DNA from: Sulfitobacter sp. 20_GPM-1509m | GTDB lineage: Bacteria; Pseudomonadota; Alphaproteobacteria; Rhodobacterales; Rhodobacteraceae | NCBI RefSeq assembly: GCF_000620505.1 | Contig: NZ_JIBC01000007.1 | Coordinates: forward strand, 124,001-188,000 | Direction of reading: 5' to 3' | DNA: 64,000 nt | Part shown: positions 1 to 64,000 of the stretch, piece after piece | Layout: every line of letters starts with the position of its first letter | Position numbering within the stretch: position 1 is the first letter of the stretch | The notes under the pieces: model-generated | Database searches by the model: none | The model's input: only the letters and a program-made list of their open reading frames with translations | What the model was told of the DNA's origin: nothing | Position numbers and translations under genes: made by a program

Positions 1-255
1 GGCGGCGCCCGCTGTGTTCGGCGCGGCAAAGTCGTGGGACAGAACCGGCAGCCCACGGTCCATGACGCCAGCCGCCTGTGACGGATCGTCAATCACGACC
101 ACAGGCACGTCGGCGGGCAGATGTGCAGGTTCGCCGATCCAGAACAGCGGAACCTCGCCGCGCAGGGCCGCCCAGGCCTTGGCCGCGATCTCGGGTCCGA
201 TCCCCGCAGGCTCGCCGCAGCTGATCGCAACCGGCAAAGCGGTTGCGGGCGTCAT
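1..255 (-). CDS. pdxA: 4-hydroxythreonine-4-phosphate dehydrogenase PdxA (N-terminal part, runs off the window)
   Basis: The first 85 codons are present; the gene continues beyond base 1. The N-terminus reads MTPATALPVAISCGEPAGIG followed by PEIA, the usual opening of PdxA, an NAD-dependent dehydrogenase of pyridoxal phosphate synthesis (DXP-dependent route, cytoplasm). The ATG at 255 overlaps the surA stop in an ATGA, so translation is probably coupled to surA. The order lptF-lptG-lptD-surA-pdxA is the classical proteobacterial one, usually followed by rsmA/ksgA, which would lie outside. Active-site metal ligands are not covered by this fragment. Confidence 0.9.
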   Translation of the reverse strand, partial: MTPATALPVAISCGEPAGIGPEIAAKAWAALRGEVPLFWIGEPAHLPADVPVVVIDDPSQAAGVMDRGLPVLSHDFAAPNTAGAA

Positions 256-1472
256 TCGCGTGTGATGCGGGCGTCGGCGCGCAATTCTTCCAACAGGCTG
301 TCAGAATAGCCGGTCAGACGTTGCTGGCGCAGTTGCAGGGCAACCTCTTCACGGCTGGCGGCTTCATTCAGGCTGGCCGTACGGCCGCACATCATGAGGA
401 ACACCAGCGTGTTGCCGTCCGAACGGGTCAGGGCTGTTGAAACCTCGCCCGGGTCCAGCTTGGCCAGCTCATAGGCGATGTCCTGAGGGATCTCGCCGGG
501 GGCCTTGCTGCCACGTTCCAGTGCTTCGGGGGGCTGACCTTTGGCGACGCCGTAAAGGTCGTCACAGACATCGACCTGGGATTGCAGCTTGGCGGCGCGC
601 GCCAGCGTTTCGGGGCTGCGTCCGCCAGCCATGTAATAGGCGGCATATTCGATGGCCGCATATTCGGGGCTGGGGGCGCCGGTTTCCTGGATGTCGCGCA
701 GCTGGAACAGTGCCACGGCATTGGGGATCGGCAGCGGGTCGGTCACTTCGCCCGGCGTCAGGCCCAGCAACACGCCGCGCAGGCTGGGCGGCAGGGTGTT
801 CAGGTCAACCCAGTTCAGCCGTCCGCCATTGCCGCGCGACGCCGTTGCGGAATACTGGCGGGCATAGTTGGAAAATTCGGCCTCGGACGTGCTGGCAGCG
901 GCCTGTTCGGCGCGCGCCATGGCGCTGGCCTGCTCGTTGGGCGGCGCGGGAATGATGATTTCCGAGATCAGCACGCGGATACCGCTGTCGCCACTGGTCG
1001 CGGACAGGGCGCGGTCGATCTCTGCTTCGGAGACCTGCACGCGGCTGCCGTAGCGGGCGCGGATCAGTTCGCGCCACGACAGGTTCACGCGCACAAAGTC
1101 GCGGAAGGTCTCGCCTGCGACGCCGGCACTTTCCAGCGCCTTGACGAATTCGTCGGTGCTCAGGTTGGCGCGGCCTGCGAATTCGGCCAGCCCCTCGGCC
1201 AACCCTTCGGGCGTCAGCTCAAGCCCGACGGCCTGCGTTGCATTCAGCCGCAGCCGGTCGTCGATCAGCGCGTCGATCGCGCTGTTGCGGGTGGCTCCCG
1301 AGGCATTCAGCACCTGCAGGAACCGCACACGCTGCTGCACTTCGAATTCGGTGATCACGCTGTCGTCAACTTTGGCCACCGGCGCGAAAAGGTTTTGTGC
1401 CGCGACGGGCAGGGCCGTTGTGACGGCCAGGGCCACGGCCAGTCCAAATTGTTTCATCGTTTTCCCGCTCAT
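252..1472 (-). CDS. surA: SurA-like periplasmic peptidyl-prolyl isomerase/chaperone
   Basis: 406 residues. I chose the ATG at 1472 because it forms an ATGA overlap with the lptD stop; an in-frame ATG six codons upstream lies inside lptD. A Sec signal peptide is visible (KTMKQFGLAVALAVTTALPV, ending near AAQ). An N-terminal SurA chaperone domain follows, then one parvulin-type PPIase domain around residues 165-260 (ISEIIIPAP ... LTPGEVTDPLP). SurA escorts outer-membrane beta-barrels, LptD among them, through the periplasm, so the position directly after lptD fits. Only one parvulin domain is clear, against two in E. coli SurA; this is common in alphaproteobacteria. Confidence 0.85.
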   Translation of the reverse strand: MSGKTMKQFGLAVALAVTTALPVAAQNLFAPVAKVDDSVITEFEVQQRVRFLQVLNASGATRNSAIDALIDDRLRLNATQAVGLELTPEGLAEGLAEFAGRANLSTDEFVKALESAGVAGETFRDFVRVNLSWRELIRARYGSRVQVSEAEIDRALSATSGDSGIRVLISEIIIPAPPNEQASAMARAEQAAASTSEAEFSNYARQYSATASRGNGGRLNWVDLNTLPPSLRGVLLGLTPGEVTDPLPIPNAVALFQLRDIQETGAPSPEYAAIEYAAYYMAGGRSPETLARAAKLQSQVDVCDDLYGVAKGQPPEALERGSKAPGEIPQDIAYELAKLDPGEVSTALTRSDGNTLVFLMMCGRTASLNEAASREEVALQLRQQRLTGYSDSLLEELRADARITRE

Positions 1473-3655
1473 TTCGCCTGCTTCCCGCATGATCTAACGT
1501 ATTTTTCCGTTCCCTGCGAGACCGAGAAGCCCCGCAAGGTCACTGTAAAGCCCAGATTCGTCGAGGGCTCAACACTTGTCGAGGAACTATACCGTCGGCT
1601 CACGGAGAATTTGGCCGATACGCATTCGTTGTTATAGACCAGCCCGGCCCCCGCATAGGCTGCCCGGTCGTCCACCAGATCGTAACGCCAATTGGCGCTG
1701 GCGGTCCAGCTTTGGTTCAGGTCATAGGCTCCGTCCACCGTCAGTTCCGACACTGCCAGCGCGCGGTCCTCGGCGGCATCCTCGCCCAGCCAGACATAGC
1801 TGCCGCCCACGGTCAGACGCTGGCCGATCCAGTCGCCGCGCAACTCGGCCTTGGCCACGTCGAATTTCTCGTTGAACACGGTGCGCCCTGTCAGGGCCAG
1901 CCCGTTGCGTGTCTTCCACTGGGCCGCCAGCAGGAAATCGGATGTGGTGCCCGACAGGCCCGAGGTTTCGGAATAGTCCGGCTCCCCGTCGCGCCGCAGA
2001 ACCTGTCCCAGTGTGAGGCGCGCCTCCCATCCTGCGGGATCAAAGCGCGACCAGTTGACGCCATAGGCGCCCGCAAGCCCGCGCTCGCGCCGGTCGGGAC
2101 GTGGAAACCGGGACAGCGACAACAGGTTGCCTTCGTCGAATTCGACCCGGGTGCTTTCGTCGTTGGGGACATTCAGGTCATGCCCACCGACATAGCCGAG
2201 CTGAAAGATCGGCTCGAGCAATACGGAAGAGCCGTCGCCGTTGTGGCGCACGAGCGGATAGCGCAGGGTCAGTTGTCCTTGAGGCGTCAGCCCCGCATCG
2301 CTGCCGGTAAAGACATTGTCCTGGCTCACGTTGATCGCGTCGGCCTCGATGCCCAAAGAGGCCTCGGCGCGCAGACCGCCCGTCAGGGTCCAGCTGCGCA
2401 GCCATTCCGCATCCAGGTTGATCCGCTGCACGTCACGCCCGTCGGCAATGCCGTCCAGGTTCACATCATTGGCCTCGTCCGAGCTGCGGTAATGGGCGTG
2501 GGCATTGCCGCTGAACCGCAATTCGCCCCCGAAAGCGCGCGGAAAGAACCGTTTTTCAAAGGTCGCATCCAGCACGTTGGTCGGGATCGTGTCGTTGTCC
2601 TCGCTGTCGCGCAGGCTGCGGAAGTTGGTGTAGCTGAAGCTGAGGTAGTCATCGCGCTTGACGCGGGCCAGTTCAATCTCGCTGGTCAGGCGGTCCTTGT
2701 CGGAATAGTCGTAGTCGGTCAGATAGGCATTGTCGGTCGTGGCCTCGATGCTGAAGGTCAGCACAAAGTCGCGGCGCATGTCGAACCGTCCAGTCCCGAA
2801 CAGATAGCCACGGGTGTCGCCCGGCTGCAGATCGTCGTCGGACAGCGCGCCGTTGAACTCGATCCGCCCGGTGCGAAAGGCCTGGCGATAGCGGAATTCC
2901 AGCGTCTTGGTGTGGCTGGTCAGGTAGGGGGCCAGCGTCAGATCGCGGTGATCGCCGATCTTGATGAAATAGGGCACCTTGATGCCGGTGCCCAGCTGCG
3001 TGTCGCTGTTCAGTGACGGGATCAGAAAGCCCGAGGCGCGTTTCAGCGTCGGGTCGGGCAGACGCAGGCGCGGTATATAGAACACCGGCACGTTGCCGAT
3101 GCGAAACTGCGCGTTGTCGAAATACAGTTGCCGTTCCTGTTTGTCATGTATCACACGGCGGGCGCGGATCTGCCACAGGGGCGGGCGGCCATCGTCGCAG
3201 ACGTGGCACGAGGTCACGGCGGTTTTATAGAGCTGCGTATAGCGGCCGCCGACGCGGTTCATCTCGACAGCGGCCAGTTGCAGTTGCTGGTTCAGCACCA
3301 TGCGGGCGCCGGTCAGCAGACCGTTCTGCAGATCGCGGCTCAGCTCGGCCTGATCGGCGACAATGACAACGTCTTCGCCATCCTCGATGGTGATCGGTCC
3401 GGTGATGACCAGCGCGCCGGTTTTTTCGTCATAGCTGATCGCAGAGGCGCGCAGGCGGGTGGTGCCCTGGTAGGCTTCGACGTTGCCCCGCGCGGTCAGC
3501 ACGCGGTCGCGTGTGACGGTCACGTCATCAGCCACCAGCATCGCAGGGGTGGCGGTTTGCTGCGCACCGACGGTCTGTGCCACGACCGGCGCATCCATCA
3601 GCGGTGTGGCAAGCAAGCTTGCCGCGAGCAGGATATGAGGGAAAGAGCGCGCCAT
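1469..3655 (-). CDS. lptD: LPS-assembly protein LptD (outer-membrane beta-barrel)
   Basis: 728 residues from the ATG at 3655 (MARSFPHILLAASLLATPLM), which gives a good signal peptide and lies one base past the lptG stop. The longer open frame reads back into lptG and is rejected. Residues about 45-150 form the OstA/LptA-like periplasmic domain (ADDVTVTRDRVLTARGNVEA). The rest is aromatic-rich beta-barrel sequence. LptD inserts lipopolysaccharide into the outer leaflet with LptE, receiving it from LptA and the LptB2FG transporter. The two operon neighbours upstream encode LptF and LptG. It ends in an ATGA overlap with surA. Confidence 0.93.
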   Translation of the reverse strand: MARSFPHILLAASLLATPLMDAPVVAQTVGAQQTATPAMLVADDVTVTRDRVLTARGNVEAYQGTTRLRASAISYDEKTGALVITGPITIEDGEDVVIVADQAELSRDLQNGLLTGARMVLNQQLQLAAVEMNRVGGRYTQLYKTAVTSCHVCDDGRPPLWQIRARRVIHDKQERQLYFDNAQFRIGNVPVFYIPRLRLPDPTLKRASGFLIPSLNSDTQLGTGIKVPYFIKIGDHRDLTLAPYLTSHTKTLEFRYRQAFRTGRIEFNGALSDDDLQPGDTRGYLFGTGRFDMRRDFVLTFSIEATTDNAYLTDYDYSDKDRLTSEIELARVKRDDYLSFSYTNFRSLRDSEDNDTIPTNVLDATFEKRFFPRAFGGELRFSGNAHAHYRSSDEANDVNLDGIADGRDVQRINLDAEWLRSWTLTGGLRAEASLGIEADAINVSQDNVFTGSDAGLTPQGQLTLRYPLVRHNGDGSSVLLEPIFQLGYVGGHDLNVPNDESTRVEFDEGNLLSLSRFPRPDRRERGLAGAYGVNWSRFDPAGWEARLTLGQVLRRDGEPDYSETSGLSGTTSDFLLAAQWKTRNGLALTGRTVFNEKFDVAKAELRGDWIGQRLTVGGSYVWLGEDAAEDRALAVSELTVDGAYDLNQSWTASANWRYDLVDDRAAYAGAGLVYNNECVSAKFSVSRRYSSSTSVEPSTNLGFTVTLRGFSVSQGTEKYVRSCGKQAK

Positions 3656-3656
3656 C

Positions 3657-4754
3657 CTAGCCGTCCTCGGCATGCAGCAACAGCCCGAGGGCCAGGAAAA
3701 TTGCGGCAGCGGGCGGCGCCCAGGCGGCAAAAGCCACCGGGATTTGCCCGTTCTCGCCAAGAATCTGTGCAAAACTGCGGATGAAATACAAACCGAACCC
3801 CAAAAGCACTGCTGCCAGCACCGCCGTTCCGGTGCCCCCGAAACGGGTATGCCGCATGGTGAAGGCTGCGGCAACAAGAACCATCGCCATCAGGAACAGG
3901 GGGCGGGCCAATTCCGCCTGAAACCATACGATCTGGTGGCGCGCGGAAAAGCCGGCCTGCTCAAGCTGGCGGATATAGGCGGGCATGTCCCAGATCGACA
4001 CGCCACCCAATGTGCCGAGGGTCTCGCGGATGCGTTCCAGCGTCAGTGTGGACGGCACCCGCAGAACGGCATGGGTTTCGGAACTGGCTTCGGGATTGAC
4101 GTCCCCGGTCAGCGGCCAGACCTTGGCATCGCGCAATGCCCATGCGCCGTCGCCCAAGGCTGCGCTTGCCGCTTCGATGCGGCGCTGCGGGCCGCCTTCG
4201 GGCGCATATTCCAGAAATGTCACACCATAAAGAACCGAAGCATCCGAGTTCGACCGCGCGGCACGGATCACCGTCTGGCCATCCGCGCCACCCTGGCGCA
4301 GCCAGACGCCGTCACCCGACACCAGCACCGCAGACCGCCCGCCGGTGCGATAGTTTTCGGACAACAGCGCATAGCGTTTTGTCGTGGCGGCCACGATCGG
4401 GCCCAACATGGTCACCGCCAGCCCGCCGATCACCAGCGCCACAACCACCGGCGCCACCAGCGCCCGCAGCGCCGACCGGCCTGCGGCGCGCGTCACCACC
4501 AGCTCGGAGCTGCGGGCCAGTCCGATGAACAACACCACCGTTGCCAGGATTATGATCAGCGGCAGGATCTGGTTGATCGTTTCGGGCGTGTGCAGCAACG
4601 TCAGGCCGATGCGGTCGGTCAGGCTGACATCATAGTCGGCAAAGCGGCGGGTCTGCTCGATCAGGTCGACCAGCGCCACCAGCGCAAAGAACACTGCCGT
4701 CAGCATCAAAAAAGCATAGGCAAAGCGGCGGGCGAAATAGAAATGCAGGATCAT
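3657..4754 (-). CDS. lptG: LPS export ABC transporter permease LptG
   Basis: 365 residues. The start at 4754 (MILHFYFARRFAYAFLML) makes an ATGA overlap with lptF; the in-frame upstream extension lies inside lptF. The protein has the LptF/LptG (YjgP/YjgQ) layout: two N-terminal membrane segments, a central periplasmic beta-jellyroll (about residues 125-250) and a C-terminal group of membrane segments ending ALGLLLHAEDG. With LptF and the LptB ATPase it extracts LPS from the inner membrane. LptB is not in the window. Confidence 0.92.
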   Translation of the reverse strand: MILHFYFARRFAYAFLMLTAVFFALVALVDLIEQTRRFADYDVSLTDRIGLTLLHTPETINQILPLIIILATVVLFIGLARSSELVVTRAAGRSALRALVAPVVVALVIGGLAVTMLGPIVAATTKRYALLSENYRTGGRSAVLVSGDGVWLRQGGADGQTVIRAARSNSDASVLYGVTFLEYAPEGGPQRRIEAASAALGDGAWALRDAKVWPLTGDVNPEASSETHAVLRVPSTLTLERIRETLGTLGGVSIWDMPAYIRQLEQAGFSARHQIVWFQAELARPLFLMAMVLVAAAFTMRHTRFGGTGTAVLAAVLLGFGLYFIRSFAQILGENGQIPVAFAAWAPPAAAIFLALGLLLHAEDG

Positions 4755-5884
4755 GTCGTGGTCACCGCTTGCCGTCTGCGACGGCGCAAAAGGGACGGGT
4801 GGGCGGCCCATGTCAGCATTCCGGCCACCAGCAGGGCCCCCAACAGGGACGGCAAGTACATCGTGGGCCACAGGCTGGCATCAGCCAGAACCATCTGCGC
4901 AAAGGTGCCGCGCAGCCCGTCAATGCCGATCAGCAGGCCAAAGGCGATCACCGCCTCGCGCCAGACGCCAAAGCGGGAATAGCCGCCAACCATCAGCGTG
5001 GCATAACCGATCAGCGCCGCCACGATGCAAAACAGCGGTTGGGCAAAGCGGCTGTGCACCTCTTCGGCAATGTCGCCGTTGCGCGCGCCGGTCTCATCAG
5101 CGATGCGATCCCAGTCGGTCAGCAGCGCCAGCGTGCCCATGTTGCGGATCGACCCGGTCACCTCGGTATCCGTGCTGACAAGCTTTGTGATATCAAAGGA
5201 AAAATCCTGAAACTTGGCCGTCGAAAGGCGGTTGTCCTTGGTGTTCAGCCGCTGCGCCATCCCGTCCACCATGATCAGCGTGGTGCCCGCGTCATTGCGC
5301 ACCAGATAGGCCTGGGCCGCGGTGTAGATTACCCGTTGTTCGGGGTTGCGGCGGTCCGACAGGAACACGCCGCGCAGGACGCCGTCTTCGCCGATGGTGC
5401 TGGTGTAAAAGGTAACGTGATCGGCAGGCGACAGGAATGTGCCCTCGGTCAGCAACCGCGAGGTGACGTTGCGCGAGATCTCGGCCTCGCGGATGCTCAG
5501 CTGTCCTTGGGCGGCGGGCACCAGCACATGGGTCAACAGCGTCATCATGGCAGCAACGATCAGCCCGTAGGCCAGCACCGGGCGGGCCAGCCGCCAAGGT
5601 CCCGAGCCCGTGGCCTGCATCACCACCAGTTCGGATTCGCCCGACAGCCGGTTGGTCACATAGACCGACGCGGCAAAGGTGGCGATGGGCAGCACCGTCA
5701 CGATCAGCTTGGGCAGGCTCAGCGAGGTAAATTCGAGAAACACCAGCGCCGTCTGTCCGTCACCGATCAGACGGTCGAACAGAACCACCGCGCGGTTGAT
5801 CCAGAACACAGCCACCAGCACCAGCGCGAAAAAGCCGAACAAGAGCAGAAACTGCGACAGCATGTATCTGTCGAATCTGGCCAC
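4751..5884 (-). CDS. lptF: LPS export ABC transporter permease LptF
   Basis: 377 residues from a GTG at 5884, giving VARFDRYMLSQFLLLFGFF, the usual family start; a G-rich Shine-Dalgarno-like stretch (CCGGGGGGTTAT) precedes it. The longer open frame antisense to pepA is rejected. A possible alternative is the ATG seven codons later. Layout matches LptG: membrane segments at both ends flanking a periplasmic jellyroll. First gene of the lptF-lptG-lptD-surA-pdxA operon. Its promoter must lie in the 196-bp divergent gap shared with pepA (5885-6080), where I recognise no specific operator. Confidence 0.92.
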   Translation of the reverse strand: MARFDRYMLSQFLLLFGFFALVLVAVFWINRAVVLFDRLIGDGQTALVFLEFTSLSLPKLIVTVLPIATFAASVYVTNRLSGESELVVMQATGSGPWRLARPVLAYGLIVAAMMTLLTHVLVPAAQGQLSIREAEISRNVTSRLLTEGTFLSPADHVTFYTSTIGEDGVLRGVFLSDRRNPEQRVIYTAAQAYLVRNDAGTTLIMVDGMAQRLNTKDNRLSTAKFQDFSFDITKLVSTDTEVTGSIRNMGTLALLTDWDRIADETGARNGDIAEEVHSRFAQPLFCIVAALIGYATLMVGGYSRFGVWREAVIAFGLLIGIDGLRGTFAQMVLADASLWPTMYLPSLLGALLVAGMLTWAAHPSLLRRRRRQAVTTT

Positions 5885-6080
5885 ATAACCCCCCGGATGC
5901 ACATGGTTTGGCAAAGTTGCCAGCAACTTACCCCAAGGTTTCGCGGTGGGGAACCTGTAATTCCACCATATTTGCGCCACAGGCAAGTTGGTGCCCGCAG
6001 GGCGATGCGGCTGCTCTGGCCATGTGCGCGCGCCCGCGCTAACAGTTGTGCAACCCGATACTCCCACGAAAGGATGCGCC

Positions 6081-7565
6081 ATGACCTCCCAACCCACTCC
6101 CATGACCCAAGTCAGCTTTGAGGCACTGGATATCAGCGCTCTGGCCACAGCCACAGGCCGCGTCGCCGTGGTGCTGGAGGCTGACGGCACGATGGACGCC
6201 GCTGGCCGTCGTATCAACAAGCTGACCCGTGGCGCGCTGGCGCGGCTGGCGGCGGGCAAGGACTTTGCCGATCTCAAACAGGGCGGACTGATGACCCTTG
6301 CGATGCCCGCAGGCATGGCCGCCGATGCTGTGGACGTGCTGTGCCTGTCCCGTCGTCCCAGCGTGCAGGACGCGCGCAAGGCCGGGGCCGCACTGGCCAA
6401 GGTGCGCGGCACCGCCGATATGCTGGTGGCGGCAGGCAGCACGCGCCATCTGGCCGATCTGGGCTTTGGTCTGGCGATGCGTGATTATGGTTTTAACGCC
6501 CACAAATCCAACGCAAAGCCTGCCGAAGGTGCGGTTCGCATCATGTGTGGCAAGCCTGACGAAGTGCAGGCTGAGGCGGCACCTTTGATGGCCGTGGCCG
6601 AGGGGGCGTTCTTTACCCGCGATCTGGTGAATGAACCGGCCAACGTGCTGACCACAACCGAATTTGCCAACCGTCTGCAGGCGATGAAGGATCTGGGGTT
6701 GACGGTTGAGGTTCTGGATGAAGAACAGCTTGCAAGCCTAGGCATGGGTTCGCTTTTGTGCGTGGGGCAGGGATCGGAAAGCCCCTCGAAGGTGGTTGTG
6801 ATGCAGTGGAACGGGGGCGCCGAAGGCGACGCACCGCTGGCCCTGATCGGCAAGGGCGTGGTGTTCGACACCGGCGGGATCAGCCTGAAGCCTGCCGCGG
6901 GCATGGAAGACATGACCATGGACATGGGCGGCGCGGGCGTTGTTGCGGGCGTGATGCGCACGCTGGCGCGGCGCAAGGCCAAGGCGAATGTCGTCGGTCT
7001 GGTCGGACTGGTTGAAAACATGCCCTCGGGCAACGCGGTGCGCCCCGGTGACGTGGTTACTTCGATGAAGGGTGACACCATCGAGGTGATCAACACCGAC
7101 GCCGAAGGCCGTCTCGTACTGTGTGACGTGATGTGGTACGCGCAGGAGCGGTTCAAACCGGCGGGCATGATTGATCTGGCGACGCTGACGGGTGCGATCA
7201 TCATCGGGCTTGGCCATGAAAACGCCGGTGTGTTTTCCAACGACGATACGCTGTGCAACGCCTTCCTGAAAGCCGCGAAAACCGAGAACGAAGGCGCGTG
7301 GCGGATGCCGCTGGGGCAGGCCTATGACGACCAGTTGAAAAGCCGCATCGCCGATATGAAAAACGTGGGCGGACGGCCCGGCGGTTCGATCACGGCGGCA
7401 CAGTTCCTGAAACGGTTCGTCAAGGACGAGACCCCGTGGATTCACCTGGACATTGCCGGTGTCGCCTCGGTCACTGCGGAAACGGCGCTGGCCCCCAAGG
7501 GTGCGACGGGCTGGGGTGTTGCGGCTTTGAACCGTCTGGTCGCGGACAAGTTCGAGAGCGAATAA
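6081..7565 (+). CDS. pepA: Leucyl aminopeptidase (M17 family)
   Basis: 494 residues, normal family length. The ATG at 6081 has GAAAGGA seven bases upstream. The C-terminal catalytic domain carries the metal/active-site segment GKGVVFDTGGISLKP (near residue 257) and the M17 signature NTDAEGRL (near residue 338). It removes N-terminal residues from peptides in the cytoplasm using two metal ions; in E. coli PepA also binds DNA in Xer recombination. It is followed after 3 bp by holC, the common pepA-holC pairing. Divergent from the lpt operon. Confidence 0.95.
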   Translation: MTSQPTPMTQVSFEALDISALATATGRVAVVLEADGTMDAAGRRINKLTRGALARLAAGKDFADLKQGGLMTLAMPAGMAADAVDVLCLSRRPSVQDARKAGAALAKVRGTADMLVAAGSTRHLADLGFGLAMRDYGFNAHKSNAKPAEGAVRIMCGKPDEVQAEAAPLMAVAEGAFFTRDLVNEPANVLTTTEFANRLQAMKDLGLTVEVLDEEQLASLGMGSLLCVGQGSESPSKVVVMQWNGGAEGDAPLALIGKGVVFDTGGISLKPAAGMEDMTMDMGGAGVVAGVMRTLARRKAKANVVGLVGLVENMPSGNAVRPGDVVTSMKGDTIEVINTDAEGRLVLCDVMWYAQERFKPAGMIDLATLTGAIIIGLGHENAGVFSNDDTLCNAFLKAAKTENEGAWRMPLGQAYDDQLKSRIADMKNVGGRPGGSITAAQFLKRFVKDETPWIHLDIAGVASVTAETALAPKGATGWGVAALNRLVADKFESE

Positions 7566-7568
7566 ACC

Positions 7569-8018
7569 ATGGGCGCCGCCTATTTCTACCGCCTGACCCA
7601 GCGCTCGATGGAGGACACTTTGTCGATGCTGCTGGGCAAGGCGCGCGGCGCGGGCTGGCGCGTGGCCGTCCGCGGCTGTGACATGTCCCGCATGGTGCAT
7701 CTGGACAACCGGCTGTGGCAGGGCGACGGCTTTGTGCCGCATGGGCTGGCGGGGGGCGACCATGACGCGGCCCAGCCGATCCTGTTGACCACGCAAAGCG
7801 ATTGCCCGAACGGGGCCACCTGCATCATGTCCGTGGACGGGGCCGAGGTGACCGCCGAAGAAGTGGCGCGGATGGAACGTGTGTGCGTGCTGTTCGAGGA
7901 TTACGACGAAGCGCTTTCCACCGCCCGCAGGCAGTGGAAAGCGCTGAAAGATGCGGGCGCATCGGCGCAATATTGGTCAGACGAATCCGGCGGTTGGGAG
8001 AAAAAGGCCGAGACTTGA
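7569..8018 (+). CDS. holC: DNA polymerase III chi subunit
   Basis: 149 residues. The N-terminus (GAAYFYRLTQRSMEDTLSML) and the segment GWRVAVRGCDMSRMVHLDNRLW match HolC, the clamp-loader accessory subunit that links the replisome to single-stranded-DNA-binding protein. The start is 3 bp after the pepA stop, so the two are cotranscribed. The C-terminal half, with the run VCVLFEDYDEALSTARRQWK, is typical of the alphaproteobacterial members. It runs convergent with the retropepsin gene, 19 bp away. Confidence 0.9.
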   Translation: MGAAYFYRLTQRSMEDTLSMLLGKARGAGWRVAVRGCDMSRMVHLDNRLWQGDGFVPHGLAGGDHDAAQPILLTTQSDCPNGATCIMSVDGAEVTAEEVARMERVCVLFEDYDEALSTARRQWKALKDAGASAQYWSDESGGWEKKAET

Positions 8019-8037
8019 ACGGCTTATCGGTCCAAGT

Positions 8038-8619
8038 TCATCTGGTCAGCGTCAGCGTGTCACGGGCAATCGAAATGTTGCCCCAGTGCTGCAGATACCC
8101 CATCCCAAGAAGCGAACCGAACATCTCGCCGCCCGTCACCACGGCGCGGACGTTGCGATCCTCGACCGGGCCCAACGCGATACGGTCCAGCCGCACAGAG
8201 GCGGTCGCCACCTCGCCATTGGCGGTGCCGGCACGGCCCAGAAAATCCAGCGTGTCCACGTCGATGCCCGCCCGCGCCGCATCCTCGCGGGTCAGCACGA
8301 TATCGGTGGCCCCGGTGTCGACGACAAAACGCACGTCGGCGTCGTTCACCTTGAGTGTCAGGTAATAATGCCCGTCACGGCTGCGCGGTACGGAAATGGT
8401 GTTCTCGCCCACCACGCTGGCCTGATAGGGCATGGAACTGCGCGAGATATCGTCCCACAGGCCCACGGCGGCCACCGCGCCCAGGATGATCAGCCCCCAG
8501 ACGGCGGCATATTGCAGCGTCTTGTTCCACGATGTGCGCCGCGATGCGACGGCCCAGCCGACAACCATCAGCAAAAGCAGGACAAGATAGATCAGGCGGC
8601 CGGTGTCAAAAGTATCCAT
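8038..8619 (-). CDS. Membrane-anchored retropepsin-like aspartic protease (TIGR02281 type)
   Basis: 193 residues. Two N-terminal hydrophobic segments (LIYLVLLLLMVVGWAVA and YAAVWGLIILGAVAAVGLW) are followed by a single retroviral-protease-like domain with active-site motif VVDTGATDIVLT and a C-terminal LLGMGYL flap-side element. One DTGA motif per chain implies a homodimeric enzyme, as in retropepsins. Family members are widespread in alphaproteobacteria and largely uncharacterised; substrate unknown. The protease domain probably faces the periplasm, which I infer from topology only. It may share a transcript with marC, 26 bp upstream. Confidence 0.8.
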   Translation of the reverse strand: MDTFDTGRLIYLVLLLLMVVGWAVASRRTSWNKTLQYAAVWGLIILGAVAAVGLWDDISRSSMPYQASVVGENTISVPRSRDGHYYLTLKVNDADVRFVVDTGATDIVLTREDAARAGIDVDTLDFLGRAGTANGEVATASVRLDRIALGPVEDRNVRAVVTGGEMFGSLLGMGYLQHWGNISIARDTLTLTR

Positions 8620-8645
8620 GGATCAAATATAGGCAAGCGCGGTGG

Positions 8646-9272
8646 CTAGCCAAGGCCTTCGTAGAAACTGAACGCGCGCAGCCCGTCCAGCACGAACTGG
8701 ACCGACAGGGCTGCCAGCAACATGCCCAGCAGGCGGGTGACCACATTGATGCCCGTCTTGCCCAAGGCACGTTCGAGCAGGCCAGAAGCAAGAAACAGCA
8801 TGAACACCACCAGCAGCACCGCCAGCGTGATGCCCGCGACAATGCCCAGTCCGGCCAGCCCCGGCTTTTGGCCGGTCAGAAGAATCACCGATGCAATCGC
8901 ACCGGGCCCTGCAATCAGCGGAATCGCCAGTGGAAAGACGGACGGATCGTCGCCATGCTCTTCGGATGTGTCCTCGCGCCGTTTGGTGCGGCGTTCAAAC
9001 AGCATATCAAGGGCGGTGATGAACAACAGAATGCCGCCAGCAACGCGAAAGGCAGGCATGGAAATGCCAATAAAGCCCAGCAGCTTTTCACCGAAGGCAG
9101 CAAAGGCAAGCAACAGCAGAAAGCCGGTCAGACAGGACCGTACCGCGATGGCGCGCCGACGTTGCGGTGACATGCCCTGCGTCAGCGCCACGAACAAAGG
9201 CGCCATGCCCAGCGGGTCGATGACCACGAACATGGTGACAAAGGCGGTGATCAGAAAGGCGGTGTCGATCAT
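8646..9272 (-). CDS. MarC family integral membrane protein
   Basis: 208 residues. The start at 9272 (MIDTAFLITAFVTMFVVIDP) follows GAGGAAGACCGAAG; the in-frame extension towards the ABC-F gene has no family similarity. Six predicted membrane helices with the typical DPLGMAPLF element in the first and ALDMLFERR in the central loop. MarC proteins were once linked to multiple antibiotic resistance, a role later discounted; function unknown. A charged loop near residues 107-122 (RRTKRREDTSEEHGDD) separates the two halves. Same direction as the ABC-F gene 49 bp upstream. Confidence 0.85.
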   Translation of the reverse strand: MIDTAFLITAFVTMFVVIDPLGMAPLFVALTQGMSPQRRRAIAVRSCLTGFLLLLAFAAFGEKLLGFIGISMPAFRVAGGILLFITALDMLFERRTKRREDTSEEHGDDPSVFPLAIPLIAGPGAIASVILLTGQKPGLAGLGIVAGITLAVLLVVFMLFLASGLLERALGKTGINVVTRLLGMLLAALSVQFVLDGLRAFSFYEGLG

Positions 9273-9321
9273 CTTCGGTCTTCCTCGCAGCGCCCTCGGG
9301 ATGTTCTGACCCAGAGACCTA

Positions 9322-11169
9322 TCAGACCGCGTCGGCGCCTTCCAGCTTTTCGAGGGCCGCCATCCACATGGCCTCGGCACGGTCCAACGCGTTCATGACT
9401 TCGGCGTATTTCTTCTGCCAGACTTCGGCCTCGCCTTTCTTGCTGTCGTCATAGAGCGCGGGGTCGGCCAGTTTCTTGGCCAGCTTGTCGCGCATCTCGT
9501 TCAGCTTGTCGACGCGGGCTTCGGATTTGCGGGCCTCGGCGCGCAGTTCCAGAACCTTTTCGCGGCTGGGGCGCTTGGCCTTCGGGGCCTCGACCTTGGC
9601 CGGTTTCGCAGGCTTGTCCGCCGACAGCAGCATCTTGCGATAGGCTTCGAGGTCTTCGTCGTAGGGCTGAACGGTGCCATTCGACACCAGCCACAGACGA
9701 TCAGCGACCAGCCCCAGCAGGTGCATGTCGTGACTGACCAGGATTACGGCTCCGGTATAGGCCGTCAGCGCCTCGACCAGTGCCTCGCGGGATTCGATGT
9801 CCAGGTGGTTGGTCGGCTCGTCCAAGATCAGCAGGTGCGGCGCGTCGATGGTCGCCAGCAGCAGCGACAGACGCGCCTTTTGCCCGCCTGACAGGCGGCC
9901 CACGGCGGTATCGGCCTGATCGGGGCCAAGGCCGAAACCCGCAAGTGTGGCGCGCAGTTTCGACTGCATCACACCGGGGCGCAGGGACTGGATGTGCTGC
10001 AACGGCGTTTCGTCAATGTGCAGCTCGTCCACCTGATGCTGCGCGAAATAGCCGATGCGCAGCTTGGTTGACCGCGTCGCCTTGCCTGACATCAGGGGCA
10101 GGCGGTCGGACAGCAGTTTCGACAGCGTCGATTTGCCCTGACCGTTCTTGCCCAGCAGGGCGATGCGGTCGTCCTGGTCAATGCGCAGGTTCAGCTTGGA
10201 CAGGATCACCGTGTCGCCATAGCCCGTTGTGCCGCCTTCGATGTTGATGATCGGGGGCGACAGCTCTTCGGGTTCGGGGAAGGTGAACACGCGTTTGGCC
10301 GCCTCTTCGGGGGCTGCGATCATGTCCATTTTTTCGATCATCTTCAGACGCGACTGCGCCTGCTTGGCCTTGGATGCCTTGGCCTTGAACCGGTCGACAA
10401 AGCTTTGCATGTGCTCGCGGCGCGCCTGTTGCTTCTTGGCCATCGCGGCCTGCACGGCGCGGCGTTCGGCGCGCTGGCGGGCGAACTGGTCATAGGGGCC
10501 GGAATAATAGGTCAGCTGGCGTTCTTCCAGATGCAGGATCGCACCCACGGCCCGGTTCAACAGGCCACGGTCGTGGCTGATGATGATGACCGTGTGAGGA
10601 TATTTGGCCAGATAGGCCTCGAGCCACAGCGCGCCTTCAAGGTCGAGATAGTTCGTCGGCTCATCCAGCAGCAGCAGGTCGGGCTGCGAAAACAGCACCG
10701 CCGCCAGCGCCACGCGCATCCGCCAGCCACCCGAGAAATCGGAACAGGGTTTCAGCTGTTCGGCATCGTCAAAGCCCAGACCTTTCAGGATCGTCGCCGC
10801 GCGCGCTTCGGCGGACCATGCGTCAATATCAGCCAGACGGGTCTGGATCTCGGCGATACGGGTGGGATCGGTGCTGTCGTCGGCCATGAGCTCGGCGCGT
10901 TCGGTGTCGGCGGCCAGAACCGTGTCCAACAACGATGTGGACGAGGCGGGCACTTCCTGGGCCACACCGCCGATGCGCGCCTTGGAGGGCAGGGAGATGC
11001 TGCCACCTTCCAGAACCAGCTCGCGGCGGATCAGCTTGAACAGCGTGGTTTTGCCCGTGCCGTTGGCGCCGATCAGGCCCACCTTGTGACCTTCGGGAAT
11101 GACAGCAGAGGCGCCTTCGAACAAAGGACGGCCCGCGATGGAATAGGATATATCTGATATGCGCAACAT
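9322..11169 (-). CDS. ABC-F family ATPase (YheS/Uup-type translation factor)
   Basis: 615 residues from the ATG at 11169 ([20 protein letters not shown]). Two ABC cassettes in one chain without membrane segments: Walker [11 protein letters not shown] (about residue 35) and GKNGQGKST (about 340); signatures FSGGW and LSGGQKARL; Walker [13 protein letters not shown] and [12 protein letters not shown] linker rich in Lys/Arg/Gln ([14 protein letters not shown]) lies between, and a C-terminal coiled coil after residue 550. ABC-F proteins bind the ribosomal E site and relieve stalled translation. The first-cassette signature [12 protein letters not shown] favours YheS over Uup. Divergent from ndk. 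Confidence 0.88.
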
Positions 11170-11300
11170 GGATGCGGTGTGCCGCAACGCAGCGGCGGCG
11201 TCAATCGCCGCTTTTCAAGCGTCAAGCCCCATGCTATCGGAGCCGCGATTTCAATTCACGGGGGCCGCAGGTGTGGTGCCCGACAAACCGGAGCATCATC

Positions 11301-11723
11301 ATGGCCCTTGAGCGCACATTTTCGATCATCAAACCCGACGCAACACGCCGCAACCTGACAGGCGCAATCAACGCCAAGTTCGAAGAAGCGGGCCTGCGCA
11401 TCGTCGCACAGAAACGCATCCACCTGACCAAGGCGCAAGCGGGCGAGTTCTATGCCGTGCACGCCGAGCGTCCTTTCTATGACGAGCTGTGCGAATTCAT
11501 GGCGTCCGCGCCCATCGTCGCACAGGTTCTGGAAGGCGAAGGCGCCATCGCGAAAAACCGCGAAGTCATGGGCGCCACCAACCCCGCAGACGCAGCCCCC
11601 GGCACCATCCGCGCCGAATTCGCCGAAAGCGTTGGCGAAAACTCGGTCCACGGGTCGGACGCACCGGAAACAGCCGCAGTGGAAATCGCGTATTTCTTCT
11701 CGGGTCTGGAACTGGTGGGCTAA
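11301..11723 (+). CDS. ndk: Nucleoside diphosphate kinase
   Basis: 140 residues, standard length. It opens [18 protein letters not shown] and carries the active-site histidine segment [11 protein letters not shown] near the C-terminus. It transfers gamma-phosphate among nucleoside di- and triphosphates in the cytoplasm. I chose the ATG at 11301 because the 43-codon upstream extension has no family counterpart. Single-gene unit ended by a hairpin terminator at 11761. Confidence 0.97.
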
Positions 11724-11760
11724 GCCATCTGTTGAAGGCTGCGGCCTTGGCGTAATTCGA

Positions 11761-11798
11761 ACGGGCTGGCGCGGGATGCGCTGGCCCGTTTTTGTTTT
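11761..11798 (+). terminator. Rho-independent terminator of ndk
   Basis: Hairpin ACGGGC ... GCCCGT with an inner GCGC/GCGC helix and a GGGAT loop, followed directly by TTTTTGTTTT. It sits 37 bp after the ndk stop and just before the convergent RNA ligase gene. Confidence 0.85.
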
Positions 11799-11807
11799 GG
11801 GGTGCGG

Positions 11808-12425
11808 TTAGGCCAACTTGTTCGCGATCATCGGTGCATGCATCCAGTGTGTTTCGCTTTGCACGTGATCCTGCCGCACATATTTGCCCAAGCGTGCAGA
11901 CATTTCTGTTTCTGGAAACGGGCCTGCCGCGCGGACGACAAATCCCTCTTGCTTCTGGGGATCAAGGCCTGCGGCGATGTCCTCGAACAGGTTTGCCACA
12001 TATGGGCCACGGTAAAGCGTCGGGACGGGCGTAATCCCCAGTTCGGCAAAACGTGCAACTGTCTGGTCCCAGCCCTGAAATACGCCATCCACGATCCACG
12101 CAAATCCCAGGAAGTACGAGGGCAGGGCGTCGTAGGCCAGCGAATGGCGGGCGAACAGGTTTTCGCCGATGATCCGTTCGCCTGTTGCCAGTTGCGGGCT
12201 GATACCGGCAGCAAACGCCTTTACCCAATCGCGTGAGGGGTGATAGCGGCTATCAGGGCTGCGCGCGTGGGTGCCATGCGTGTGAAGCGTCGTGTTTTCA
12301 CCATCCATCTTTTCGGTGACGATCAGGTCATCGCCCGAGAGCCCCTGCAGTGACGTCAGGATCTTGTCGTCGGAAGTTGCGCCCAGAGAGATCGGAAGAT
12401 GGAAGGTTCGACCATATTTTTGCAT
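11808..12425 (-). CDS. Stand-alone RNA ligase-family nucleotidyltransferase
   Basis: 205 residues. Covalent nucleotidyltransferase motifs are readable: motif I EKMDGEN with the presumptive AMP-accepting Lys39, a central hydrophobic strand SYFLGFAWIVDG, motif IV EGFVVR (160-165) and motif V GKYVR (180-184). This matches the RNA_ligase Pfam family (Rnl2/DraRnl-like), not DNA ligases, and there is no OB-fold or other added domain. No polynucleotide kinase, phosphatase or RtcB-type gene lies nearby, so the substrate is unknown. It could seal nicked structured RNA or act in RNA repair. Convergent with ndk; the neighbours upstream encode DUF4112 and Pmp3. Confidence 0.8.
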   Translation of the reverse strand: MQKYGRTFHLPISLGATSDDKILTSLQGLSGDDLIVTEKMDGENTTLHTHGTHARSPDSRYHPSRDWVKAFAAGISPQLATGERIIGENLFARHSLAYDALPSYFLGFAWIVDGVFQGWDQTVARFAELGITPVPTLYRGPYVANLFEDIAAGLDPQKQEGFVVRAAGPFPETEMSARLGKYVRQDHVQSETHWMHAPMIANKLA

Positions 12426-12489
12426 GATGCCTATGGCCTAGCGGGAAATCTGACATTGAAAAAGAGAGCTTGGGTCGAATAGCAGCGCG

Positions 12490-12852
12490 CTATGACGTTA
12501 CAGCAACGCTTTGCGCCTCCAAATGGTCGCGAAGCAGCTTCACGTTCCGCGAATTCGCCTTCCAGCCAACGTCGAACAGATCGCCGATCAGCGGGATCGA
12601 ACCCACGACCGCGTCAATGCCGATATTCACGCCCATCCGTGCCACCAGCCCGCGTGGTGCGCCCATGCGGTGCGCTTGTAGAACGATATACCCCGCAGGC
12701 CCCAGCGCCAGCAGATCGCCCACGCCGGGCACCAGCCCCATGATCCCGTCCAAGCCAACGCGCACCCCGATCAACGGGATGCGCAGGGCGCGGTCCATGG
12801 TGTGGGCCACGCGGTCCAGATGGGCCAGCCGCGCGGCGTGTGTTTCATGCAT
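12490..12852 (-). CDS. DUF4112 domain protein
   Basis: 120 residues. The sequence has the DUF4112 pattern: a basic N-terminal helix (LAHLDRVAHTMDRALRIPLI), then GLDGIMGLVPGVGDLLALG and a second similar glycine-rich turn GIDAVVGSIPLIGDLFDV, so the two halves look like an internal repeat of a D-x-hydrophobic-G-x-x-P-x-x-G-D element. Function unknown; probably membrane-associated. It overlaps the pmp3 reading frame by 8 bp, which indicates one transcript. Confidence 0.8.
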   Translation of the reverse strand: MHETHAARLAHLDRVAHTMDRALRIPLIGVRVGLDGIMGLVPGVGDLLALGPAGYIVLQAHRMGAPRGLVARMGVNIGIDAVVGSIPLIGDLFDVGWKANSRNVKLLRDHLEAQSVAVTS

Positions 12853-13015
12853 GTTCTGGGGTACGGGCGATGATATAAACTGCGTGCACGATGCCGGGGA
12901 TATAGCCCAGGATGGTCAGCAGGATATTCAGCCAGAAATGTTTGCCAAAGCCTTCTTGCAGGAAAACACCCAGAGGCGGCAAAAGGATGGCGATCAGAAT
13001 GCGTAGCAGGTCCAT
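12845..13015 (-). CDS. YqaE/Pmp3-type small hydrophobic membrane protein
   Basis: 56 residues, too short for ordinary ORF cut-offs. It begins MDLLRILIAILLPPLGVFLQ and continues with EGFGKHFWLNILLTILGYIP and GIVHAVYIIARTPEHA: two hydrophobic helices joined by a short turn, with the PPLGVFLQ and GYIPGIVHA signatures of the Pmp3/YqaE family. In yeast and plants these proteolipids affect membrane potential and salt tolerance; the bacterial role is unclear. The frame overlaps the start of the DUF4112 gene. Confidence 0.85.
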   Translation of the reverse strand: MDLLRILIAILLPPLGVFLQEGFGKHFWLNILLTILGYIPGIVHAVYIIARTPEHA

Positions 13016-13113
13016 GTCAGGTCCTCCGGTATTGGATTGCGTTCCAAAAACAACGCAGCCCGAACGGTGAGGGTTCCCTATGGATGTGCTGAGCGGCCTT
13101 ACAGGTCAGCCGC

Positions 13114-13221
13114 TTACAGGCTGGCGTAGTCGGTAATCTCCGGGCGCGGCTTGGGGGCGGGGGGCTGTGGAGCCTGGGCGGTTACGGGCGGCTTTGGCTG
13201 GCTTTGTGCGTGCTGAAACAT
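13114..13221 (-). CDS. Proline-rich micro-ORF, 35 residues, unknown
   Basis: Small frame MFQHAQSQPKPPVTAQAPQP followed by PAPKPRPEITDYASL. About one third of the residues are proline. An AAAGG lies seven bases before the ATG, which supports translation. No membrane segment, signal peptide or recognisable domain; the composition suggests a disordered peptide. It stands alone between the Pmp3 cluster and the aldose epimerase gene. I cannot name a family; comparison with other roseobacters would show whether it is conserved. Confidence 0.45.
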   Translation of the reverse strand: MFQHAQSQPKPPVTAQAPQPPAPKPRPEITDYASL

Positions 13222-13342
13222 GGTCTTACCTTTAAGCTGTGTTCCGGCCTGACAGGATGCGTCAGGCAATGGGGCCGATGCGGACCAATATGCACGTCCG
13301 CAGTGGAATACCAGAGACTTAATTGTGGCCAAAACATGGAAA

Positions 13343-14284
13343 TCACGTCGATTTGAGAATATATCGGGTCGTCTGTCGGTAATTGTTTCCAGATTGCACC
13401 ACAATCGCGGGGAAACTCTCGTGATGCGGGGCGTTCGGCCAACCCTGAGGCTCAAGGGCGATTCCCGCATAGGGGCCGATCTGCGCGCCCAGCGTTGCCG
13501 CCTTTGGCTGATCCGGCAGGCCCGCGCCGTCATAGACCTGCAGGCCCGGTTCGGTGGTTTCGATGATCAGCTGCAAACCGTTCGGCCCGGTCAGGCAGGC
13601 GGCAGGGCGCGCGGTGTCCTGTCCGGGGCCAAGGCATATGTTGTGATCCAGCGGGGCGGCTTGGTCCAGTTGCGTCACCTCGCCCGGAGACAGGCCCAGG
13701 TCGCGGATGGACGCCTGCGCGCCAGTGGGCAGTTTGCCTGCGTCCACGGGCAGGTAGCTGTCGCCAAAGACCTGCAAGCCGTGATCCCGGATTGTGCCGC
13801 TGCCCGCGAGGTTCCAATAGGGGTGGTGGGCGATGTTCATCACCGTGGTGCGGTCGGTGGTGGCAGAAATGTCCAGCAGCAGGTCAGACCCGTCCAGCGC
13901 ATAGCGCGCAGTGATCCGGCGCAGCCCCGGCAGGCCGCAATCCCCGTGGGCGAGGGTCACGGAAAAGGTCACATGGCTGGCGCTATGATCGTCCACGGAC
14001 CACAGGCGACTGTGCAGGCCCGCATCGCCGCTGTGCAGACAGTTCGCCCCTTCGTTCGCCTGCATCTGCCAGCGGGTGCCGTCGATCGTCACTGCGGCGC
14101 CGCCGATCCGGTTGGCCACCGGTCCCACCAGCGCACCCATGTATCCCGCTGCGGTCCCGTCAGCATAGCCCAGCACCAGGCTGCGGGGCAGATCACCGTA
14201 CCACAGACCGACCAGCGCCGCGCCCAGTGGCGACACCCGTGCGCGCAGCTGGGCGTTGGATATTTCGATTTCGTTCGTCTTCAT
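13343..14284 (-). CDS. Aldose 1-epimerase (GalM-like mutarotase)
   Basis: 313 residues. The ATG at 14284 follows AAGGGAATACG and is preferred to the one six codons upstream. GalM features: an early RVSPLGAAL beta strand, GPVANRIGGA with substrate-binding Asn-Arg, NCLHSG (histidine motif) and NIAHHPYWNLAGSG with the catalytic histidine, then the late glutamate region GIALEPQGWPNAPHH. It interconverts alpha and beta anomers of aldohexoses. The sugar specificity is not evident and there is no gal operon nearby. It is divergent from the aminotransferase gene with an 82-bp spacer. Confidence 0.88.
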   Translation of the reverse strand: MKTNEIEISNAQLRARVSPLGAALVGLWYGDLPRSLVLGYADGTAAGYMGALVGPVANRIGGAAVTIDGTRWQMQANEGANCLHSGDAGLHSRLWSVDDHSASHVTFSVTLAHGDCGLPGLRRITARYALDGSDLLLDISATTDRTTVMNIAHHPYWNLAGSGTIRDHGLQVFGDSYLPVDAGKLPTGAQASIRDLGLSPGEVTQLDQAAPLDHNICLGPGQDTARPAACLTGPNGLQLIIETTEPGLQVYDGAGLPDQPKAATLGAQIGPYAGIALEPQGWPNAPHHESFPAIVVQSGNNYRQTTRYILKST

Positions 14285-14366
14285 CGTATTCCCTTGCTGC
14301 ACCGATCACCGCTTGACCACCGCCCCGTGCTTGGCTTTGTGTGGCCTGACAGAAAAGGATGCCCCC

Positions 14367-15302
14367 ATGACCGATACCGATCACGTCTCGACCCATGATG
14401 CCGCTGCGGACGCGCGCAATGACGATATCAAGATCTACGTTGACGGCAATATCGTCCATCGCGACGACGCCAAAGTCTCGGTCTATGACAGCGGGTTCAT
14501 GCTGGGTGACGGGATCTGGGAAGGGCTGCGGCTGTACGACGGGGTTCTGAGCTTTCTTGATGCGCATCTGGACCGGCTGTTCGAGGCGGCGCTCTATCTG
14601 GATCTGGACATCGGCATGGACCGCGACCAGCTGACGGCGGCGATCCACGAGACGTTGCGCGCCAACGACATGCACACCGACGTGCACCTGAGGGTGATGG
14701 TAACACGCGGGCGCAAGCGCAAGCCGTTCCAGCATCCGCATCTCAGCATCTGGGGCAGTACCATTGTCATCATCGCAGAACACTCGAAGCCGGACGAAAC
14801 CATGGTGCAGCGCGGCATTCGCCTGCACACGGTGCCGCATCATCGCGGTCTGCCGCTGACGCAGGACGCCAAGCTGAATTCGCATTCCAAGCTGAACTGC
14901 ATCATCGCGCTGAACCACGCGATCCGTGCAGGCGCGGACGAGGCGCTGATGCTGGACCCCTTCGGCTTCGTGAACACCACCAACGCCTGCAACTTTTTCA
15001 TCGTGCGCAAGGGGGCGGTTTGGACCTCGACCGGGGACTACTGCATGAACGGGATCACGCGGCAAAAGGTGATCGACCTGTGCCGCGAGAATGCGATCCC
15101 GGTGTTCGAGCGGAATTTTTCGCTGGTGGACACCTATGGCGCGGACGAGGCGTTTCTGACCGGCACCTTCGGCGCGCAGACACCGGTGTTCGAGATCGAC
15201 GGACGGGTGATCGGCGGCGGCAAGGCAGGGCCGGTGTTTCATCGCATACGCGGGCTGTACAAAGATCTGATCAAGGAACAGGTGGCGCTGGCGAAGGGGT
15301 GA
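14367..15302 (+). CDS. PLP-dependent class IV aminotransferase (IlvE/Dat-like)
   Basis: 311 residues from the ATG at 14367, preceded by AAAAGGAT. Fold-type IV features: YDSGFMLGDGIWEGLRLYDG near the N-terminus, a lysine-rich segment SHSKLNCIIALNHA that should hold the PLP Schiff-base lysine, and GFVNTTNACNFFIV, where IlvE usually has a GxGxNLF-type loop. The family includes branched-chain, D-amino-acid and 4-amino-4-deoxychorismate enzymes; substrate cannot be fixed from sequence alone. No amino-acid biosynthesis genes are adjacent. Confidence 0.85.
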   Translation: MTDTDHVSTHDAAADARNDDIKIYVDGNIVHRDDAKVSVYDSGFMLGDGIWEGLRLYDGVLSFLDAHLDRLFEAALYLDLDIGMDRDQLTAAIHETLRANDMHTDVHLRVMVTRGRKRKPFQHPHLSIWGSTIVIIAEHSKPDETMVQRGIRLHTVPHHRGLPLTQDAKLNSHSKLNCIIALNHAIRAGADEALMLDPFGFVNTTNACNFFIVRKGAVWTSTGDYCMNGITRQKVIDLCRENAIPVFERNFSLVDTYGADEAFLTGTFGAQTPVFEIDGRVIGGGKAGPVFHRIRGLYKDLIKEQVALAKG

Positions 15303-15444
15303 GTTCGGAGCGGGGGCTTCGAGGGTACGGTGACCGTGCGACAGAGGGCAGCGCCCGACCGCGGGTGGGCATCAGACCCTATGTAAATGGCACTTTATGC
15401 CTCGTCTTTGGCGTGAGGCTGTTGAATCGCAAGACGGTGAGGAA

Positions 15445-15516
15445 GCGCCCGCCCGTCGCACCAAAGGTGCGCCGATTGTTTTAGGCACGCCTACGGCGTG
15501 ACGGGCGGTCGGGCGC
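15445..15516. repeat. Cruciform-like palindromic intergenic repeat
   Basis: The outer arms GCGCCCGCCCGTC (15445-15457) and GACGGGCGGTCGGGCGC (15500-15516) are imperfect inverted repeats. They enclose two mini-hairpins, GCACC-AAA-GGTGC and CACGCC-TAC-GGCGTG, so one strand can fold into a three-way junction. A further half copy, GCGCCCGACCGC, lies at 15351-15362. The rest of the 303-bp gap (15303-15605) between the aminotransferase and ccoS shows no gene. It resembles REP/BIME-type elements; whether it recurs in the genome is unknown here. Confidence 0.6.
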
Positions 15517-15605
15517 TGCCCGGCGGTGCTGCGCACCTTGACTCCGGGCTTTGGTGACCTGCAGTTCTGCTTTGCGCAAGTGACCCCCGAAGTTTCTACA
15601 ATCCT

Positions 15606-15761
15606 TCACCCCTCATCCGGCCCATCATCATCCAGCAAGATCCGCGCCGAGGTGCCTGCGGCATCGTCATACTGCCCGCTGCGCACCGTCCACAGGAACG
15701 CACACAGCCCCAGACCGCCCAGCACGATCGACACCGGGATCAGCACCAGTAAAACGTTCAT
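15606..15761 (-). CDS. ccoS: cbb3 oxidase maturation protein CcoS
   Basis: 51 residues: MNVLLVLIPVSIVLGGLGLC, then AFLWTVRSGQYDDAAG and an acidic tail ending LLDDDGPDEG. One membrane helix followed by the SGQYDD element characteristic of CcoS (FixS), required in Rhodobacter to place haem and copper in cbb3 oxidase. Its ATG overlaps the ccoI stop (ATGA). Last gene of ccoGHIS. Confidence 0.92.
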   Translation of the reverse strand: MNVLLVLIPVSIVLGGLGLCAFLWTVRSGQYDDAAGTSARILLDDDGPDEG

Positions 15762-17911
15762 CGCACCCTCCGTATCCGCATCGCGTTCGCCAGCACCGTC
15801 AGCGACGACACCGACATCGCAATCGCCGCCAGCAGCGGTGTTGCGAGCCCCGCAAGCGCCACCGGCACGGCGATACAGTTGTACAGCGCCGCGATGGCAA
15901 AGTTCTGTTTCGACAGCCGCGTCGTCGCCCGCGCCACTTTGATCAGCAAGGGCAGGTCGGCAAGGCTGTCGTTCAAAATCACGATATCTGCCGCATTGCG
16001 TGCCGCGTCCAGCGCTGAGGATGGCGCGACCGAGGCATGGGCCGCCGCCAATGCCGCCGCGTCGTTCAGCCCGTCGCCGACCATCATCACGCGGTGGCCG
16101 CCGTCCGCCAGCGCCTGCAGCTGGTCGTGTTTGGCAGTGGCGGTGACGCCCGCCTGATGGTCCGTGACGCCCAAAGCATCGGCCAGCGGAGTGACCACTG
16201 CGGCACGGTCGCCGCTGATGATGCCGGGGCGCAGACCCATGTCCCGCAGCCCGTCGATGGCCGCTTGCGCACCGTCGCGCAGATGCTCGGACAGGGGCAG
16301 GGCAATAGCAGGCGCGCAGCCGATCCGCAGGCCGGGGCCGTCGAAATCGGCGCCCAGCCAACCGCCGTCGCCCAGTTGCGCCAGTCCATCCGGGCCCAGC
16401 CCTTGAACACCGCGCCCCGGCACCTCGATCACGTTGCTTAGCGTCGCTGCTTCGCCTGCGGGCAAGGCCGCCAACACCGCGCGTGACACAGGATGGGTCG
16501 AGCTTTGTGCCAGCGCCCGCGCCACCGCCTGTTGCGCAGGTGTCAGCAGGTCGCGCACGGCCTTTGATGCGGGCACGGTCAGCGTGCCGGTCTTGTCAAA
16601 CAGCGCCATGTCCACCTCGGCCAGGCGCTCCAATGCGGTGCCGGATTTGACCAGAAACCCTTTGGCATAGAGCCGCGCGATGGCGGCTGTCGAAACCGCA
16701 GGCACGGCCAGCCCCAAAGCACAGGGGCAGGTGATGATCAGCACGGCCACCGCCACGTTCAACGCCTGCCGCAGATCGCCGCCCAGCACCGCCCAGCCGA
16801 GGAACGCCAGCAAGGCGAGCAAATGCACCGCGGGCGCATAGATCGCCGCCGCGCGGTCGGCGAGCGCGGTATAGCTGTTGCGGCTGTTCTCGGCCATTTC
16901 AACCATCGCGGCGACGCGGCGCAGGGTGGTGTCTGCGCCCACGGCGGTGGCCTGAACCTTGAACGGCGCGCCCAGGTTGATCTCGCCCGCCTGCACCGGA
17001 TTGCCCATGACCGAACGTATTGCAGCAGTTTCACCTGTCAGAAAGGCGCGGTCGGTGGTGGCCTCAAGGCTGATCAGCGTGCCATCGACGGGCACACGCA
17101 CCCCGGTCGGTATCATCACCACGTCACCCACGCGCAGGTCGCTGACGGGCACGGTTTGGGTGCTGCCCTGCACCAGCTTGTGCGCGCTGTGCACTTCCAA
17201 TGCGGCAAGGTCGCGCGCAGCCGAGCGTGCAGTGCGGCGGCTGCGATGGTCCAGATAGCGCCCGACCAGCAGGAAAAACGTCAACGACAGGGCCGCATCG
17301 AAATAGCTGTGCAGGCCGCCGTTCAGCACCTCGTAGAACGACATGCCCGCCGCCAGCAGGATGGCGAGCGAAATCGGCACGTCCATGTTCAGCCGCCGGA
17401 CACGCAGCGCACTCCATGCGCTGGCAAAGAACGGCTGGCCGCAGAACAGCACCGCAGGCAGCGAGATCGCCGCCGAAATCATGTGGAACAGGTCACGGGT
17501 GCTGTCGGCGGCCCCCGACCAGATGGCGACCGAGAACAGCATGACGTTCATCATTGCAAATCCGGCCACCGCCAGTTTGACCAACAGGCGCTGGCCTTCG
17601 GGGTCTTTGCCGTTGTCCAGAACGGCACTGTCCATCGGATGTGCCTCATATCCCGCCGCCTGCAAGCGGGCGACAAGGGCTGCGTCGGTCAGGGTGCGGG
17701 TCCGCACGCTGACCCGTTTCAGGGAAAGGTTCACGCGCGCATCTTCGACGCCCGGCATGGTGCGCAGGCTGCGTTCCACCGTGCCGATACAGGCGGCACA
17801 GTGGATGGTGGGCAGCGACAGGATCACGTCAGCTGTCGCAATCTCGCGCTGTACCACGCTTTCGGCCAGCGGGGCCGCTGCACAGGCCGGGCAGGCGGAG
17901 AGGGTCGTCAT
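15758..17911 (-). CDS. ccoI: Copper-transporting P-type ATPase CcoI
   Basis: 717 residues. Order: an N-terminal Cys-rich stretch (CPACAAAP), a heavy-metal-associated domain with HCAACIGT, membrane helices, the A-domain TGETAAI, the ion-binding CPC motif in ITCPCALGLAVP, the phosphorylation site DKTGTLT, and MVGDGLNDAAALAAA. This is the P1B copper exporter CcoI/FixI that supplies copper for the haem-copper centre of cbb3 oxidase, located in the inner membrane. Linked to ccoH upstream and ccoS downstream by ATGA overlaps. Confidence 0.95.
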   Translation of the reverse strand: MTTLSACPACAAAPLAESVVQREIATADVILSLPTIHCAACIGTVERSLRTMPGVEDARVNLSLKRVSVRTRTLTDAALVARLQAAGYEAHPMDSAVLDNGKDPEGQRLLVKLAVAGFAMMNVMLFSVAIWSGAADSTRDLFHMISAAISLPAVLFCGQPFFASAWSALRVRRLNMDVPISLAILLAAGMSFYEVLNGGLHSYFDAALSLTFFLLVGRYLDHRSRRTARSAARDLAALEVHSAHKLVQGSTQTVPVSDLRVGDVVMIPTGVRVPVDGTLISLEATTDRAFLTGETAAIRSVMGNPVQAGEINLGAPFKVQATAVGADTTLRRVAAMVEMAENSRNSYTALADRAAAIYAPAVHLLALLAFLGWAVLGGDLRQALNVAVAVLIITCPCALGLAVPAVSTAAIARLYAKGFLVKSGTALERLAEVDMALFDKTGTLTVPASKAVRDLLTPAQQAVARALAQSSTHPVSRAVLAALPAGEAATLSNVIEVPGRGVQGLGPDGLAQLGDGGWLGADFDGPGLRIGCAPAIALPLSEHLRDGAQAAIDGLRDMGLRPGIISGDRAAVVTPLADALGVTDHQAGVTATAKHDQLQALADGGHRVMMVGDGLNDAAALAAAHASVAPSSALDAARNAADIVILNDSLADLPLLIKVARATTRLSKQNFAIAALYNCIAVPVALAGLATPLLAAIAMSVSSLTVLANAMRIRRVR

Positions 17912-18363
17912 GACGCCACATGCGCGACGATCACGCGCTGTTGGAACAGGGTGCCATCGGGTGCGCGCAGCTTGATCCGCAGGTTCCAGTTGCCGGGACC
18001 GGCGACCACGGGCGCGACATAGGCGGTGCCGTCAAAGACAAAGGCGGGCGTCTGGTCGGCGGCGACGCTGGTGGCGCGGCCGAATGTGGCCTCTTGGACC
18101 TTCGGCGCAATCGGTTCGCCTGCATGGCGGATGAACAGACGCAGGGTGTCATGGGTGACCTCGGCGCGCACGTCCCAGGCCAGCGCCTCTTGTGCTGCAC
18201 GGTCCACGTCAAAGCTTTGCGACGCAACATAGGAGTTTTTCACCTCCAGCCCCGGAAAGGTTGCCACCGCCTGATAGGCCAGCACCAGATTGACCGAAAT
18301 AATGATGCCAAAGGCCGCAAAAAAGCCTGTCAGCACATGCCATCCCTTGATTTCGCGGGTCAT
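17908..18363 (-). CDS. ccoH: cbb3 oxidase assembly protein CcoH (FixH family)
   Basis: 151 residues. The start at 18363 (MTREIKGWHVLTGFFAAFGI) overlaps the ccoG stop in an ATGA. One N-terminal membrane helix (FFAAFGIIISVNLVLAYQAV) anchors a periplasmic beta-rich domain containing NSYVASQSFD, typical of FixH/CcoH. It interacts with the oxidase during assembly. Normal length. Confidence 0.92.
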   Translation of the reverse strand: MTREIKGWHVLTGFFAAFGIIISVNLVLAYQAVATFPGLEVKNSYVASQSFDVDRAAQEALAWDVRAEVTHDTLRLFIRHAGEPIAPKVQEATFGRATSVAADQTPAFVFDGTAYVAPVVAGPGNWNLRIKLRAPDGTLFQQRVIVAHVAS

Positions 18364-19904
18364 TTTGCACCTCTTCCGTTGAATGTTGTGGCCTTGGACG
18401 CGCGGATCTGTGCGGTCACATCCTCGACCCACAGGCGCAGCGGTGTCGTGTCATCGGAGGCCGCCGGGTCATCCGCGCGGGCCGAGACATAGACACGTTG
18501 CAACACGGTGGTGTCGGCAGGCACAGTGACGGACAGCGTGTCGCGGCCCTCAAGCCCGATCTGCAGCATGTCTTCGCTGGTCAGACTCAGCCGGAACGTG
18601 CGCGCTTCACCTGCCTTGTTGCGCAGACGCACGTCATAGATGTTGCGGACGGTGCCATCGGACAGCACGACAAAGGTCGGGTTGCGCACCGGGCTGACGG
18701 TCAGTTCGATGTCGGACCGGATGAACAGCGCATAGAGCAGCCCGACGCCCACCAGCGTCCACAAAGCGGTGTACAGGATGGTGCGCGGGCGCAGCACGTG
18801 TTTCCAAAGCGGTTTGGGTGCGGCACCGGCACGCTCGGCTGGCTCGTCAGACAGCGCCAGATAGTCGATCAGCCCACGCGGTTTGCCGATGCGCGCCATG
18901 ACATCGTCACAGGCGTCGATGCACAACGCACAGGTGATGCATTCCATCTGCTGGCCGTTGCGAATGTCGATGCCCATGGGGCAGACGTTGACGCAGGCCA
19001 TGCAATCGATGCAGTCGCCTTGTGCGTTTTCAGCCACCGGTTTCGCCGTGGTCGCAGGCAGATTGGGATAGGGCGTGCCCGCATAGCGCGCCACACCGGC
19101 CCCTGCGGCCTGGGCCTCGGCCACGGCCTTTTGCGCCTCGGCGGCCTTGCGGTTCTTGACGTTATGCTTGCCGCGCGGCTCGCCGCGCCAGTCGCGATAG
19201 GCGACGGTGATCGTGTCGGGGTCCATCATCGCGGCCTGAATGCGCGGCCAGGGACACATGTAGATGCACACCTGTTCGCGCAGAAAGCCGCCAAAGACAA
19301 AGGTCGTCGCGGTCAGGATCGCGATGGTGATATAGGCCGCCGGATGCGCATCAAAGTTTAGAAGATCGCGCAGCAATGTGGGCGCGTCGGTGAAATAGAA
19401 CACCCAAGCGCCGCCCGTCGCGACCGAGATCATCAGCCAGACTGCCCATTTGGTCAGCCGCAGCCGTGCCTTGTGAACGCTCCAATTGGCCTTGTGCAGC
19501 CGCAGGCGGGCGTTGCGGTCGCCTTCGATCCAGCGTTCGACCAGCAGGAACAGATCGGTCCAGACGGTCTGGGGGCAGGTATAGCCGCACCAGACACGGC
19601 CCAGCGCCGAGGTGAACAGGAACAGCCCCAGGCCTGCCATGATCAGCAATCCGGCGACGAAATAGAATTCGTGCGGCCAGATCTCGATCCACAGAAAGTA
19701 AAAGCGGCGGTTGGCCAGATCGATCAGCACCGCCTGATCGGGCAGGCTGGCACCCCGGTCCCAGCGCAGCCAGGGTGTCAGGTAGTAGATGCCAAGGGTC
19801 ACGGCCATGATCCACCATTTGAAACGGCGGAAAAAGCCATTGACCCGGCGCGGAAAAATCGGCGTGCGGGCGGCGTAAAGCGGTTGGTCGGCTTGGGATG
19901 TCAT
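18360..19904 (-). CDS. ccoG: cbb3 oxidase accessory iron-sulfur protein CcoG (RdxA/FixG)
   Basis: 514 residues from the ATG at 19904. Several membrane helices, a polyferredoxin segment with two 4Fe-4S motifs (CIDCMACVNVCP and CITCALCIDACD), another cysteine pair in VWCGYTCPQTVW, and a C-terminal periplasmic immunoglobulin-like FixG domain. CcoG is reported to act as a cupric reductase in cbb3 biogenesis. First gene of ccoGHIS. An FNR box lies 54 bp upstream, so this second unit is expected to respond to low oxygen on its own, in addition to any readthrough from ccoP. Confidence 0.94.
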   Translation of the reverse strand: MTSQADQPLYAARTPIFPRRVNGFFRRFKWWIMAVTLGIYYLTPWLRWDRGASLPDQAVLIDLANRRFYFLWIEIWPHEFYFVAGLLIMAGLGLFLFTSALGRVWCGYTCPQTVWTDLFLLVERWIEGDRNARLRLHKANWSVHKARLRLTKWAVWLMISVATGGAWVFYFTDAPTLLRDLLNFDAHPAAYITIAILTATTFVFGGFLREQVCIYMCPWPRIQAAMMDPDTITVAYRDWRGEPRGKHNVKNRKAAEAQKAVAEAQAAGAGVARYAGTPYPNLPATTAKPVAENAQGDCIDCMACVNVCPMGIDIRNGQQMECITCALCIDACDDVMARIGKPRGLIDYLALSDEPAERAGAAPKPLWKHVLRPRTILYTALWTLVGVGLLYALFIRSDIELTVSPVRNPTFVVLSDGTVRNIYDVRLRNKAGEARTFRLSLTSEDMLQIGLEGRDTLSVTVPADTTVLQRVYVSARADDPAASDDTTPLRLWVEDVTAQIRASKATTFNGRGAK

Positions 19905-19957
19905 GTCATATGTTCCTGTTCGCAACGCCTGTTTAGGGCAGGGCGCGTGCCCGTTCC

Positions 19958-19971
19958 TTGATCTGCATCAA
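19958..19971 (-). promoter_or_regulatory. FNR box upstream of ccoG
   Basis: Perfect TTGAT-CTGC-ATCAA. Its centre at 19964.5 places a class II start site (-41.5 rule) at about 19923; the matching -10 hexamer reads TAAACA on the minus strand. This would give a leader of about 19 bases before ccoG. Confidence 0.85.
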
Positions 19972-20047
19972 GAGCTGCCCCGAAGCGGCACGAGTGCGAA
20001 CAGGTCCGCTTCGGGGGCGACCACCCCTGAGGGTGGTCAGTTCCGCC

Positions 20048-20911
20048 TTATTCACCTCCTCCCAGGCTGTGAACATAGGCGGAAACGGCACGGATATCGG
20101 CCTCTTTCAAACGCGGACCCCATGGGGGCATGACGCCAAAGCGGGCCTGTTCGACGGTGGTGTGCAAGGTGGCGCGGTCGCCGCCATAGAGCCAGATCGC
20201 ATCCGCCAGGTTGGGCGCGCCCATCTCGCGGTTGCCCAGACCCGCGTCACCGTGACACGAGGCGCAATTGTCGGCAAAGACGGTGGCGCCCTGTGCAGCC
20301 AATGCGGCGTCGAAATCGCTGCTGGACAGCGACACCACATGTTCGACCACGGCGTCGATTTCTGCAGGCTCCAGCATGTCGCCAAAGGCGGGCATGGCCG
20401 AATAGCGGGCATCGTCGTCCAACGTGTTGCGGATACCGTGGCGTACGGTGGTCATGATCGCGTCGATGTCACCGCCCCACAGCCAGTCGTCGTCCAGAAG
20501 GTTGGGATAGCCCTTGGCACCTGCGGCGCCCGATCCGTGACATTGCGAGCAGTTGGCACGGAACATCGCACCGCCGCGCGCGATGGCATAGCGGTTCAGG
20601 TCGGCATCCTGTGGCAGCGTCGGCATGTCGGCGGCCACAAGCTGCGTCACCAACTCGGCATTGGCGGCCTCGTGCGCGGTGATCTCGGCGGCCACATTGG
20701 CGCGGGTCGACCAGCCCATCACACCCTGCGTCGCGCCCGAAATCATCGGCCATGCGGGATAGGCAATTGTGTACCCAATCGCCCAGATTATGCACAGATA
20801 AAGTGTCCAAAGCCACCAGCGCGGCAGCGGGTTGTTCAGCTCTTCGATGCCATCCCAGCTGTGGCCGGTGGTTTCGACGCCGGTGACCTCGTCGGTCTTG
20901 CGCTTAGACAT
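20048..20911 (-). CDS. ccoP: cbb3 oxidase dihaem cytochrome c subunit III, CcoP
   Basis: 287 residues; start MSKRKTDEVTGVETTGHSWD, overlapping ccoQ by 8 bp. One N-terminal membrane helix (WLWTLYLCIIWAIGYTIAY) and two periplasmic c-haem domains with CSQCHGSG and CASCHGDAG. CcoP takes electrons from the cytochrome bc1/cytochrome c pool to CcoO. Full length. The 143-bp gap to ccoG contains an FNR box. Confidence 0.96.
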   Translation of the reverse strand: MSKRKTDEVTGVETTGHSWDGIEELNNPLPRWWLWTLYLCIIWAIGYTIAYPAWPMISGATQGVMGWSTRANVAAEITAHEAANAELVTQLVAADMPTLPQDADLNRYAIARGGAMFRANCSQCHGSGAAGAKGYPNLLDDDWLWGGDIDAIMTTVRHGIRNTLDDDARYSAMPAFGDMLEPAEIDAVVEHVVSLSSSDFDAALAAQGATVFADNCASCHGDAGLGNREMGAPNLADAIWLYGGDRATLHTTVEQARFGVMPPWGPRLKEADIRAVSAYVHSLGGGE

Positions 20912-21104
20912 CGGACGCTCCTTTCCGTGTGGTTTGGGCCGCGCCCATTGTGCTGTCTTCGCGCAGCGGGATCTGTGCAATTGCGTCGTAGGTTTTGGTT
21001 GAGCCGGGGCGGAAGGCCCACAGGATCACCGAAACGAAAAATCCGAACATCGCCAAAAGCACCCAGCTGTCAGCGAGCTGGCGTAAAAGGGAATAGGTTT
21101 CCAT
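20904..21104 (-). CDS. ccoQ: cbb3 oxidase subunit IV, CcoQ
   Basis: 66 residues; one membrane helix (DSWVLLAMFGFFVSVILWAF) followed by RPGSTKTYDAIAQIPL, the usual CcoQ/FixQ form. I chose the ATG at 21104 because a strong AGGAGG lies six bases before it. CcoQ stabilises the CcoP-core interaction. It sits in the standard ccoNOQP order. Confidence 0.93.
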   Translation of the reverse strand: METYSLLRQLADSWVLLAMFGFFVSVILWAFRPGSTKTYDAIAQIPLREDSTMGAAQTTRKGASDV

Positions 21105-21113
21105 CAAAGCCTC

Positions 21114-21899
21114 CTATCGGCTGTCGGCTGGGGTGAAGGTGGAAAAGTCGACCATTGTGCCAAGCACCTGCAAATAGGCGATCAGCGCGTCCATCTCGGT
21201 CAGCTCGGGCTGGCCGTCAAAGTTCGACACGGCTGCCCCCGGATAGCGTTCCAGCAGCCCGTCATAATCCGAGTCAGGATCGGCCTGGGCCCGGAAATCG
21301 GAGGCGGCTGCGGCGATCATGTCGTCGTCATAGGGCACGCCCACGAAACGGTGCGTGTTCAGCAGCGCCTCGATATGCATCGGCTCGATTTTGGTGTCGG
21401 AAAGGAACGCATAGGACGGCATGATCGATTCCGGCACGACCGATTGCGGGTCGGTCAGGTGGTCAACGTGCCACGCGTCGGAATACCGTCCGCCCACGCG
21501 CGCCACGTCGGGGCCGGTGCGTTTCGACCCCCATTGGAACGGGTGGTCGTACTTCGATTCCGCTGCCAGCGAATAGTGGCCATAGCGTTCGACCTCGTCG
21601 CGCATCGGGCGGATCATCTGGCTGTGGCACAGGTAGCAGCCTTCGCGCACATAGATGTCGCGCCCCGTCAGTTCCAGCGGCGAATAGGGGCGCACGCCTT
21701 CGACGTCCTCGATGGTGTTTTCCAGCCAGAACAGCGGTGCGATTTCCACGATCCCGCCGATGGTCACCACCAGCAGCGAAAAGACCAGCAACAGCGTCGG
21801 GCTTTTCTCCAGGATGGCGTGACGGTTGAGAAGACTGGTCTTTTTCGGTGCGTCGTTCGGCACGGGGGCGTTGCCCATTGTCTTATCCTTATCAGTCAT
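21114..21899 (-). CDS. ccoO: cbb3 oxidase monohaem cytochrome c subunit II, CcoO
   Basis: 261 residues from the ATG at 21899 ([20 protein letters not shown]), with AGGAAAGG upstream. An N-terminal membrane helix ([22 protein letters not shown], a few residues longer than a single span) is followed by the c-haem motif CYLCHSQ and the probable axial methionine region PSYAFLS. The product carries electrons from CcoP to the CcoN active site. 13 bp after ccoN. Confidence 0.96.
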
Positions 21900-21912
21900 T
21901 TGCGTGCCTTTC

Positions 21913-23508
<1,596 letters not shown>

Positions 23509-23597
23509 GTGGCACCTTCTTGTACGCAGCGGCCCGTCAGGGCGGGTCTGCGGTTCTGTTCGCAGTGTCTCAGTAGGCCGGTTGGCGGGGGCGCTCT

Positions 23598-23611
23598 TTG
23601 ATCTGAGTCAA
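23598..23611 (-). promoter_or_regulatory. FNR box upstream of ccoN
   Basis: TTGAT-CTGA-GTCAA, one mismatch from the consensus. Centred at 23604.5; a class II start would fall near 23563 and the minus-strand hexamer at the -10 position reads TACTGA. This gives a leader of about 55 bases for ccoN. Confidence 0.8.
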
Positions 23612-23631
23612 CTTTTCGTGTGGTTTCTTCC

Positions 23632-24039
23632 CTAGCGGACCACGTGGATGGCGCAGCCTGCGTGTCCGACCACATGGTGTGCGACTGAACCGAGGAAAAA
23701 GTCGCTCATGACCGGCTTGTGTGAAGCGATGACGATGCAATCGCAGTCGTTTTCCTCGGCCCAGCGGCAAATGCGCGGACCGGCCTTGCCCTCGGCGATC
23801 GCGGCGCGGCTGCCGGGCAGGGTGGCGACCATGGCGTCCAGTGCGGTTTGCACCGTGTCACGGGCGGTGGTGATGAAATCGGGTGGGAAGTATTCCGAGA
23901 CGTAGACGGGCACGGTTTCGATCACATGCAGCAGGGTGATCTGTGCACCGGCGTCAGCCAGCGCCTGGGCGGCTTTGAAAGCGGACTGCGTGTCACGGCT
24001 GTCACCCAGCATGACGGGGATCAGGATGTTGTTGTACAT
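23632..24039 (-). CDS. Universal stress protein (UspA family)
   Basis: 135 residues; start MYNNILIPVMLGDSRDTQSA with AAGGAG ten bases upstream. Single Usp domain: N-terminal strand, ALADAGAQITLLHVIE, and the C-terminal region IVIASHKPVMSDFFLGSVAH leading to VVGHAGCAIHVVR. The usual ATP-binding pattern GxxGxxx9GS(S/T) is modified (SHKPVMSDFFLGSVAHHV), so nucleotide binding is uncertain. An FNR box 58 bp upstream and its place between ccoN and fnrL suggest low-oxygen induction. Role in survival under energy limitation is inferred. Confidence 0.9.
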   Translation of the reverse strand: MYNNILIPVMLGDSRDTQSAFKAAQALADAGAQITLLHVIETVPVYVSEYFPPDFITTARDTVQTALDAMVATLPGSRAAIAEGKAGPRICRWAEENDCDCIVIASHKPVMSDFFLGSVAHHVVGHAGCAIHVVR

Positions 24040-24096
24040 GGCGCTATACTCCTTGGGTTTTCCCAAGCAGTGAATGACACCCTAGCGCGCGGCGCT

Positions 24097-24110
24097 TTGA
24101 TCCAGATCAG
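24097..24110 (-). promoter_or_regulatory. FNR box upstream of the universal stress protein gene
   Basis: TTGAT-CCAG-ATCAG, one mismatch at the last base. Centred at 24103.5; the -41.5 rule puts the start near 24062 with a -10 of TTCACT and a leader of about 22 bases. It lies directly after the fnrL stop. Confidence 0.7.
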
Positions 24111-24113
24111 GTT

Positions 24114-24848
24114 TCAGCAAAGAACGCCGCCGTCGGAATCGTCGCCCGAGGCGGCGTGGAGCGCGGCCATGTCGATGACCTCGAATCGCCGCCGGTCAAC
24201 AAATCGCAGCACGCCGTCCCGCTTCAACGCGTTCAATTGGCGGCTTACGGTTTCCAGCGTCAGGCCAAGATAGTTCGAAATCTCGTCCCGCGTCAGGGGC
24301 AACACCAGCGGCTCATGATCCAGACCCAGCCCGTCAACATGCTGGCGGCGCACCATCATCTCGACAAAGGTTGCGATCTTTTCGCGGGCGGTCTTGCGAC
24401 CCAGCAACAGCATCCAGTCGCGCGCCGCGTCCAGTTCGTCCATCGCAATCTCCAGCAGCCGCTGCGCCACATGGGGCACCGTGGCCAGCAGTCTTTCGAA
24501 GGGGACACGCTGGAAGCAGCACAGGGTCACTTCGGTCGCTGCGACGACATCGAATTCGATGGTCTTGCGATTGGGACGCCCGATGAAATCGGAAGGCATC
24601 AACAGGCCGACCATCTGGATCCGCCCGTCTTCCATGGTCTTGCTGAGTGTCGCCACACCTCTGACCACTGAGGCGACATAAGTCAGGTCGTCACCACGCC
24701 ACAGGATCGGATCGCCGGCCGCGAAGGTCTTGTACGACTTGATCTGTTCCAATTGCTCGATCTCATCCGCATCGCAACGCGAGCAGACAGCGCGGTGCCG
24801 GATCGGGCATTCGCTGCATTTCGGACGGGAAAGAAGGTCAACGCTCAT
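24114..24848 (-). CDS. fnrL: Oxygen-sensing transcriptional regulator FnrL
   Basis: 244 residues. The start at 24848 (MSVDLLSRPKCSECPIRHRA) is chosen over an upstream ATG that would lie inside the FNR box. Cysteines 11, 14, 22 and 25 plus a central cysteine in TEVTLCCFQRVPF are the candidate ligands of the 4Fe-4S oxygen sensor. A CRP-like effector domain follows, then a helix-turn-helix TRDEISNYLGLTLETVSRQL with the E-x-x-S-R contacts for TTGAT half-sites. It activates cbb3 oxidase and haem genes under low oxygen. Its own coding start lies 10 bp from a perfect FNR box. Confidence 0.94.
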   Translation of the reverse strand: MSVDLLSRPKCSECPIRHRAVCSRCDADEIEQLEQIKSYKTFAAGDPILWRGDDLTYVASVVRGVATLSKTMEDGRIQMVGLLMPSDFIGRPNRKTIEFDVVAATEVTLCCFQRVPFERLLATVPHVAQRLLEIAMDELDAARDWMLLLGRKTAREKIATFVEMMVRRQHVDGLGLDHEPLVLPLTRDEISNYLGLTLETVSRQLNALKRDGVLRFVDRRRFEVIDMAALHAASGDDSDGGVLC

Positions 24849-24858
24849 AATCGGGCTT

Positions 24859-24872
24859 TTGATCTGTATCAA
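24859..24872. promoter_or_regulatory. FNR box between fnrL and hemN
   Basis: Perfect TTGAT-CTGT-ATCAA in the 58-bp divergent spacer. Its centre (24865.5) is exactly 41.5 bases before the A of the hemN ATG, and TTAAGT occupies the -10 position at 24895-24900. For fnrL the box is only 10 bp from the start codon, a position suited to repression. Confidence 0.85.
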
Positions 24873-24906
24873 AGTCAGCGCGCACGGCGCACGTTTAAGT
24901 AGCGGT

Positions 24907-26262
24907 ATGACACAGATAGATCAACTCCGCCGCCATGGACTTTTCGACGCAAAGGTCCCGCGTTACACCAGTTATCCGCCCGCGAACCATTTTGCCGCAG
25001 ATGCGGGTGGCTTGCACCAGCGCGACTGGATCAGGGCCGTGCCCGAAGGCAGCGAGGTTTCGCTGTATATCCACATTCCGTTCTGCAAGCGATTGTGCTG
25101 GTTCTGCGCGTGCCGGACGCAGGGCACCAAGACGCTGCGACCGGTTGATATCTATGTAAACGTCCTGTTGCAGGAAATGGCCCGGGTGGCGCTGCTGTTG
25201 CCCCAAAACGTGCGCATCGCGCGGCTGCATCTGGGGGGTGGGACGCCGACGATTCTCAGCCCGATGACGATGACGCGGCTTCTGGCGGGGGTGTTCAACA
25301 GCTTTGATCGCGCCGAAGGGTTTGAATTCTCCGTCGAAATCGACCCCACCGAAGCAGCCCCCGAGCTGCTGCAGACGCTGGCCGACCACGGCATGAACCG
25401 CGCCAGTATCGGCGTGCAGGACTTTGACCCCAAGGTGCAGGACGCCATCGGGCGGGCACAGACCTATGCCCAGACCTTTGACTGCATCCAGATCCTGCGC
25501 GCGGCCAAGGTCCACAGCCTGAACATGGACCTGCTCTACGGGCTGCCGCATCAGACCGCGGCCAGTCTGGTGGATACGCTGGAACAGGTTCTGGCGCTGC
25601 AACCGGACCGGCTGGCGCTTTATGGCTATGCCCACGTGCCGTGGATGTCGAAACGGCAGGTGATGATCGACGGCACCGCGCTGCCGTCAGCAGAGACGCG
25701 TTTTGCGCTGACTGAACTGGCGCAGAAGATGTTGGGTCTGGACGGGTTCACGCCCATCGGCATCGACCACTTTGCCCGCCCCGGCGACAGTCTGGCGCTG
25801 GCCGCCAGAAACGGCGGGCTGCGGCGCAATTTTCAAGGCTACACCGACGATCGCGCCGAGGTGCTGATCGGTCTGGGCGCTTCGGCGATTTCGCAGTTCC
25901 CACAAGGCTATGTCCAGAATCAGTCTGCGACGGCGGCTTATTCCGCGGCCATCGAAAACGGGCATCTTGCAGGCGCACGGGGTCATGTCCTCAGCGACGC
26001 GGATCGATTGACCGCGCGTATGATTGAACAGCTGATGTGCCGGTTTGCCATCGATACAGAAGCGTTGTCCGCAGAGTTCCCCGACCAGAGCGCAACCGTG
26101 ACCCAGGCGGTCGCGGCGCTGGTCACGGCCTTTCCCGATGCGTGCAACAGCGACGGCACCGGCGTGCAGATCGCTGACGGCTTTGCCCCGTTGGTACGGG
26201 TCATGGCCGGTCATCTGGACCGCTACAGGACTGGGCAGATGGCGCACAGCTCGGCAATTTGA
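24907..26262 (+). CDS. hemN: Oxygen-independent coproporphyrinogen III oxidase
   Basis: 451 residues from the ATG at 24907 (MTQIDQLRRHGLFDAKVPRY), which continues TSYPPANHF, the typical HemN start. The radical SAM cluster motif is CKRLCWFCAC (CxxxCxxC plus the extra C). GGGTPTIL follows, and SIGVQDFDPKVQ lies further on. It decarboxylates coproporphyrinogen III without oxygen, supplying haem when cbb3 oxidase is made. The longer in-frame extension runs through fnrL and is rejected. No Shine-Dalgarno is seen before the ATG; see the leaderless-mRNA finding. Confidence 0.95.
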   Translation: MTQIDQLRRHGLFDAKVPRYTSYPPANHFAADAGGLHQRDWIRAVPEGSEVSLYIHIPFCKRLCWFCACRTQGTKTLRPVDIYVNVLLQEMARVALLLPQNVRIARLHLGGGTPTILSPMTMTRLLAGVFNSFDRAEGFEFSVEIDPTEAAPELLQTLADHGMNRASIGVQDFDPKVQDAIGRAQTYAQTFDCIQILRAAKVHSLNMDLLYGLPHQTAASLVDTLEQVLALQPDRLALYGYAHVPWMSKRQVMIDGTALPSAETRFALTELAQKMLGLDGFTPIGIDHFARPGDSLALAARNGGLRRNFQGYTDDRAEVLIGLGASAISQFPQGYVQNQSATAAYSAAIENGHLAGARGHVLSDADRLTARMIEQLMCRFAIDTEALSAEFPDQSATVTQAVAALVTAFPDACNSDGTGVQIADGFAPLVRVMAGHLDRYRTGQMAHSSAI

Positions 26263-26310
26263 GGGATCATGGCCACATGGCGCTCATCGAAGTGCGCTTT
26301 GAGCCGGGGA

Positions 26311-26349
26311 AATAAAAAAGCCCTCTAAGGTGTTGACCTTAAAGGGCTT
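26311..26349 (-). terminator. Terminator following tRNA-Asn (possibly bidirectional)
   Basis: Stem AAGCCCT-x-TAAGGT / ACCTTA-x-AGGGCTT with a GTTG loop and one internal mismatch. On the minus strand the stem is followed by TTTTTTATT. It lies a few bases beyond the tRNA 3-prime end and could also stop hemN transcripts from the other side. Confidence 0.85.
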
Positions 26350-26353
26350 ATTA

Positions 26354-26428
26354 TGGCTCCGACGGTAGGGATCGAACCTACGACCAATTGATTAACAGTC
26401 AACTGCTCTACCGCTGAGCTACGTCGGA
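26354..26428 (-). tRNA. tRNA-Asn (anticodon GTT)
   Basis: 75 bases including an encoded CCA. Acceptor stem TCCGACG/CGTCGGA, discriminator G, D-arm AGCTCAGCGGTAGAGC, anticodon loop CTGTTAA and T-arm GTAGGTTCGATCCCTAC all pair. The anticodon GTT reads Asn codons. Confidence 0.95.
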
Positions 26429-26509
26429 ACGGTTCGCGCCGTATAGCAACAGTGATTTCAGCCGTCCAGAGGGTTTTGGCGAAAAAATCAACTTTTCCAA
26501 CGGGGCGGA

Positions 26510-27421
26510 TCAAAGCGCCTTGAAGGTGGCTGTTGCGGTCAGCTTTCCGACGGGTGCGGCGCGGCCCTTGCCGGTCAGATCAACCAGGTGGGCCAGCACG
26601 TTGCGGGTGGCGGCACCTTGCAGGGCTGGCGGGGTTTCGGTGTAGATCGCGGCGGCCAGCTGTGCGGCGGTGGCGGGGCCTTGGGACAGGTGGTGCAGAA
26701 TCGACGCTTCGCGCCCCATCCGGTGATCGACCAGCCAGTCCAGCCGCACGGCGGGCTCTGTCACGGGTGCGCCATGGCCGGGGTAGAACACCCGCCAGTC
26801 GCGGGCTTGCAGGCGCGCACAGGAGGCCATGAAATCGGTCAGGTCGCCGTCAGGGGGGGACACCAGCGACGTGGCCCAGCCCATGACGTGGTCCGCGGTC
26901 AGGCAGGCATCGCCCCAGGCCAGACACAGGTGGTTGCCGATATGGCCGGGCGTGTGGATCGCCTTGAGCGTCCAGCCGTCGCCGTCGATCCGGGTGCCGT
27001 CCGTGACCTCGATGTCGCATACGAATTCGGTGTCGATGCCTTCGCCGCCGCCGACCGATTCCCCGTCCGCCAGTTGCTGCATCACGGCACTGCGCCCCGC
27101 GTGGGGGCCGCCAAAGGCCAGTACGGGCGCGCCGGTGCGCTCTGCCAGCGGGCGGGCCAGCGGCGAGTGGTCCAGATGGGTGTGGGTGACGATGATGTGG
27201 GTGATGCGTTGGTCGGGGCCGACCGCCGACAGAATCGCCTCAAGATGCGCCTGATCCTCTGGGCCGGGGTCGATCACGGCCAGCCCACCGGTGCCCAGAA
27301 GATAGGTGTTGGTGCCGCGATAGGTCATGGGCGAGGGGTTTGGTGCCACGATCCGGCGCAGCCCGGGTTCCAGCGTATCGGCCACGCCAATGGCTGGATT
27401 GAAATCATCGGGTGGCATCAT
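26510..27421 (-). CDS. MBL-fold metallohydrolase (LACTB2-like)
   Basis: 303 residues from the ATG at 27421, which has GAGAAGG upstream. Metallo-beta-lactamase fold: VTHTHLDHS provides the HxHxDH metal site, HTPGHIGNHLCL the next histidine, and a later histidine lies in FYPGHGAPV. A small C-terminal winged-helix-like region (about residue 225 onwards: HRMGREASILHHLSQG) resembles LACTB2 and related nucleases/thioesterases. The substrate cannot be inferred. It is divergent from the sensor kinase, 45 bp apart. Confidence 0.82.
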   Translation of the reverse strand: MMPPDDFNPAIGVADTLEPGLRRIVAPNPSPMTYRGTNTYLLGTGGLAVIDPGPEDQAHLEAILSAVGPDQRITHIIVTHTHLDHSPLARPLAERTGAPVLAFGGPHAGRSAVMQQLADGESVGGGEGIDTEFVCDIEVTDGTRIDGDGWTLKAIHTPGHIGNHLCLAWGDACLTADHVMGWATSLVSPPDGDLTDFMASCARLQARDWRVFYPGHGAPVTEPAVRLDWLVDHRMGREASILHHLSQGPATAAQLAAAIYTETPPALQGAATRNVLAHLVDLTGKGRAAPVGKLTATATFKAL

Positions 27422-27466
27422 GGCTGGGGCCTTCTCTCTGCTGGTATTCACCGCTAGGGTTTAGAC

Positions 27467-28780
27467 ATGTCCTTTGAGTGGCTCAAACAATATATGCCCC
27501 GCAGCCTATATGGCCGTGCCGCGCTGATCCTGCTGTTGCCGGTGGTCTTCGTGCAGATCGTGGTTTCGGTCCTGTTTACACAGCGCCATTTCGAAGGGGT
27601 GACCGCCCAGATGACCACGGCGGCAGGGCGCGAAATCGCGCTGGTGCTGGACGCCGTTGAGGCTGCGCCCGAGCGTGCCTTGATCGGGCCGACCGTGCAG
27701 GAGATTGCGCCCCAGCTTGAGATTTACGTGACCCCGGTTGACGAGGTGCCTGCAAAGGACAGATGGAACTGGCTGGACCTGTCAGGCGGGTTCGTCGTGG
27801 CACAGATGCACAAAAATGTGCCGCGTGCGATGGCGATTGATCTGACAGATGGCAAGCGCGTGCATGTCTATGTCGACACGGGCAAGGGGCCGGTGCGGGT
27901 GGATCTGGACCGGCGCAGGCTGTCGGCAGCCAATCCACACCAGTTGTTTGTGAACATGATCTTTTTCAGCGTGCTGATCAGCATCATCGCGCTGATCTAC
28001 CTGCGCAACCAGTTGCGGCCCATCAAACGTCTGGCCCGCGCCTCCGAGGCCTTTGGCCGTGGCCGCCACGTGCCCTACACACCTGCCGGAGCGACCGAGG
28101 TGCGTGCGGCGGGGGCGGCCTTTGTCGATATGCGCAACCGGATCGAGCGACAGATCGAAACGCGCACGTTGATGCTTTCGGGGGTCAGCCATGACCTGCG
28201 CACGCCGCTCACTCGGATGCGATTGTCGCTGTCGATGCTGGATGATGACGACCGCGAGGCACTGGAACATGACGTGGACCAGATGCAAAGCATGATCGAC
28301 GAATTCCTGAACTTTGCCAAAGGCGCCCAAGAGGGGGAACCGGAACGTGTCGACCCGCTGGCCTTGATGCGCGACATCGTAACAGACCAGCAGCGGGCGG
28401 GGCGGCCTGTCACCCTGATCGAGGCCACGGGGTCGGGCACCATCAACCTGCGTCCGGTTGCCATGCGCCGCGCCATCGAAAACCTGATCAACAATGCGGT
28501 GCGCTATGGTGCGAGGGCCGAGGTGAGCGTCGTCTTGACCGAGAAGTCCCTGCGCTTTCGGGTCGAGGATGACGGGCCCGGCATCCCGGAGGACCGGCGC
28601 GCCGACGCGCAGCGCCCGTTTACGCGGTTGGACCCCGCACGCAATCAGGACAAGGGTGGGGGTGTCGGACTGGGCCTTGCCATCGCCACCGACATCGCGC
28701 GGGCCCATGGGGGCGTGCTGCGTCTGGGGTACAGTGACAGGCTGGGCGGATTGCAGGCGGACATCGTGATCGCGCGTTAG
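27467..28780 (+). CDS. EnvZ-type sensor histidine kinase
   Basis: 437 residues. First membrane helix near residues 17-36 (ALILLLPVVFVQIVVSVLF), a periplasmic loop to about 160, a second helix (IFFSVLISIIALIYL), HAMP domain, phospho-acceptor GVSHDLRTPLTRMR with His242, and HATPase motifs NLINNAVRYG, DDGPGIP and GGGVGLGLAIA. The arrangement matches EnvZ/RisS-like kinases that partner OmpR-type regulators. No response regulator is adjacent, so the partner must be elsewhere. The downstream VOC gene is 15 bp away and may be cotranscribed. Confidence 0.88.
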   Translation: MSFEWLKQYMPRSLYGRAALILLLPVVFVQIVVSVLFTQRHFEGVTAQMTTAAGREIALVLDAVEAAPERALIGPTVQEIAPQLEIYVTPVDEVPAKDRWNWLDLSGGFVVAQMHKNVPRAMAIDLTDGKRVHVYVDTGKGPVRVDLDRRRLSAANPHQLFVNMIFFSVLISIIALIYLRNQLRPIKRLARASEAFGRGRHVPYTPAGATEVRAAGAAFVDMRNRIERQIETRTLMLSGVSHDLRTPLTRMRLSLSMLDDDDREALEHDVDQMQSMIDEFLNFAKGAQEGEPERVDPLALMRDIVTDQQRAGRPVTLIEATGSGTINLRPVAMRRAIENLINNAVRYGARAEVSVVLTEKSLRFRVEDDGPGIPEDRRADAQRPFTRLDPARNQDKGGGVGLGLAIATDIARAHGGVLRLGYSDRLGGLQADIVIAR

Positions 28781-28795
28781 AAAGCAGGAGGACCC

Positions 28796-29149
28796 ATGGT
28801 CGTCAAACGCATCGTTTCAAATATCGCCGCGTCGTCGGTGGACGCCGTGCGCGCCTTTTATGCCGACTTGTTTGACCTGTCAGTGGTGATGGATCACGGC
28901 TGGATCGTTACGCTGGCCTCTGGAGAGACGGCGCAGACCCAGATCAGCATCGCTTCGGAGGGCGGTTCGGGCACGCCGGTGCCCGATATGTCGATCGAGG
29001 TGGACGACGTTGATTCTGTCTATGCGCGGGCCAAGGATCTGGGGCACACAATCGCCTATGACCTGACGGACGAGCCATGGGGCGTGCGCCGGTTTTACCT
29101 GCGTGATCCGGCGGGCAAGCTGATCAATGTGTTGGCGCATCCGCAGTGA
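28796..29149 (+). CDS. VOC/glyoxalase-like superfamily protein
   Basis: 117 residues; the ATG follows AGCAGGAGGACCC. It has the beta-alpha-beta-beta-beta repeat of the vicinal oxygen chelate fold: VKRIVSNIAASSVDAVRAFY, then VEVDDVDSVYARAKDLGH and a final RRFYLRDPAGKLINVLAH. Such proteins can be lyases, dioxygenases or antibiotic-binding proteins; no specific activity is indicated. Probably translated from the kinase transcript. Confidence 0.82.
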   Translation: MVVKRIVSNIAASSVDAVRAFYADLFDLSVVMDHGWIVTLASGETAQTQISIASEGGSGTPVPDMSIEVDDVDSVYARAKDLGHTIAYDLTDEPWGVRRFYLRDPAGKLINVLAHPQ

Positions 29150-29259
29150 TGCAGGCCGAACGAACGGGACGAGTCGCCGGATGCCGTGCGCTTGCGGGAC
29201 GACATGTTTGGTGCGTTTGCGTGAATTTTGCCTCACAACGCGCTGAAAAGTAATGATTT

Positions 29260-29336
29260 TGGTAGGCCCGGCAGGACTTGAACCCGCAACCAAAGCGTTA
29301 TGAGCGCTCTGCTCTAACCAATTGAGCTACAGGCCC
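29260..29336 (-). tRNA. tRNA with CAT anticodon, probably tRNA-Ile2 (lysidine)
   Basis: 77 bases with encoded CCA. Acceptor GGGCCTG/CGGGCCT, D-arm TAGCTCAATTGGTTAGAGC, anticodon loop CTCATAA and T-arm TGCGGGTTCAAGTCCTGC. The C4-G69 and C5-G68 acceptor pairs and discriminator A are features recognised by TilS, favouring the minor Ile (AUA) isoacceptor over elongator Met; a GU first acceptor pair is unusual. The remaining 29150-29451 gap shows no other gene. Confidence 0.75.
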
Positions 29337-29451
29337 GCCTGCGCGTTTGGGTATGTCGCCGCGCGGCCTTCGTCAAGAGAGAGCGTTGCACGCACGCGCG
29401 GGATGTTCTAACCCCACGTCCAAAGCGACGCATTTGCCAAGGACCACAGCC

Positions 29452-30504
29452 ATGACCGAGCCGAAGAACGGGATCACCTATGCCGAAGCCGGCGTGGACA
29501 TCGACGCAGGCAACGCGCTTGTCGAGCGGATCAAACCCGCCGCCAAAAGCACGCAGCGCAGCGGTGTGATGTCGGGCTTGGGCGGTTTTGGCGGTTTGTT
29601 CGACCTCAAGGCCGCCGGGTTCACCGATCCGGTTCTGGTTGCCGCCACCGACGGCGTGGGCACCAAGCTGCGCATCGCCATCGACACCGGGAACGTCGAC
29701 GGTGTGGGCATTGATCTGGTTGCAATGTGCGTCAACGATCTGGTCTGTCAGGGCGCCGAGCCGCTGTTTTTCCTGGACTATTTTGCCACCGGCAAGCTGG
29801 AACTGGATCAGGCCGCGCGCATCATTGAAGGCATCGCCAAGGGCTGCAAAGCGTCGGGCTGTGCGCTGATCGGTGGCGAGACGGCGGAAATGCCGGGCAT
29901 GTATCCGGCGGGTGATTTCGATCTGGCCGGTTTCTCGGTGGGTGCGATGGAGCGCGGCACCGAGCTGCCCGCAGGCATTGCCGAAGGCCAGGTTCTGCTG
30001 GGGCTGGCCTCGGACGGTGTGCATTCCAACGGGTTTTCGCTGGTGCGCAAGATTGTCGAGCTGTCCGGCCTTGGCTGGGACGACGCCTGCCCTTGGGACG
30101 CGGACACCACGCTGGGTGCGGCATTGCTGACGCCGACGCGGCTGTATGTGACATCGGTGCTGGAGGCGATCCGCGCGGGCGGCGTCCGCGGGCTGGCGCA
30201 TATCACCGGCGGCGGCCTGACCGAGAACCTGCCGCGCGTGCTTCCGCAAGGGCTGGGCTGTGCCGTGAACCTGGACGCATGGACGCTGCCGCCCGTGTTC
30301 CGCTGGCTGGTGGACAACGGTGGCATGGATCAGGCCGAGCTGCTGAAAACCTTCAACGCCGGGATCGGCATGGTTATCGTCGTTGACGCCGACGCCGTGG
30401 ACACGCTGGTGCCGCTGCTGCAGGCCGCAGGAGAAACCGTCTGCACGCTGGGCCAAGTGGTCGCGGGTGCGGGCGAGGTGACCTACAGCGGAACGCTGGT
30501 GTGA
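29452..30504 (+). CDS. purM: Phosphoribosylformylglycinamidine cyclo-ligase (AIR synthetase)
   Basis: 350 residues; start [20 protein letters not shown]. PurM landmarks: the [12 protein letters not shown]/phosphate loop, [30 protein letters not shown] and [13 protein letters not shown]. It catalyses the ATP-dependent closure of FGAM to AIR in purine synthesis. Start chosen from the family N-terminus. The stop overlaps the purN start as GTGA, indicating translational coupling. Confidence 0.97.
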
Positions 30505-31091
30505 CGCAGCGCGTCGCTATTTTTGTCTCGGGCGGCGGGTCGAACATGCGGGCGCTGGTCGAGGATATGACCGGCGACCACGCAGCGCGACCTGTGGTCA
30601 TCGTCTCGAACAACGAAAATTCCGGCGGCATTGCCTGGGCCAAGGGGCAGGGCATCGCCACCGAAGTCGTCGATCACCGCCCCTATGGCGAGGATCGCGC
30701 CGCCTTTGAGCACGCTCTGGACGCCGCATTGGCCAAACACGCGCCGGACATCATTTGCCTTGCCGGTTTCATGCGGGTTCTCACGGCCGGTTTCGTCAGC
30801 CCGTGGCAAGGCAGGATGCTGAACATCCACCCGTCGTTGCTGCCCAAATATCGTGGCCTGCACACCCACCGCCGCGCCATCGAAGCGGGAGACACCAGCC
30901 ACGGCTGCACCGTGCATCTGGTCACACCCGAACTGGACGACGGTCCCGTTCTGGGGCAGGCCACCGTGCCGATCCTGCCCGATGACGCCCCCGATGCACT
31001 GGCCGCGCGGGTGCTGGAACAGGAACACCGCCTGTACCCTGCCGTATTGCGCCGCTTTGCTTCGGGCAACACCACGCGGCTTGATCTGTGA
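30501..31091 (+). CDS. purN: Phosphoribosylglycinamide formyltransferase (GART)
   Basis: 196 residues from a GTG at 30501 that overlaps the purM stop. It contains the GAR-binding [12 protein letters not shown], the catalytic Asn-His-Asp region ([20 protein letters not shown]) and [17 protein letters not shown]. It transfers a formyl group from 10-formyl-tetrahydrofolate to GAR. PurN acts two steps before PurM; the pairing is common in proteobacteria. Confidence 0.96.
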
Positions 31092-31170
31092 GCTCTCTGG
31101 TCTTGGCCTGACCTTTGGTGTAGTCAGATCGAACGCGCGCAGCCCGGACACATAAGGTTAAGACCCCACA

Positions 31171-32331
31171 ATGAGAACACTGACGACGACCGAAGAGCTT
31201 GCAGCCTACTGTGAAGAGGCCGCAAAACACCCTTATGTGACTGTCGATACAGAGTTCCTGCGCGAACGGACCTACTACTCGAAACTGTGTCTTGTGCAGC
31301 TGGCAATGCCCGGCACGGACGACAGCGGCGCCGTTCTGGTGGACCCGCTGGCCGAAGGCCTGTCGCTGGAGCCGCTGTACGAGCTGTTCCGCGACGTCTC
31401 TGTCGTCAAGGTCTTTCACGCCGCCCGTCAGGATCTGGAAATCTTCTTTGTCGATGCTGGTGTCTTTCCGATTCCGCTGTTCGACACGCAGGTCGCCGCG
31501 ATGGTCTGCGGATTTGGCGAACAGGTGGGCTATGAAACCCTCGTGCGCAAGATTGCCAAAGCACCGCTGGACAAGACTTCGCGCTTTACCGACTGGTCAC
31601 GGCGCCCGCTGACGGATGCGCAGAAAACCTATGCGCTGGCCGATGTCACCCACCTGCGGCAGATCTACGAATTCCTGGCCGCGCGGCTCGAGGAAACCGG
31701 GCGCAGTGCCTGGGTCGAGGAAGAACTGAAAATCCTGCTGTCACCCGACACTTATACCGTGGCCCCCGATCAGGCGTGGAAACGGGTCAAGACCCGCACC
31801 AACAGCGCGCGCTTTCTGGGCATCGTGCGCGAGCTGGCCGCCTTCCGCGAGACCTATGCGCAGGAACGCAACATCCCGCGCAACCGCGTCTACAAGGACG
31901 ACGCGCTGGTCGAACTGGCCAGCAACAAGCCGCAGAACCACGAAGAGCTGAACCGTGCCCGCCTGCTGCTGCGCGAAGCGCGCCGGGGCGAGATTGCAGA
32001 CGGCATTCTGGAGGCCGTCAAACGGGGCGTGAACATCGCCGCTGACCGGTTGCCAAAAGCCGACACCAGCCGCGAAAAGCTGCAGGTGAACCCGGCCCTG
32101 GCCGACTTGCTGCGCGTGCTGCTGAAGGCCAAGACAGAAAGTGCGGGCGTTGCCGCAAAACTGATCGCGCCCGCTGCGGATCTGGACGCGATCGCCGCAG
32201 GGCTGCGCGATGTGGATGCGCTGACCGGGTGGCGTCGGGAAGTCTTTGGCAAGGATGCCTTGCGTCTGTGCGAAGGCAAGATCGCCCTTGCGGCCAAAGG
32301 CCAGAGCGTGCGCGTCGTCGAACTGGATTAA
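31171..32331 (+). CDS. rnd: Ribonuclease D
   Basis: 386 residues. DEDD 3-prime exonuclease: motif I VDTEFLRE, motif II FHAARQDLEI, motif III YALADVTHL. These are followed by HRDC-type helical domains in the C-terminal half (about residues 205-380). RNase D trims tRNA and other stable RNA precursors. It lies 79 bp after purN and before a minus-strand copy of the terminator-like repeat. Confidence 0.95.
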   Translation: MRTLTTTEELAAYCEEAAKHPYVTVDTEFLRERTYYSKLCLVQLAMPGTDDSGAVLVDPLAEGLSLEPLYELFRDVSVVKVFHAARQDLEIFFVDAGVFPIPLFDTQVAAMVCGFGEQVGYETLVRKIAKAPLDKTSRFTDWSRRPLTDAQKTYALADVTHLRQIYEFLAARLEETGRSAWVEEELKILLSPDTYTVAPDQAWKRVKTRTNSARFLGIVRELAAFRETYAQERNIPRNRVYKDDALVELASNKPQNHEELNRARLLLREARRGEIADGILEAVKRGVNIAADRLPKADTSREKLQVNPALADLLRVLLKAKTESAGVAAKLIAPAADLDAIAAGLRDVDALTGWRREVFGKDALRLCEGKIALAAKGQSVRVVELD

Positions 32332-32360
32332 GCCCGCGCGATTGCGCGCAGGCCGGTCCT

Positions 32361-32405
32361 GTTTCTCTGTATCAATTATCCCGAGGGGCGGGGGGCAGCG
32401 CCCCC
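32361..32405 (-). repeat. Terminator-like dispersed repeat, copy A
   Basis: Read on the minus strand: GGGGGCGCTGCCCCC hairpin, then CGCCCCTCGGGATAATTG and ATACAGAGAAAC. It follows the stop of the minus-strand lipoprotein gene by a few bases. It shares the GGGAT...CAGAGAA tail with copies at 33474 and 63716. Confidence 0.6.
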
Positions 32406-32409
32406 ATCG

Positions 32410-32940
32410 TTAACGGCGCGACGTACGTGCGTTGCGTGCGCCCACAACGCGGATCGTGCTGACGCCGCGCAATTGCTGTGCCGTCACTGCATGGGCTGCA
32501 GTTACGGTGCGCGTTGCCTCTGAGCCGCCGGGACGTGCCTGTTCGGGCAGGCGCCCTTCCAGGCGGTAGGACAGAACACCATCAACCGCTTCGTCGTCCA
32601 CGTTTTCAGGGGTCAGGCGCACCTCGTAGAGGCCTTGCGATTGCGACACGCCCGTTGCGCGAATGATTGCACCGCCCGGGACCCGTTCGATCACCAGATC
32701 GGACACGGTGTCGATGGGCGTGCCCAGGTAAATCTCGCGCTCGGCCCGTTTGCGGGCGAACAACCCGGCCCGCTGTGAGGGAATCAACGGGTTGGTGCTG
32801 GCTTCGGTCGGGGCGGTCGCAACGGGCTCGGAGCGGGAGCCGCCAAACCAGTTGAACGGATTGACGCGGCTGTCACGGACAGCGGCACATCCCCCAAGGG
32901 CCATGGACGAGATCAAAAGGGCACTAAGTGTAAGACGCAT
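32410..32940 (-). CDS. Putative lipoprotein, unknown function
   Basis: 176 residues. A lipoprotein signal is clear: MRLTLSALLISSMALGGC, with the acylated Cys18. A Pro/Thr linker and an arginine-rich patch (LFARKRAEREIYLG) follow, then a beta-rich domain with DLVIERVPGGAIIRATGVS and YEVRLTP. The C-terminus is basic. Probably attached to the outer or inner membrane facing the periplasm. I do not recognise a named family. It is convergent with rnd. Confidence 0.75.
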   Translation of the reverse strand: MRLTLSALLISSMALGGCAAVRDSRVNPFNWFGGSRSEPVATAPTEASTNPLIPSQRAGLFARKRAEREIYLGTPIDTVSDLVIERVPGGAIIRATGVSQSQGLYEVRLTPENVDDEAVDGVLSYRLEGRLPEQARPGGSEATRTVTAAHAVTAQQLRGVSTIRVVGARNARTSRR

Positions 32941-33066
32941 ATCGGATTGCCTGTTGTTTGGCTTGTGTTAGCCCATCGGGGACACGTTGAAAAGCATCAT
33001 GCGCGGGGGGTGGACCTTTGGCCAGAGGCGTCTTACCTCCCAAGGACAGTCAGAGGGGTATTTTTC

Positions 33067-33474
33067 ATGGCTCAAGCCGCGTTTGAAGAGATTGTCGAGG
33101 ATTTCGAATTTCTTGAGGATTGGGAAGATCGCTATCGCTATGTCATCGAACAGGGCAAGGCGATGGACCCGCTTGAGGACGCGCTGAAGGTGCCCGCGAC
33201 CAAGGTGGACGGCTGCGCGAGCCAGGTTTGGCTGCACCCGCAGATCGACGACGGCGTGTTTCACTTTGACGGGGAAAGCGACGCGATGATCGTGAACGGT
33301 CTGATCGCGGTGCTGCGCAAGCTGTACAACGGTGTGCCGGTGGCCGAGGTTCTGGGCGTGGATGCGCGGGCCGAACTGGAACGGTTGGGGCTGAACGACC
33401 ATCTGTCGGCGCAGCGTTCCAACGGGCTGCGCGCGATGATCGAGCGGGTGCGCGCCGTGGCGGCGGCCGGGTAG
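33067..33474 (+). CDS. sufE: SufE-type cysteine desulfurase activator
   Basis: 135 residues from the ATG at 33067. It contains EEIVEDFEFLEDWEDRYRYV and the sulfur-accepting cysteine in KVDGCASQVWLHP (about residue 51). SufE takes persulfide sulfur from SufS for iron-sulfur cluster building. The rest of the suf operon is not in the window. Preceded by a 126-bp gap shared with the divergent lipoprotein gene. A terminator-like repeat begins at its stop codon. Confidence 0.93.
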   Translation: MAQAAFEEIVEDFEFLEDWEDRYRYVIEQGKAMDPLEDALKVPATKVDGCASQVWLHPQIDDGVFHFDGESDAMIVNGLIAVLRKLYNGVPVAEVLGVDARAELERLGLNDHLSAQRSNGLRAMIERVRAVAAAG

Positions 33475-33530
33475 GGGCGCTGCCCCTCGGCGCATGCGCG
33501 CCTGCCCCGGGATTTTTGGTAGCAGAGAAG
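33474..33530 (+). repeat. Terminator-like dispersed repeat, copy B
   Basis: Starts at the sufE stop. GGGGCGCTGCCCC, then GGCGC-ATGC-GCGCC, then GCCCCGGGATTTTTGG and AGCAGAGAAG. The outer GGGGC/GCCCC arms can pair around the inner hairpin and are followed by a T run, so it can act as a terminator for sufE. Same layout and tail as copies A and C. Confidence 0.65.
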
Positions 33531-33538
33531 CGCGCGCG

Positions 33539-33946
33539 TCAGCGTTTGCGTGCAACACCTGTCAGATTTTTTCGCAGCAGTTGACCATCGGTCGTGGAGG
33601 TTAAGATGGAGCCGCGCCCGTCGGGTAGCACGCCTATCGCGGCCACTTTGGTGTTGGCCAAGGCTTGATTGTGGGCGGTGATGACGTAGACCGACCCATC
33701 CGGCAAGGTGCAGGACGCGGGCGCGTTTTTATCCGAAAGTGCAAAGCTGATCGAACCGGGAATTTGCGGCTGTACCAGCGTTCCTTGTGACGTGGCAACG
33801 CGGCACGTCGATCCGGCAGGAAAATCAAAGGCTAGGCTGATGTAGGGTTTGGCAAGGCCGGGTGCCTCGACTTTGGGCAGGGACGACCCACCTGCGCAGG
33901 CCGCGAGAGCGAGGGGCAGGGCGGCAACGATAAGTGCAGATTTCAT
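33539..33946 (-). CDS. Putative lipoprotein, unknown function
   Basis: 135 residues from the ATG at 33946: MKSALIVAALPLALAACAGG with lipobox LAAC and acylated Cys17. The mature part is beta-rich with a disulfide-capable cysteine pair (STCRVATSQGTLV and PASCTLPDGSVYVI). An in-frame ATG 16 codons upstream lacks a signal peptide. No family recognised. Convergent with sufE; the repeat lies between them. Confidence 0.7.
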   Translation of the reverse strand: MKSALIVAALPLALAACAGGSSLPKVEAPGLAKPYISLAFDFPAGSTCRVATSQGTLVQPQIPGSISFALSDKNAPASCTLPDGSVYVITAHNQALANTKVAAIGVLPDGRGSILTSTTDGQLLRKNLTGVARKR

Positions 33947-34023
33947 AGAAAAGTACTTTGGTACACTGGATTTAAGTGAAGTGTCCCACCCCAAATAAAG
34001 AAATACAACCCTAAGTGACCGCT

Positions 34024-34674
34024 TCAGAGAGATTTCAGTGCCATTGCAAGATCACCGTAGCCGGTAAAACGACGCTCGAATTTCAACCCCAGCCGGTCCG
34101 CCGCGGCGCGGGCTTTTTCGGTCAGGGCCGGATCGTCGGTTTGCGCCTGATAGACCAGCTTTTCGTAATTGCCGAAATACATGTCGCGCAGTTGCGGGTG
34201 ACGGTCCAGGCCCATCGGCTTGATGATGAACGCCTCGAACTGGCGGACCAGGAAATCGGTCAGGTAAAAGGTCGTGATCTCGCTTTCGCTGTGCTGGGCG
34301 AAGCGGTCGTTGCCTTCGAAAAAGCTGTAGCAATGGGGGCCTGCGACCATTTCAACCCCCATCTCGGCACAGGCGGCTTGCAGAAGGCCTCCGGTGCCGC
34401 AATCCGCATAGACCACAAAGATGCTGTCATAGCGGTCGCGGTGTTTGGCGACGCTCTCGCGCACGGCGGCGGTGATCTTGTCGGGATAGAGATGGTATTT
34501 GGCGGGCAGGCAGGTCAGGTCCATGTGGGTCCAGCCGTTGGCCTGTTTCAGGTCCAGAATCTCGCGCGCCAGTGCCCCGCAGGCGATCAGCAGGATCGAG
34601 CCCGCCCCCTTGGGACGCAGACCGCTTTCGGTCAGCTGGTCAAGGTCGGGCAGGGAGGTGGAAGGCTCTGTCAC
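34024..34674 (-). CDS. DUF1638 protein
   Basis: About 216 residues from a GTG at 34674 (a longer start, ATG at 34716, is possible). DUF1638 features: ILLIACGALAREILDL, DLTCLPAKYHLYPDKI, VVYADCGTGG and GPHCYSFFEGNDRF. Several conserved Cys/His residues suggest metal or corrinoid-related chemistry, but none is proven. DUF1638 genes are often found near corrinoid-dependent methyltransferases; here the corrinoid protein gene starts 1.5 kb away on the same strand and a homocysteine methyltransferase follows. Function unknown. The name rests on motif memory only. Confidence 0.75.
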   Translation of the reverse strand: MTEPSTSLPDLDQLTESGLRPKGAGSILLIACGALAREILDLKQANGWTHMDLTCLPAKYHLYPDKITAAVRESVAKHRDRYDSIFVVYADCGTGGLLQAACAEMGVEMVAGPHCYSFFEGNDRFAQHSESEITTFYLTDFLVRQFEAFIIKPMGLDRHPQLRDMYFGNYEKLVYQAQTDDPALTEKARAAADRLGLKFERRFTGYGDLAMALKSL

Positions 34675-34780
34675 AATTCTAACCAATGCGTGTGGGGTAT
34701 CTCTGCATCGTTGCATGGTGCCACGGAAGCTGCGTAGCTGGATGTGTCAGATACGACATTTCAGACAGGGATGGAACACA

Positions 34781-35272
34781 ATGACGATTTACACGAACAA
34801 GGCAGGTCTGAACACGGCCACGCTGGGGCTGATGTTCATATCGGGCTGTTTTGCGACGATGGCCTTTGATTTCTGGGGGCAGGTGATCAGTCCGGGTCTG
34901 GGCTTTGCAAACCTGTCGCCACACGGGCTGGCCAAAAGCCTGTTTGGCGCGCTGGGGCTGCCGAACGGGGATTTCGCGGGCTATTTCATGCATTTCTATC
35001 TGGTGGGGCTGATCGGCTATCCGGTGGGCTGGTTGTTCATCTTCAAGCCGGTCTGGGATCGGGTGATCGGGCGCGGCCTGCCCTGGATCGTGCCTGCGGC
35101 GGTCTACGGGTTCGGCCTGTGGGTCTTTGCCATCGGCGGGATCACGGCGATTGCGGGCCTGCCGTTTTTCCTGAACTTCACCGGGATCACCTGGGTCGCG
35201 CTGGTCGGACATGTGCTCTATGGCATCGTCATGGTGGCGGTCATGGTCTGGCTGACCCGTTCCAAGGTCTGA
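34781..35272 (+). CDS. Four-helix membrane protein, unknown (DUF6789-like)
   Basis: 163 residues starting MTIYTNKAGLNTATLGLMFI. Four hydrophobic helices: TLGLMFISGCFATMAFDFWG, FYLVGLIGYPVGWLFIF, IVPAAVYGFGLWVFAIGG and WVALVGHVLYGIVMVAVMVW. Histidines in the second and last helices (MHFYL, GHVLYG) could bind a cofactor. I place it near the DUF6789 family tentatively. It is divergent from DUF1638 and convergent with the 61-residue membrane gene. Confidence 0.7.
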   Translation: MTIYTNKAGLNTATLGLMFISGCFATMAFDFWGQVISPGLGFANLSPHGLAKSLFGALGLPNGDFAGYFMHFYLVGLIGYPVGWLFIFKPVWDRVIGRGLPWIVPAAVYGFGLWVFAIGGITAIAGLPFFLNFTGITWVALVGHVLYGIVMVAVMVWLTRSKV

Positions 35273-35274
35273 AC

Positions 35275-35460
35275 CTAACTGTCCCCGGTCCGGTCGCGCA
35301 GCAGCCGGACCAGCACAAAGGCCAGCAAGGCCAGAGGCACCAGAGCTGTAGCTGCCTGCGGCAGGCTGAAGGCCGCGGCGGCCAGCATGGCCAGCCACAC
35401 GGTGACGGCGGCGGCCGCGATCACGACGACGAGGATCAGAGCAAGGCGGTTAAATGGCAT
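35275..35460 (-). CDS. Small two-helix membrane protein, unknown
   Basis: 61 residues; MPFNRLALILVVVIAAAAVT followed by a second hydrophobic segment ALVPLALLAFVLVRLL and a basic C-terminus. The ATG at 35460 follows AAGGAG by five bases, a strong ribosome site; the 27-codon upstream extension covers a terminator and is rejected. No family recognised. Confidence 0.6.
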   Translation of the reverse strand: MPFNRLALILVVVIAAAAVTVWLAMLAAAAFSLPQAATALVPLALLAFVLVRLLRDRTGDS

Positions 35461-35500
35461 GGGCACTCCTTTGACCTTTATCTGGGGATGCGCGCGCCAA

Positions 35501-35530
35501 AAGAAAAGCCCCGCCGGAGAGGGCGGGGCT
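35501..35530 (-). terminator. Terminator of the corrinoid protein gene
   Basis: Nine-base-pair stem AGCCCCGCC/GGCGGGGCT with a six-base loop; on the minus strand it is followed by TTTTCTTTT. It lies 22 bp beyond the corrinoid gene stop. Confidence 0.88.
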
Positions 35531-35552
35531 GGTTCATTCAAAAAGGCAGGTT

Positions 35553-36251
<699 letters not shown>

Positions 36252-36298
36252 GGCAGATCCCTTTATTTTCAGCCCACGGCCCACCGCAGTTTGACCCC

Positions 36299-36331
36299 TT
36301 TTGACACAAAGCCCAAGGGGGACTGTCAAAA
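36299..36331. promoter_or_regulatory. Inverted repeat in the divergent corrinoid/radical SAM promoter region
   Basis: Exact 8-bp arms TTTTGACA (36299-36306) and TGTCAAAA (36324-36331) separated by 17 bp. Each arm contains a TTGACA that could serve as a -35 element on its strand. It may be an operator for the corrinoid gene. Spacing is long for a single dimer site. Confidence 0.35.
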
Positions 36332-36454
36332 TTGCGACACACGCCGCGCGATGTGCGACCTGAGAGTTACGAAAGCCACTTAATCGTCCGGCCTGACAGG
36401 GTAAAGCGGCTTTTGCACTGGTGCAATGTTCACTTTATGTTCTATCGTGCGAGG

Positions 36455-37531
36455 ATGACACGTCAAACCTACGCCATGCGGGCCCTGGGGCGCGGGGCCG
36501 CCAGCAACGCGGTCAGCCGCTATGACAGGCTGACCCGAACCGAGGAGGATGACGGCTGGGACGCGGGCGAGGCGTTGCCGCCCCTGCGCACCGAAGTCAG
36601 TGTCGAGGTGCCGCGCAGCATCATCACCTATAACAAGTCGCCGGATTTGCCGTTTGACCGGTCGATCAATGTCTATCGCGGTTGCGAACACGGCTGCGTT
36701 TATTGTTTCGCGCGGCCCAGCCATGCCTATCTGGGGCTGTCGCCGGGGCTGGATTTCGAAACCCGGCTGATTGCGCGCCCCGATGCGCCGCAGGTGTTGC
36801 AGCGTGAGCTGGCGGCGCGGCGCTACACCGTGGCCCCGATTGCCATGGGGACGAACACCGATCCCTATCAGCCGATCGAGCGGGAACACGGTATCACGCG
36901 GGCCTGTTTGCAGGTGCTGTCAGATGCGGGTCATCCGGTGGCCATTGTCACCAAGGGCACGCTGATCGAACGCGACATCGACATCCTGTCGGACATGGCG
37001 CGGCGGGGGCTGGTGCGCGTGGGCGTTTCCGTCACCACCCTGGACGCGCGCCTGTCACGGCTGATGGAGCCACGGGTGCCGGCCCCAAAGCGGCGGATCG
37101 AGATCATCCGGCGGTTGGCACAGGCGGGCATTCCGGTGCGGGTCATGGCGTCGCCCATGATCCCCGCGCTGAGTGATCCCGAGCTTGAGGCCATTCTGGC
37201 GGCAGGCAAGGACGCGGGCGCGCGCTCGGCCAGCTGGATTATGCTGAGGCTGCCGCGCGAAGTGTCGCCGCTGGTGCAGGAGTGGCTGGCGCAGCACTAC
37301 CCCGACCGCGCGGGGCGGATCATGGCGCGACTGCGCGAGATGCACGGTGGGGCAGATTATGATTCCCGCTGGGGGCAACGGATGCATGGCACCGGACCCT
37401 ATGCCGAGATGGTGGCGCAGCGGTTCAGGGTGGCGGTCAAGCGGCTGGGTCTGCAAACCGCAGGCACACCGATGCGCTGCGATCTGTTCCGGCCCCCGGT
37501 GTTGCCGGGGGCGCAGATGTCGTTGTTCTGA
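36455..37531 (+). CDS. Radical SAM protein, PA0069 family
   Basis: About 358 residues; start ambiguous among ATGs at 36437, 36455 and 36476. I use 36455 (MTRQTYAMRALGRGAASNAV). The radical SAM cluster motif is RGCEHGCVYCFARPSH (CxxxCxxC), then TNTDPYQPIE and TLDARLSRLMEPRVPAP, which are typical of the PA0069/Rv2578c group. The substrate is unknown. Its stop codon directly abuts the stop of the convergent homocysteine methyltransferase gene. Confidence 0.85.
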   Translation: MTRQTYAMRALGRGAASNAVSRYDRLTRTEEDDGWDAGEALPPLRTEVSVEVPRSIITYNKSPDLPFDRSINVYRGCEHGCVYCFARPSHAYLGLSPGLDFETRLIARPDAPQVLQRELAARRYTVAPIAMGTNTDPYQPIEREHGITRACLQVLSDAGHPVAIVTKGTLIERDIDILSDMARRGLVRVGVSVTTLDARLSRLMEPRVPAPKRRIEIIRRLAQAGIPVRVMASPMIPALSDPELEAILAAGKDAGARSASWIMLRLPREVSPLVQEWLAQHYPDRAGRIMARLREMHGGADYDSRWGQRMHGTGPYAEMVAQRFRVAVKRLGLQTAGTPMRCDLFRPPVLPGAQMSLF

Positions 37532-38551
37532 CTACGTCCGGCTGCGGCGGTTGCGGCTGCGGCGCTGGGGGGCGTCGGACTGGTCGCCGGTGCCGTCGTT
37601 CTCTGAGGAAAACGCGCCCAGCTTGGCGACGATCTCTTCCAGCAGCGGGGCGTCGCCCTTGGGCCGTGTGTCCAGCGCCTCGCGCATGGCGCGCAGGTGG
37701 TCGGGCATGGTGCCGCAGCAGCCGCCAATGATCCGCGCGCCGCAGTTGCGCGCCATCACGGCATAGTCCGCCATCAGTTCGGGCGTGCCATCATAGTGGA
37801 TGTGGCCGTCGTGGTATTTGGGAATGCCCGCGTTGCCCTTGGCAATGATCGGACGTGTGGGGTTTGCCGCAACAAAGCCCAGCACGGTGCGCAGCAGGTC
37901 GGACGATCCGGTGCCGCAGTTCGCCCCGAAGGCCATCGGCGCGTTTTCCAGTTCCTGCACCAGTTCCACCAGGCCGGAGCTTGTCAGGCCCATCATGGTA
38001 CGCCCTGCGGTGTCAAAGCTCATGGTGCCGCACCAGTCGAGACCGGCCAGCGCAAAGCCTTCGGCGGCGGCGCGGTATTCTTCGGGGGCGGAAATGGTTT
38101 CCAGCCAGCCCACGTCGGCGCCGCCCGCTTTCAGCCCGTCGGCGGTTTCGTGGAACATCTCGACCGCGACGGCGTGGCTGAGCGCGCCCACCGGTTCCAT
38201 GATCTCGCCGGTGGGGCCGACCGAGCCTGCCACAACGATGGGGCGGCCTGCGGTGTCGGCCACTTCGCGGGCAATCTCGGCCGAGATGCGCGACAGGGCA
38301 TGGGCGCGTTTGGCGGCGCCATGCAGTTTCAGCCGCGAGGCGTTGGCCCCGAAAGAGTTGGTCAGGAAAATGTCCGACCCGGCATCAACTGCGCCGCGGT
38401 ACAGCGTGGTGATGCGGTCGGGGTGTTCCTCGTTCCACATCTCGGGCGCATCGCCCGACATCAAACCCATGTTGAACAGGTTGGTGCCCGTGGCGCCATC
38501 TGCCAGCAGGGTGTCGTGGGTTTCAAGCATCTTGCTCAGCAAATTCGTCAT
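37532..38551 (-). CDS. Homocysteine S-methyltransferase family protein (betaine-homocysteine methyltransferase or split MetH module)
   Basis: 339 residues from MTNLLSKMLETHDTLLADGA. The Pfam S-methyl_trans barrel is complete: DGATGTNLF, TNSFGAN, the zinc cysteine in GANCGTG (Cys212) and the cysteine pair in GGCCGT (Cys278/279). The C-terminal tail is Arg/Ser-rich. Alone it resembles betaine-homocysteine methyltransferase, but the corrinoid protein nearby and the known three-part methionine synthase of Phaeobacter favour the homocysteine module of a split MetH. Both readings transfer a methyl group to homocysteine. Confidence 0.85.
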   Translation of the reverse strand: MTNLLSKMLETHDTLLADGATGTNLFNMGLMSGDAPEMWNEEHPDRITTLYRGAVDAGSDIFLTNSFGANASRLKLHGAAKRAHALSRISAEIAREVADTAGRPIVVAGSVGPTGEIMEPVGALSHAVAVEMFHETADGLKAGGADVGWLETISAPEEYRAAAEGFALAGLDWCGTMSFDTAGRTMMGLTSSGLVELVQELENAPMAFGANCGTGSSDLLRTVLGFVAANPTRPIIAKGNAGIPKYHDGHIHYDGTPELMADYAVMARNCGARIIGGCCGTMPDHLRAMREALDTRPKGDAPLLEEIVAKLGAFSSENDGTGDQSDAPQRRSRNRRSRT

Positions 38552-38590
38552 CTCAGGGCCTTTCTCGCGCGCGCGTGATTGTCTCATTTG

Positions 38591-40471
38591 TCACGAAGTT
38601 CGGCGGCTGGCCACCTCATAATTCTCATCACCATCATGAGCCGCCGCACTGAGGGCCGGGTCGGGGCGGTGCACGGCGCGGGTGATGTCGGCCAGTGCCA
38701 GCGTCAGGGCGGGCCAGTTCGGGGCGGTGGCGTAACGTGGCTGCCAGACCGGGGCAAAGGCGGATTTGTACTGGAGCAGGCCGGTGCCGCCACTGTGCCT
38801 CACCATTTGCAAACCGACCCAACGCCACATGGCACTTGCGGGGTCCGGGCAGGCGGGTGTCGCGGCGAGGCTGACCTGTGCGATGCCTGCCGCGCGGGCC
38901 TGCCCAATCGCGGCATCGGTCAGCGCGAACATGGTGCCATCGGGCAGATCATTCACATGCCGCACCAGATCAAGGCACCAGTCCTGCGCGCCCGTGTGAA
39001 AGGTGACAAAACCGACAAGCCGCCCGCGAACATAGGCCAGAACGCAGTGCTGCGCGCTGACGTAACGTGCTTCGAACCGACCCATGGTGCCACCCCGCGC
39101 GGTGCCGTGGCTGGCCTGCCAGGCGGCATCGACACGCGCCATTTCCGCCAGCGGCAGATGCGCGGGCTGACAGATGTCCACGCCTGCTTTCTCCGCGCTG
39201 CGCAGCTTGCGGCGCAGGCGACGATAGGCGGGGCGGCTGATGTCATAGGATACGGTGTCAATCACCGCCTCGTCGGCGATGTGCAGCACGGCCCAGCCGG
39301 ACCTGCGCGCCACCGCCGCCGTGCGGGCGGTGCATTTGTAAAAACATGCCGCGCGACTTTGTTGGCGGGCCAGACGGTCCAAGGCGGTCAATGCTGCCTC
39401 GGGCCTGCCTGCCAGCGGATCGCCCAGGCTGGTCAGCGTCTGACCCGTCGTCCACGCCATCACGCTTGCGCCCTGATGCGCAATCGCGCGGGCCGCGTTC
39501 TGGTGCATCACACCCAGTTCGGCACGGGGGGCGCTGTGCCGGTCAAAAGGCATGGACACACGTCGGTTCGTGCGTGCATCGCGCAGGGGACGCAACAGCG
39601 CCATCGCCGCCAGCAGGGCGGGCAGGGCATAGTACACAATGCGAAAGGCCACGATGCTGCCCAGCACGTCCGACGTCGGCAGATGCGGCAACAGACCCAG
39701 CATCATCAGCTCGAACGGACCAACCCCGCCGGGCGTGTTCGAGATCAGCGCCGTGCCAAGCGCGATCAGGAACAGCGGCAGAAACTGCGCGGGGCTGACT
39801 ACGGCATCGGCAGGCAGCAGCACATAGAGCGCACCGGCGGCACAGAGCGTGTCGACTCCGGTCCATAGAACGATGGCAGCCGAGGCGGGCAGGGTGGGCA
39901 GGTGCACCGACCGGCTACGTATCCGCACCACGGGGCAAAAGAACTGCAGGCCCAACAACACCCCCGCCAGCACAAGTGCGACCAACGCAGGCCACAGCGT
40001 CCAGCCGGGCGCAGGCAGCAGCACACAGGCCACTGCGGTGACCACCGCCCAGCCGGCCAGAAACGAAACCGAGACAAAGGCGCTGAGCCGCAGTGCTTCG
40101 GTCAGGGTCAGATCGGACAGCAACCGCCAGCGCGCCAGCGCACCGGTCAACAGGCCCATCCCCAGCGACTGTGCCAAGGCAATCGACGCGGTGCCCGCCA
40201 GCCGTGCAGGCCGGTCGCGGATACCTGTGCCCAAATGCCGGTGCGCCACACTGTCGTAGCGACCCACAGCCCACAGGCTGATCACGCTCAGACCCAGCGC
40301 CTGACACCAGATCGCGGCAGGGACCTCCGCCACGTGCGTCCAGATCGCACCGGATATGCCGGGGTCCAGCCGGTGCGACAGCGCGGACAGACACAGGCCC
40401 AGAACCACCGCAGGCACCAGCACCCGCAGCGTCATCTGCGCAATCGCATTTGAATTCAGAAATTGCAGCAT
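38591..40471 (-). CDS. MprF-like membrane protein with C-terminal DUF2156 acyltransferase domain
   Basis: 626 residues from the ATG at 40471. The N-terminal half has about eight membrane helices with the flippase element NTPGGVGPFELMMLGLLP. The C-terminal half is a soluble GNAT-type DUF2156 domain (AEKAGVDICQP, GFVTFHTGAQDWCLDLVRHV). This is the layout of MprF, which makes aminoacyl-phosphatidylglycerol and flips it. The aminoacyl specificity (Lys, Ala, Arg or other) cannot be read from sequence. Surface-charge change under acid or peptide stress is the usual role. Confidence 0.82.
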   Translation of the reverse strand: MLQFLNSNAIAQMTLRVLVPAVVLGLCLSALSHRLDPGISGAIWTHVAEVPAAIWCQALGLSVISLWAVGRYDSVAHRHLGTGIRDRPARLAGTASIALAQSLGMGLLTGALARWRLLSDLTLTEALRLSAFVSVSFLAGWAVVTAVACVLLPAPGWTLWPALVALVLAGVLLGLQFFCPVVRIRSRSVHLPTLPASAAIVLWTGVDTLCAAGALYVLLPADAVVSPAQFLPLFLIALGTALISNTPGGVGPFELMMLGLLPHLPTSDVLGSIVAFRIVYYALPALLAAMALLRPLRDARTNRRVSMPFDRHSAPRAELGVMHQNAARAIAHQGASVMAWTTGQTLTSLGDPLAGRPEAALTALDRLARQQSRAACFYKCTARTAAVARRSGWAVLHIADEAVIDTVSYDISRPAYRRLRRKLRSAEKAGVDICQPAHLPLAEMARVDAAWQASHGTARGGTMGRFEARYVSAQHCVLAYVRGRLVGFVTFHTGAQDWCLDLVRHVNDLPDGTMFALTDAAIGQARAAGIAQVSLAATPACPDPASAMWRWVGLQMVRHSGGTGLLQYKSAFAPVWQPRYATAPNWPALTLALADITRAVHRPDPALSAAAHDGDENYEVASRRTS

Positions 40472-40542
40472 GTCGCATCGCCCCCGATTTGCCCCTGAGC
40501 ACGGGACTACGCGATGGCGGCTGAGGACGGCGTTAACGACAG

Positions 40543-40576
40543 ACACAAAAAAGGCGCGCAGCGGGGGCTGCGCGCC
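40543..40576 (-). terminator. Terminator of the DUF1476 gene
   Basis: Perfect ten-base-pair stem GGCGCGCAGC/GCTGCGCGCC with a GGGG loop. On the minus strand it is followed by TTTTTTGTG. Confidence 0.88.
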
Positions 40577-40621
40577 GGATAACTGATGCGGGTTTGATTA
40601 AACCCGTGACCTAAATCACGA

Positions 40622-40942
40622 TCAGCTTTTGACTTCGGTCATGATCTGCGCCTTGGCTTCGGCCATCAGCTGGACCATCTTGGTGCGAATGGTGACTTCG
40701 TCAGCCTTGTCGCCCAGATCACCGGATACCTTGCGATAGACATCCTCGTCGCCCGCTTCCTCGAAGTCGGATTTCACGACCTCGACCGCATAGGCGTTGG
40801 CCGCATCCCCGGTCTTGCCCAGCAGTTCTGCCGCCCAGAGGCCCAGCAGTTTGTTGCGGCGGGCTTCGGCCTTGAACTGCATTTCTGCGTCATGGGCATA
40901 TTTGGATTCAAAGGCGTGCTCGCGGTCGTCAAAAGTGCTCAT
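40622..40942 (-). CDS. F1F0-ATPase inhibitor zeta subunit (DUF1476)
   Basis: 106 residues starting MSTFDDREHAFESKYAHDAE. A four-helix DUF1476 protein with an N-terminal inhibitory segment and a central NKLLGLWAAELLGKTGDAA. The Paracoccus homologue inserts its N-terminus into the F1 motor and blocks ATP hydrolysis. Alphaproteobacterial in distribution. It has its own terminator downstream and shares a 165-bp gap with purC. Confidence 0.92.
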   Translation of the reverse strand: MSTFDDREHAFESKYAHDAEMQFKAEARRNKLLGLWAAELLGKTGDAANAYAVEVVKSDFEEAGDEDVYRKVSGDLGDKADEVTIRTKMVQLMAEAKAQIMTEVKS

Positions 40943-41107
40943 GGGCTTTCCTTCGGAACTGAATGGCGTCTTTTTGGAATATGCGGTGCTGATACGACCC
41001 TTACAAGGGCCACTTTAACGCGTGTTCCTTGCGGCAGTGCGCCCCTTGCACTAAGAGGACGCTAACGTGACAGGGACTCGGCCCCGTCAGCACCAAGGGG
41101 AACGTCA

Positions 41108-41869
41108 ATGGCGCGGCGCAAAAAGATTTACGAAGGCAAAGCCAAGATTTTGTATGAAGGCCCGGAGCCGGGCACGATCGTGCAGTATTTCAAGGATGAT
41201 GCCACTGCGTTCAATGCGCAGAAAAAGGACGTGATCGAAGGCAAGGGCGTGTTGAACAACCGCCTGAGTGAATTCTTCATGACCGGACTTGCGCAAATCG
41301 GCGTGCCGACGCATTTCATCAAACGCATCAACATGCGCGAACAACTGTGCCGCTCGTGCGAGATCATTCCGCTGGAAGTGATCGTGCGCAATTATGCCGC
41401 AGGGTCGATGAGCACCCGTCTGGGCATCGAAGAGGGCACGCAGTTGCCGCGTCCCATCGTCGAATATTGCTACAAGGACGACGCGCTGGGTGATCCGCTG
41501 GTGACCGAAGAGCACATCGCCGCCTTTGGCTGGGCCAGCCAACAGGACATGGACGATATTCTGAGCCTCGCGCTGCGGGTCAACGATTTCCTGTCCGGCG
41601 TCATGCTGGCCGTGGGCATCAAGCTGGTCGACTTCAAGATCGAGATCGGCCGCGTTTATGACGGTGATTTCCAGCGCCTTATCGTTGCAGATGAAATCAG
41701 CCCGGATTCGTGCCGTCTGTGGGACATGGAAACCGGTCAAAAGCTGGACAAGGACGTGTTCCGCCGCGATCTGGGCAACCTGACCGACGCCTACACCGAA
41801 GTGGCGCGGCGTCTGGGTGTGCTGCCCAAGAACGCATCGCCCATCACCAAACCGACGCTGATCAACTGA
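41108..41869 (+). CDS. purC: SAICAR synthetase
   Basis: 253 residues; start [20 protein letters not shown]. It contains [11 protein letters not shown] and [14 protein letters not shown], and ends with the substrate region [16 protein letters not shown]. It joins aspartate to CAIR. The upstream AAGGGGAACGTCA is a clear ribosome site. It leads the purC-purS-purQ run. Confidence 0.97.
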
Positions 41870-41927
41870 GATCGGCGGCGGCCCGCACTGACAAGAACGA
41901 CACGATAGCGAAAAGGACCACGGCGCG

Positions 41928-42158
41928 ATGAAAGCTCGGGTACATGTGATGTTGAAAAACGGGGTTCTGGACCCGCAGGGCGAGGCCGTGCGCCACGCTT
42001 TGGGGGCGCTTGGATTTGACGGCGTGAACGGCGTGCGTCAGGGCAAGGTGATCGAACTGGACCTGGCCGATGGTGCGACCGAGGCCGATGTGACCGCCAT
42101 GTGCGAAAAGCTGTTGGCAAATACCGTGATCGAATCCTATTCGGTCGAGCTGGGCTAA
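41928..42158 (+). CDS. purS: FGAM synthetase small subunit PurS
   Basis: 76 residues; MKARVHVMLKNGVLDPQGEA then VRHALGALGFDGVNGVRQGK, the normal PurS ferredoxin-like fold. Part of the three-subunit FGAM synthetase (PurS-PurQ-PurL). purL is not in the window. Confidence 0.96.
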   Translation: MKARVHVMLKNGVLDPQGEAVRHALGALGFDGVNGVRQGKVIELDLADGATEADVTAMCEKLLANTVIESYSVELG

Positions 42159-42190
42159 GGCGCCTCCGCGCTGCGACAAGGAACGTCCCC

Positions 42191-42859
42191 ATGAAAGCTG
42201 CTGTCATCGTTTTCCCCGGTTCGAACTGCGACCGTGATCTTGCCGTCGCCTTCGAGGCCGCAGGCGCAGATGTGCAAATGGTCTGGCACAAGGACACCGA
42301 TCTGCCCCGCGACGTGGACATCGTCGGCGTGCCGGGCGGGTTCTCCTTTGGCGATTACCTGCGCTGCGGCGCCATTGCCGCCAATTCGCCGATCTGCAAT
42401 TCGCTCAAGGCGCATACGGATCGCGGCGGCTATGCCATCGGCATCTGCAACGGCTTTCAGGTGCTGGCCGAAACCGGCATCCTGCCCGGCGCCCTGCTGC
42501 GCAATGCGGGGCTGAAATACATCTGCAAGACCGTGGGTCTGAAGGTCGAGACCAGCGACAGTGCCTTTACCCAAGGGTACAATGCGGGCGACGTGATCAA
42601 CATTCCGATCGCACACCACGATGGCAACTATTACGCCGACGACGCCACCATCGCGGGCTTGCAGGATCAGGACCGCATCGTGTTCACCTATACCGACAAC
42701 CCGAACGGGGCGCGGGCGGACATCGCAGGCATCCTGTCGGAAAACCGCCGCGTGCTGGGCATGATGCCCCATCCCGAACGGGCGGCGGATGCAGGCCACG
42801 GCGGCACCGACGGTACGGCGCTTTTCCGCGCGTTGATGGGGGCACTGGCACCTGCGTGA
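42191..42859 (+). CDS. purQ: FGAM synthetase glutaminase subunit PurQ
   Basis: 222 residues starting MKAAVIVFPGSNCDRDLAVA. Class I glutamine amidotransferase: nucleophile cysteine in GICNGFQVL and the His-x-Glu end PHPERAAD. It supplies ammonia to PurL. A longer open frame starts inside purS and is rejected. 32 bp after purS. Confidence 0.97.
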   Translation: MKAAVIVFPGSNCDRDLAVAFEAAGADVQMVWHKDTDLPRDVDIVGVPGGFSFGDYLRCGAIAANSPICNSLKAHTDRGGYAIGICNGFQVLAETGILPGALLRNAGLKYICKTVGLKVETSDSAFTQGYNAGDVINIPIAHHDGNYYADDATIAGLQDQDRIVFTYTDNPNGARADIAGILSENRRVLGMMPHPERAADAGHGGTDGTALFRALMGALAPA

Positions 42860-42896
42860 CTTGAGCGCGGGGCGCCGTTGCGCTTATGGTGCCTGA

Positions 42897-44666
42897 ATGC
42901 AGGCTCAGGGTGTTTTCAGCAACAACAAGGCGATCAGCTGGCGCGTGCGCGTGGCTTTGGGATTGCTGTTCGTATTGGCGCTGTTCACGGTCTGGATCAC
43001 CAACAGCCTGCTGACCGACCGTTTTACCCAGACCACGCGCAACCGTGCCGAACTGCGGCTGGCGCTGTATTCGGGTAACCTGTTGTCAGAGCTGCGCCAG
43101 AACGCGATTGTGCCGCAGCTGCTGGCGCGTGACCCGACGTTGATCGGGGCGCTGAATTCTTCGGACTACTCGCAATCGACGCAACGGCTGATTTCCTTTG
43201 TCGAGGAAATCGGGGCGGCATCGTTGATGTTGTTGGACAAGGACGGGCGCACGGTGGCGGCAACTGACCGCAACCGGTTGGGATCGTCGCACAGCAATGC
43301 GCTGTATTTCGTCGATGCGATGCGCGCTGCGGGCACGATCTTTGCCGTGATCCCGCGCGAATCCGGCGGCTATACCTTTACCTATTCGCGGCGCGTGCAA
43401 TCGGGTGGCGACGTTCTGGGCGTCATCATGGTCGAGGTGGACCTGCAGAAGTTCGAACGCGCCTGGGCGGGCATTTCCGATGCGGTTCTGGTGACCGACA
43501 GCACAGGCGCGATCATTCTGGCTACCGAACCGCGCTGGCGCGGACGGACCGAGGCAGAAGCGCTGGCGCGGCAAACCCCGCAGAGCGCCATCGAACGCGC
43601 CATTCAGGCCACCGCCGACTGGACCGCGCTGCCGCCCGACGCCTATATTCAGGGCGAGGGCGTGATGCGGCTGGAAACCCGTATTCCGTTCCGTGGCTGG
43701 CGCATGGCGTCGTTCACCACCTACACCTCGGTGCGCGAGCGGGTGAACGGGGTTCTGGCGCTGGAAATCATGGGATTTGCGATTCTGCTGGCAGTGGCGT
43801 TCTATTTCCTGTCGCGCCGCACAGCCTTTCGCATGGCGCTGTTCCAGCGTGAGTCGGCAGAGCTTCGCGCATTGAACGCCCGCTTGCAGCGGGAAATCGC
43901 CGAGCGTGAGCGTGTGCAGGAAACGCTTGCCGTGGCCGAACAGACGCTGGAACAATCCAGCAAGCTGGCCGCCCTGGGCGAGATGTCTGCCGCCGTCAGT
44001 CACGAGCTGAACCAGCCGCTGGCGGCGATGAAAACCTATCTGGCGGGGGCGCGTCTTTTGCTGACGCGCAACCGCAAGGATGAGGCGCTGTCGTCCTTTG
44101 GACGCATCGACGATCTGATCGAGCGTATGGGCGCCATCACGCGCCAGCTGAAATCCTATGCCCGCAAGGGTGCGGACGCGCTTTCCCCTGTAGATATGGG
44201 CAATGCGCTGGCCTCGAGCCTGTCTATGATGGAGCCGCAGCTGCGTCAGCGGCAAGTCCAGATCACCCGCATCCTGCCGGACGAGCCTGTCCGCGTGATG
44301 GGCGACCGGATGCGGATTGAACAGGTTATGGTCAACCTCTTGCGAAATGCAATCGACGCCACCAGATCAGAGCGGAACCCGCAGGTGGATATTATTCTGT
44401 CGGCGGGTCAGACGGCCACTTTGACGGTGCGCGACAATGGTCCCGGGATCGAAGATCTGGACGCTTTGTTCGAGCCGTTTTACACGACCAAACAGCCCGG
44501 GGACGGGGTAGGGCTTGGCCTTGCGATTTCGTCCGGGATTGTAAACGACCTAGGTGGTAGACTGACGGCACGCAACGGCCAAGGGGGCGGTGCTGTGTTC
44601 GAGATGCAACTTCCGATCCTCTCAAGCGTTGAGGGCGAGAGCAACAACAGCCATGCGGCGGAGTAA
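42897..44666 (+). CDS. DctB-like sensor histidine kinase
   Basis: 589 residues. Two membrane helices (ALGLLFVLALFTVWITNSLL and LALEIMGFAILLAVAFYFLS) flank a large periplasmic double-Cache/PAS-like domain (about residues 35-285). A coiled coil (RALNARLQREIAERERVQET) leads to the dimerisation helix with SHELNQPLAAMKTYL (His369). HATPase boxes are NLLRNAIDAT, DNGPGIED and GVGLGLAIS. This is the DctB type that senses C4-dicarboxylates in rhizobia. No dct transporter lies nearby, so the ligand is uncertain. The next gene starts 3 bp later. Confidence 0.88.
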   Translation: MQAQGVFSNNKAISWRVRVALGLLFVLALFTVWITNSLLTDRFTQTTRNRAELRLALYSGNLLSELRQNAIVPQLLARDPTLIGALNSSDYSQSTQRLISFVEEIGAASLMLLDKDGRTVAATDRNRLGSSHSNALYFVDAMRAAGTIFAVIPRESGGYTFTYSRRVQSGGDVLGVIMVEVDLQKFERAWAGISDAVLVTDSTGAIILATEPRWRGRTEAEALARQTPQSAIERAIQATADWTALPPDAYIQGEGVMRLETRIPFRGWRMASFTTYTSVRERVNGVLALEIMGFAILLAVAFYFLSRRTAFRMALFQRESAELRALNARLQREIAERERVQETLAVAEQTLEQSSKLAALGEMSAAVSHELNQPLAAMKTYLAGARLLLTRNRKDEALSSFGRIDDLIERMGAITRQLKSYARKGADALSPVDMGNALASSLSMMEPQLRQRQVQITRILPDEPVRVMGDRMRIEQVMVNLLRNAIDATRSERNPQVDIILSAGQTATLTVRDNGPGIEDLDALFEPFYTTKQPGDGVGLGLAISSGIVNDLGGRLTARNGQGGGAVFEMQLPILSSVEGESNNSHAAE

Positions 44667-44669
44667 AGA

Positions 44670-46010
44670 ATGACCCAAGCCATGAAGATCGCGATTGTCG
44701 ATGATGAACAAGATATGCGGCAATCCATCAGCCAGTGGCTGGCCCTGTCGGGCTATGACACAGAAACATTTGCCTGCGCTGAAGATGCGCTGAAGGTTCT
44801 GGGGCCGGATTATCCTGGAATCGTGATTTCTGACATCAAGATGCCCGGCATGGACGGGATGCAGTTCCTGAAGAAACTGATGGGCAACGACAGCGCATTG
44901 CCAGTGATTATGATCACGGGCCACGGTGACGTGCCGATGGCGGTCGAAGCGATGCGCGTCGGTGCGTTTGATTTTCTTGAAAAGCCGTTCAACCCGGACC
45001 GCATGAGCGAGCTGGCCAAAAAGGCCACCGGCGCCCGCCGTCTGGTGATGGACAACCGCGCCCTGCGCCGCGAGCTGTCGGATGGCAGCCAGTTGATGAA
45101 AAAGCTGATCGGACAAAGCCCGGTGATGGACCGCTTGCGCGAGGACATCCTTGATCTGGGGCAGGCCGACGGCCACGTCCTGATCGACGGCGAAACCGGC
45201 ACCGGCAAGACGCTGGTCGCCCATGCGCTGCACGCGGTGGGCAGCCGTGCGGGCAAGAAGTTCGTGTTGGTCAGCTGTTCCGCGCTGGAAGAGGACGCAT
45301 TGGCCAAACGTCTGTTCGGCCCGATGCAGCCCGAGGATGCGCAACTGCCTGCCATCGAAGAGGCACGCGGCGGTACGCTGGTGCTGGAAGACATCGAGGC
45401 GCTGAGCGAACCGCTGCAAGCGCGCCTGCTGAGCGCGATCAATGATCAGGGCACGCCGGCCGAGACCCGCATTGTCGGCATCTGCAACATGCAGGAAGCG
45501 GGCCGCACCTGCGAAGACGCGCTGCGCCCCGATCTGTTCTATCGTCTCGCCGCCCTGCGCATCACTGTCCCGCCGCTGCGCCAGCGTGGCGAGGATATCC
45601 TGACGCTGTTCACCCGCCTGAGCGAACAGTTCGCCGATGAATACGGCTGCGAAGCGCCCAACGTCAGCGCGCAAGAGGCCGCGCAACTGTTGCAAGCCCC
45701 TTGGCCGGGCAACGTGCGCCAGCTGATCAACATCGCCGAACGCGCAGTGCTGCAATCGCGTCGTGGCACCGGCACCATCGCGTCGCTGCTGATGTCCGAC
45801 CACGAAGAGATGCAGCCGGTGATGACCACCGAAGGCAAGCCGCTGAAAGAATACGTCGAGGCGTTTGAGCGGATGCTGATCGACAACACCATGCGCCGTC
45901 ACAAGGGCTCGATTGCCTCTGTGATGGACGAGCTGTGCCTGCCACGCCGGACGTTGAATGAGAAAATGGCCAAATACGGCCTGCAGCGGTCCGACTACCT
46001 TCAGAATTGA
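44670..46010 (+). CDS. DctD/NtrC-type response regulator lacking the GAFTGA loop
   Basis: 446 residues. Receiver domain with phospho-acceptor Asp55 in VISDIKMPGMDG; AAA+ domain with Walker A GETGTGKT (about 174-181); C-terminal Fis helix-turn-helix (GSIASVMDELCLPRRTLNEK). In the AAA+ domain the sequence runs from KRLFGPMQPEDAQLPAIEEA to the Walker B region GGTLVLEDIEAL with no GAFTGA, and Walker B has ED where DE is usual. GAFTGA contacts sigma-54, so this regulator probably works with sigma-70 or acts otherwise, as NtrC of Rhodobacter capsulatus does. Operon with the kinase. Confidence 0.88.
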   Translation: MTQAMKIAIVDDEQDMRQSISQWLALSGYDTETFACAEDALKVLGPDYPGIVISDIKMPGMDGMQFLKKLMGNDSALPVIMITGHGDVPMAVEAMRVGAFDFLEKPFNPDRMSELAKKATGARRLVMDNRALRRELSDGSQLMKKLIGQSPVMDRLREDILDLGQADGHVLIDGETGTGKTLVAHALHAVGSRAGKKFVLVSCSALEEDALAKRLFGPMQPEDAQLPAIEEARGGTLVLEDIEALSEPLQARLLSAINDQGTPAETRIVGICNMQEAGRTCEDALRPDLFYRLAALRITVPPLRQRGEDILTLFTRLSEQFADEYGCEAPNVSAQEAAQLLQAPWPGNVRQLINIAERAVLQSRRGTGTIASLLMSDHEEMQPVMTTEGKPLKEYVEAFERMLIDNTMRRHKGSIASVMDELCLPRRTLNEKMAKYGLQRSDYLQN

Positions 46011-46050
46011 TCGACCCCGCTGCGATTTCACGCAGAACGGTTTCAACCAT

Positions 46051-46083
46051 ATGGTGCAGCGCCTTTTCCGGGCGCTGCACCAT
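46051..46083. terminator. Perfect stem-loop after the DctD-like gene
   Basis: Thirteen-base-pair arms ATGGTGCAGCGCC / GGCGCTGCACCAT around a 7-base loop (TTTTCCG). No long T run follows, so termination may be inefficient or the element may be a processing site. Confidence 0.6.
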
Positions 46084-46135
46084 TGCGTTTCGCCCCCTGA
46101 AACAACGATTGGAGCCCCCCTTCGGCAGTTAGCGA

Positions 46136-46515
46136 TTGTAATAGTGATGTGAAACGCATTATCTAAAGGGTAGGACTTTGACGTTATCCACACGTCGGAC
46201 CTGATGAGAGTTTCGCTGTGACAGCGTTTGGTGGCCAAAACGCCCCGACCTGAAACAGACCGATTGGGCCGGAAACGGCCGTGAGATGCCGGCGGTATGG
46301 TCAACATATGCGCAGCTTTTGAATGGATGCGCAGGACCAAACGTCACTGCGTGTCGGAGAAGAAACGCGATGACACGCGCACATGCCATGAGCAGGACAG
46401 CAGCAGGCCCCAGGGGCCGGTGCTGCCGCGCGTCGCTATTCGCCATAAATAGACACGTCTCCAGAACCGCCGCACCCCCGGGTGATGCGGCGCTGCGCAC
46501 GTGCAAACGGACAAC
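46136..46515 (+). promoter_or_regulatory. Putative rne promoter and long 5-prime leader
   Basis: TTGTAA at 46136-46141 and TTATCT at 46159-46164 are spaced by 17 bp, a plausible sigma-70 promoter. It would leave about 345 bases of leader before the rne ATG. A GC-rich hairpin GCAGCAGGCC...GGCCGGTGCTGC lies at 46400-46426. No convincing gene occupies the 505-bp gap 46011-46515. Long structured leaders are known to mediate RNase E self-control in enterobacteria; here that is inference. Confidence 0.4.
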
Positions 46516-49392
46516 ATGCCAAAGAAAATGCTTATTGATGCCACCCACGCCGAGGAAACGCGCGTTGTGGTGGTCGACGGAAACAAAGTTGAGGAATTCG
46601 ATTTTGAATCTGAAAACAAACGCCAGCTTGCTGGCAACATCTATCTCGCCAAGGTAACGCGGGTCGAACCGTCGCTGCAGGCGGCGTTCGTAGATTACGG
46701 CGGCAACCGCCACGGTTTCCTTGCGTTCTCGGAAATCCATCCCGATTACTACCAGATCCCCGTCGCCGACCGCGAGGCGCTGATGGAAGAAGAACGCGCG
46801 CTGGCCGAAGCGCAGCGCGCCAAGGATGAAGACGACGACAAGCCCAAGCGCTCGTCGTCGCGGTCGCGTTCGCGCAGCCGGTCCTCGACCAAGGCGGAAG
46901 AGACCTCCAGCGAGGACGCCGTGACATCTTCGGATGACGTGGTCGGCATGGAAACCATTGACCTGTCCGAGGACAGCGATGACGTCGACGAAGGGTCGTC
47001 GCCGATGGAAACCGTGCGCGAAACGCCGGTGGAAACGCCTGCGTCGGACGACGACCATGATCACGATCATGGCGACGAAGACGTGGCCGCCGATGCCGCC
47101 GACAAGGATGACAGCATCGAATCCGTCGCCGACGAGGACGACAGCGACGACATCCGTCCGGTCCGCAAGCCACGCGCCAAACGCTACAAGATCCAGGAAG
47201 TCATCAAGGTCCGTCAAATCCTGCTGGTTCAGGTTGTGAAGGAAGAGCGCGGCAACAAGGGTGCGGCGCTGACCACATACCTGTCGCTGGCCGGTCGCTA
47301 TTGCGTCCTGATGCCCAACACGGCCCGTGGTGGCGGCATCAGCCGCAAGATCACCAACGCCGTGGACCGCAAGAAGCTGAAAGAGATCGCCAACGAGATC
47401 GAAGTGCCCCGTGGCGCCGGTCTGATCGTGCGCACTGCCGGTGCGAAACGCACCAAGGCAGAGATCAAGCGCGATTACGAATACCTGCAACGGATGTGGG
47501 AACAGATCCGCGAGCTGACGCTGAAGTCGATTGCGCCCGCGAAAATCTACGAAGAGGGCGACCTGATCAAACGGTCGATCCGTGATCTGTACAACCGCGA
47601 CATCGACGAAGTGTTTGTCGAGGGCGAGCGCGGCTATCGCATCGCCAAGGACTTCATGAAGATGATCATGCCGTCCCATGCCAAGAACGTGAAACGCTAC
47701 GAGGACAGCCTGCCGCTGTTCGCCCGTTACCAGGTCGAAAGCTATCTGGCGGGCATGTTCAACCCCACGGTGCAACTGCCTTCGGGCGGCTATATCGTGA
47801 TCGGCGTGACCGAGGCGCTGGTGGCGATCGACGTGAACTCGGGCCGTGCGACCAAAGAAGGCTCGATCGAGCAGACCGCGACCAAGACCAACCTTGAGGC
47901 CGCCGCCGAAGTGGCGCGCCAGTTGCGTCTGCGCGACCTTGCGGGCCTGATCGTCATCGACTTTATCGACATGGACGAGCGCAAGAACAACGCCGCCGTC
48001 GAAAAGATGATGAAGGACAAGCTGAAAACCGACCGCGCGCGCATCCAGGTGGGCCGCATCTCGGGCTTTGGCCTGATGGAAATGTCGCGTCAGCGTCTGC
48101 GCCCCGGCATGATCGAGGCGACAACGCAGCCGTGTCAGGCGTGCCACGGCACCGGTCTGATCCGGTCGGACGACAACCTTGCGCTGTCGATCCTGCGTCA
48201 GATCGAGGAAGAGGGCACCCGCCGCCGGTCGCGCGAAGTGCTGGTGAAATGCCCTGTTGGCATCTCGAACTTCCTGATGAACCAGAAACGCGAACACATC
48301 GCTCAGATCGAAGTGCGCTATGGTCTGTCGGTGCGGATCGAGGGTGATCCGACGCTGATCAGCCCCGATTTCAACATCGAAAAGTTCAAGACAGCCACGC
48401 GCGTCGTGACGGCTGCCACCCATGTTGTGTCTGTCGACACCTCCATCATGGACCAGATCGACGAAGCGGACGCCCGCGCCGCCGAGGCGGCCGAAGCGGC
48501 AGATATCGCAGCCGAAGCCGCACAAGAGGCCAAGGCATCGCAGCCCGCGCCCCAGTCGCATCCCGCCGCAGAAGTCGGCGAAGATGGCGAGCCCAAACCC
48601 AAACGTCGCCGTCGGCGTCGGCGTCGGCGCAGCAAGTCGTCCACGGGCGAGGATCAGAACGGTGAAAACGGTCGTGATGATGACGATCAGAACGACGGCA
48701 ATGACGATGCGTCCGCAGACACATCGACGGCCGAGACAACAGCCGAGTCTGCACCGGCCGAGGACAAGCCGAAGCCAACCAGCAGCCGTTCGCGTTCTTC
48801 TGCAAAGAGAACCGAAACCACCGGTGATGATGCCGAGGCTGCTGCTGAAGACGCAGATGCACCGGCCAAGCCCAAGGTGACCCGCACCCGTTCGACACGT
48901 TCGACGTCGACCACAGCCAAGGCCGCGACCACGGCCAAGGCAACGGCGGCCAAGACGACAACAGCCAAGGCTTCGACGGCAAAAACAACCAAGGCCAAGG
49001 CCGCGGACGTTGCCGAAGAGGGCACCGCCGAGGCCGCGACGCCCAAGCCCAAGCGCACGCGCGTTTCGGCCAAGGCCAAGGCAGAAGCCGCGGCCAAAGC
49101 CGAAGCCGAAGCCGCTGCACAGGCACCTGTCGAGGCCGACGCTCCTGTCGAGGCGAAAGCGGATGTTGCTGCTGTGGCAGAGACGCCGGCACCTCAAGAG
49201 GAAGCACCCGCAGCAAAGGTCGAAACGCCCGAGCCTGTGGCCGCCGAACCTGCACCCGAGCCGAAGGCAGAAGAGCCCCAGCCCGAGCCTGCAGCGGTGG
49301 AACCGAAAACCGAGCCTGCGGCAGAGGCACCTGCGAATGAGGACGCTCCCGCCAAGCCGAAGCGCAAAGGCTGGTGGTCGCTGGGCGGCTAA
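46516..49392 (+). CDS. rne: Ribonuclease E
   Basis: 958 residues from the ATG at 46516 (MPKKMLIDATHAEETRVVVV); an in-frame GTG lies five codons earlier. The S1 domain begins normally (GNIYLAKVTRVEPSLQAAFV) and is interrupted by an acidic/Ser-Arg insert of about 120 residues (about 95-215) before it resumes at KYKIQEVIK-like sequence. The catalytic DVNSGR aspartate is near residue 439 and the zinc link CQACHGTG near 540. The C-terminal 300 residues are low-complexity Lys/Ala/Pro/Glu and should scaffold the degradosome. It has an arginine patch (KRRRRRRRRRSK type) near residue 700. Confidence 0.95.
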   Translation: MPKKMLIDATHAEETRVVVVDGNKVEEFDFESENKRQLAGNIYLAKVTRVEPSLQAAFVDYGGNRHGFLAFSEIHPDYYQIPVADREALMEEERALAEAQRAKDEDDDKPKRSSSRSRSRSRSSTKAEETSSEDAVTSSDDVVGMETIDLSEDSDDVDEGSSPMETVRETPVETPASDDDHDHDHGDEDVAADAADKDDSIESVADEDDSDDIRPVRKPRAKRYKIQEVIKVRQILLVQVVKEERGNKGAALTTYLSLAGRYCVLMPNTARGGGISRKITNAVDRKKLKEIANEIEVPRGAGLIVRTAGAKRTKAEIKRDYEYLQRMWEQIRELTLKSIAPAKIYEEGDLIKRSIRDLYNRDIDEVFVEGERGYRIAKDFMKMIMPSHAKNVKRYEDSLPLFARYQVESYLAGMFNPTVQLPSGGYIVIGVTEALVAIDVNSGRATKEGSIEQTATKTNLEAAAEVARQLRLRDLAGLIVIDFIDMDERKNNAAVEKMMKDKLKTDRARIQVGRISGFGLMEMSRQRLRPGMIEATTQPCQACHGTGLIRSDDNLALSILRQIEEEGTRRRSREVLVKCPVGISNFLMNQKREHIAQIEVRYGLSVRIEGDPTLISPDFNIEKFKTATRVVTAATHVVSVDTSIMDQIDEADARAAEAAEAADIAAEAAQEAKASQPAPQSHPAAEVGEDGEPKPKRRRRRRRRRSKSSTGEDQNGENGRDDDDQNDGNDDASADTSTAETTAESAPAEDKPKPTSSRSRSSAKRTETTGDDAEAAAEDADAPAKPKVTRTRSTRSTSTTAKAATTAKATAAKTTTAKASTAKTTKAKAADVAEEGTAEAATPKPKRTRVSAKAKAEAAAKAEAEAAAQAPVEADAPVEAKADVAAVAETPAPQEEAPAAKVETPEPVAAEPAPEPKAEEPQPEPAAVEPKTEPAAEAPANEDAPAKPKRKGWWSLGG

Positions 49393-49413
49393 GGCCTGCC
49401 ACACGAACTGAAC

Positions 49414-49450
49414 AAAGGGGCGTGGCCATCCGGTTGCGCCCCTTTTTCTT
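49414..49450 (+). terminator. Terminator of rne
   Basis: Stem AAAGGGGCG/CGCCCCTTT with a 14-base loop and a following TTCTT tract, 22 bp after the rne stop. Confidence 0.85.
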
Positions 49451-49547
49451 GGCAGAATGTTCCGACGTCTGCATCTGCGCCAATATGACCATCGTTTAAG
49501 TGCCATAGCGTCTTGAAGCGCGCGTCCTACAGGCGTTAGCTGTTGTC

Positions 49548-50807
49548 ATGAAACCAAAAATTCTGACGACTTTGGCCACCTATGACCGCCAGCAGTTCAC
49601 CGCCGACCTGATCGCGGGGGTGACGGTGGCGATGATCGCGCTGCCGCTCAGTCTGGCCATTGCCATCGCTTCCGGCGCCGGGCCGGAAAAGGGGCTGATC
49701 ACGGCGATTGTCGCGGGCTTTTTGATTTCGGCACTGGGTGGCAGTCGCGTGCAGATCGGCGGACCGACGGGGGCGTTTATCGTCGTGGTGTTTGGCGTGA
49801 TCGCCGAGCATGGCTATGACGGGCTGGTGCTGGCGACCTTTATGGCCGGGATCATCATGTTGATCGCCGGTTATCTCAAGGCGGGCAACCTGGTGGCCTA
49901 TGTGCCCGAGCCTGTGATCAACGGGTTTACCATCGGCATCGGGATCATCATCGCCACCAGCCAGTTGAAGGACCTGTTCGGGCTGAGCACGGCACAGGTG
50001 CCTGCGGAGTTTATCGCCAAGGTCGAAACCCTGTGGGCCGCGCGGGGCACGACCAGCGGTGTCGCTCTGGGCATCGGGGTGGCGACGATGGTGCTGATTG
50101 TGGTGCTGCGTCGATTGGCACCGCGCTTTCCGGGGTTGATTGTTGCTGTCGGGGTGACATCGGCGCTGGTGGCGCTGAGCGCCTTGCCGGTCGACACGAT
50201 CTTTTCGCGTTTTGGCACATTGCCCGGCAGCTTGCCCATGCCCGCGCTGCCGGACATCAGTTTGGCGCGGGTGGTCGAGCTGTTGCCTTCGGCCTTTGTC
50301 ATCGCGTTCCTTGCGGGCATTGAATCGCTGCTGTCTGCCATGGTCGCCGACCGGATGATCGACGGCCACCACCGCCCCAACGCGGAAATACTGGCGCAGG
50401 GCTTTGCCAATATCGGCTCGGCGCTGTTCACCGGTCTGCCTGCCACGGGCGCAATCGCGCGCACTGCGACCAATGTGCGGGCCGGGGGCAAGACACCGGT
50501 GGCGGGGATAGTGCATGCGCTGACGATCCTGCTGGTCATGCTGTTGGCGGCGCCACTGGCAGGCTATCTGGCGATGCCGGCCCTTGCGGGGCTGTTGATC
50601 CTGACTGCGTGGAACATGACCGAACCGCACCGCTGGCGCAGCTACATGCAAGCGCGGCCATCGGACCGGTTGCTGCTGTTGCTGACGCTGGTGCTGACGG
50701 TCTTTGCCGATCTGACGGTAGCGATTGGCGTGGGGGTGGCGGTTGGCCTTGCCTTGCGTTTGCGCGACCAGGGACGCAAGGAAGATTGGACGCCACGTGA
50801 CAGATAG
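49548..50807 (+). CDS. SulP-family anion transporter lacking a STAS domain
   Basis: 419 residues. The transmembrane SulP core is intact: DLIAGVTVAMIALPLSLAIA, GPTGAFIVVV, AYVPEPVINGFTIGIGI and FIVIAFLAGIESLLSAMVAD-type helices. The chain ends LRLRDQGRKEDWTPRDR directly after the last helix, where most SulP proteins (550-600 residues) carry a cytoplasmic STAS domain. No frameshift remnant of STAS follows, so this looks like a natural short form. Candidate substrates are sulfate, bicarbonate or dicarboxylates; nothing nearby decides it. Confidence 0.88.
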   Translation: MKPKILTTLATYDRQQFTADLIAGVTVAMIALPLSLAIAIASGAGPEKGLITAIVAGFLISALGGSRVQIGGPTGAFIVVVFGVIAEHGYDGLVLATFMAGIIMLIAGYLKAGNLVAYVPEPVINGFTIGIGIIIATSQLKDLFGLSTAQVPAEFIAKVETLWAARGTTSGVALGIGVATMVLIVVLRRLAPRFPGLIVAVGVTSALVALSALPVDTIFSRFGTLPGSLPMPALPDISLARVVELLPSAFVIAFLAGIESLLSAMVADRMIDGHHRPNAEILAQGFANIGSALFTGLPATGAIARTATNVRAGGKTPVAGIVHALTILLVMLLAAPLAGYLAMPALAGLLILTAWNMTEPHRWRSYMQARPSDRLLLLLTLVLTVFADLTVAIGVGVAVGLALRLRDQGRKEDWTPRDR

Positions 50808-50866
50808 TGCACGCGCGGGGATGTGTTAACGATAGCCGACCCGGACGACACAAAGGTAACACGCAG

Positions 50867-52075
50867 ATGACCACAACGATTCCGCAAGCGCGATACCGCT
50901 GGGTGATCGTCATCGCCTCGGCGTTGATATTGGCGATTTCGATGGGGGCCATCGTCAACGGCATGTCCGCCTTTATCGTGCCCATGCAGATGCAGTTCGG
51001 CTGGCCGCGCGGACAGATTGCGCTGATCAATTTCGCGGGCATCATGGGGCTGGCCTTTGGGGGGCTGTTCATGGGGCCCTTGGCCGACCGCAAAGGCACA
51101 CGGCCTGTGGTGATGTTCGGCGTTACCGTTCTGGGTCTGTGTTATTTGGCAGCTGCCTTCATGACCGCGCTGTGGCAGTTCTATCTGTTGTTCTTCATCG
51201 CAGGGTTCTTTGGCGCGGCTGCCATTTTCCCCACCGTGATGGCCGCGGTCGGGAACTGGTTCTTTGTGGGCGCGGGGATGGCCATCGGCATCGCCTCGGC
51301 GGGTCAGGCCATGGGGCAGGGCGGCGTGCCGTTTGTTTCGTCCTTCCTGATCAAGGCCATCGGCATCAGCGGTGCGTTCTGGGTGACAGGTGTCTTTATG
51401 CTGGTGACCTTGCTGCCACTCAGTCTTTTGTTGCGCCAGCCGCCCTCAGCGGATGATGCACAGCGCAAGGCCAGTGCCGCCGAAGAAGAGACGCTGGTGC
51501 CCACCAACACGGTCATCATCACGATGAGTGCAGCGATCATCCTGTGCTGTACGTGCATGTCGACACCGCTGATGCATCTTGTGCCGCTTATCCAGGACTG
51601 CGGCTTTGCTGCCGAACAAGCCGGGAGCGTGATCTTTGTGATGCTGCTTGTCGCGATTGCGGGCCGTCTTGCCTTTGGCAAGCTGGCCGACATGATCGGG
51701 GCTGTGCCGGCCTATATGACCGCGACGGCGTGGATGACGGCATTGGTCTTTGGGTTTATCTACATCGACAATCTCAGCATGTTTTACGTCTATGGGATCA
51801 TCTACGGCTTTGGCTATGCGGGTGTCATGACCGGCGTGCTGGTGTCCTTGCGGATGCTGACACCGCCGTCGCGGCGGGCGCAGGCCTTGGGGATCGTCAC
51901 GATGTTCGGATGGTTCGGCCATGCGATTGGCGGCTATCAGGGCGGGGCGTTGTACGATCTGACGGGGAATTACACAGCCGCCTATGCGGTGGCGGCGATT
52001 GCGGGTGTGCTGAACCTGATCATCGTCAGCACCCTGTTGCGCAAGACGCGCCGCGCGCGGATGCTGGCCGCCTAG
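50867..52075 (+). CDS. Major facilitator superfamily transporter (OFA/MCT-like)
   Basis: 402 residues starting MTTTIPQARYRWVIVIASAL; AAAGG lies nine bases before the ATG. Twelve membrane helices with the MFS loop GPLADRKGTRPV between helices 2 and 3 and RLAFGKLADMIGAVPAYM in the second half. The overall pattern is that of monocarboxylate/oxalate-formate type carriers. Substrate unknown. Convergent with tusA, with a 4-bp overlap of the stop codons. Confidence 0.85.
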   Translation: MTTTIPQARYRWVIVIASALILAISMGAIVNGMSAFIVPMQMQFGWPRGQIALINFAGIMGLAFGGLFMGPLADRKGTRPVVMFGVTVLGLCYLAAAFMTALWQFYLLFFIAGFFGAAAIFPTVMAAVGNWFFVGAGMAIGIASAGQAMGQGGVPFVSSFLIKAIGISGAFWVTGVFMLVTLLPLSLLLRQPPSADDAQRKASAAEEETLVPTNTVIITMSAAIILCCTCMSTPLMHLVPLIQDCGFAAEQAGSVIFVMLLVAIAGRLAFGKLADMIGAVPAYMTATAWMTALVFGFIYIDNLSMFYVYGIIYGFGYAGVMTGVLVSLRMLTPPSRRAQALGIVTMFGWFGHAIGGYQGGALYDLTGNYTAAYAVAAIAGVLNLIIVSTLLRKTRRARMLAA

Positions 52076-52305
52076 CGTCCCTTGCGGATGACATAGACCT
52101 GCACGGCGCCGTCGACATTCGCAGACACCAGCTCATGCCCCGCCTCGGCGCAGAAGTGCGGCATGTCGATCACGGCGGCGGGGTCGTCCGCCTGCACGGT
52201 CAGCGTGTCGCCCACGGCCAGCGGTTGCAGCCGTTTGCGCGCCTTGAGAACGGGCAGCGGGCACAGCAGCCCGGTGGCGTCCAGCATGTGAGGATCATCA
52301 GTCAT
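52072..52305 (-). CDS. TusA-family sulfur carrier protein
   Basis: 77 residues; MTDDPHMLDATGLLCPLPVL carries the CPxP motif with the persulfide cysteine, followed by GDTLTVQADDPAAVIDMPHF, typical of TusA/SirA. It may relay sulfur for thiouridine, molybdenum cofactor or other sulfur metabolism. No tusBCDE genes are nearby. It overlaps the MFS gene tail to tail. Confidence 0.9.
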   Translation of the reverse strand: MTDDPHMLDATGLLCPLPVLKARKRLQPLAVGDTLTVQADDPAAVIDMPHFCAEAGHELVSANVDGAVQVYVIRKGR

Positions 52306-52397
52306 GTCCCTGACTTAGGCGGGTTGTTTCAACCTGTCCACAAGGTTGTGACCAAAGGCCGCGTGACGGCGCTGTGCCAATGGCCTATGTCCAAGCC

Positions 52398-53150
52398 ATG
52401 TACGGAATAGACATCATCGACGCAGCCCTGCTGCCTGCCATGCTGGTCGCGCTTGTGGCCGGTGTCTTCAGCTTTCTGTCCCCTTGCGTGTTGCCCATCG
52501 TGCCACCCTATCTGGCCTATATGAGCGGTGTGACCCTGAACGATATGGACAGCGTTGCATCGGGTCGCAGACGTGCCGTGATTGCCGCGCTGTTCTTTGT
52601 GATGGGGCTGAGCACGGTGTTCCTGCTGCTGGGGTTCACCGCCTCGGCCTTTGGCGCGTTCTTCCTGCAAAATCAGGCGCTGTTTTCCAAGATTTCGGGC
52701 GTCGTGGTGATCGTTTTTGGCCTGCATTTCCTGGGTGTCTTCCGCATCCCCTTTCTGGATCAAGAGGCGCGGCTGGACGTGGGCGACCGGGGTGGGTCGT
52801 CCTTTGGCGCCTATGTGCTGGGTCTGGCCTTTGCCTTTGGCTGGACGCCGTGCATCGGTCCGCAACTGGGTGCGATCCTGTCACTGGCCGCCTCCGAGGC
52901 ATCGGTGGCCCGTGGCACTGTTCTGCTGGGCGTCTATGCGGCGGGACTGGGCATTCCGTTCCTGCTGGCCGCGATGTTCATCACCCGCGCGATGGGGCTG
53001 ATGAACCGGATCAAACGCCACATGAAGCTGATCGAGCGGATCATGGGCGTGCTCCTGGTCATCGTCGGACTGGCATTGGTCACCGGCGCGTTTACCTGGT
53101 TCAGCTTCTGGCTGCTGGAAACCTTTCCCGTTCTCAGCACTTTAGGCTGA
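52398..53150 (+). CDS. ccdA: Cytochrome c biogenesis protein CcdA
   Basis: 250 residues from MYGIDIIDAALLPAMLVALV (in-frame alternatives 6-8 codons upstream). Six membrane helices with redox cysteines in FLSPCVLPIVPPY and GWTPCIGPQLG. CcdA carries reducing power from thioredoxin to periplasmic apocytochromes and other thiol proteins, so it would serve CcoO and CcoP. The downstream hydrolase gene starts 51 bp later. Confidence 0.92.
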   Translation: MYGIDIIDAALLPAMLVALVAGVFSFLSPCVLPIVPPYLAYMSGVTLNDMDSVASGRRRAVIAALFFVMGLSTVFLLLGFTASAFGAFFLQNQALFSKISGVVVIVFGLHFLGVFRIPFLDQEARLDVGDRGGSSFGAYVLGLAFAFGWTPCIGPQLGAILSLAASEASVARGTVLLGVYAAGLGIPFLLAAMFITRAMGLMNRIKRHMKLIERIMGVLLVIVGLALVTGAFTWFSFWLLETFPVLSTLG

Positions 53151-53201
53151 CGCCTGCGTGAAACCGGTCTAGACTGTGACCCAAAGCAGGACGCAGGCCG
53201 G

Positions 53202-54470
53202 ATGCACGAACAGCAAGACACAGTGACCAGACGACGGGTGTTCTACATCCCCGGCTATGATCCCATTCACCCGCGCCGCTACCGCGAGCTTTACCGCAAG
53301 GAAGGCAGCGCGCAGGCCGAGATCAGCGGCTACGAGATCGGGCTGAAACCGCGCAAGTTCAATGGCAATTACGGCTGGCATGTGGATGCGGTCATTGATG
53401 GCACGGAGGTGGACGCGGATGTCGAGGTGCTGGTCTGGTCCGACATCGTGCGCGACAGCATGGCGACCTCGATTCCCGCGACCTATCTGCAACTGGTCCG
53501 CACGGCTTGGGTCTATATCGCGACCGGCGCCTTGGGGCGTCTGATGAAGCTGCGCAAGGGGCCGATCATCGCGGCGCTTTATCCGGTGGGCATGTTGCTG
53601 GTGCAATTGCTGCTGGCGGTTCTGCTGGCGTTGGCCGTGTTCACATGGGGCTTTCGCGCGATGGACTGGGCCATGCAGGCGGCGATGGGGCCGCATATGC
53701 TGGGGCCGTTATTCGGGCTGCGGCTGATCCTGTGGGGCGCGCTGGCGCTGGTGGCGGCGGTCTGGTTGATGCGGTGGTTCAAGAAACAGGACGGCAAGTT
53801 CTTTGCCTATTACTTGATGCACGACTATGCGTTTTCCGCCGCCTCGCGTGGGGCGAACCCGGCAGCACTTGAGGCGCGTATGGCGGTCTTTGCGGACAGC
53901 ATCGCGGCGTCGCTGCGATCCGAGGTCGACGAGGTTCTGGTCGTCGGCCATTCCTCGGGTGCACATCTGGCGGTGTCGATCCTGTCCGACCTGATCCGCG
54001 CGGGCAGGGTGCCGGGCGACGGTCCGCAGCTGGCGTTTCTTTCGCTGGGGCAGGTGGTGCCGATGGTGTCGTTCCTGCCCGATGCGCACCGGCTGCGTGG
54101 TGATCTGCGGTTTCTCGGCAAGACCGACGCGCTGACATGGGTCGACGTGACCGCACCCGGCGATGGCTGTGCCTTTGCACTGTGTGATCCGGTGGCGGTG
54201 TCGGGCGTGGCACCCGAAGGGCAAAGGTGGCCGCTGGTGCTGTCAGCGGCCTTTACCCAGACGCTGAGCGCCGCGCGCTGGAAGGAGCTGCGCTGGCGAT
54301 TCTTCCGGCTGCATTTCCAGTATCTGTGTGCATTCGACCGGCCGGGTGATTATGACTATTTCCAGATCACCGCAGGCCCGCAGTTGCTGTCCGACCGATA
54401 TGCAGGCCGCGCCCCTTCGAAATCGCGCATCGTGGCGGCGGTGTCAAAATACACCACAGTGGCCGCATGA
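53202..54470 (+). CDS. Membrane-embedded alpha/beta-hydrolase-like protein, unknown
   Basis: 422 residues. N-terminal soluble part begins RRRVFYIPGYDPIHPRRYRE; two or three membrane helices lie at about residues 125-195 (ALYPVGMLLVQLLLAVLLAL, LILWGALALVAAVWLM); then a hydrolase half with the nucleophile elbow GHSSGA (Ser251). FYIPGYDP resembles the oxyanion-hole strand of the fold, so the membrane helices appear inserted in the hydrolase domain. I recognise no characterised family. The P450 gene overlaps its stop (ATGA), so the two products probably act together. Confidence 0.7.
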   Translation: MHEQQDTVTRRRVFYIPGYDPIHPRRYRELYRKEGSAQAEISGYEIGLKPRKFNGNYGWHVDAVIDGTEVDADVEVLVWSDIVRDSMATSIPATYLQLVRTAWVYIATGALGRLMKLRKGPIIAALYPVGMLLVQLLLAVLLALAVFTWGFRAMDWAMQAAMGPHMLGPLFGLRLILWGALALVAAVWLMRWFKKQDGKFFAYYLMHDYAFSAASRGANPAALEARMAVFADSIAASLRSEVDEVLVVGHSSGAHLAVSILSDLIRAGRVPGDGPQLAFLSLGQVVPMVSFLPDAHRLRGDLRFLGKTDALTWVDVTAPGDGCAFALCDPVAVSGVAPEGQRWPLVLSAAFTQTLSAARWKELRWRFFRLHFQYLCAFDRPGDYDYFQITAGPQLLSDRYAGRAPSKSRIVAAVSKYTTVAA

Positions 54471-55819
54471 CCCAACCGCCCAAGCCGCCAAGCCGTCCCG
54501 ACAAAGTGTCGCTGTGGCGCTATGTGCGCCTGTTCCGGCGTGACCTGCTGTCGGCTCAACCTGCACGGCTGTACCGCGCCTGGATGGCCGAGTTTCGGAC
54601 GCCGTTTTTCCGGTCCTATCTGCTGAACCAGCCCGATCTGGTCGATCTGGTGCTGAAAGAACGTCCCGACGATTTCCCCAAATCCGACCGCATCAGCGAA
54701 GGGCTGCGCCCGCTGCTGGGCAATTCGGTGTTTCTGACCAATGGCGAAACCTGGAAACGCCAGCGCCGCATCATCGACCCGGCATTTGAAGGCGGGCGCC
54801 TGCGCGACACCTTTGCCGCCATGTGGGACGCCGCCGAGGCTGCGGCCACGCGTTTGGACAAGCGCGCAGGGCAAGTGGTCGAGATCGAGGCCGAGACCAG
54901 CCACGCCGCCGCCGACGTGATCTTTCGCACGCTGTTTTCGATTCCCATCGAACATGAAGTGGCGACCGAGGTGTTCGACGAATTCCGCCGCTATCAGCGT
55001 GGCCAGCCGATCCTGAACCTGGCGGCTTTCATACCGCTGCCGCGCTGGATGCCGCGTCTGCACCGCAAGTCCACCCGCGCCAGTGCCGCGCGCATCCGCG
55101 ATCTGATCACACGGCTGACCCGCGACCGGATGGCGGCGATCGCGGCGGGGACGGCCCCCGACGATCTGGCGACCAAGATCATGACCACCGTCGATCCGCA
55201 AACCGGCGAGACATTTGACACCGAGGAGATGGTCGACCAGGTGGCGATCTTCTTCCTTGCAGGCCATGAAACCAGTGCCTCGGCGCTGGCTTGGGCGCTG
55301 TACCTGATGGCGCTGTATCCAGACTGGCAGGATCGGCTGGCCGGCGAAGCGCAGGTATTGGAGACAGCCGATTTCGCCGTCATGCCCAAACTGCGCCTGT
55401 CGCGGGACGTGTTCCGCGAAACCCTGCGCCTGTATCCGCCCGTGCCGATGATGGTGCGCGAGGCTGCGTGCCCCGAACATTTCCGCGACCGCGACGTGCC
55501 CAAGGGCAGTCAGTTGGTGCTTAGCCCCTGGCACCTGCACCGGCATGAACGTCTGTGGGACCGCCCCGATGATTTCGACCCCGACCGCTGGCACACCGAG
55601 AACGGCAAGGCCTGCGCGCGCAACGCCTATATGCCATTTTCCGCAGGCGCGCGGGTGTGCACCGGTGCAGGCTTTGCCATGGTCGAGGGGCCGCTGATCC
55701 TGTCGCGCATCCTGCGCGATTTCCGCGTCACGCTGACCGATGCACCGCCGCCCGTGCCTGTTGCGCATCTGACCGTACGCTCGGATGGGGGCATTCCGCT
55801 GATGCTGACCCGCCGCTGA
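54467..55819 (+). CDS. Cytochrome P450
   Basis: 450 residues. I-helix AGHETSA, K-helix ETLRLYPP with E-x-x-R, and the haem loop FSAGARVCTGAGFA with proximal Cys398. The N-terminus has no membrane anchor, so it is a soluble bacterial P450. No ferredoxin or reductase gene lies nearby. Translational coupling to the membrane hydrolase suggests a shared lipid or other hydrophobic substrate. CYP family and substrate cannot be assigned by reading. Confidence 0.92.
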   Translation: MTQPPKPPSRPDKVSLWRYVRLFRRDLLSAQPARLYRAWMAEFRTPFFRSYLLNQPDLVDLVLKERPDDFPKSDRISEGLRPLLGNSVFLTNGETWKRQRRIIDPAFEGGRLRDTFAAMWDAAEAAATRLDKRAGQVVEIEAETSHAAADVIFRTLFSIPIEHEVATEVFDEFRRYQRGQPILNLAAFIPLPRWMPRLHRKSTRASAARIRDLITRLTRDRMAAIAAGTAPDDLATKIMTTVDPQTGETFDTEEMVDQVAIFFLAGHETSASALAWALYLMALYPDWQDRLAGEAQVLETADFAVMPKLRLSRDVFRETLRLYPPVPMMVREAACPEHFRDRDVPKGSQLVLSPWHLHRHERLWDRPDDFDPDRWHTENGKACARNAYMPFSAGARVCTGAGFAMVEGPLILSRILRDFRVTLTDAPPPVPVAHLTVRSDGGIPLMLTRR

Positions 55820-55903
55820 CCGCTTGTTTGCGCTATCACATTCTAAGCCGCGCCCAGATGCGGTAACACCGTGCCAAAGAATCAAATGAATTCGGAGTTT
55901 CCC

Positions 55904-56794
55904 ATGTCCAAGACCGCAGACCAACACGCACAAATGCACACCGGCGCAGGCTTTATCGCCGCCCTGGACCAATCTGGCGGGTCGACCCCCAAGGCGCTGG
56001 GGCTCTACGGCGTGGATTCCAACGACTATGACAGCGAAGAAGCCATGTTCGCCGAAATCCAGAAGATGCGCGAGCGGATCATTCTGGCGGATGACTTCAC
56101 CGGCAAGAAGGTGATCGGTGCGATCCTGTTTGAGCGCACCATGGGCGAGAGCATCGAAGGCAAGAAAGTGCCCGACTACCTGTGGGAAAACTGCAATGTC
56201 GTGCCCTTCCTGAAGATCGACAAAGGTCTGGAAGACGAGGCAAACGGCGTGCAATTGATGAAGCCGATGCCGACATTGGACACGACCCTGCAAGCCGCGG
56301 CCAAGGCGGGCATCTATGGAACCAAGGAACGTTCGGTCGTGAATGTGGCCAATGCGGACGGGATCGAACAGGTCGTGGCCCAGCAGTTCGAGGTCGCGCG
56401 CCAGGTGATCGCCGCCGGTCTGGTGCCGATTATTGAACCCGAGGTGAACATTCATTCGGAGAGCAAGGCAGAAGCCGAGGACATGCTGAAGGCGGCCCTT
56501 CTGAAGCATCTGGACACGTTGGGGGACAGTGACAACGTGATGTTGAAACTGACCATTCCGAACGTCGCAGGGCTGTATGACGATCTGGCCGATCATGCCC
56601 GCGTGGTGCGGGTTGTGGCGCTTTCTGGCGGGTACAGCACCGATGTGGCCTGCGAAAAGCTGAGCCAGAACACCAAGATGATCGCCAGCTTCAGCCGCGC
56701 GCTGACCGAAGGGTTGCAGCGCGCCATGTCCGATGCCGAGTTCAACACTGCACTGGGCACCAACATCGACAAGATTTACCGCGCGTCGATCTGA
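55904..56794 (+). CDS. Fructose-bisphosphate aldolase class I
   Basis: 296 residues from MSKTADQHAQMHTGAGFIAA, chosen over an in-frame ATG eleven codons upstream. Features: ALDQSGGSTPKAL, the Schiff-base lysine in VMLKLTIPNVAG, and IIEPEVNIHS. Class I, metal-independent, cytoplasmic; acts in glycolysis/gluconeogenesis. Single gene with a terminator directly after it. Confidence 0.93.
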   Translation: MSKTADQHAQMHTGAGFIAALDQSGGSTPKALGLYGVDSNDYDSEEAMFAEIQKMRERIILADDFTGKKVIGAILFERTMGESIEGKKVPDYLWENCNVVPFLKIDKGLEDEANGVQLMKPMPTLDTTLQAAAKAGIYGTKERSVVNVANADGIEQVVAQQFEVARQVIAAGLVPIIEPEVNIHSESKAEAEDMLKAALLKHLDTLGDSDNVMLKLTIPNVAGLYDDLADHARVVRVVALSGGYSTDVACEKLSQNTKMIASFSRALTEGLQRAMSDAEFNTALGTNIDKIYRASI

Positions 56795-56796
56795 AG

Positions 56797-56847
56797 AAAG
56801 GGAAAATAGCGCGCTATTTTCCTTTGGGTTTTTCAGTCTGAAAAACC
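56797..56847. terminator. Back-to-back terminator hairpins between aldolase and the 78-residue gene
   Basis: Palindrome GGAAAATAGC/GCGCTATTTTCC (56801-56822) is followed by TTTGGGTTTTT, serving the aldolase on the plus strand. Next to it GGTTTTTCAG-T-CTGAAAAACC (56827-56847) is a second near-perfect inverted repeat beside the stop of the convergent gene. Confidence 0.75.
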
Positions 56848-56848
56848 A

Positions 56849-57085
56849 TCAAAACAGGACGCGGATCGGTTCATTGTTGCAAAAGACGATAAACTGACCC
56901 GCGTTCTCGATGGCATGATAGCCACGCCGCTGCACTTCACGCAAAAATGCATCGCGGCCCACGTAACGCTCTATGTCACGGATCTTGCGGCGGATGACCG
57001 CGCCGCGACGGGCCGCCTGTGTGCTGAAAATTTCCAGTACGTATCGGTCGGGGCTAAAAGGGCCATGGGGGTGAAACTCTGACAT
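56849..57085 (-). CDS. Small conserved-looking protein, 78 residues, unknown
   Basis: MSEFHPHGPFSPDRYVLEIF, then STQAARRGAVIRRKIRDIER and a C-terminal EVQRRGYHAIENAGQFIVFC ending NEPIRVLF. Basic N-terminal half, no membrane segment. It follows the ribbon-helix-helix gene by 23 bp on the same strand and so belongs to the fumC unit. No family recognised. Confidence 0.65.
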   Translation of the reverse strand: MSEFHPHGPFSPDRYVLEIFSTQAARRGAVIRRKIRDIERYVGRDAFLREVQRRGYHAIENAGQFIVFCNNEPIRVLF

Positions 57086-57108
57086 GCCGTCAGATCAGCA
57101 GACCGTGG

Positions 57109-57327
57109 TTAACGCCCGGTTAATTCGTGGAAGACAAACAACCGGATCGACGAGGCCAACCCCACATCCGGGTCGCGTGCATCGTCAATCTCGGCCGCCA
57201 GCGCGTTGATCGGCTGGCCTCGCGTCGCGGCAATATCACGAAACGCCCGCCAGAACGCATCTTCCAGTGACACAGACGTGCGGTGCCCGTGCAGGGTCAG
57301 CGACCGTTTGACGGGCCGGCCGCTCAT
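57109..57327 (-). CDS. Ribbon-helix-helix domain protein
   Basis: 72 residues. MSGRPVKRSLTLHGHRTSVS gives a beta strand for DNA contact; LEDAFWRAFRDIAATRGQPI and NALAAEIDDAR form the two helices, as in RHH_4-type (PF13467) proteins. It may be a dimeric repressor of its own operon. The ATG overlaps the DUF4169 stop. Confidence 0.8.
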   Translation of the reverse strand: MSGRPVKRSLTLHGHRTSVSLEDAFWRAFRDIAATRGQPINALAAEIDDARDPDVGLASSIRLFVFHELTGR

Positions 57328-57500
57328 GGTTCGCGTTTGTGGTTGTCCAGCACGCGCACGGCCCGGTCGGCCTCTTTGCGCGCGCTGTCTTTCTGCGCCT
57401 TGGTGCGCCCGAACTTTACCGCATTTTCATCGGCCCGCGCGGATTTCTCGGCGCGGGCTTTGGCCTTGCGGGCCTTGTTCAGGTTCACCGGCGTGACCAT
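57324..57500 (-). CDS. DUF4169 family protein
   Basis: 58 residues, below common length cut-offs: MVTPVNLNKARKAKARAEKS, then ARADENAVKFGRTKAQKDSA and RKEADRAVRVLDNHKREP. Highly charged, helical, Lys/Arg/Ala-rich; this matches DUF4169. Starts 4 bp after the fumC stop and ends in an ATGA with the RHH gene, so all are cotranslated from the fumC message. Confidence 0.85.
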   Translation of the reverse strand: MVTPVNLNKARKAKARAEKSARADENAVKFGRTKAQKDSARKEADRAVRVLDNHKREP

Positions 57501-57504
57501 AGGC

Positions 57505-58896
57505 CTACTTCGGCCCGATCATGTTTTCGGGACGCACCACGCGGTCGAATTCCTCCGCATCGACAAATCCCAGCGCAATCGCTTCTTCTTTCAGCGTTGT
57601 GCCGTTCTTGTGCGCGGTCTTGGCGACCTTGGTGGCGTTGTCATAGCCGATGGTGGGTGCCAATGCGGTGACCAGCATCAGCGATTCCTTCATCAGCTTG
57701 TCGATCCGCGCGGTGTTTGCCTGCGTGCCGACCACCATGTTGTCGGTAAAGCTGCCCGCCGCGTCGCCCAGCAATTGCATGGACTGGATCACGTTATAGC
57801 TCATCATCGGGTTGTAGACGTTCAGTTCGAAATGGCCCTGCGATCCGGCAAAGCCGACGGCGGCGTCATTGCCCATGACCTGGGCGCAGACCATTGTCAG
57901 CGCTTCGGCCTGGGTCGGATTTACCTTGCCGGGCATGATCGACGATCCAGGCTCGTTCTCTGGCAAGATCAGCTCGCCCAGACCGGAGCGGGGGCCGGAA
58001 CCGAGGAAGCGCATGTCGTTGGCGATCTTGAACAGCGACGCGGCAACGGTTTTCAGCGCACCCGAGAACATGACCATCGCGTCATGGGCGGCCAGCGCCT
58101 CGAACTTGTTCGGGGCTGTGACGAAGGGCAGGCCGGTGATCTCGGCAATCTCGGCTGCAACCTTTTCGGCAAAGCCCTTGCGGGTGTTCAGGCCGGTGCC
58201 GACGGCTGTGCCGCCCTGGGCCAGTTCGTAAATGTCGGGCAGACAGGCCTCGACACGCGCGATGCCCTTGGCGACCTGATGCGCGTAGCCGCCGAATTCC
58301 TGGCCCAGCGTCAGCGGGGTGGCATCCTGCGTGTGGGTGCGGCCGATCTTGATGATGTCCTTGAACTCTTCGGACTTGGCTGCCAGTGCGGCGTGCAGCT
58401 TGCGCAGGCCCGGCAGCAGCGTGTCGCGGGCAACCATCCCAATGGCCACGTGCATCGCCGTGGGGAACGTGTCGTTCGACGACTGACCCATGTTGCAGTG
58501 ATCGTTGGGGTGGACGGGCTTTTTAGAACCCATCTCGCCGCCCATGATCTCGATCGCGCGGTTCGAGATGACCTCGTTCGCGTTCATGTTCGACTGTGTG
58601 CCGGATCCGGTCTGCCAGACGACCAGCGGAAAGTTGTCATCGAACTTGCCGTCGATCACTTCCTGCGCCGCCTGGTCGATGGCGGGGGCCAGATCCGCAT
58701 CCAGATCGCCGAACTCCAGGTTCACTGCAGCACAGGCTTTCTTGATCACGCCCAGCGCGCGCACGATGGCGACGGGCTGTTTTTCCCAACCGATGGGAAA
58801 GTTCATGATCGAGCGTTGCGTCTGCGCGCCCCAATATTTGTCCGATGGGACCTCAAGAGGGCCGAAGCTGTCGGTTTCGGTGCGGGTTTGGGACAT
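57505..58896 (-). CDS. fumC: Fumarate hydratase class II
   Basis: 463 residues. Signatures: [29 protein letters not shown] and the catalytic loop [11 protein letters not shown]. Oxygen-stable, iron-free fumarase of the TCA cycle. It leads a minus-strand unit fumC-DUF4169-RHH-78-residue protein. Upstream 58897-59120 (224 bp) holds only promoter-type sequence. Confidence 0.96.
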
Positions 58897-59120
58897 GGGT
58901 AGGCTCCGGGCTTGTGAAATGTCACGCAGGGTGTACCGCCATGGCCGCGCTGGTGCAATTGGGCAATGTCCGTGTTAGCGGCTGACTTGCACGGCATTGT
59001 GTGCCCAAACCTTGTAGAAGCGGCCAGATGTGGCACATCACCTGTGGCGGCCCGCGCACCGGACCCTATATATGACATCAGGGCACCGAACATTACGTGC
59101 CCCTTCTGAAAGGACAGACC

Positions 59121-59690
59121 ATGACGCGCAGCGCCGCCCTTACCTTCAACGCTGTCACACGCCTGCATTTGCTGGCGGGGCTGACATTGCTGGCGTTGCT
59201 GTCGTTTGCCATGCCCGCACGGGCCGACATCAGCAAGTTTATTGGGTCCTACAAAGGCTCTGCCGATGTGCTGTCTGCGGATGGGAGCGTGCAACCCCGC
59301 GACATGAGCGTCGAAATCGGGGCCTCTGACAAAGGGTTCACCGTGCGCTGGACGTCAACGCGCACCCGCGACGATGGCACTGAAAGATCGAAATCCTACG
59401 CGATCCGGTTTATTCCCAGCGAACGCAAGGGAATCTACGCCGCCGCCATGGGCCGCAACGTGTTCGGTCACGATGTCCAGCTCGACCCGATGCAGGGCGA
59501 ACCCTATGTCTGGGCGCGGCTCAGCGGCGACACGCTGTCGGTCTATTCGCTGTTTGTCACGGACGAGGGTGGATATGAGATCCAGCAATATGACCGTACC
59601 CTGGTGGATGAAGGGCTGCGCCTGAAATTCCAGCGACTGCGCAACGGCGCGCCGCTGCGGTCGGTTACAACGGTTCTGAAGCGTCAATAG
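59121..59690 (+). CDS. Exported protein of unknown function
   Basis: 189 residues; start MTRSAALTFNAVTRLHLLAG with GAAAGGAC upstream. Signal peptide to about residue 36 (LTLLALLSFAMPARA), then a beta-rich domain: DISKFIGSYKGSADVLSADG, VEIGASDKGFTVRWTSTRTR and LSGDTLSVYSLFVTDEGGYE. Likely periplasmic, lipocalin-like by strand pattern only. Convergent with the Nudix gene. Confidence 0.7.
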   Translation: MTRSAALTFNAVTRLHLLAGLTLLALLSFAMPARADISKFIGSYKGSADVLSADGSVQPRDMSVEIGASDKGFTVRWTSTRTRDDGTERSKSYAIRFIPSERKGIYAAAMGRNVFGHDVQLDPMQGEPYVWARLSGDTLSVYSLFVTDEGGYEIQQYDRTLVDEGLRLKFQRLRNGAPLRSVTTVLKRQ

Positions 59691-59696
59691 GGCGTT

Positions 59697-60131
59697 TCAG
59701 CCAGCCACTTGCGCCATGGCACCCATGGCTTTCGTGACCACGCTGTCGACATGTTCGCTGGTGGCAAGCTGTCGGGTCAGCACGTCGGTCACGGGCACCC
59801 AACGTGCATCACTGACATCGTCATTGGCCACTGGCACGCCGCTGACATAGGCGCACAGCACAGCGGCCAGCAAAAAGTGGAACTGCACGGCACCGCTGTC
59901 GTCACGTAGGATCACGTCAATATTGGTAAGATAGTCCACGGCACGCCCGGTCACGCCGGTTTCTTCGTGCAATTCACGCACAGCCGCATCCAGCGTTGGC
60001 TCGCCCAGCTCCACATGCCCGCCAGGAAAGCCCCAAAGTCCGGCATCCGGTTCGTTCCTGCGCTGGACCAGCAGAACATTATTATCGCGGATCACAACGG
60101 CAAGTGCGGCAAGTTTGGGCGCTTTCAGCAT
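59697..60131 (-). CDS. Nudix hydrolase
   Basis: 144 residues. The Nudix box is GGHVELGEPTLDAAVRELHE continuing ETGV (GX5EX7REUXEEXGU). It hydrolyses a nucleoside diphosphate linked to X; ADP-ribose or NADH type enzymes are possible. Start MLKAPKLAALAVVIRDNNVL. It may be cotranscribed with sspB, 36 bp upstream. Confidence 0.9.
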   Translation of the reverse strand: MLKAPKLAALAVVIRDNNVLLVQRRNEPDAGLWGFPGGHVELGEPTLDAAVRELHEETGVTGRAVDYLTNIDVILRDDSGAVQFHFLLAAVLCAYVSGVPVANDDVSDARWVPVTDVLTRQLATSEHVDSVVTKAMGAMAQVAG

Positions 60132-60167
60132 GATATCACGGGTCTCTGGCGCAGTGCCATCCGCACC

Positions 60168-60680
60168 TCAGTGTTTGCGGAAACTGTCCAGCGACACCAC
60201 GTCGGCGTCTTTCTTTCCGGGTTTCTTTTTGGCGTCAGAGTGATCGGTGTGCTCGATAGGAGCGGGGACAACCTCGTGTTTGTCCTGATCAGCCGGAGTG
60301 GCAAGCAGATCGTCCCCGTCCGTGGCGTCCTGGCTTTCAAAGCGCAGGCCGAACTCTACCGAAGGGTCAACGAAGGTCTTGATCGCGTCATAGGGGATAT
60401 ACAGCGGCTCGGGCGCATCACCAAAGTTCAGGGTGATCGAAAAGCCGTCATCGGTCACTTCCAGCTTGTCGTACCAGTGCTGCATAACCACGGTCATTTC
60501 GCCGGGATAGCGGTCTGACAGCCAGTCGGCCAGCTCTGCGTCGGGGTGGCTGGTGTCAAAAGTGATAAAGAAATGATGCGCTCCGGGCAGACCGTTGTCT
60601 GCCACGTCCTGCAAGACCTTGCGGATCAGACCCCGCATCGCGTCATGCATCAGATTGCCATAGTCAATGTTTCGGCCCAT
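60168..60680 (-). CDS. sspB: SspB-type ClpXP adaptor (alphaproteobacterial form)
   Basis: 170 residues. MGRNIDYGNLMHDAMRGLIR and HHFFITFDTSHPDAELADWL are hallmarks of alpha-SspB, as is the ssrA-tag-binding core MTVVMQHWYDKLEV. A long charged linker ends in DVVSLDSFRKH, the ClpX-binding tail. It delivers tmRNA-tagged proteins to ClpXP; the ssrA gene itself lies 1.5 kb away in this window. Confidence 0.93.
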   Translation of the reverse strand: MGRNIDYGNLMHDAMRGLIRKVLQDVADNGLPGAHHFFITFDTSHPDAELADWLSDRYPGEMTVVMQHWYDKLEVTDDGFSITLNFGDAPEPLYIPYDAIKTFVDPSVEFGLRFESQDATDGDDLLATPADQDKHEVVPAPIEHTDHSDAKKKPGKKDADVVSLDSFRKH

Positions 60681-60758
60681 GCGCGTGTCTTATAGCCCCT
60701 GTATTTCGTTGAGGGTGATCATATAAGTTTTGCGACCAAGCGAAAGGGGTGTCCAGTA

Positions 60759-62012
60759 TTATCCGCCGATCACCCCCACAAGCAGCCCGGCCGTGGCGGA
60801 GATTGCCAGCGTGGCGGGCAGGCCCAGACGCAGGCGCAACAACAAAAGCGCGGCCAGCAGGGTCAGGCCAAGGGCGGTCACGTTCAACGTGGCAAGGTCC
60901 GGCAGGGGCATCGCGCCCAAGCTGCGCACTGTGCCAAACAACACATGCAGGGCAAACCACACCGACAGGTTCAGGATAACGCCGACGACGGCGGCGGTGA
61001 TCGCCTGAAGGGCTGCGGCCAGACGTGGGCGGGCGGACAATGTGTCAAGGTAAGGTCCGGCAAGGAAAATCCATAGAAAACAGGGGGTAAATGTAACCCA
61101 GAGTGCCAGAACCCCCGCCAGAATCGCCATGGTCGCGCCACCTTGGGCAAAGCCTGCAAGCAGGGCGACGAATTCGGTCACCAGAATCAGCGGCCCCGGC
61201 GTGGTTTCGGCCAGCCCCAGTGCGTCGATCATCTGGCCTGTGTCGATCCAGCCGAAATCCTGAACCACCGTTTGCGTCATATAGGCCAGCACGGCGTAGG
61301 CCCCGCCAAAGGTGACGACGGCCAGCTTGGAAAAGAACAGGCCCAGTTGCAGCAGGAAATCCTGATCCAGCATCCAGACCAGCGCCAGCGGCGCGGCCCA
61401 GAGCAGGCCCCAGATCACGAGCGTTCTGCCGGGATGGTTCCGGGTGGCGGATGGGATCGGTTGGGGGGCTGTCGCCCCTGCGCGCCATACGCCGAAAAGT
61501 CCCGCGCCAAGGATCAGCAGCGGGTAGGGCACGCCGAACGCAAACAGACCAAGGAACGCCAGCCCCGCCAGCATCCATGCCGCCGGATCCTTCAACGCCT
61601 TGCCACTCACCCGCAGCAGGGCCTGAACCACCACCACGATGACCGCGGCCTTGATGCCGACAAATGTCGCCTGCACCAGCGGCAATGCACCAAAATGCAC
61701 ATATCCCAGGGCCAGCGCCATGATCACCACGGCCCCCGGCAACACGAACAGCAGCCCGCCCAGCAGACCACCCGCGACCCCGCGCAAGCGCCAGCCTGCA
61801 TAGGTGGCCAGTTGCATCGCCTCGGGGCCGGGCAGCAACATGCACAGGGACAGCGCGCGCAGATAGTCCTGTTCGCTCAGCCATTTGTGGCGCTCGACCA
61901 ACTCGGAATGCATCAGGGCAATCTGTGCTGCCGGGCCGCCAAAGCTCAGCACTCCAATGCGGCCGAACACACGAAACATTTCGGCAAGGCCGGGAGGATG
62001 GGGTGCGGGCAC
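60759..62012 (-). CDS. chrA: Chromate transporter family protein ChrA (two-domain)
   Basis: 417 residues if it starts at the GTG at 62012 (VPAPHPPGLAEMFRVFGRIG); an ATG 21 codons upstream has no family support. Two CHR halves with VLSFGGPAAQIALMH and VVTFGGAYAVLAYM, each followed by PGP-type turns (LLPGPEAMQ, TTPGPLILV). About ten membrane helices. The family is a chromate efflux system or related anion carrier; chromate is not proven here. Confidence 0.88.
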   Translation of the reverse strand: MPAPHPPGLAEMFRVFGRIGVLSFGGPAAQIALMHSELVERHKWLSEQDYLRALSLCMLLPGPEAMQLATYAGWRLRGVAGGLLGGLLFVLPGAVVIMALALGYVHFGALPLVQATFVGIKAAVIVVVVQALLRVSGKALKDPAAWMLAGLAFLGLFAFGVPYPLLILGAGLFGVWRAGATAPQPIPSATRNHPGRTLVIWGLLWAAPLALVWMLDQDFLLQLGLFFSKLAVVTFGGAYAVLAYMTQTVVQDFGWIDTGQMIDALGLAETTPGPLILVTEFVALLAGFAQGGATMAILAGVLALWVTFTPCFLWIFLAGPYLDTLSARPRLAAALQAITAAVVGVILNLSVWFALHVLFGTVRSLGAMPLPDLATLNVTALGLTLLAALLLLRLRLGLPATLAISATAGLLVGVIGG

Positions 62013-62139
62013 GGCAACGGTCCTGTCCAAGGGGGCGCAGCACCCCGTCCGGGGCAGTCTGTGCGCACAGGACAAGCATCTGTCAACCGCAACAGGGACG
62101 CGGCGCAGCGGTTATAAATATGGATGATATGAGAGGAAA

Positions 62140-62455
62140 GTGCAGGCTTCTGTTGCCAGGTGCCTGCGAACCCCGCCTTACGCTGCTAGGCGCAAGGACT
62201 TAATTTTCGATGTAGGTTACAGCTTACGCTGCAACTGCCATCGGAGCACGATTGTCATTTGCAATTGTACAGTTTTCGCCGATAACGGTGGCAGACAGCC
62301 GAGACAAAGCAATACCCCTTTAGACGTTCGTCGATCCTATTTCGTCCCCATGATCCCCAAATGAAGGATGTTTGGTGGAGACGCCGGGTACCGCCCCCGG
62401 GTCCGATCCGCTTATTACGAGCGCGTTTATGTCCATAGTCCCGAAGGACAACTTG
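62140..62455 (-). ncRNA. ssrA: Transfer-messenger RNA, two-piece permuted form (alpha-tmRNA); ends approximate
   Basis: On the minus strand the acceptor piece comes first and ends ...GGCGTCTCCACCA (CCA at 62373-62375). A 23-base spacer follows, then the mRNA-like piece begins at 62349 with GGGGACGAAATAGGATCGAC. The pieces pair as a tRNA-like acceptor stem GGGGACG/CGTCTCC with one GU pair. The T-arm GGACCCGGGGGC-like region precedes the CCA. The tag frame follows at 62224-62262, then a 3-prime hairpin GCAGGC/GCCTGC. This split, permuted layout is typical of alphaproteobacteria and needs processing of the spacer. It rescues stalled ribosomes; SspB and ClpXP remove tagged proteins. Confidence 0.92.
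62224..62262 (-). other. tmRNA proteolysis tag reading frame
   Basis: The resume codon GCA opens ANDNRAPMAVAA followed by TAA. Thirteen codons including the stop, ending in AVAA, the degradation signal read by ClpX/SspB. It lies inside ssrA and is not a separate gene. Confidence 0.9.
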
Positions 62456-62566
62456 AATATAGGGCGGCATGTTGTGTCTTGCAAGGGGGATGGCAGGAAA
62501 TCAACGGGTGATGTGGCGCATTAATATGGCGTCTCAGCGTATTGTTTTCAAACGTAAATAACAAGA

Positions 62567-62920
62567 TCAGCCAAGGTTGGCAACAATCAGCCACAGCGCC
62601 AGCGTTGCTTCGATCCCGCCAAAGACCAGCAGTTTCTTTATGGGTGGTTTGTCCAGAAACAACGACACAACCCGACCCGCAGCAGCCCCCGCATAGGCAA
62701 AGCCGACCATCGCATAGGCCAGCGGCGCATCCAGCCAGATCGCGGCCAACCCCGACACGACGAACAACCCACCGACCGAGGCACGCATTTCGCTCAGGCC
62801 CATGGTGCTGTTGGTTGGGGCCAGATCCAGCGTGTCGGCAGTATAGCGCGGGGCGATAAAGCCGAACAAGCCAAAGGCCACGGTGACAAGGGCGGCGATC
62901 ACGTTGAGAATGTCGATCAT
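62567..62920 (-). CDS. Small four-helix membrane protein (DUF4345-like)
   Basis: 117 residues from MIDILNVIAALVTVAFGLFG. Four hydrophobic segments: LNVIAALVTVAFGLFGFIA, SVGGLFVVSGLAAIWL, LAYAMVGFAYAGAAAG and VFGGIEATLALWLIVANLG. SEMRASVGGLF resembles DUF4345. The much longer open frame that contains it overlaps the DinB gene on the other strand and is rejected. Unknown function. Confidence 0.65.
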   Translation of the reverse strand: MIDILNVIAALVTVAFGLFGFIAPRYTADTLDLAPTNSTMGLSEMRASVGGLFVVSGLAAIWLDAPLAYAMVGFAYAGAAAGRVVSLFLDKPPIKKLLVFGGIEATLALWLIVANLG

Positions 62921-63151
62921 ACTGGGAGCTTTCGATCTGAAGTTGGAACATTGCAAAGATGATCTTGTCAGGCAGCAGGGCAAGGGCTGTTTTGCGCTGT
63001 GGACACGAGCGCAAGGCCAGGCGGGCCGCAACGTCGGGTCAAATCGCCATTTGTGCGTTTCTCTTTGTCTTGGGCTGGCATGTCTGGCAATTTCGCGGCA
63101 CGCTGATTCAGGGCGCCAAAAAAGCGCCCGTTCGATCGGAGGAACGTCGGG

Positions 63152-63658
63152 GTGATCGACAAAAACTATGTGACGACGATGGCACGCTATAATGCGTGGC
63201 AGAACAGCCAGTTGACGGCCATCGTGACCAAGATGGACCATGACGCTCTGGTGCAGGATCGCGGTGCGTTCTTCGGCTCGATCCTTGGCACATTGAACCA
63301 TCTGCTGTGGGGTGACCGGATGTGGTTGAGCCGGTTTGGAGCAGATGTCGACGCACCGGCACGCGGCGACACCACCAAGCTCACGCCGACCATTGCCGCC
63401 TGGAGCGCCGAGCGGTTTCAGGTCGATGGCCGGACGACGATCTGGGCCAAGGGCTTGCACAACATTGATCTGGCGGGGGATCTGTCGTGGTACTCCGGTG
63501 GTCACGACAAGACGCTGACGCGGCCCTTGGCGCTGTGCGTTGCGCATTTCTTCAACCACCAGACACACCATCGTGGACAGGTGCACGCGATGCTGACCGC
63601 TGCGGGGCAGGTGGCGCCGGTCAGCGATCTGGTGTTCATGGATGACAACGGAGCGTAA
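63152..63658 (+). CDS. DinB/DUF664 family protein
   Basis: 168 residues from a GTG at 63152 with GGAGGA eight bases upstream. Four-helix DinB fold: YVTTMARYNAWQNSQLTAIV, SILGTLNHLLWGDRMWLSRF and a final VAHFFNHQTHHRGQVHAML. The three metal-binding histidines are expected in NHLLWGD and HFFNHQTHHRGQ. DinB-like proteins are thiol-dependent metalloenzymes or DNA-damage-inducible proteins of unknown function. Confidence 0.88.
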   Translation: MIDKNYVTTMARYNAWQNSQLTAIVTKMDHDALVQDRGAFFGSILGTLNHLLWGDRMWLSRFGADVDAPARGDTTKLTPTIAAWSAERFQVDGRTTIWAKGLHNIDLAGDLSWYSGGHDKTLTRPLALCVAHFFNHQTHHRGQVHAMLTAAGQVAPVSDLVFMDDNGA

Positions 63659-63715
63659 CCAGCAGCCAACGGAACGCATGACAACGCGCATCGTTACACC
63701 GTGAGAGAGCGGGAC

Positions 63716-63765
63716 CGAGGGGGGCGACCCCGCGTGCGCCCCGGGAAATTTTTGAAACAGAGAAG
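63716..63765 (+). repeat. Terminator-like dispersed repeat, copy C
   Basis: GGGGCGACCCCG and CGTGCGCCCCGGG: a GGGGCG/CGCCCC stem, followed by GGGAAATTTTTG and AAACAGAGAAGG. It lies about 60 bp past the DinB stop and just before acuI. Same tail (CAGAGAA) as copies A and B. Confidence 0.6.
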
Positions 63766-63795
63766 GCAAAGGGCCTTCGGGAAGGACTGAGCAGT

Positions 63796-64000
63796 ATGTT
63801 TGACGCATTGGTTGTGAACAAGGACGAGGACGGCAAGACATCGGCGGCGGTGACACAGCTGGCGCTGGATGATCTGCCGCAGGGCGATGTTGTGGTGAAG
63901 GTCGAATATTCGACCGTAAACTACAAGGATGGCCTTTGCATCGGGCCGGGTGGCGGTCTGGTGCGGAACTATCCGCATGTGCCGGGGATCGACTTTGCCG
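63796..64000 (+). CDS. acuI: Acrylyl-CoA reductase AcuI / YhdH-type NADPH oxidoreductase (N-terminal part, runs off the window)
   Basis: The first 68 codons are present, starting MFDALVVNKDEDGKTSAAVT; AAGGA lies upstream. VEYSTVNYKDGLCIGPGGGL and YPHVPGIDFA match the AcuI/YhdH group of medium-chain dehydrogenases. AcuI reduces acryloyl-CoA in roseobacters and protects against toxic acrylate made from DMSP. The coenzyme-binding domain lies beyond the window, so general quinone oxidoreductases remain possible. Confidence 0.85.
   Translation, partial: MFDALVVNKDEDGKTSAAVTQLALDDLPQGDVVVKVEYSTVNYKDGLCIGPGGGLVRNYPHVPGIDFA

Follow-up and report, generated by a model that had tools for sequence, protein, structure and literature searches.

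Two overlapping genes on the forward strand of the window, the whole 64,000-nucleotide stretch of Sulfitobacter DNA that was analysed, encode a membrane-inserted alpha/beta hydrolase (53202..54470, 422 aa) and a cytochrome P450 (54467..55819, 450 aa). Both open reading frames start with ATG. According to the ORF coordinates, the hydrolase stop (54470) and the P450 start (54467) share the four nucleotides ATGA, which is the overlap described in the original prediction. A CcdA/DsbD-type membrane protein (52374..53150, forward strand; PF02683, E 3e-17) is encoded 51 nt upstream of the hydrolase and is probably the first gene of the hydrolase-P450 transcript. Open reading frames and profile searches identified CcdA, MFS, SulP and RNase E as upstream neighbours in the window. 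Downstream of the P450 followed a class I FBA and then, judged by eye, a fumarase-like gene on the opposite strand. The gene names fumC, dxs, purL, DctD, glycerol kinase and transposase were likewise assigned by eye. No ferredoxin, reductase or pathway gene was detected among the immediate neighbours with ORFs and with Pfam and NCBIfam profiles. The original statement that none lies nearby held to that extent. As an argument, however, the missing ferredoxin counts for little: the 12 Fer2 matches at other places in the genome include one [2Fe-2S] ferredoxin of the adrenodoxin type that is encoded as a standalone protein. Once it was found, the absence was dropped as evidence.

The hydrolase was predicted with high confidence (AF2 model, pLDDT 93.2, pTM 0.92) to adopt an alpha/beta-hydrolase fold that is interrupted, just before the nucleophile strand, by a membrane hairpin of two helices. 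Structure prediction, named beforehand as the check on this protein, returned the alpha/beta fold. The helices were located within it, as had been proposed, between the strand of residues 68-76 and the nucleophile strand of residues 244-250. The motif FYIPGYDP (residues 14-21; 53241..53264, forward strand) covered the first core strand, residues 10-16 in the model, and the loop after it, which is probably the oxyanion loop; G18, D20 and P21 were invariant in alignments A1 (27 rows) and A4 (81 rows). The hairpin (residues 120-195; 53559..53786, forward strand) comprised model helices 120-162 and 171-195. Matching Kyte-Doolittle peaks were found at residues 121-157 and 166-193, between FYIPGYDP and GHSSGA, and the basic residues on either flank suggest that both hairpin ends are cytoplasmic. 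The nucleophile elbow GHSSGA with Ser251 (residues 249-254; 53946..53963, forward strand) followed strand 244-250 and preceded a helix at residue 253 in the model, so that GHSSG provides the GxSxG elbow after a core strand that is typical of alpha/beta hydrolases. The probable catalytic acid was Asp321 (54162..54164, forward strand) and the probable base His371 (54312..54314, forward strand). S251, D321 and H371 were identical in 81/81 rows of A4, in the Ser-acid-His order of the fold; among 37 diverse rows, S251 and H371 were each kept in 97% and D321 in 37/37. D315 and D329 were also aspartate in 81/81 rows of A4, but were absent from the columns at least 90% kept in the diverse rows. From this conservation, Ser251-Asp321-His371 is the probable catalytic triad.

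VIA comparison of the hydrolase model gave Z 8.8-10.8 in the best 50 rows, which were alpha/beta hydrolases by title. The leading matches were LCAT (Z 10.8), lysosomal phospholipase A2 (10.4), the DDHD domain of Nir2 (10.3) and PGAP1 (9.9), with esterases and thioesterases ranking close behind these lipid-acting hydrolases. The rows of LCAT/lysosomal phospholipase A2, PGAP1 and DDHD were nearly tied (Z 9.4-10.8) at an identity of only 10-15%, and for the predicted model a Z near 10 shows the fold, not the substrate. Foldseek searches of the model against the PDB yielded nothing at E <= 0.001, and other folds, aldose reductase among them, were taken as noise (E 0.075 or worse). In Pfam, no family exceeded its cut-off; membership in the lipase/thioesterase families PF00975, PF01764, PF20434 and PF10230 was not indicated, with a best score of 14.1 bits against a cut-off of 26.4.

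The P450 scored 252.7 bits against PF00067 (cut-off 22.8, E 8.3e-75) and contained AGHET (residues 265-269), ExxR (318-321) and GARVCTGAGF with the haem-ligand Cys398 (55658..55660, forward strand), which was invariant in alignments A2 and A5. With the haem-Cys motif, ExxR, AGxxT and PF00067 all present, it belongs to the cytochrome P450 superfamily and is complete, as originally noted together with Cys398. Its AF2 model had a pLDDT of 87.7. Fold neighbours beyond the best match included CYP97 (rank 2), BM3 and CYP4B1 with octane. None of the NCBIfam P450 equivalogs reached its cut-off: albaflavenone monooxygenase gave 183.1 bits against 700, pentalenene oxygenase 172.1 against 800 and ApyO 144.4 against 525.

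Within Rhodobacteraceae, both proteins were present in 204 of 248 genera, only the hydrolase in 3, only the P450 in 7 and neither in 34. Carriers of the pair included the genus Ruegeria and Paracoccus denitrificans. The P450 was located directly downstream of the hydrolase in 80/80 fetched loci, with a spacing of -7 to +32 nt when the start was placed by alignment; in one of these loci, L180, the P450 frame was split in two. Co-occurrence across genomes had been set as a check on the pair, and the two genes proved to be conserved together. Since hydrolase relatives occurred in 207/248 genera and the P450 followed in every locus, the pairing is not accidental. Neighbours were retained less often, with CcdA in 65, rne in 57, fumC in 45 and FBA in 12 of the 80 loci, versus 80 for the P450; 13 loci had less than 4 kb of sequence upstream and 6 less than 4 kb downstream. 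The gap between CcdA and the hydrolase was 33-162 nt in 64 of the 65 loci. Because these neighbours vary between loci, no functional link of the pair to CcdA, FBA or fumarase is claimed. Lipid genes near the pair were a patatin-like gene about 3 kb past the P450 in 5/80 loci and a cardiolipin-synthase-like gene in 2/80, both by eye. Inspection by eye of the 35 largest of the 49 neighbour clusters with two or more loci revealed no further lipid gene. Viral contigs gave four pattern matches and no relative.

Outside the family, the pair was also linked in families f42, f160 and f181 and in Polaromonas, amid other surroundings. In the hydrolase tree, the P450-linked hydrolases formed one clade (support 100/99) that included Polaromonas and genomes of three other families. 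The groups of the P450 tree matched those of the hydrolase tree, although its bootstrap fell short of full convergence and one very long row was included. In genus g290 of family f42, the order patatin-hydrolase-P450 was found in 6/6 genomes and was preceded by LpxR in 5/6. The four longer g290 loci all had a GT21-like gene after the P450, and three of them an FGGY kinase at the opposite end, glycerol-kinase-like by eye. The Polaromonas locus read GT1-type glycosyltransferase, hydrolase, P450, a 114 aa protein and a second hydrolase. Many hydrolase relatives had no P450, and genome G100 kept the hydrolase with no P450 adjoining. The hydrolase family is broader, extending to Hyphomicrobiales plasmids and Polaromonas with different tailoring-enzyme partners. 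In several of the locus scans, hydrolases were found with references other than the f42 hydrolase, and the f42 loci themselves were fetched by hydrolase match. Genes in unannotated loci came from a simple codon-score caller, by which some genes were missed, and the survey outside the family covered all matches except those in G576, those in G634 and the weakest hits (G358, G869 and the second ones of G612 and G634).

A duplicated branch of the P450 adjoined AlkB, located downstream, in 9/9 loci and had no hydrolase beside it. These AlkB-linked P450s formed a clade nested among the hydrolase-linked P450s. The AlkB carried the motifs HELFHK, NYVEHYGL and LQRHADHH. The change of P450 partner from hydrolase to AlkB is a natural experiment, by which the probable substrates of the P450 are narrowed down to alkyl chains. 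A second P450 on contig 7 of the window's own genome was rejected as an AlkB-type paralogue, with 30% identity and no adjoining AlkB recognised by eye.

Our tentative reading, held at a little less than even confidence, is that the pair tailors lipids, with a membrane-plane deacylase or esterase and an acyl-chain hydroxylase acting on one lipid. The original prediction had considered it plausible that two enzymes work as a system on a membrane lipid or some hydrophobic metabolite, and this reading is the one best supported by the context of the relatives and the structural neighbours of the P450. The LpxR, patatin and GT21-like context of the distant genus g290 points to a lipid role, and so do the glycosyltransferase of the Polaromonas locus and the AlkB beside the P450 duplicates. 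The hairpin would anchor the hydrolase in the inner membrane and leave the catalytic domain on the cytoplasmic face, and it may admit an acyl chain from the bilayer. Ser251-Asp321-His371 would then act on an acyl ester of a lipid residing in the membrane, by cleavage or transfer, and the P450, fed by a ferredoxin encoded elsewhere, would hydroxylate the alkyl chain of the acyl group. The reverse order would be equally possible, with the P450 acting first and its hydroxylated product then being released or closed by the hydrolase. A point against a lipid-tailoring pair is that the two enzymes are separable, as seen in the P450-less hydrolases, the AlkB-linked P450s and G100. Another is the scarcity of recurring lipid genes near the pair inside Rhodobacteraceae, among the 35 neighbour clusters inspected. 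Against the acyl-lipid reading, the near folds of the P450 include the carotenoid enzyme CYP97, and its nearest NCBIfams, far below cut-off, are terpenoid P450s.

Catabolism is an unlikely alternative, in which the hydrolase opens exogenous wax or alkyl esters or lactones and the P450 attacks the freed chain or an alkane for hydrocarbon use. The AlkB pairing of the P450 duplicates and the resemblance of the P450 to BM3 and to CYP4B1 with octane agree with it. However, the pair is present in most genera, often at the same site near rne and fumC, so that housekeeping fits better than an optional substrate, and the f42 relatives adjoin LpxR, patatin and glycosyltransferase genes. Tailoring of a terpenoid, carotenoid or hopanoid, with the P450 hydroxylating an isoprenoid and the hydrolase removing or adding an ester, appears more doubtful still. 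The nearest matches to the P450 in fold and sequence included the carotenoid hydroxylases CYP97C1 and CYP97A3, its best NCBIfam models, far below cut-off, were albaflavenone monooxygenase and pentalenene oxygenase, and P450-less hydrolase relatives adjoined dxs in four examined loci, L252-L255 (by eye). The three dxs-adjacent hydrolases placed in the tree fell outside the P450-linked clade, however, and no terpene or carotenoid gene was recognised in the 35 largest neighbour clusters of the 80 loci.

That the enzymes are independent, share no substrate and are held together by conserved gene order alone is very improbable. The region of rne, ccdA and the pair is itself conserved in many Rhodobacteraceae, but the pair outlasts these neighbours and is linked amid other genes in f42, f160, f181 and Polaromonas, and the P450-linked hydrolases are a single clade. 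Cleavage of long-chain N-acyl homoserine lactones or similar signals, with P450 hydroxylation of the acyl chain, would agree with the two BM3 entries containing N-decanoyl homoserine lactone among the fold neighbours, but is the least credible proposal, as both entries are engineered mutants, no signal synthase was recognised in the 35 largest clusters and the sole recurring regulator was a DctD-like protein (by eye), encoded in 17 loci at roughly 5 kb upstream.

The preferred lipid-tailoring reading can be extended to a membrane-lipid pathway that is nearly family-wide in Rhodobacteraceae. Here the hydrolase, acting in the plane of the bilayer, would give or receive acyl chains, a P450 dedicated to it would yield a hydroxylated-acyl lipid or oxylipin-like product, and the P450 would later have been recruited to AlkB-linked alkyl oxidation; this fuller scheme is possible but rather unlikely. 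The wide retention of the P450 suggests an oxidised lipid or metabolite that is basic to Rhodobacteraceae cells. Members of this family are common in the ocean. In the fuller scheme, the product would be a hydroxylated-acyl lipid or free oxylipin-like compound new to these abundant marine bacteria, and the hydrolase family would be new. The hydrolase family is broad and has varied tailoring partners; solving one member would therefore open several systems. The original prediction knew of no description of the pair, and none was found among the matches listed in the literature searched; for LpxR, patatin and P450, the best 10 of 28 matches concerned other subjects. A link to furan fatty acids was dropped, as PMC7380195 ties the oxygen step there to UfaO.

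Compared with known systems, the hydrolase resembles LCAT, lysosomal phospholipase A2, PGAP1/Bst1 and DDHD proteins in predicted fold, GxSxG elbow and Ser-Asp-His order. It differs from them by the hairpin preceding the nucleophile strand, an identity of 10-15% and the lack of a Pfam assignment. For the P450, the best PDB match by sequence (E 1.1e-41) and by fold (TM 0.83, 28% identity) was the Streptomyces avermitilis enzyme CYP184A1 (7wzl, and 7wzm in complex with oleic acid), a name not found in the literature searched. Structure and sequence also group the P450 with the fatty-acid and alkane hydroxylases BM3 (CYP102) and CYP4B1 and with the carotenoid hydroxylases CYP97, at about 20-24% identity. 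BM3 forms one fused chain with its reductase, CYP4B1 is a microsomal enzyme and CYP97 a plastidial one; unlike BM3, the window P450 is a separate chain without an adjoining reductase gene. A further related system is the P450-AlkB tandem of some Rhodobacteraceae, whose P450 is 62-69% identical to the window P450 and in which a downstream AlkB replaces the upstream hydrolase.

The original prediction had placed a membrane-inserted hydrolase directly ahead of a P450 at 53202-55819, and the ORF check of the window confirmed both frames (53202-54470, 422 aa, and 54467-55819, 450 aa), with the hydrolase stop and the P450 start sharing an ATGA. The P450 was complete and showed the motifs AGHET (265-269), ExxR (318-321) and Cys398. 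Judged from sequence, its identity is unmistakable, with a Pfam match of 252.7 bits. The hydrolase carried no Pfam or NCBIfam name; its top Pfam score, 14.1 bits, fell well short of the cut-off (26.4). The gene for a CcdA/DsbD-type membrane protein (PF02683) ended 51 nt upstream of the hydrolase and had MFS, SulP and RNase E genes ahead of it. The gene downstream of the P450 encoded a fructose-bisphosphate aldolase of class I (NCBIfam PRK05377, above cut-off). A minus-strand open frame of 746 aa (54356-56596), antisense to the P450 and reaching into the aldolase gene, was set aside as a by-product of high G+C.

The hydrolase was modelled with AlphaFold2 from 81 aligned rows, the window's own protein and 80 others (pLDDT 93.2, pTM 0.92). 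In the N-terminal part, strand 10-16 carried the GYDP loop and led through a meander to helices 80-115. This part was followed by a hairpin (120-162/171-195) matched by the hydropathy peaks, helices up to 238, strand 244-250 and the GHSSGA elbow, with D321 and H371 borne on strands and helices C-terminal to the elbow. Both flanks of the hairpin were basic (R113, K116, R118 and K119; R191, K194, K195 and K199), so both halves of the hydrolase are probably cytoplasmic. Foldseek against the PDB gave no match at E <= 0.001. A second structural comparison, VIA, ranked LCAT (Z 10.8), lysosomal phospholipase A2 (10.4), the Nir2 DDHD domain (10.3), PGAP1 (9.9) and TesA (9.8), plus many esterases. As modelled, the protein is an alpha/beta hydrolase, and the predicted insertion of helices within this fold was borne out by the hairpin ahead of strand 244-250. 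The predicted triad S251, D321 and H371 was identical in 81/81 and 27/27 rows of two hydrolase alignments, and in 97%, 100% and 97%, respectively, of 37 rows of the wider family.

Rhodobacteraceae in the wide sense, as judged from record titles and tree labels, were surveyed with one genome for each of 248 genera and a P450 threshold of E <= 1e-60. The hydrolase was present in 207 genera and the P450 in 211. Both occurred in 204, the hydrolase alone in three (G064, G132 and G189, the last with a weak match), the P450 alone in seven and neither in 34. Those seven probably carry other P450s, since their matches were all weak (E 4e-61 to 1e-90). Among the best 80 of 570 confirmed hydrolase relatives from a genome scan, the P450 start, placed by alignment, lay -7 to +32 nt from the hydrolase stop in every locus. 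Neighbours in these 80 loci were CcdA (65), rne (57), fumC (45) and aldolase (12), with contig ends leaving < 4 kb upstream in 13 and < 4 kb downstream in six; the gap from CcdA end to hydrolase start was 33-162 nt in 64 of the 65. Exceptions among the surveyed genera were G045, with ~790 nt between hydrolase and P450, and G100, with an aldolase directly after the hydrolase and an AlkB-linked copy as its sole P450 match (E <= 1e-60). In G077 the hydrolase was close to a contig end and its neighbour beyond the sequence. In one of the 80 loci, that of Roseobacter sp. GAI101 (L180, 6188-7554), the P450 was interrupted: residues 1-197 and 198-450 fell in two overlapping frames, which may reflect a frameshift or a sequencing error. 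Rhodobacteraceae-type loci also appeared under the titles Oceanobacillus sp. HTM 045 and Nocardioides marinus DP1N28-1 (L103, L131), whose source assemblies are probably mixed or mislabelled.

A class-wide hydrolase search of 289 genomes matched nine by single sequence and 14 by profile, each including four Rhodobacteraceae. The phylum-wide profile search matched 46 of 398 genomes, 27 of them Rhodobacteraceae. Outside this family, the surroundings of the hydrolase varied. P450-linked hydrolases were present in 6/6 genomes of genus g290 (family f42), in G893 of f160 (L258) and on plasmid 1 of Polaromonas sp. JS666. In G612 of f181 (L260), which could be the family of Polaromonas, hydrolase and P450 were set apart by ~4.6 kb with a transposase-like gene. 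Other partners were an ICMT-family methyltransferase (L257, L259, L261, L262, L263 and two plasmids) and a GT1-type glycosyltransferase (Methylorubrum and L256). None of the three partners accompanied six f70-type copies (two near a contig end), four beside dxs, four between recQ and purL, and L264. An ICMT/PEMT-family methyltransferase directly after a P450-less hydrolase was a second recurring two-gene pairing (including L082:5470-7232 and L197:5956-7808). In L252-L255 a separate hydrolase subfamily adjoined dxs, the first isoprenoid gene, with an xseB-like gene in 3/4 (names by eye). Of the 37 sequences in the hydrolase tree, the 17 linked to a P450 were split off from the rest by one branch (100/99; 200/200 bootstrap trees). 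The P450 tree held matching groups: Polaromonas with f181 (100/99), f42 with f160 (86/85) and Rhodobacteraceae (100/99). One ancient, co-inherited pairing would be the simplest account, its details unsure given the long branches L258 and L260.

In the distant alphaproteobacterial genus of f42, the pair is part of a lipid gene cluster. The order patatin-hydrolase-P450 was found in 6/6 genomes, with LpxR (PF09982) directly ahead in 5/6. In all four loci taken to 19 kb, the gene after the P450 encoded a GT21-like glycosyltransferase, assigned by PF13506 in one and 57-59% identical in the others; three of the four rows opened with an FGGY kinase that by eye was glycerol-kinase-like. The full row was seen in L189:7311-14955 and L190:5914-13339, the row without LpxR in L191:4874-11484 and that without the kinase in L192:5922-11811. 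In Polaromonas a GT1-type glycosyltransferase preceded the pair; after the P450 came a protein of 114 aa and then another hydrolase. Lipid deacylases or glycosyltransferases thus accompany the pair in two distant settings. The hydrolase, in the membrane plane, would act on an acyl group of a membrane lipid, by cleavage or transfer, and the chain concerned would be hydroxylated by the P450; the reverse order is equally proposed. Electrons would come from a donor encoded elsewhere. The Sulfitobacter genome held 12 Fer2 matches, one a standalone adrenodoxin-like ferredoxin, which we take to resemble R. capsulatus FdVI. This acyl-chain mechanism is put forward tentatively, at slightly less than an even chance. 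Against it count the occurrence of each partner without the other in some lineages and the rarity of lipid genes by the pair within Rhodobacteraceae: among the 35 largest neighbour clusters, a patatin-like gene lay ~3 kb past the pair in 5/80 loci and a cardiolipin-synthase-like gene in 2/80.

The P450 model (pLDDT 87.7) matched CYP184A1 best, solved also with oleic acid, followed by CYP97C1, BM3 and CYP4B1 with octane; sequence search recovered the same group. A duplicate branch of Rhodobacteraceae P450s (62-69% identity) was found directly upstream of an AlkB-type alkane monooxygenase and not beside a hydrolase. Among the 30 best AlkB matches, the P450 was immediately upstream in 9/9 at >= 69% identity to the query (L265-L273) and in 0/21 at 60-63%. 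The AlkB assignment was based on PF00487 and on AlkB-type motifs visible in the translation. These P450s grouped together inside the hydrolase-linked ones, next to those of Thioclava, as a single clade with support (94/91) short of the starred level. Similar-looking proteins were encoded upstream of two tandems (L184:3024-5081, with Hint domain and RTX repeats, and L185:3098-5233). A second P450 of the Sulfitobacter genome (L220:9099-10556, contig 7), 30% identical to that of the window, was located near parC-like and tuf-like genes, and no hydrolase or AlkB was recognised beside it. Gene context, AlkB pairing and P450 likenesses, taken together, favour long alkyl chains as the substrate, with isoprenoids a less likely alternative.

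Hydrocarbon or wax-ester catabolism by the pair would also suit an alkyl substrate and the AlkB tandems; it is unlikely. Isoprenoid tailoring is more doubtful still. That two genes merely happen to be neighbours is improbable, the P450 being directly downstream in 80/80 loci. Handling of acyl signals by the pair is the least probable reading. Acyl-chain tailoring of a membrane lipid is preferred, and the idea of a two-enzyme system for a lipid or hydrophobic metabolite was upheld by the co-conservation of the pair and by the predicted alpha/beta fold.

The literature search, which included PMC7380195 and had subscription papers and preprints outside its scope, turned up no account of the hydrolase, of its pairing with the P450 or of P450-AlkB tandems. 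The pair is real and conserved and, as far as searched, undescribed. It combines a serine hydrolase with a P450, both familiar types of enzyme, and is not a new kind of system.
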